Below, one piece after another: positions 1-18,277 of a DNA stretch of 18,277 nucleotides; positions within the stretch are counted from its first letter, which is position 1, and each line of letters starts with the position of its first letter. The notes under the pieces are model-generated. The model made no database searches. It was not told the origin of the DNA and saw only the letters and a program-made list of their open reading frames with translations. The DNA lies in contig JALGZO010000693.1 in the NCBI GenBank assembly GCA_025774865.1, positions 1-18,277 of the forward strand, in the 5' to 3' direction. Source of the DNA: a bacterium (GTDB taxonomy: Bacteria; ARS69). Made by a program: the position numbers and the translations under genes.

Positions 1-14
1 AGGAAAGGCCCCCG

Positions 15-50
15 GAGCCAACGCCCCGGCCGAAGTCGGGTGGCTCTTTT
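15..50 (+). terminator. Rho-independent terminator of an off-window gene
   Basis: GAGCCA (15-20) pairs with TGGCTC (41-46). Inside, CCCGGC (25-30) pairs with GTCGGG (35-40) around a CGAA tetraloop, and a T4 run follows at 47-50. This is a classic intrinsic terminator on the plus strand and probably ends a transcript that begins left of the window. It supports placing the start of the first gene well downstream of it. Confidence 0.6.
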
Positions 51-51
51 G

Positions 52-69
52 CCCGCCGAAGGCGGCGGG
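52..69 (+). other. Perfect GC hairpin next to the terminator
   Basis: CCCGCCG (52-58) and CGGCGGG (63-69) form a perfect 7-bp stem with a four-base loop AAGG. No T-run follows. It stacks directly behind the terminator at 15-50 and may reinforce it, or may be chance in GC-rich DNA. Confidence 0.35.
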
Positions 70-97
70 TCGCGCGGGGCACCAAGAAGCGCTGATC

Positions 98-125
98 GAA
101 CGAGCCCCTTCCGAGGGGCTCGTTT
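98..125 (+). terminator. Second hairpin, probable back-up terminator
   Basis: CGAGCCCC (101-108) pairs perfectly with GGGGCTCG (115-122) around a six-base loop. AA before the left arm pairs with TT after the right arm, so the stem reaches at least ten pairs. A short TTTCG follows. It is plausible as a second intrinsic terminator in tandem with 15-50, weaker because its T-tract is short. Confidence 0.5.
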
Positions 126-245
126 CGCTTCCGTCCCGTCAACCGGGCCACGGACCCAAAAACGGGCCCCACATCCCTGCGCGCGCCCTCCGCGCGGATT
201 CCCGGTCAAGTCGCGGCTTCCCAGAGCCGATCCTTTGCCAAGATT

Positions 246-263
246 GGGCGGCTTTTGCCGCCC
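246..263 (+). other. Perfect stem with TTTT loop before the sensor gene
   Basis: GGGCGGC (246-252), TTTT (253-256) and GCCGCCC (257-263) form a perfect 7-bp stem ending 22 bases before the chosen ATG at 286. It may be a leader structure or protein-binding site for the sensor gene. Apart from the four hairpins I see no gene or convincing promoter in 1-285. Confidence 0.35.
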
Positions 264-285
264 GGCGCTGACTCTGGGATCGGTG

Positions 286-3200
286 ATGAGAGGTTCATTG
301 GAGATCATGGTCGAGCCCGAGGGGGGAACCGGCCCGTCGTTCGAGGAAGACCTCGCGTACCTCCTGCTGTTCAGCGAGGCGCTCCTCGACCTTGTCCCCG
401 ACGGCGTCGCGGTGCTCGACGATCGCCTGCGCGTTCGCAACGCGAACCGCGCTTTCGTGAAATTGCTCGGGCTCGGCACGATCGAGGCGGCGCGTGGTGT
501 CTGTCTGAGCGACGAGCCACTCTTTCGCGCGACCGTCTTCGAGCGCGAGGATCGGCCGCTCGGCGACGTGCTCGCCGCGAGCTTCGAGTCGGATATCGGT
601 CTTACCGTCGAAGTCCCGGTTCCCGACGGGGTGCGTTCCGCGCAGACGTGGTCCGTACGCGCCGCCCCGTGGGACACGGAACATCCGAGCTTCCGGCGCA
701 TTCTGCTTTGCGTCAGACGCTCGGACCCGGCCGCCCGCATCGCGTCGCCGACCGGAGTCCGGGAGGACGCCGCGCCCCATCCGTTCACGGTCACCGGCTG
801 GACCCAGGAGGTCCTCGAGCTGCTCCCCGTCGGGGTCTGCGTGCTCGACCCGTCGCACCGGGTCCGCGCTCTGAACGGCTGGCTGGAGGGCGTGCTCAGT
901 CGTCCCGTGAGCCTGGAGGACTGTGCCGACCGTCACCTCTTCGCGCTGTTCCCCGAACTGCGGAGTCAGGAGCTCACGGATCTCCTCGGCGAAGCCCGAC
1001 ACCGACCGGACTGGGTCCAGTCCCCGGTTCCCGTGGTGTCCGCGTCAGGCGCCGATCTGACCCTCGACGCGCAAGTCCGCGCGTTCATCGCTGGTGACGG
1101 CGAGGTGTCGGAGATCCTCGTCATCTTTCGCGACGGAGCACGGGCGTCTCTTCTTGAGCCGTCGGAGCCTCCACCGCCGGACGCCCCACCTCCGCCCGGC
1201 GGAGGCGATGCGGGCTGGGAGGGCCCACCGGGCTCGGGCGGCGGCGGCGGTCCGGGCGACGAATACCCTGAGCCGCCCTCGGGCTGGGAACCTCCCGACG
1301 AAGGAAACGTGCCGGTTCGACCCGAGGACATCGTGGCGCCGGGCAACCTCAGTCGGTTTCCGCACGCAGCGACGAGCCGCATCCTGATCGTCGAGGCGGA
1401 TCCGTGGACCCGCATGGTCATCTCCGTCTCGCTCCGGCAGGCGGGCTTCGAGGATCTGAGTCTCGCGGAGACTCGAGCGGCGGCGCTCGAGACCCTCGAT
1501 CCGGCCGCGCTCGCGCTCATGATCGTGGGATGGGACCGTGATCCGGAGGACGCCCGGGACTTTTGTCTCCGGGTGGCCGGAACCGCGCCCGGCGTCCCCA
1601 TTCTCGGCGTGACCGAACACGGTCCCGACGAGGCGCGAGAGTTTGGCCGGGGGCTTCCGCTGCTCGGATTCCTCCCCGGTCCCGTGCTGAGCGACGATCT
1701 CCGACAGGTCGTCGCGGGTGTCCTGCGGACTCCCGAGCCCGCCGAACCCAGCGAGCCGGTTCGTCGCCCGCCGCGGACCCTCAGTCTCGTGATCCTCGGG
1801 GCCGGGAAGGACGAAGTCTCCGTGTTGCGGCACTTGTACCGCGTGCAGAGGATCGACATTCGGATGGTGTGGGACTCCGACCCCGACGCATTCGGGATCT
1901 CGCTCGCGAAGAACCTCGGTATTCCCACGATCACCGGCGGCTTGACGCTGGGACTGGAGTCGCCGCCCGACGCCGTCGTCCTCGCCCGCGACGGCTTGGA
2001 GCCCCGTCTCACCAACCTGGGTCTCGATACCTGCCCCCGGATCACCCGTGGCGAATTGGAGTTGTTTCTTGTGGATCCCGAATCGTTCCTGGGAACCGAG
2101 CGGGGTTCGGAGCCGGTGAGCGGTCCCGAGTCTTCCCCGACCATGCAGGCCGCTGCCGCGCCGACGTACACCCCCGAGCCCGAGCCTCCGGCGCCCCTTC
2201 CGGCGAGGGAGCCGGCCCGGGAGACGCCGACGCCGATGGCCGTGGACGAACTGGTGGCCGGAGCCCCCGAGATGAACGCGCTCCTCGGGGCTCTGGACCT
2301 TCTGATGGACTTCGAGCGCCTCTGCGCGCGGGTCGTCGAGATCGCGATCGAGTCGGTCGACGGCAGCTCCGGCAGCCTCATGCTCGTGAGCGAGAACGGC
2401 CGGTATCTGCGCATCGCGGCGTCATCGGGCCTGTCGGAAATGGTCGTGCGGAACACGCGAGTGCCGCTCGGCGAGGGGGTCGCCGGGAGTGTGGCCGAGC
2501 AGGGGATGCCGCTCCTTCTCACCGGAGCGCTCGGCGAGGACGACTTCTTCCCGGGCAAAGAGAAACGACCGGAGATCGTTTCCGCGCTCACGATACCGGT
2601 CTTCGCGGACCAGCGAATCATCGGCGTGATCAACGTGAACGCGCGACCCGCGGGACCACCGTTCGACGAAGATCACCTCTCGCGACTGTCGGAACTCGGC
2701 CAGCGCGTCGGCGACGCCCTCGAGCGATCCCGCCAGCTTCGGTTGATGCGCGGGCGTACCTTCGAGACGTCGGTCCGCGCCGAGATCGAGTCGCTCGCGG
2801 CGACGGGCGACGATCTTTTGAGCCGGTTCCGGCGCATCGCGAGCCGCGTGGTGGATCTGCTCGAAGTGGACACTTGCGTCATCTACCTGTACGACGTGAA
2901 GCGCCGGGAGCTCTCGATGCACGCGGTCGCCGGGATCTCGACCGCCTCGATGGACGCGGTCACCGTGCCTGTCGACACCGGGCTCGCGGGCTGGGTGGCC
3001 GGGAATCTCCGGCCGCTCCTGCTCCAGAGCGCTCCCGGGTTCGCGCCGGGTCATGACGTGCCGTTCGCCCTGGCCGTCCCCATCCGCTATCAGACCGAGT
3101 TCGTGGGCGTGCTATCGGTCGAATGCACCCGCGGCGCCGCCGCCGACGAGGAGCGGGTCCCCATCTTCGAAGTGGTCGCATCCGTGATCGGCCAGGCGAT

Positions 3201-3783
3201 CGGCGAGTCGCGGGACCGCGTGGATTCCGAGAGGAAGATGACGATGCTGTCCGCTCTCAGCGAGCTGGGGCCGGCGTTCGCCTCGACGTTGGAGCGCGGG
3301 AGCCTCGCCCGACTCGTCACGTTCTCGGCCACCACGCTGCTCGGATCCGACGTGTCGACGATTCGACTACTCGTTCCCGGAGGCACCCCCGGTGCGACCG
3401 ATTTGGGCGCGTACGAACTGCTCGCGGCGCACGGGGCTTCGGCGGGTCCGAACGAACCGATCGGGGAGCTCGAGCAGAGAATCGCGCGAGAGGTCATCGC
3501 GACGAACCGAACCGTTCGCGAGAGCAATCTACGCGAAGTAGAGATCGAGCCTTTCCTCACGCGTTCCAACGTCGCAGCCGCCCTCGGCGTGCCGATGCTC
3601 ACAGAAGACAGGCTGGTCGGCGTGCTGATGTTCTTCCGCGTCAAGGACTCGAAGGGCCGCGATGTCCGGTTTCGCGAATCGGAGATCGAGATCGGAACGC
3701 GGCTCGGCGACTATGCCGCCGCCGCCGCCACGAGATTCGTCTTCTTGGACCGGGGTCGAACGCCGGCGGAGGGTGGGGCTTAG
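286..3783 (+). CDS. Multidomain PAS/pseudoreceiver/Rossmann/GAF sensor protein without a kinase domain
   Basis: A 1165-residue cytoplasmic sensor; no signal peptide or membrane segment is seen. Approximate domains: PAS-like 26-145 and PAS-like 172-284 (each starting with a LVPDGVAVLD / LLPVGVCVLD pattern); Pro/Gly-rich linker 285-355; receiver-like 364-480; Rossmann-like 494-600 with LVILGAGK; Pro-rich linker 602-648; three GAF domains at 666-818, 828-980 and 985-1158. The receiver looks degenerate: the acidic pair reads EAD, the phospho-acceptor strand is LMIVGWD, and the conserved KP lysine is missing (FLPGP). There is no HisKA, HATPase, GGDEF, EAL, phosphatase or DNA-binding domain. ATG 286 has GGGA six bases upstream; ATG 307 has GGAG only three bases away. 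In-frame sequence back to 40 runs through hairpins and is not counted as coding. The next gene follows after three bases, suggesting a shared mRNA. The ligand is unknown. Confidence 0.85.
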   Translation: MRGSLEIMVEPEGGTGPSFEEDLAYLLLFSEALLDLVPDGVAVLDDRLRVRNANRAFVKLLGLGTIEAARGVCLSDEPLFRATVFEREDRPLGDVLAASFESDIGLTVEVPVPDGVRSAQTWSVRAAPWDTEHPSFRRILLCVRRSDPAARIASPTGVREDAAPHPFTVTGWTQEVLELLPVGVCVLDPSHRVRALNGWLEGVLSRPVSLEDCADRHLFALFPELRSQELTDLLGEARHRPDWVQSPVPVVSASGADLTLDAQVRAFIAGDGEVSEILVIFRDGARASLLEPSEPPPPDAPPPPGGGDAGWEGPPGSGGGGGPGDEYPEPPSGWEPPDEGNVPVRPEDIVAPGNLSRFPHAATSRILIVEADPWTRMVISVSLRQAGFEDLSLAETRAAALETLDPAALALMIVGWDRDPEDARDFCLRVAGTAPGVPILGVTEHGPDEAREFGRGLPLLGFLPGPVLSDDLRQVVAGVLRTPEPAEPSEPVRRPPRTLSLVILGAGKDEVSVLRHLYRVQRIDIRMVWDSDPDAFGISLAKNLGIPTITGGLTLGLESPPDAVVLARDGLEPRLTNLGLDTCPRITRGELELFLVDPESFLGTERGSEPVSGPESSPTMQAAAAPTYTPEPEPPAPLPAREPARETPTPMAVDELVAGAPEMNALLGALDLLMDFERLCARVVEIAIESVDGSSGSLMLVSENGRYLRIAASSGLSEMVVRNTRVPLGEGVAGSVAEQGMPLLLTGALGEDDFFPGKEKRPEIVSALTIPVFADQRIIGVINVNARPAGPPFDEDHLSRLSELGQRVGDALERSRQLRLMRGRTFETSVRAEIESLAATGDDLLSRFRRIASRVVDLLEVDTCVIYLYDVKRRELSMHAVAGISTASMDAVTVPVDTGLAGWVAGNLRPLLLQSAPGFAPGHDVPFALAVPIRYQTEFVGVLSVECTRGAAADEERVPIFEVVASVIGQAIGESRDRVDSERKMTMLSALSELGPAFASTLERGSLARLVTFSATTLLGSDVSTIRLLVPGGTPGATDLGAYELLAAHGASAGPNEPIGELEQRIAREVIATNRTVRESNLREVEIEPFLTRSNVAAALGVPMLTEDRLVGVLMFFRVKDSKGRDVRFRESEIEIGTRLGDYAAAAATRFVFLDRGRTPAEGGA

Positions 3784-3786
3784 CGA

Positions 3787-4176
3787 ATGGAACCGACACT
3801 GCAGAAGATCGAGAGACTCATCGCCGAGATCGGGGGGGCTCCGCTGGACGACGAGGCCACCCTCGCCCGCGTGCAGCGGGCGCTGACCGAGGTCGGCACG
3901 CGGCTTCGTGAGCGCGCCCGGGAGGCGCCGAACGACCTCCCACCGCCCGGTCCCCCCCTCGATCGTGCGGACCGTCTGGCCGACGAAGCCAAGCGGATCG
4001 GTCACGACCTCAACAACTGCCTCGGGGTGGTGGGGGGGCGGACCGAGCTACTGTCGATCTACCTCGACCGGGGCAAGGTCGACGACATGAAACGAGGGAT
4101 CGACGTGATCATGGGACAGCTGGAGAGGATGAAAGAACTGTCGGATGAGCTTCGAGGCCTGCGGCAGTTGGCTTGA
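3787..4176 (+). CDS. Stand-alone histidine-kinase H-box (DHp-like) protein
   Basis: A 129-residue protein. The N-terminal half (1-45) is charged and helical, followed by a Pro-rich link (47-60) and a second helical region. Residues 71-89 read IGHDLNNCLGVVGGRTELL. This matches the H-box of histidine kinases of the HDxNN-L type, with H73 as the expected phospho-histidine. A second helix (100-125) completes a two-helix DHp-like unit. The protein stops there, with no N, G1, F or G2 box, so no ATP-binding catalytic domain is present. It starts three bases after the sensor stop; GGAGG in the sensor's last codons can serve as ribosome site. Known biology: DHp domains dimerise and receive phosphate from a HATPase domain. 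Inference: this is a phosphotransfer or dimerisation partner of the sensor, relying on an ATPase elsewhere or not phosphorylated at all. Confidence 0.75.
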   Translation: MEPTLQKIERLIAEIGGAPLDDEATLARVQRALTEVGTRLRERAREAPNDLPPPGPPLDRADRLADEAKRIGHDLNNCLGVVGGRTELLSIYLDRGKVDDMKRGIDVIMGQLERMKELSDELRGLRQLA

Positions 4177-4204
4177 CGCGGCGCCCTTCCTCGGTCGGGC
4201 CGGC

Positions 4205-4233
4205 TTGACCATGTTCATCGCACGCGTTACCCT
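4205..4233 (+). promoter_or_regulatory. Probable sigma-70-type promoter of the gap operon
   Basis: TTGACC (4205-4210), a 17-bp spacer, then TACCCT (4228-4233). The expected start site is near 4240, about 57 bases before the gap start codon. A perfect 10-bp palindrome TTCGGCCGAA lies at 4242-4251, just after the predicted start site, and could be an operator. It separates the glycolytic operon from the signalling pair, although read-through from upstream is not excluded because no terminator is seen in 4177-4204. Confidence 0.5.
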
Positions 4234-4296
4234 CCGTCCGCTTCGGCCGAAAACGGTTTCATCCGTGTTGGACTCGTCTCAGGGAGGATGCGAGCA

Positions 4297-5307
4297 ATGC
4301 CTGTGAAGATCGGAATCAACGGCTTCGGACGCATCGGACGGATATTCTTCCGGGCCCTGAGGAGCAACCCGGACGTGGAAGTCGTCGCGGTGAACGACAT
4401 CACCGACCCTAAGACCCTGGCCCACCTCCTCAAGTACGACTCGGTGCACGGTCGGCTCCCCGAGGATGTGGTGGCGGTGAGCGACGGCGTTCAGGTCGGC
4501 GGAAGACTGCTGAAGGTCCTGTCGGAGCGTGATCCGGCCAACCTGCCGTGGGGGGACCTCGGCGTCGAGGTCGTGTGCGAGTCCACCGGCATCTTCAGCA
4601 AGCGCGCAGACGCCGCCAAACACATCCAGGCCGGGGCCCGCAAGGTCGTGATCTCGGCACCTTCGAAGGACGCGGACGTCACCGTCGTGCTCGGCGTCAA
4701 CTCGGACGCGTACGATCCAGACCAGCACGACGTTATCTCGATCGCGAGTTGCACGACGAACTGTCTCGCTCCCGTCGCAAAGGTGCTCAACGACGAGTTC
4801 GGGATCGAGAAGGGGCTGATGACCACGATCCACGCCTACACGAACGATCAGCGCATTCTCGATCTGCCGCACAAGGATCTGCGGCGCGCGCGCGCCGCCG
4901 GTGTCAGCATGATCCCCACGACGACCGGCGCCGCGCAGGCCGTGGCGGTCGCACTGCCGGAGCTGAAGGGTCGGCTCACGGGAATGGCCATTCGCGTCCC
5001 GGTTCCCGACGGCTCGGTGGTCGACTTTCAGGCGGTATTGTCGCGCGACACTTCCATCGACGACGTGAACGCGGCGGTCAAGAAGGCGGCTGACGGGAAT
5101 CTCCGGGGCGTGCTCGAGTACTCCGAGGATCCGCTGGTCTCGGTGGACATCATCGGCAACCCGCACAGCTCCATCTTCGACGCGCTGTCCACGAACGTCA
5201 TCGGGGGCAACCTCGTCAAGGTGCTCAGCTGGTACGACAACGAGTGGGGTTACTCGAACCGCCTGGCGGAGATGGTCACCCACGTTGCGAGGCAGCCGGT
5301 CGCCTAG
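4297..5307 (+). CDS. gap: Glyceraldehyde-3-phosphate dehydrogenase, NAD-type
   Basis: 336 residues, normal for the family. It catalyses reversible oxidative phosphorylation of glyceraldehyde-3-phosphate to 1,3-bisphosphoglycerate in the cytosol. Seen: Rossmann start INGFGRIGR (7-15), N33-D34 at the adenine-ribose position, catalytic SCTTNC with C152, H179 in [22 protein letters not shown] (188-199), and the C-terminal [11 protein letters not shown]. The Asp after strand 2 and the LP dipeptide before HKD fit an NAD-dependent GapA rather than an NADP-type GapB. ATG 4297 is chosen over ATG 4288 because AGGGAGG (4281-4287) is nine bases before 4297 but abuts 4288, and MPVKIGING is the usual family start. 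First gene of gap-pgk-tpiA-secG. Confidence 0.97.
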
Positions 5308-5308
5308 C

Positions 5309-6538
5309 ATGGCCAGCGCACACGAAGCGAAGCTCCGCGTCCGCGATCTCGGCGTGCGGGGTCGGCGGGTGCTCGTGCGCTGCGATCTCAACGTTCCGCT
5401 GTCCGACGGTGAGGTCACGGACTCCACCCGGATTCGCGCGAGCCTTCCCACGATTCGACACCTGCGCGAGAGCGGTGGTCGGCTCATCCTGATGTCGCAC
5501 CTCGGCCGGCCGAAGGGCGAAGTCGTTCCGGAATTGAGCCTGAGACCGGTGGCTCGGGCTCTGTCCGGGGAGCTCGGCGTCGAGGTGAAGATGGCACCGG
5601 ACTGCGTCGGTTCTCGCGTGGAAGAGCTCGCGGCCGGCTTGCACGACGGCGACATCCTTCTCCTCGAGAATCTCCGGTTTCATCCGGGAGAAACGAAGAA
5701 CGATCCCGAGTTCGCCGCCCAGCTCGCGCGGCTCGGCGAGCTCTACGTGAACGACGCGTTCGGAACCGCGCACCGCGCGCACGCATCGACCGCCGGGGTG
5801 GTGCCCCTCATGGAGGCGGCGGCCGCCGGACTCCTCATGGAAAAGGAGCTCGAGTACCTCGGGAACGCGACGGCGGCTCCCGCCCGCCCCTACGTCGCGA
5901 TCCTCGGCGGTGCGAAGATCAGCGGGAAGATCGACGTGCTGGAGAACCTCTTCGGGCTCGTCGACTCGATCCTCATCGGCGGCGCGATGGCGAGCACGTT
6001 CTTCCGGGCCCGGGGCTGGGAGACGGGTGACAGTCTGGTGGAGGAGGATCGGCTCACGATGGCCTCCGAGCTCTTGGCCCGCGCCGAGAGAGAGGGGGTC
6101 GAGCTCCACCTTCCCGTGGATGGGGTGGTCGCTCGCGCCGTGACCGAGAGCGCGGAGACGAAGGTCGTGCCGGTCGATCGCATGCCGCCGGGCTGGAGCA
6201 TGCTCGACGTCGGTCCGGAGACGGTCGCCGAGTACCGTCGCATCATCCTGTCGGCGCGAACCGTCCTCTGGAATGGTCCGATGGGCGTGTTCGAGATGGC
6301 GCCGTTCGCGAAAGGGACGTTCGGCATCGCCGAGGCGCTCGCCGACGCGACGGCCGCCGGCGCCGTCACGATCGTCGGGGGCGGTGACTCAGCCGCGGCC
6401 GTCGCGGTGGCCGGGCTCACGGATCGCGTGAGTCACGTCTCGACCGGCGGCGGTGCGTCGCTGGAGTTCTTGGAAGGCAAGACGCTGCCGGGCGTCGCGG
6501 CGCTCAGTGGAGCCAACGGGAAGGGGTCCGCCTCGTGA
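5309..6538 (+). CDS. pgk: Phosphoglycerate kinase
   Basis: 409 residues, typical of bacterial PGK. It transfers phosphate between 1,3-bisphosphoglycerate and ADP. Hallmarks in order: [68 protein letters not shown] and [14 protein letters not shown]. The ATG lies one base after the gap stop, so translation is probably coupled; the nearest purine-rich site (GAGG at 5289-5292) is inside gap and rather far. An upstream in-frame TTG at 5285 is less likely because it would add residues with no family match. Its stop overlaps the tpiA start by four bases. Confidence 0.97.
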
Positions 6539-7302
6539 GAAGGGTTCTGGTGTGCGGAAACTGGAAGATGTACAAGACGCCGGGCGAGGCGAGAGCGCTC
6601 GCGCGTGAAGTCGCGAACGGCCTGCGCGGCGCGGACGACGGTCCCGAGGTCGCGGTGTGCCCGCCATTTCCATCGATCCCGGCGGTCCGGGAGATCCTGG
6701 AGGGGACGTCGGTGGCCTGGGGTGCGCAGAACTGTTCGCCGCACCTGGAGGGCGCGTACACCGGGGAAGTGGCGGTCCCGATGCTGGTTGACCTCGGTTG
6801 CCGTTTCGTTATACTCGGCCATTCCGAGCGCCGTCAGATTTTCGGGGAAACCGATTCGTCGGTTCACGAGAAGCTACAAACGGTTCTCGGGGCAGGACTT
6901 ACACCGATCGTCTGCGTCGGAGAGACGCTGGACGAAAGGGAAGCTGGGCGGACGGAGGAGGTCGTCGACCGCCAGATCCGGGGTGCCTTCGAGGGGATCC
7001 CGGGTGCGGAGGTCGGGCGAACCGTCGTGGCGTACGAGCCCGTGTGGGCCATCGGGACCGGCCGGACCGCTACGCCCGAGCAGGCCGAGGCCGTCCACCG
7101 GAGGATCCGGGCGACGCTCTCGGGGTTGCATGGGGAAGACGTCGCCACTGCCACGAGGATCCTCTACGGCGGTTCCGTGAAACCCGGCAATGCGGGGGAG
7201 CTCTTCTCGCAGCCGAACATCGATGGGGGTCTGATCGGTGGCGCGTCGCTCAGCGCCCGGGACTTCCTCGCGATCGTGGGGGCAGAATGCTCTACGGAAT
7301 AA
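6535..7302 (+). CDS. tpiA: Triosephosphate isomerase
   Basis: 255 residues. It interconverts dihydroxyacetone phosphate and glyceraldehyde-3-phosphate. Catalytic residues are visible: N9 and K11 in GNWKMYK, H96 in ILGHSERR, and E168 in [11 protein letters not shown], plus the phosphate-binding [10 protein letters not shown] and GGLIGGASL. The GTG start at 6535 overlaps the pgk stop (GTGA), with GGGAAGGGG at 6519-6526 as ribosome site. The last residues overlap the secG start, so the operon is tightly coupled. Confidence 0.96.
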
Positions 7303-7730
7303 TGCTCGGAATACACGTGGTCATTTGCCTCGCGCTGGTGCTCGTGGTCTTGCTGCAGTCCTCGAAGGGAGGCGGGCTGGCCGGTGGCAGCGCGTTCGGT
7401 GGCGGCGCCGAGTCGACGATGTTCGGAGGTCGGGGTGCGGCCACGTTCCTGTCGAAAGCCACGACGATCTTCGGAGTTGCCTTCATGGTGAGCGCGCTGA
7501 CGCTCACTCTCATCGGCACGCGCGGGGGCGAGCAGCGAAGCGTCGTGGCCGAAGAGGCGGCCCGCGCTCCGGTGGCTCCGTTGCCGACCGCAGCCCCCGG
7601 GTCGCCCCCCGCTGGCGTGCCCACGGGCCCGGCGCTGCCCACGCTCGAGGAAGAGGCCGCTCCGGTCGGCACTCCCGATGCGGGAGCCGAGACCGACGAC
7701 GCGGCGGGCGCGACTACCGACGGAGGTTAG
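7287..7730 (+). CDS. secG: Preprotein translocase subunit SecG
   Basis: 147 residues. SecG is the small subunit of the SecYEG channel in the inner membrane. Two membrane segments are seen (about 3-24 and 55-78), joined by the Gly-rich cytoplasmic loop QSSKGGGLAGGSAFGGGAES, which is diagnostic for SecG. The region after residue 80 is a long Ala/Pro/Glu/Asp-rich tail, making the protein longer than E. coli SecG (110 residues). ATG 7287 overlaps tpiA by 16 bases and has GGGGG just upstream. A second in-frame ATG at 7302 overlaps the tpiA stop (TAATG) but has a poorer ribosome site and would shorten the first membrane helix. Confidence 0.93.
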   Translation: MLYGIMLGIHVVICLALVLVVLLQSSKGGGLAGGSAFGGGAESTMFGGRGAATFLSKATTIFGVAFMVSALTLTLIGTRGGEQRSVVAEEAARAPVAPLPTAAPGSPPAGVPTGPALPTLEEEAAPVGTPDAGAETDDAAGATTDGG

Positions 7731-7747
7731 GCGCGGCCCAGGAGATC

Positions 7748-7832
7748 GCCCGGGTGGTGAAACTGGTAAACACGCACGGTTGAGGGCCGTGTGGGGCAAC
7801 CCTTGCGGGTTCGAATCCCGCCTCGGGCACCA
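7748..7832 (+). tRNA. tRNA-Leu (anticodon GAG)
   Basis: 85 bases including an encoded CCA. Acceptor GCCCGGG (7748-7754) pairs with CTCGGGC (7822-7828) with one G-U pair; the discriminator is A7829 and CCA is 7830-7832. Anticodon stem CACGG/CCGTG encloses loop TTGAGGG, giving anticodon GAG at 7782-7784, which reads CUC and CUU. A long variable arm (class II) lies between CCGTG and the T-stem GCGGG/CCCGC with TTCGAAT loop. It starts 17 bases after the secG stop, has no promoter of its own that I can see, and is followed by a terminator, so it is probably processed from the gap-secG transcript. Confidence 0.96.
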
Positions 7833-7872
7833 GCGATCGAAGCGCGGATCCGGATCCACGCTCGCACCATGC

Positions 7873-7901
7873 AGCCCCGGCGTTTCGGCGTCGGGGCTTT
7901 T
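7873..7901 (+). terminator. Rho-independent terminator after tRNA-Leu
   Basis: AGCCCCG (7873-7879) pairs with CGGGGCT (7892-7898), followed by a T-run at 7898-7901. It ends the gap-pgk-tpiA-secG-tRNA transcript. The T-run overlaps the TAA stop of the convergent aminotransferase gene (7902-7900). Confidence 0.75.
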
Positions 7902-9231
7902 AGGTGCGCGTCTCCATGAGTGCTTTCACCCGATCGAGACCGCCGCGGACTTCGTCGACGCTGACTGCACCCACCGAAAGCCTCATCCAGCCGCTGTTCC
8001 CTTCGAGGCCGAATGCTTCGAACGGGACGACGGCGAAGCCGGCCTCGCTCAGCAACAGGCTGCGAATGTCCTCGTTCGTGAGGAGCCGTTTGTCGGCCAC
8101 GGTCTTTCCGATGAGGTCGAAGCGGACGGAGAGGTAGATCGCCCCCTGTGGCGCAATGTGCTCGATCGGGAGGCCGGCCGCCCTCATCGCGGTGAACCCT
8201 TCGTCCAGGAGAGAGAGCCTCGCGTGGAGCTCGTTCCGCATGTGGCTCCGGTGCGCGAGCACGCTCTCGCGTTCGCGCAGGAAGCGGGCCGTGCCGACCT
8301 GTTCCGGTCGCGGCGCCCACGCGCCGTAGTGACCCGCCATCTGCGACATCTTCTTGAGGATCGCCGGCGGGCCGATGCCCCATCCGACCCGGATCCCGGT
8401 GCCACTGAAGCGCTTGCTCACGGCGTCCATCGCGATGGTGTAGGGCGCGATCTCGGGGACGAGCTCCATCGGTGTCCAGTGTCTCGCGTCTCCGAAAGTC
8501 AGGCTGTTGTAAACCTGATCGTAGATGAGGAAGAGCGGCCGCTCGCCGGCGGTTCTTCGCCGCTCGTTCTCCGCCACGATCGCCTCGCAGATCTCGAACA
8601 AGGCGTCTCGTGAAATGCACGTTCCCGTCGGGTTCAGGGGCGAGTTCATGGCGAGGAGCCGCGCCGTCTTCAGGTACGGCTCGAGGTCTGCGCGATCGAG
8701 GTGGAAGTTCTTCTCTGCCGTCACCGGAAGCGGGATACCGGTCGCGCGCGCGAGCCGGCAGTAGTGATGGTTGTTCCACGAAGGAACGGGGTAGAGGACC
8801 GTTTCTCCCGGATCGACGAGCGCCATGTAACTCGCGTACAGGATTGGCCGCGCCCCGCCGCCGACCAGGATCCCGTCGATCGGGTAATTCAGCCCCAGCT
8901 CCTCGCGCGTGAGCTCCTGCACCGCTTCTCGCAGCTCCATCACGCCGGGAACCGGCGGATAGTTCGTCTGTCCCTCGCGAATCGCCTCGACGCAGAAATC
9001 GGCGAGTCGCGCCGGGATGGGAAACTGGTCCGGTCGAAAGTCCCCGACGGTGAGGTTCAGCACTCTCTCGCCGCGCTCCAGCATCTCGCGGATGTCGGCG
9101 GCGATCTGCAGAATCGTTGAGCCTTCGATCGATCTCGCGTACTCGGACAGCGGGGCCGGTTCGCCCGCCAGAAACTCCGCGATGTTCACGGTCGCCTCGT
9201 CCGTCACACCGGCGCCCGGATTGGTGTCCAC
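7900..9231 (-). CDS. Class I/II pyridoxal-phosphate aminotransferase
   Basis: 443 residues, fold type I aminotransferase of the aspartate aminotransferase superfamily, cytosolic. Seen: cofactor-phosphate region GGGARPILYASYMAL (124-138), NPTG (200-203), YDQVY (237-241), Schiff-base K273 in AVSKRFSGTGIRVGW, and carboxylate-binding R417 in GWMRLSVG. The GTG start at 9231 is supported by GGGAG seven bases upstream. The first 35 residues precede the usual family start, so a little of the N-terminus is lineage-specific. It lies 13 bases downstream of the acetyltransferase gene, so the two are probably one operon. The amino-acid substrate cannot be told from sequence; aspartate-, aromatic- or N-acetyl-sugar-related transamination are all possible. 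Confidence 0.85.
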   Translation of the reverse strand: MDTNPGAGVTDEATVNIAEFLAGEPAPLSEYARSIEGSTILQIAADIREMLERGERVLNLTVGDFRPDQFPIPARLADFCVEAIREGQTNYPPVPGVMELREAVQELTREELGLNYPIDGILVGGGARPILYASYMALVDPGETVLYPVPSWNNHHYCRLARATGIPLPVTAEKNFHLDRADLEPYLKTARLLAMNSPLNPTGTCISRDALFEICEAIVAENERRRTAGERPLFLIYDQVYNSLTFGDARHWTPMELVPEIAPYTIAMDAVSKRFSGTGIRVGWGIGPPAILKKMSQMAGHYGAWAPRPEQVGTARFLRERESVLAHRSHMRNELHARLSLLDEGFTAMRAAGLPIEHIAPQGAIYLSVRFDLIGKTVADKRLLTNEDIRSLLLSEAGFAVVPFEAFGLEGNSGWMRLSVGAVSVDEVRGGLDRVKALMETRT

Positions 9232-9244
9232 CTCGTATCTCCCT

Positions 9245-9853
9245 TCATCCGCGCGTCGGCGGGCTTCCCATGGTCTCGATGATTACCGCTCCATCCTCCA
9301 GACGGTAGACGTCGCCAGTCTTCTCACACTGCGCGAGGTTGTCGTCGCCGAACGCGAGCCGCTCGCCGTATCGACCCACCCAACCGATCGATCGCGCTGG
9401 GCAGCCGGCGACCAGCCCAAAATCGGGCACGTCGCGCGTGACCACGGCGCCGGCGCCCACCATGGCGTGGCGCCCGAGGGTCACGCCGCAGACGATCGTC
9501 GCGTTTGCCCCGATGGACGTTCCCTCCCGCAGCAGCGTCTTCCTGAACTCGCTTTTCGGATCCTTCTTGAACGCCGCCCGCGGCAAGAAATCGTTCGTCA
9601 GGGCGACGTCGGGACCGAGGAATACGTAGTCCTCGCACGTCACCTGGTCCCACACCGAGACGCCGTTCTTCACGGTGCAGTGGTCACCGAGCACCGCGCC
9701 CGTCTCGACGAACGAACCCTCGCCGATGTTGCAGTCCCGGCCGATCACGGCGCCCCGCATGACGTGGGCGTATGCCCAGATGCGGGTTCCCTCGCCGACC
9801 GTTTCCGATTCGCAGAGTCCGCGCTCGTGGACGAACACGCCGGATGGCGGCAT
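9245..9853 (-). CDS. Hexapeptide-repeat N-acetyltransferase, WbpD/WlbB type
   Basis: 202 residues forming a left-handed beta-helix. The pattern GTRIWAYAHVMRGAVIGRDCNIGEGSFV (22-49, shortened here to its key features: IW-A-H, V-G--C-I), VKNGVSVWD (61-69), GPDVALTND (80-88) and VGAGAVVTRDVP (132-143) match the WbpD/WlbB family. That family acetylates the 3-amino group of UDP-2-acetamido-3-amino-glucuronate for surface polysaccharide. The C-terminal CEKTGDVYRL is also family-like. ATG 9853 is chosen over an upstream in-frame extension because AGGGAGAAGGAA immediately precedes it and the helix starts there. First gene of a minus-strand pair with the aminotransferase. No other sugar-nucleotide gene is in the window, so the exact substrate is open. 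Confidence 0.82.
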   Translation of the reverse strand: MPPSGVFVHERGLCESETVGEGTRIWAYAHVMRGAVIGRDCNIGEGSFVETGAVLGDHCTVKNGVSVWDQVTCEDYVFLGPDVALTNDFLPRAAFKKDPKSEFRKTLLREGTSIGANATIVCGVTLGRHAMVGAGAVVTRDVPDFGLVAGCPARSIGWVGRYGERLAFGDDNLAQCEKTGDVYRLEDGAVIIETMGSPPTRG

Positions 9854-9875
9854 TTCCTTCTCCCTCGGTGCACTG

Positions 9876-9912
9876 GACGCCCCAAGATACGGCGTCGGTT
9901 GACGCGCTGCAA
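9876..9912 (-). promoter_or_regulatory. Minus-strand promoter with inverted repeat over the -10
   Basis: Reading the minus strand: TTGCAG (9912-9907), a 17-bp spacer, TATCTT (9889-9884). The predicted start is near 9877, about 24 bases before the acetyltransferase ATG. GACGCC (9876-9881) and GGCGTC (9891-9896) form a perfect inverted repeat flanking the -10, a natural place for a repressor or activator. The divergent PadR protein is one candidate binder, but its own promoter carries a different repeat. Confidence 0.45.
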
Positions 9913-9970
9913 CGGCGGGCGCGCCCTGGGCAACTCGCGCGGGGCGCGGATCTCTCCTCCCGACGATGGG

Positions 9971-10007
9971 TTGACACCTCGGATTACGAGGCATACCATC
10001 CCGAGGT
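9971..10007 (+). promoter_or_regulatory. PadR-gene promoter with overlapping inverted-repeat operator
   Basis: TTGACA (9971-9976), a 17-bp spacer, TACCAT (9994-9999). The start site should fall at about 10005-10007, next to the ATG at 10008, so the mRNA would be leaderless or nearly so. Inverted repeats overlap it: ACCTCGG (9976-9982) with CCGAGGT (10001-10007), and CCTCG (9977-9981) with CGAGG (9987-9991). The spacing and location suggest autoregulation by the PadR protein; binding is inferred. Confidence 0.6.
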
Positions 10008-10298
10008 ATGAAGGGCGAATCTCTCAAGGGGCATCTGGATCTCCTGCTTCTCGCCATCCTCGCGGAGAGGCCTCAGCACGGGTACGCGATCATCGAAGAT
10101 CTGCGACGCCGAAGCGGGGGCACGTTCGAGCTACCGGAGGGCACGGTCTATCCGGCGCTCCACCGGCTCGAGGCAGACGGACTCCTCAAGAGCGGCTGGG
10201 TCACCCATGGCGGGCGTCGCCGCCGCGTGTATCAGGTCACGCGTCGCGGGCGGAAAGAGCTCGTTCTCCAACGCGGAGAGTGGAGGGAGTTCTCGTGA
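10008..10298 (+). CDS. PadR-family transcriptional regulator
   Basis: 96 residues, winged-helix DNA-binding protein. Seen: KGHLDLLLLAILAERPQHGYAIIEDLRRRS (7-36), then FELPEGTVYPALHRLEADGLLKSGW (40-64) and the wing GGRRRRVYQVTRRGRKEL (68-85), all characteristic of PadR. The protein ends at EWREFS, where relatives usually continue into a C-terminal helix. Reading past the TGA at 10296 gives AVIAVIGATP and a second TGA at 10329-10331 that overlaps the next gene's ATG. The gene is therefore either shortened by a CGA-to-TGA-type change or naturally short. ATG 10008 lies at the predicted transcription start. The next gene is co-transcribed and probably its functional partner. Confidence 0.92.
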   Translation: MKGESLKGHLDLLLLAILAERPQHGYAIIEDLRRRSGGTFELPEGTVYPALHRLEADGLLKSGWVTHGGRRRRVYQVTRRGRKELVLQRGEWREFS

Positions 10299-10327
10299 GC
10301 CGTGATCGCCGTGATCGGAGCGACCCC

Positions 10328-10981
10328 ATGAACGCCCGCCTGGCCATGTACCTGGAGGCTCTGCGACGGGCTCTGGGATCACACCCGAGCGCCGACCGGA
10401 TCGTTGCGGAGGCCGAGGACCACCTGCTCGAGTCGATGCGCCAGTTGCACCAGGCCGGCCACGACGATGACGGCGCCGTGACCGAAGCGGTCGCCCGGTG
10501 GGGCGCGCCGGAGGTCGTCGCGAACCGCTTCGCGGCGGTGTCCCTGCCGCCGGCGCTCTGGCTGCGTGGCACGCGTCTCTTGCTGCTCCTCTTCGCCGGC
10601 GTCAATGCCGCTCTCGCGTCGTTCGCGGCGCTCTTCCAGGTGTTTCGCCTCGGCCAGGGGGAGGAAGCGTGGCCCTGGGTCCTGTCGCAAATGGGCTTCA
10701 GCGGCGTCATCGTCGCGATCGCGGCCGTGACGCTCGTCGCGGCCCGGCGCTCCAGGTCGCGGCTGACCGCTTGGCTCCTTCTCGGCGGAATCACCCTCGT
10801 CGCCCTGGGGTCGATGGCCGGCGTCCGGGCGTATCACGTCGGCGAGACGAGCGGCGACTTCGAGTACTACCTGTTCCTCGTCACCGCCTCCCAGGTCGCG
10901 CAGGGAGGACTGGCGATCCTATGGGTATGGGGATCGTCCCGGACGCCCCGCCTCCCACTCGGGCATCCGATCGACCTCTGA
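10328..10981 (+). CDS. Four-helix membrane protein with HAAS-like N-terminal domain
   Basis: 217 residues. The N-terminal soluble part (MNARLAMYLEALRRALGSHPSADRIVAEAEDHLLE..., 1-65) resembles HAAS-type domains that are commonly paired with PadR regulators: an amphipathic LEALRRAL helix followed by a DHL motif. Four membrane segments follow, at roughly 77-105, 120-142, 150-172 and 183-207. ATG 10328 has GGAG (10317-10320) seven bases upstream and gives the usual family start. GTG 10295, overlapping the PadR stop and preceded by GGAGGGAG, is a real alternative adding eleven residues (VSRDRRDRSDP) without family match. Inference: it is the effector or signal-input partner of PadR, perhaps in envelope-stress or resistance control; no enzymatic motif is seen. 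Confidence 0.72.
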   Translation: MNARLAMYLEALRRALGSHPSADRIVAEAEDHLLESMRQLHQAGHDDDGAVTEAVARWGAPEVVANRFAAVSLPPALWLRGTRLLLLLFAGVNAALASFAALFQVFRLGQGEEAWPWVLSQMGFSGVIVAIAAVTLVAARRSRSRLTAWLLLGGITLVALGSMAGVRAYHVGETSGDFEYYLFLVTASQVAQGGLAILWVWGSSRTPRLPLGHPIDL

Positions 10982-11026
10982 GCCCGTCCGTCCGGTCGCA
11001 AGCCGGGGCCGGCGCCTCGCAATTCA

Positions 11027-11061
11027 CTAGCGTTGAGGGGTGTCCATCCCTCTGCTAGGCT
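11027..11061 (+). promoter_or_regulatory. rocD promoter overlapped by a nested palindrome
   Basis: TTGAGG (11033-11038), a 17-bp spacer, TAGGCT (11056-11061); predicted start near 11068, giving a leader of about 74 bases. A nested inverted repeat covers it: CTAGC (11027-11031) with GCTAG (11054-11058), and GAGGG (11035-11039) with CCCTC (11048-11052). It could be an operator controlling rocD, or a hairpin ending the upstream membrane-protein transcript, though no T-run follows. Confidence 0.42.
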
Positions 11062-11074
11062 CTGCCGACCCTCA

Positions 11075-11101
11075 GGGTTTCTCCCCCCGCGGCCGAAACC
11101 C
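11075..11101 (+). other. Hairpin in the predicted rocD leader
   Basis: GGGTTTC (11075-11081) and GAAACCC (11095-11101) are perfect 7-base inverted arms around a 13-base C-rich loop. It lies within the predicted 5' leader, 40 bases before the rocD ATG. It may affect translation; chance occurrence is possible. Confidence 0.25.
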
Positions 11102-11141
11102 GATCAGGCATCGGTCGACCCACTATCCTCGGAGGCCTCCC

Positions 11142-12359
11142 ATGGCGACCACGACGACGAACCGGTTCATCGAGCTCGCCGAGAAGCACTCGGCCCACAA
11201 CTACCACCCTCTGCCCGTGGTCATCGAGCGGGGCGAAGGTTGTTGGGTCTGGGACCCGGAGGGGCGGAAGTATCTCGACATGCTCGCGGCCTACTCGGCC
11301 GTGAATCAGGGGCACTGCCATCCGAAGATCCTCGCCGCGATGAAAGAGCAGGCGGCGCGTTGCACGCTCACGTCGCGCGCGTTCCACAACGATCAGCTCG
11401 GTCCGGCCTGTGAACTCCTGAGCGAGATGAGCGGATACGACAAGGTGCTCCTCATGAACTCGGGGGCGGAAGCGGTCGAGACGGCGATCAAGCTCGCGCG
11501 CAAGTGGGGTTACACGAAGAAGGGCGTCGCGAAGGACCAGGCGGAGATCATCGTCTGCGCCGAGAACTTCCACGGTCGCACCACGACGATCGTCGGGTTC
11601 TCGACGGAACAGGCGTACCGCGAGAACTTCGGCCCGTTCAGTCCCGGATTCAAAGTCGTCCCGTACGGCGACGCCGGCGCTCTCGAGCGCGCGATCGGGC
11701 CGAACACCGTCGCCTTCCTCGTCGAGCCGATCCAGGGCGAGGCCGGGATCATCATCCCGCCCGACGGCTACTTGAAGCGGGCCGAGGAGATCTGCCGCGC
11801 GAACAACGTCCTGCTCATCGTCGACGAAATTCAGTCCGGGCTCGGACGGACCGGCAAGCTCTTCTGCCACGAGTGGGAAAGGGTGAAGCCCGACGCGATG
11901 ATCGTGGGCAAAGCGCTCTCGGGTGGCTTCTATCCGGTATCTGCCGTCCTCGCGAACGACGACCTGATGCTGGTGATCCAGCCGAACGAGCACGGATCCA
12001 CGTTCGGCGGCAACCCGCTCGCGTGTGCGGTCGCGCGGAGCGCACTCGAGGTCATCCGCGACGAGAAGCTCGTCGAGAACTCGCAGGCGATGGGGGAGTA
12101 CCTCCTGAAACGGCTCGAGGAGGTTCCCCGGGACCACGTCGAGGAGATCCGCGGCCGCGGCCTCTGGATCGCGATCCAGATGAAGACCTCGTCGGGCCCG
12201 GCCCGGCCGTACTGCGAGGCTCTCATGGAACGCGGCATCCTCGCGAAGGAGACTCACGAGCAGGTCGTTCGCATCGCTCCACCGCTCGTCATCACGAAGG
12301 ACGAGATCGACTGGGCCCTGCCGCACTTGATCGAGGTCCTGGCCGAGAAGCGCGGATAG
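11142..12359 (+). CDS. rocD: Ornithine aminotransferase
   Basis: 405 residues, class III PLP aminotransferase, cytosolic. It transfers the delta-amino group of ornithine to 2-oxoglutarate, giving glutamate semialdehyde/pyrroline-5-carboxylate and glutamate. Seen: [30 protein letters not shown] near the N-terminus, with Y21 in the ornithine-specific region; [15 protein letters not shown] (106-120); cofactor-binding D228 in [16 protein letters not shown]; Schiff-base K257 in [15 protein letters not shown]; and [14 protein letters not shown] (285-298). ATG 11142 has GGAGG six bases upstream; the in-frame extension back to 11040 crosses the promoter and is not coding. N-acetylornithine or 4-aminobutyrate transaminases are related, but HNYHPLP and overall motif wording favour RocD. 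Confidence 0.93.
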
Positions 12360-12371
12360 GGAAGCCGAAGA

Positions 12372-12405
12372 AGTCCGGGCCCGCCTCGGGGGGGCGGCCC
12401 GGGCT
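12372..12405 (+). terminator. GC-rich hairpin after rocD
   Basis: Ten pairs join 12372-12381 to 12396-12405, and three more follow after a one-base bulge (12383-12385 with 12393-12395). One pair is U-G as plus-strand RNA but would be A-C on the minus strand, so the fold fits the rocD transcript. No T-run follows, so termination may be factor-assisted. Confidence 0.4.
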
Positions 12406-12420
12406 CAGACTGCTGCGAGA

Positions 12421-12552
12421 CCCGAGCCCACGGGCAGGCCGGGATGTCCCTCGCTCCGCAGCTGCGCTCCTCGCCAATCATCCAAGCCTCTGGACGTGGC
12501 TGCGGTGCGCCATGCGGCTCGAGTGACACCCCGGCCCGGCCGTGGGCTCGGG
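12421..12552 (-). repeat. 132-bp imperfect palindrome between convergent genes
   Basis: Left arm 12421-12460 and right arm 12513-12552 are reverse complements at 34 of 40 positions, including a perfect 13-base outer segment (CCCGAGCCCACGG at 12421-12433, CCGTGGGCTCGGG at 12540-12552). Pairing continues about ten bases further inward after a one-base shift, leaving an unpaired centre of about 26 bases. Two mismatches are A-C as plus-strand RNA but U-G as minus-strand RNA, so the hairpin is more stable on the EamA transcript, whose stop codon lies ten bases before it. It could be a long 3' UTR hairpin/terminator, two inverted copies of a small dispersed repeat, or a decayed miniature element. 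No coding potential is supported in 12360-12561. Confidence 0.6.
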
Positions 12553-12561
12553 CCCGTCCCC

Positions 12562-13440
12562 CTACGGGTTCGGGACCGGGCTCCCGACCGGCTCGCCCTG
12601 GCCGCCGGAGCCGACCTCGGAGAGCGTCATTCCGGCGAGGATGAGGACGCCTCCGGTCCAGGCCGCCGGAGGAAGAGTCTCGCCGATGAAGATCCACGCG
12701 AAGCCCGTGGCGAAGAGCGGCTCCGTCACGTAGATGAGCGCCGCCCGCGTCGGATCGACCCGGGTCTGGAATCGCAGCTGTAGCCAAGTCGTTCCCACCG
12801 TCGCCAGGACCGCGGTGAGTCCCAGGGCCATGGCGAGGCGTCCCGAGGCGACGAACCGCACCTCCTCCAGGACCGGCGCCGCGATCAGGCAGAGAAGCGC
12901 CGTCACGACGAGCTGGGACACCAGCAGCCCTCCCCGGTCGAGGGCCGCTCCGTATTTGTTGATCAGGATCACGTGCAACGCGAAGCAGGCGGCGCACGCA
13001 ACCGTCCACGAGTCTCCGACGTTCCAAGAGCCGCCTTCCGGGGACGTAAAGAGCCACAGCCCCGGAAGCGTGATGAGGAGCCCGAGGATCGAGAGCGGCC
13101 GCGCCCGCTTCCGGAGCAGCACCACGGCCCAGAGGGGCACGAGCGCTACGTTGAGCCCCGTAATGAACGCCGACCGCGACGGGCTCGTCACCTCGAGCCC
13201 CAGCGTCTGGCTGGAGTAGCCCAGGGCCAGGACGACGCCCAGCGGCAATCCGGCCCGCGCCGCCGCCCTCAACGCGGGTCCACGCACCCGGAGCAACGGG
13301 AGGGAGGCGATCGCCGCGATCGTGAAACGCACGCCCACGAAGAGAAGGGGAGAAGCGTCCCGAAGGCCGGTCTTGACCGCCACGAACGTGGTGCCCCAGA
13401 GGGCGGAGACGAGAAGAAGGGCGAGAATCGCCAAACTCAT
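12562..13440 (-). CDS. EamA/DMT-superfamily transporter
   Basis: 292 residues with about ten hydrophobic segments arranged as two five-helix repeats. N-terminal MSLAILALLLVSALWGTTFVAVK and the second-half YVTEPLFATGFAWIFIGETL followed by GGVLILAGM are typical of EamA repeats in the drug/metabolite transporter superfamily of the inner membrane. The substrate (metabolite or amino-acid efflux in many relatives) cannot be assigned. ATG 13440 begins directly at the first membrane helix; its ribosome site is weak. Divergent from the LVIVD gene across 83 bases, and convergent with rocD. Confidence 0.85.
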   Translation of the reverse strand: MSLAILALLLVSALWGTTFVAVKTGLRDASPLLFVGVRFTIAAIASLPLLRVRGPALRAAARAGLPLGVVLALGYSSQTLGLEVTSPSRSAFITGLNVALVPLWAVVLLRKRARPLSILGLLITLPGLWLFTSPEGGSWNVGDSWTVACAACFALHVILINKYGAALDRGGLLVSQLVVTALLCLIAAPVLEEVRFVASGRLAMALGLTAVLATVGTTWLQLRFQTRVDPTRAALIYVTEPLFATGFAWIFIGETLPPAAWTGGVLILAGMTLSEVGSGGQGEPVGSPVPNP

Positions 13441-13463
13441 GGCACTCTGCCGGATGCGTCCTG

Positions 13464-13469
13464 TATATT
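13464..13469 (+). promoter_or_regulatory. Possible -10 element for the LVIVD gene
   Basis: TATATT at 13464-13469, about 55 bases before the ATG at 13524, is the only AT-rich hexamer in the divergent spacer. No matching -35 is found at 16-18 bp, so the call is weak; the symmetric sequence could also serve the minus-strand EamA gene. Confidence 0.22.
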
Positions 13470-13523
13470 CGAAAAGCCTGTGGGCCCCCCTGGTACATGA
13501 CCTGTCGTGGAAAGGAAGCGGGA

Positions 13524-15938
13524 ATGAGACCGTATTTTCGACTCCTGGGGATTCTGGCGGCGATCGGCGGGGCTGTCCTCGCGACCTCGGTCGGCGTCCA
13601 GGCCGACGGGCATGCTTACAACGTCTCTCTGATCAAGAACGTCAACAGCTATCCCGGGACGAACGACTGCTGGGGGTACACGGCGCCCAGCGGGACCGAG
13701 CTGGCCATTTACGGCCACCGGGTGGGCACGTCCTTCGTCGACGCGACGGATCCACCCAACGCGGTCGAGGTCTTCAACCTGCCCGGCCCCTCCTCCACGT
13801 GGCGGGACATCAAGACGTACCAGGATTACGCTTACATCGTGACGGAAGGATCGGGCGCGGGCACCGGAATGCAGATCGTCGACCTCTCGGATCCTCTGAA
13901 TCCAGTCCACGTCGGTACTTACACGGGCTCGGGCTTCACGACCGCGCACAACATCTGGATCGATACGGGGGCGGGCGTCGCCTACATGTGCGGGGCGAGT
14001 GGCGGCGGCATGAACATCGTGTCCCTCTCCGATCCCGAGAATCCCGTTCAGCTCGATTTCTTCGGTCCGTACTACATTCACGACTTGTACGTCGCCGATG
14101 GGCGGGCCTACGCGGGCGCGATCTCCAGCGGCTCCCTGCGCATCATTGACGTGTCGAACCCGTCGAACCCGTCCACGCTCGCGTCGCACTATTACTCCGG
14201 TGCCGCGACGCACAATTCGTGGCCGACTTCGTCGGGGACGCATTGCATCACCACCGATGAAGTCTCCGGCGGTCACCTCAAGGTCTGGGACATCAGCAAC
14301 CTGTCGAACATCCAGTTCGCGTCATCCTACATCGTGACGCGGCAGAACGCGATCATTCACAACGGCCTGATCCGCGACGACATGGCGTACATCGCTTACT
14401 ACGCGGCGGGCACGCAGATCGTGGACCTGACCGATCCTACGAATCCGGTCGAAGTGGGGTTCTACGACACGTCGACCCGAAGCGGCGGCTTCGATGGCAA
14501 CTGGGGCGTCTATCCCTTCCGCGACGACGACATCTTCTACTCCAGCGACCGTCAGGAGGGACTCTTCATTCTCGAGTTCACCGGCGGGTTCGCCGGGCAG
14601 ATTTCGGGGACGGTACGGAACCTCGACACGGCCGAGCCACTGGACGACGCATACATCAAGGTGCACCCGAGTCTGACGCTGGAGTCCTCGGGGCTCGGAG
14701 CCTACAGCGGTTACACGTCGGGAGGGACGTACGATGTCGTGACCGAGCGGTTCGGCTACGTGCCGGACACGACGACGGTCACGATCCCCGAGCACGGATC
14801 CGTCGTTCACGACGTGGACCTCGTCCAGTTGCCGTTCGGCGCCGTCGAGCTCGAGCTCTTGGTTGCGAACACCACCACTCCGATCGTCGGAGCGAGGGTC
14901 GGGGTGGCCGACACTCCGTTGCAGGGGCTCGTGTCGGACACGAACGGGAAGGTGCTCATCCCCGGCCTGCCGGTTGGATTGCCGTGGGTCGCCACGATCG
15001 GAAAGTTCGGGCGGAAGCTCAGCGACGTCACCGTGACCTCGAGCGAAGGAAGCACGACGACGGTATCGGTCGAGGTGGCACCGGGATTCGCGGATGATTT
15101 CGACTTCGATCAGGCGTGGATCGTGGGGGCGGGTGACGACGATGCCACGGACGGGATTTGGGAGCGTGCGATTCCGGTCGGGAGCTACTTCATCGGCGTC
15201 GTCGGGCCGGAAGAGGACGCGTCACCGACGGGAGAGGGGTACGCGTACGTCACCGAACGGCATGTGCCAGGTGCGTTCGTCGGGACCTCCGACGTGGACG
15301 ACGGCAAGACCACCCTGATCTCACCCGTGTTCGACGGAACGGGCCTCGGAACCCTCACGCTGACCTATCAAAGATGGTTCTCGAACCGCGCCCCGTCGCA
15401 GAGCGACGACGAGTTTCGGGCCGACGTGAGCACCGACGGGGGCGCTTCCTGGACGAACCTCGAGACGATCGCGCTCGGTTACGACGCGTGGGCGCTGGCG
15501 TCGATCGAGCTCAACGCGCTCATCCCCATCACGGATGAGATGCAGGTCCGCTTCGTCGCTGAGGATCTCGGATCGAACACGTACGTCGAAGCAGGTATCG
15601 ACGACGTCGCCATCTTCTCCACGGTGACCGATGCTCCGCGCGTCGAGGAAACGGCCTCACGGCTCGACTTCGCATCGCCGGTGCCGAATCCGTTCCGGGA
15701 CGCCACGCGGCTCTCGTTCGAGCTCCCCATCTCCGGACCCGCGGAGGTCTCGATCTTCGACATCGGCGGCCGGCGGGTAGTGACGTTGCTGCGCGGTGAT
15801 CGGGTGGCGGCGGGTGCCCATCGAGTCAGCTGGGACGGGCGCGACTCCGACGGGCGGAACGTCGCGACGGGCATCTACTTCGCGAAGCTCGTGACGCAAG
15901 ACGGCGCGATGTCCCGAAAGGTCACGCTGATGCGCTGA
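13524..15938 (+). CDS. Secreted choice-of-anchor B (LVIVD-repeat) protein with C-terminal sorting domain
   Basis: 804 residues. A Sec signal peptide (1-29, MRPYFRLLGILAAIGGAVLA..., likely cut after VQA) is followed by an LVIVD-repeat region (26-352) with the wording of choice-of-anchor B proteins. Next come a carboxypeptidase-regulatory-like beta sandwich (359-433), a second Ig-like/regulatory domain (438-522), and a MAM/immune-inhibitor-like jelly roll (524-702, DFDFDQAWIVG...). The C-terminal module (714-804) has NPFRDATRLSFELP, FDIGGRRV, G-H-VSWDGRDSDGRNVATGIYF and KVTLMR. It matches FlgD-Ig-like/type IX-secretion type A sorting domains. ATG 13524 has AAGGAAG upstream and opens the signal peptide; in-frame ATG 13497 would bury it. 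The protein is exported or surface-anchored; ligand and activity are unknown. Confidence 0.85.
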   Translation: MRPYFRLLGILAAIGGAVLATSVGVQADGHAYNVSLIKNVNSYPGTNDCWGYTAPSGTELAIYGHRVGTSFVDATDPPNAVEVFNLPGPSSTWRDIKTYQDYAYIVTEGSGAGTGMQIVDLSDPLNPVHVGTYTGSGFTTAHNIWIDTGAGVAYMCGASGGGMNIVSLSDPENPVQLDFFGPYYIHDLYVADGRAYAGAISSGSLRIIDVSNPSNPSTLASHYYSGAATHNSWPTSSGTHCITTDEVSGGHLKVWDISNLSNIQFASSYIVTRQNAIIHNGLIRDDMAYIAYYAAGTQIVDLTDPTNPVEVGFYDTSTRSGGFDGNWGVYPFRDDDIFYSSDRQEGLFILEFTGGFAGQISGTVRNLDTAEPLDDAYIKVHPSLTLESSGLGAYSGYTSGGTYDVVTERFGYVPDTTTVTIPEHGSVVHDVDLVQLPFGAVELELLVANTTTPIVGARVGVADTPLQGLVSDTNGKVLIPGLPVGLPWVATIGKFGRKLSDVTVTSSEGSTTTVSVEVAPGFADDFDFDQAWIVGAGDDDATDGIWERAIPVGSYFIGVVGPEEDASPTGEGYAYVTERHVPGAFVGTSDVDDGKTTLISPVFDGTGLGTLTLTYQRWFSNRAPSQSDDEFRADVSTDGGASWTNLETIALGYDAWALASIELNALIPITDEMQVRFVAEDLGSNTYVEAGIDDVAIFSTVTDAPRVEETASRLDFASPVPNPFRDATRLSFELPISGPAEVSIFDIGGRRVVTLLRGDRVAAGAHRVSWDGRDSDGRNVATGIYFAKLVTQDGAMSRKVTLMR
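13728..14465 (+). repeat. Six LVIVD-type repeats in the secreted protein
   Basis: Six copies of a pattern near hydrophobic-x-[IV]-V-D-[LA]-[ST]-D-P-x-N-P-V begin at about 13728, 13869, 14010, 14136, 14277 and 14412, spaced 42 to 47 codons apart. The best copies read IVDLSDPLNPVHVG and IVDLTDPTNPVEVG; the fifth (VWDISNLSNIQ) is most diverged. The regular spacing fits one beta-propeller blade per repeat. Confidence 0.75.
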
Positions 15939-15957
15939 GCGGGGATCGCACCCGCTC
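15937..15957 (+). terminator. Hairpin overlapping the LVIVD gene stop
   Basis: GAGCGGG (15937-15943) and CCCGCTC (15951-15957) form a perfect 7-bp stem that begins inside the TGA stop. It lies between two convergent genes and may end transcription in either direction, but no T-run is present on either side. Confidence 0.3.
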
Positions 15958-15963
15958 CGCGCG

Positions 15964-16350
15964 TCAGTTCGGAGATGGTTCGCTGGGTTGTTCGAGGCCC
16001 GGCAGAGGAACGCGCCGCGAAGCCTCCCCCTCGCCCTTGACCATGTGACGGATGTCCTCCTCACCGAGTTGCCAGGAGAGGAAGACTTCCTTGCCGTCGA
16101 TCGTGGCGGGGAAGTCCACGAGCCCCTTCTCGAAGTCCTTCAGGTGACAGCCGATCACCTTCAGTTCCTGAATGTACTCGGCGAGCTCTCGCAGAATTCG
16201 ATCATGCTCGGGTGACGAGTTCCCGTACTCCTCGCGGACTTTCACGAGGTCTCCCCAGCGCTCGGCCACATCCACGACGATGGAACGGACGAGCGGGAGC
16301 GTTCGGTTAGCTTCTTCCACGGTGAACGAGATCTTGCTCTGCGCTGCCAT
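15964..16350 (-). CDS. DUF2203-family protein
   Basis: 128 residues, no signal peptide or membrane segment. FTVEEANRTLPLVRSIV at 9-25, a helical middle, then LKVIGCHLKDFEKGLVDFPATIDGKEVFLSWQLGEEDIRHM (63-103) match the DUF2203 signature (EAN-LPL, G--LKD---GLVDFP, V-L-W-LGE). The function of this family is unknown. The ATG is preceded by GAGGAA at good spacing. It lies 72 bases downstream of korB on the same strand and may be co-transcribed with it. The C-terminal RRVPLPGL tail is family-like, followed by a short Pro/Ser end. Confidence 0.8.
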   Translation of the reverse strand: MAAQSKISFTVEEANRTLPLVRSIVVDVAERWGDLVKVREEYGNSSPEHDRILRELAEYIQELKVIGCHLKDFEKGLVDFPATIDGKEVFLSWQLGEEDIRHMVKGEGEASRRVPLPGLEQPSEPSPN

Positions 16351-16422
16351 TTTCCGTTCCTCTTCCGGAGAGATTCCCTCTGACTGAGTCGTTTATCGGA
16401 ACTGTTCAGCCGGCCGTTGAGA

Positions 16423-17433
16423 TCAAACCTCCCAGACATCACCTTCGTTGAGAAGCGACTCCAGATCGCCGCGTCCTTCCTTGTCGATCACTTGCGCGAT
16501 TTGATCGTTCATCTCGACGTCGCAGCACGGTTGAGGGACGGCTCGGAACACGCCGATCGGAATCGGGAAATCGGGATGGTCCATCTGGCTCAGCTGGAAA
16601 GCCCGCGACGGTCGCTCACGTGTCTCGTCGTGGACGATGAGATCCTCCTCCGTGACGCCGTTCTCCCCGATCGTGACCACCTCGAGGAACTCGTCGTGAA
16701 AGCGGATGCCGCGATCCTGGTTCTTCCCGAAGATCAGGGGCTTTCCGTGGACGAGCTCGATCTGGGCGTCGTTCCGAAGGGAGCGCTCCGTCATGTCCTT
16801 GAAAGTCCCGTCGTTGAAGATGTTGCAGTTCTGGTAGATCTCGACGAAAGAAGTGCCCCGGTGCTCGGCGGCGCGCCGGATCGTCTCCTTCAAGTGCTTC
16901 GGATAGATGTCCACGGCCCGGGCGACGAACGTGGCTCCCGCGCCGAGTGCGACCGAGAGCGGATTGAACGGCCGGTCGACGGTTCCGTACGGAGAGGACT
17001 TCGTCCTCTTGCCGATCTCCGAGGTGGGGGAGTACTGCCCCTTGGTCAGACCGTAGATCCGGTTGTTGAAGAGGAGGACGTTCAGGTCCATGTTGCGGCG
17101 GATCGTATGGATCAGGTGATTTCCGCCGATCGATAGGCCGTCTCCATCGCCGGTCACGACCCATACGGACAGTTCCGGGTTCGAGATCTTGACCCCGGTG
17201 GCGATCGCGGGGGCGCGCCCGTGAATCGAGTGAAATCCGTAAGTGTTGAGATAGTAGGGGAAGCGGCTGGAGCAGCCGATTCCGGACACGAACACGAACT
17301 TCTCCCGCGGCAGGTCCAGCGTCGGCAGCACGCTCTGCACGGCGGCCAGAATCGAGTAGTCCCCGCATCCGGGGCACCACCGGACTTCCTGGTTGCTGAC
17401 GAAATCCTTCCGTTCGAGCGAGGTGGTCGCCAT
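16423..17433 (-). CDS. korB: 2-oxoacid:ferredoxin oxidoreductase, beta subunit
   Basis: 336 residues. This subunit binds thiamine diphosphate and a [4Fe-4S] cluster in the enzyme that oxidatively decarboxylates 2-oxoglutarate (or a similar 2-oxoacid) to acyl-CoA with reduction of ferredoxin; the reverse reaction fixes CO2. Seen: WCPGCGDYSIL (19-29), GIGCSSR (51-57), HGRAPAIATG (71-80), the thiamine-diphosphate site GDGDGLSIGGNHLIHTIRRN...NNRIYGLTKGQYSPTS (95-138), and QNCNIFNDG (201-209). C20, C23, C54 and C203 fall at the spacing of the cluster ligands in this family. The ATG lies two bases after the korA stop, so translation is coupled. 2-oxoglutarate is the most likely substrate given KorB-like wording; pyruvate or branched-chain acids are not excluded. 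Confidence 0.93.
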   Translation of the reverse strand: MATTSLERKDFVSNQEVRWCPGCGDYSILAAVQSVLPTLDLPREKFVFVSGIGCSSRFPYYLNTYGFHSIHGRAPAIATGVKISNPELSVWVVTGDGDGLSIGGNHLIHTIRRNMDLNVLLFNNRIYGLTKGQYSPTSEIGKRTKSSPYGTVDRPFNPLSVALGAGATFVARAVDIYPKHLKETIRRAAEHRGTSFVEIYQNCNIFNDGTFKDMTERSLRNDAQIELVHGKPLIFGKNQDRGIRFHDEFLEVVTIGENGVTEEDLIVHDETRERPSRAFQLSQMDHPDFPIPIGVFRAVPQPCCDVEMNDQIAQVIDKEGRGDLESLLNEGDVWEV

Positions 17434-17435
17434 GA

Positions 17436-18277
17436 CTACGTGCCCTCCAGCAGACGCTCGACCGCGTGCATGATCTCCACGCTCTTCAGCGGCTTGCCTT
17501 CCACCTTCGTGAGCGACTTCGTGTCCACGAGGTAACGGGCGCGCAACACGGTCGCGAGCTGTCCGAGATTGAGCTCCGGCACGAGGACGTGGTCGTAGTT
17601 CTCGAGGACCTCGCCGAGATTCCGCGGCAAGGGATTCAGGTGCGTCAGGTGAACGTGGGCCACCGAGTTCCGCCGCGGCTCGCCGAGCCGGCGCAGCGCG
17701 CTCCGGATCGCCCCGTGGGTGCTGCCCCATCCGACGATGAGGACCCGTCCCGTCTCGGGACCGTCGACTTCCGCGAGCGGAATGTCGTTCTCGATGTTCC
17801 GTACGCGTTGCTGCCGGAGCCGCACCATCTTCGCGTGATTGGCGCCCTCGTAGTTCACGTTGCCGGTGACATCCTCTTTTTCGAGGCCGCCGATCCGATG
17901 CTCGAGACCCGGCGTTCCCGGCGTCGCCCACGGTCGGGCGAGAGTTTCGGATTCGCGCAAGTAAGGCTGATAGCCTTCCGGGTCGGTTCGGAAGCCCGCT
18001 CGGATTTCCGGCAGATCACTCACGGAAGGGATCCTCCAGGGCTCCGCTCCGTTGGCGAGGTATCCGTCGGAAAGCAAGATGACCGGCGTCATGTACTTCA
18101 GCGCGATCCGCGCCGCCTCGAGCGAAGCCCAAAAACAGTCGCCGGGAGCCCGCGACGCGATCACCGGAATCGGCGTCTCACTCGGCCGCCCCCAGAGAGC
18201 CTGGAAGAGATCGCCCTGCTCGGTCTTCGTCGGCATGCCGGTGGAGGGTCCCGCGCGCTGGATGTTGACGACGATCA
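17436..18277 (-). CDS. korA: 2-oxoacid:ferredoxin oxidoreductase, alpha subunit (partial, 5' end off window)
   Basis: The last 280 or so codons are present; the reading frame is open to the right edge. At the edge it reads IVVNIQRAGPSTGMPTKTEQ, then GDLFQALWGRPSETPIPV, DCFWASLEAARIALKYMTPVILLSDGYLANGAEPW, and a C-terminal transketolase-like part with VLIVGWGSTHGAIRSAL and HLTHLNPLP. These are hallmarks of KorA-type alpha subunits. An internal ATG at 18236 lies within the conserved GPSTGMPTKTEQ motif and is not the true start. A separate or fused gamma domain would lie upstream, outside the window. It forms the enzyme with the KorB subunit encoded two bases downstream. Confidence 0.93.
   Translation of the reverse strand, partial: IVVNIQRAGPSTGMPTKTEQGDLFQALWGRPSETPIPVIASRAPGDCFWASLEAARIALKYMTPVILLSDGYLANGAEPWRIPSVSDLPEIRAGFRTDPEGYQPYLRESETLARPWATPGTPGLEHRIGGLEKEDVTGNVNYEGANHAKMVRLRQQRVRNIENDIPLAEVDGPETGRVLIVGWGSTHGAIRSALRRLGEPRRNSVAHVHLTHLNPLPRNLGEVLENYDHVLVPELNLGQLATVLRARYLVDTKSLTKVEGKPLKSVEIMHAVERLLEGT

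Follow-up and report, generated by a model that had tools for sequence, protein, structure and literature searches.

In the M. tuberculosis system of Rv0600c and Rv0601c with TcrA, the ATPase and histidine parts lie on separate genes, with the ATPase gene adjacent. Rv0600c and Rv0601c have been named as kinases cooperating with TcrA (PMC9274095). HisKA proteins without a HATPase domain were counted at 1556 of 42417 (3.66%), 711 of them with a phosphatase motif ('potentially split bifunctional kinases'; Amin, Porter and Soyer 2013, PMC3591291). Isolated DHp fragments of EnvZ and NtrB dephosphorylate OmpR and NtrC, respectively (PMC3510030), and ChpT is without autokinase activity (PMC3433190).

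In the window (the whole 18,277-nt stretch of DNA analysed, from the genome G000 of an uncultured bacterium), a DHp is encoded between a sensor gene and gapA. We compared this locus with those of a second genus (G004, JALGZR01) and of a third, complete genome (G001); the genomes with the DHp, G000 and G004, are both draft MAGs, with completeness values of 92.65% and 96%.

The sensor gene and the DHp-only gene

286 to 3783, plus strand: sensor gene, 1165 aa, PAS-PAS-pseudoREC-Rossmann-GAF-GAF-GAF, no output domain
385 to 681, plus strand: PAS domain 1, aa 34-132 (Pfam PAS_4)
805 to 1134, plus strand: PAS domain 2, aa 174-283 (Pfam PAS)
1381 to 1713, plus strand: pseudo-receiver, aa 366-476 (Response_reg match and alignment)
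1774 to 2100, plus strand: Rossmann-type domain, aa about 497-605 (sequence homology)
2308 to 2724, plus strand: GAF domain 1, aa 675-813 (Pfam)
2806 to 3201, plus strand: GAF domain 2, aa 841-972 (Pfam)
3283 to 3735 (approximate limits), plus strand: GAF domain 3, aa about 1000-1150 (third GAF stretch in the window and G004 sensors, and alignment)
3787 to 4176, plus strand: DHp-only (H-box) protein, 129 aa (ORF, Pfam, alignments)
3961 to 4170, plus strand: DHp hairpin, helices 59-95 and 98-128 (AlphaFold model and alignment with complete kinases)
4003 to 4005, plus strand: H73, within IGHDLNN
4006 to 4008, plus strand: D74, the acid adjacent to H73
4015 to 4017, plus strand: N77, Asn at +4 from H73
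4297 to 5307, plus strand: gapA, for glyceraldehyde-3-phosphate dehydrogenase, which opens the downstream gapA-pgk-tpiA-secG cluster

The sensor stop codon is a TAG at 3781-3783. For its start, ATG 307 (1158 aa) is more likely than ATG 286, because the G004 homologue begins there (MVESEEG / MVEPEGG). In the sensor, Pfam at E<=1 recognises two PAS domains, a weak Response_reg match and three stretches of GAF, and no HATPase. A hidden output domain was considered and rejected: the folded stretches are all PAS, REC-like, Rossmann or GAF, and most of the remainder is linker rich in Pro/Gly. In the alignment, GAF domain 3 is missing from the G001 sensor.

The Response_reg match of the pseudo-receiver, weak in the window sensor, reaches 2e-8 in that of G004. 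At the positions which we take, by comparison with CheY, to be those of the phosphoacceptor Asp and the conserved Lys, both needed in a functional receiver, aa 366-476 carry Gly in each case, and one of the acidic pair is gone; in the alignment the G004 sensor shows the same losses. The pseudo-receiver is without a phosphoacceptor, and the substrate of the DHp must therefore lie elsewhere. Homologues of the Rossmann domain in other phyla stand N-terminally on sigma54 activators, GAF-GGDEF proteins (diguanylate cyclases) and kinases. Homology to signalling proteins of L118, L119, L121, L122 and L125 ranges from E 4e-4 to 7e-8 per genome, and the homologous stretches in these proteins score as the GFO_IDH_MocA NAD-binding fold. 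The dinucleotide-binding glycine motif is not preserved (the window reads GAGKDE, G001 GAGDNE and G004 GAEERD). The structure predicted for the pseudo-REC/Rossmann part is of low confidence (mean pLDDT 57); in the REC half strands and helices alternate as expected, and the Rossmann half is unreliable. The Rossmann domain and the gapA neighbourhood together hint at metabolic sensing.

Three bases (CGA) separate the sensor stop codon from ATG 3787 of the 129-aa frame, which has a plausible GGAGG before its start codon. The AlphaFold model is a two-helix antiparallel hairpin with the histidine in helix 1 (pLDDT about 80-92), and the protein ends directly after helix 2. H73-D74-L75-N76-N77 conforms to the HisKA phosphoacceptor motif H-E/D-x-x-N/T. 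D74 is the kinase-specific acid, for which a pure phosphatase would have no use, and its being kept counts against a role of that kind.

At E<=1, the sole Pfam match of the 129-aa protein is a weak one to HisKA (PF00512; E 0.0019, 18.6 bits), below the curated cut-off of 26.9 bits. The DHp of G004 (21.4 bits) also falls below it, as do two complete kinases with HATPase, C565 (18.0) and G004:C67 (18.7). After the G004 copy, complete kinases give the best matches with their DHps (C565 of G000, E 1.3e-8), and the alignment with these spans the whole hairpin, the His, the acid and the +4 Asn coinciding. Judged by pairwise homology, the 129-aa protein is thus a HisKA-like DHp, not a Pfam member. 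Foldseek matches to the hairpin model include T. maritima HK853 (26-28% identity, 2-3 A rmsd); the fold alone has no diagnostic value, as plenty of unrelated coiled hairpins score equally well.

The observations in the preliminary description of this locus, made from the letters alone, are borne out: a sensor of 1165 residues (1158 from the likely start) without an output domain by ORF and Pfam analysis, a DHp-like gene three bases behind it with H73 in IGHDLNN, and no ATP-binding domain up to 4176, Pfam finding no HATPase in either protein. Its PAS/GAF reading of the sensor was right as far as it went and overlooked the pseudo-receiver and the Rossmann domain. The profile comparison that it proposed for the small protein gives HisKA weakly, and the gene pair that it suggested looking for recurs at this locus in another genus.

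Conservation of the locus and the search for an ATPase

The G004 locus reads sensor-HDOD-DHp(89 aa)-gapA, with no ATPase. Its DHp is 60-62% identical to that of the window (E 4e-21; 62% over 58 residues), H73, D74 and N77 are invariant, and nothing is fused behind it; the N-terminal 60 aa of the 129-aa protein are not conserved and are missing there. Differences between the two genes at the three codon positions (0.29/0.16/0.52) are as under purifying selection, in what is a single comparison between the two sequences that carry the gene. In G001 a shorter sensor stands directly before gapA with no DHp gene, so the DHp gene is accessory and the two proteins are not obligate partners. The order gapA-pgk-tpiA-secG is the same in G001 and G004, gapA being the conserved downstream neighbour. 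Scanned with P0002 for close relatives only, 84,980 species genomes yielded the G004 locus and no other. Outside this family, every match in 386 wider genomes was to a complete kinase, save one REC-DHp protein (the frame of L061 set aside), and two further phylum searches brought no addition.

No HATPase_c domain is found at E<=1 in the 129-aa protein, nor in the G004 copy, so that the domain expected of a histidine kinase is absent. Since gapA begins only 120 nt after 4176, no frameshift can restore an ATPase domain of ~110 aa; this distance, and the DHp-only copy in G004, exclude truncation or frameshift. The sensor and the DHp share a frame over TAG CGA ATG, and readthrough fusion was considered and rejected: an HDOD gene separates them in G004, so conservation does not extend to a fused product. 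Neither a frameshift nor a fused homologue, the two outcomes against which the preliminary description had staked itself, occurs at the locus.

The locus encodes no response regulator, and the search of G000 and G004, drafts that could hide such a gene, turned up no free-standing HATPase_c. HATPase matches in the two genomes are full kinases, GyrB, MutL, CheA and small RsbW-like proteins. Those in G000 without a nearby HisKA (a 29-aa edge fragment on C122 being left out) are GyrB, MutL, CheA, kinases of HisKA_3 type, further complete kinases, pieces at contig edges and RsbW-like proteins; the last are the only small ATPases there (C145, C477, C694), and the type also occurs in further genomes from the family. 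A 272-aa frame, G004:C149, was rejected as a HisKA-only protein, HATPase being present. About 30 complete kinases are possible trans partners, the closest of them with a GHELNN-type DHp.

Candidate roles of the free-standing DHp

The explanation that we prefer, with a probability of about 0.42, is that the free-standing HisKA-type DHp is a sensor-set site, chiefly of ATP-independent phosphatase and phosphotransfer activity, for a distant regulator. The 129-aa protein would form a four-helix bundle, either as a homodimer or together with a kinase DHp, and act on a response regulator encoded elsewhere, the phosphatase activity being putative; binding to the upstream PAS/pseudo-REC/Rossmann/GAF sensor may set its activity, and the gapA neighbourhood suggests a link to central carbon metabolism. 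Its retention in a second genus makes it probable that the pair is a functional switch, one that transfers or takes off phosphate with no ATP consumption of its own, and a rare variation on a known theme. More doubtfully, the locus may represent a dismantled kinase with sensor, DHp and ATPase supply all separate, in which a selected stand-alone DHp serves as a sensor-gated, ATP-independent phosphatase/phosphotransfer hub (joined by an HDOD protein in one genus) with ties to the central glycolytic operon.

Alternatively, H73 could be phosphorylated through a heterodimer by the ATPase of a complete kinase, most likely the paralogue C565 (GHELNN-type), and the phosphate then passed on, making a bipartite kinase without a dedicated ATPase protein. 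C565, a complete REC-PAS-HisKA-HATPase protein, is the closest paralogue in this genome and has a HAMP-PAS counterpart in G004; both copies of the DHp retain D74, which in CrdS serves kinase activity alone (PMC3510030); and split EnvZ works, while CheA4 phosphorylates CheA3 in trans (PMC3591291). However, identity to the paralogue is just 34%, the C565-type kinase is unlinked to the DHp gene and it also occurs in G001, which is without one, and we think this route somewhat unlikely. A dedicated free-standing ATPase protein encoded elsewhere, the split kinase with an unlinked part of the preliminary description, finds precedent in Rv0600c/Rv0601c/TcrA. Split kinases are also discussed in PMC3591291; nevertheless, with no orphan HATPase_c gene in either draft, and the small ATPases of G000 being of an RsbW-like type found elsewhere in the family, such an arrangement is very unlikely.

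A DHp in catalytic use is likelier than the kinase-dead scaffold also proposed there, since the His, its neighbouring acid and the Asn at +4 are all retained. The same residues weigh on a regulatory decoy, in which the DHp would bind and block a kinase or regulator, its histidine chemistry unused and its availability set by the sensor: the lack of an ATPase and of a linked regulator, and the accessory distribution, agree with it, but all three residues would be superfluous and yet are invariant in the sole other copy, so that we consider it improbable. Decay of a kinase gene after loss of its ATPase half would fit the N-terminal 60 aa not common to both genera and the absence from G001, but hardly the 62% DHp identity, the third-position excess, the catalytic residues kept between genera and the plausible GGAGG, and a remnant of this kind is highly improbable.

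Comparison with described systems

Compared with M. tuberculosis Rv0600c/Rv0601c, no ATPase gene is linked to the window DHp. R. sphaeroides CheA3/CheA4 likewise has a histidine-bearing protein without its own ATPase, one with phosphatase activity (PMC3591291), but with a CheA P1-type domain and a dedicated ATPase partner, whereas the window protein is HisKA-type and no partner was found. To ChpT and Spo0B, each a dimeric DHp-like hairpin with a phosphate-shuttling histidine, the window protein, presumably also dimeric, may be likened; both have a Bergerat-like C-terminal domain behind the hairpin, atypical and retained in ChpT (PMC3433190), where the window protein has none.

The preliminary description knew of no precedent, which holds for the exact gene pair and not for the class, HisKA proteins without HATPase having been described (PMC3591291). 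The window DHp resembles that class in its HisKA-type domain and in the HE/DxxN/T motif, present as HDLNN, and differs in being a DHp and little else, with a separate output-less sensor gene, before gapA. No natural stand-alone DHp that has been characterised came up in the literature searched. A natural DHp of 89-129 aa beside a sensor in two genera would offer a direct test of a phosphatase or trans-phosphorylated module without an ATPase in cis, and of whether an output-less sensor can drive a DHp. The isolated DHps of EnvZ and NtrB have the same domain and residues, but these are laboratory fragments of complete kinases, whereas the window DHp is encoded as a gene.

The sensor and small DHp genes

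The window corresponds to contig 697 in a draft assembly (4.7 Mb, 785 contigs, 92.65% complete), and carries the following features:

286-3783: sensor ORF (sequence reading)
sensor residues 34-132 and 174-283: two PAS domains (Pfam)
sensor residues 366-476: receiver, a weak Pfam match here (2e-8 in the copy from a second genus, G004)
sensor: three GAF stretches (Pfam)
3787-4176: small DHp ORF (sequence reading)
from 4297: gapA, then pgk, tpiA and secG

Translation of the sensor probably begins at ATG 307, the position at which its G004 homologue starts. Three bases separate the two ORFs, and the 120 nt from 4176 to gapA are too short for an ATPase domain. At 3781-3789, TAG CGA lies between the sensor and DHp genes, which share one frame; hypothetical readthrough would join the third GAF to the DHp. 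Elsewhere in the window, tRNA-Leu (gag) immediately follows secG (7748-7832), and 13497-15938 codes for a secreted 813-aa repeat protein, LVIVD-like by sequence reading, with a FlgD-like sorting-type domain at its C-terminus.

Judged from its sequence, the small protein is a HisKA-like DHp. Its Pfam HisKA score (18.6 bits) is below the curated cut-off, but kinases of this type that are complete also fall short of it (18.0 and 18.7). Outside its own kind, it is closest to DHps from complete kinases carrying the motif GHELNNYL..IGGRA(E/D)L, matched in its own genome (G000:C565, E 1.3e-8) and in three others of the phylum (G001:C6, 1.7e-8; G002:C295; G004:C67); the alignment spans the whole hairpin, and H73, D74 and N77 all match. 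The closest of these DHps belongs to the C565 kinase (L112:3-1925, minus strand), a REC-PAS-HisKA-HATPase protein, while the corresponding kinases of G001, of G004 and, by reading, of G002 have HAMP-PAS-type fronts instead. An AlphaFold model predicts helices at 59-95 and 98-128 (pLDDT about 80-92). In CrdS, only kinase activity depends on the acid beside the His, and only phosphatase activity on the Asn at +4 (PMC3510030). The small protein has both.

Input domains of the sensor

Residues 366-476 of the sensor read as a pseudo-receiver in both genera. With positions assigned by comparison with CheY, alignment of the window and G004 copies places Gly at the phosphoacceptor Asp (MIVGWDRD / MLVGFDRD) and at the conserved Lys (LPGP / LAGP), and one residue of the acidic pair is missing in both (EAD / EPD).

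The interval between receiver and first GAF is conserved but has no Pfam name. A profile of this region, built from three genomes and run against other phyla, matched N-terminal Rossmann domains in sigma54 activators (L118, L122, L124), GAF-GGDEF proteins (L119, L121) and kinases (L125), stretches that Pfam calls an NAD-binding GFO_IDH_MocA fold. The glycine motif associated with dinucleotide binding varies across the three genomes, reading GAGKDE, GAGDNE and GAEERD. Window 1774-2100 encodes this sensory Rossmann domain, which lacks its own Pfam family; at the listed loci, which span several phyla, it precedes sigma54, GAF-GGDEF or kinase modules. The sensor is thus a stack of input modules that have outputs in other proteins, with no output of its own.

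The locus in related genomes

The comparison set for the phylum comprises five genomes. The G004 locus (contig JALGZR010000005, isolate M3-44_Bin_119) starts with a 1293-aa sensor, followed by a 294-aa HDOD protein, an 89-aa DHp protein, gapA and pgk, with the same aminotransferase and acetyltransferase genes farther downstream as in the window. The HDOD gene (L045:9043-9924, E 1.4e-53) has its start codon directly adjoining the sensor stop. Over 58 residues, the two DHp segments share 62% identity, and differences by codon position (0.29/0.16/0.52) follow the pattern of selection at the protein level. The preliminary description had left room for a truncated kinase and had proposed looking for a conserved gene pair; a DHp-only gene before gapA in both genera shows that this is no truncation, and the pair does recur, with HDOD between its members. 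Since the G004 protein is hardly more than the hairpin, the first 60 residues of the window's protein are dispensable.

G001, listed as 100% complete, has instead a 666-aa sensor (PAS-Rossmann-GAF-GAF) about 130 nt before gapA, without pseudo-receiver, second PAS or third GAF. Neither a DHp nor an HDOD gene lies between sensor and gapA there, and the best DHp match elsewhere in that genome is a complete kinase. The DHp gene thus accompanies the longer sensor, at two loci against one where the sensor is shorter and the gene is missing. Neither sensor nor corresponding gapA was found in G002 and G003, uninformative at 82% and 67% completeness.

Phosphate source, function and known parallels

A split kinase with an unlinked, dedicated ATPase had also been suggested. 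We listed all 45 HATPase_c matches in the window's genome and read those without a HisKA neighbour: these are three small RsbW-like proteins, pieces at contig edges, GyrB, MutL, CheA and complete kinases. Nor does G004 have a HATPase_c gene standing by itself, its two RsbW-like frames (165 and 188 aa) aside. Within the limits of two draft genomes, a dedicated partner is unsupported. Any phosphate on H73 would have to be donated by a complete kinase acting in trans, or be passed back by a phosphorylated regulator.

Isolated EnvZ and NtrB DHps suffice to dephosphorylate their regulators, although their activity is lower than when the ATPase domain is present (PMC3510030). By analogy, a stand-alone DHp with intact His, acid and Asn would by default be a phosphatase or phosphate-exchange site, its activity gated by sensor binding; we tentatively give this reading a probability of about 0.4. 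The retention of D74 speaks for a further, less likely reading in which a kinase acting in trans phosphorylates H73 as well; EnvZ functions when split, and CheA3 depends on CheA4 (PMC3591291).

A known minority of HisKA proteins lack a HATPase (1556 of 42417, 711 of them with the phosphatase motif; PMC3591291). ChpT, in contrast to the small protein, retains a Bergerat-fold domain (PMC3433190), and no characterised natural DHp-only gene appeared in the literature searched, a range outside which most subscription journals fall. In another phylum (genome G197), L057:1393-2136 (minus strand) codes for a protein of 248 aa in which a HisKA DHp is joined to an intact receiver but not to an ATPase domain. 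It was not found in four other genomes of that phylum. DHps lacking an ATPase therefore also arise in other settings. The arrangement of sensor and DHp-only protein is real, conserved and unusual, and is a variant of the already known theme of HisKA proteins without an ATPase.
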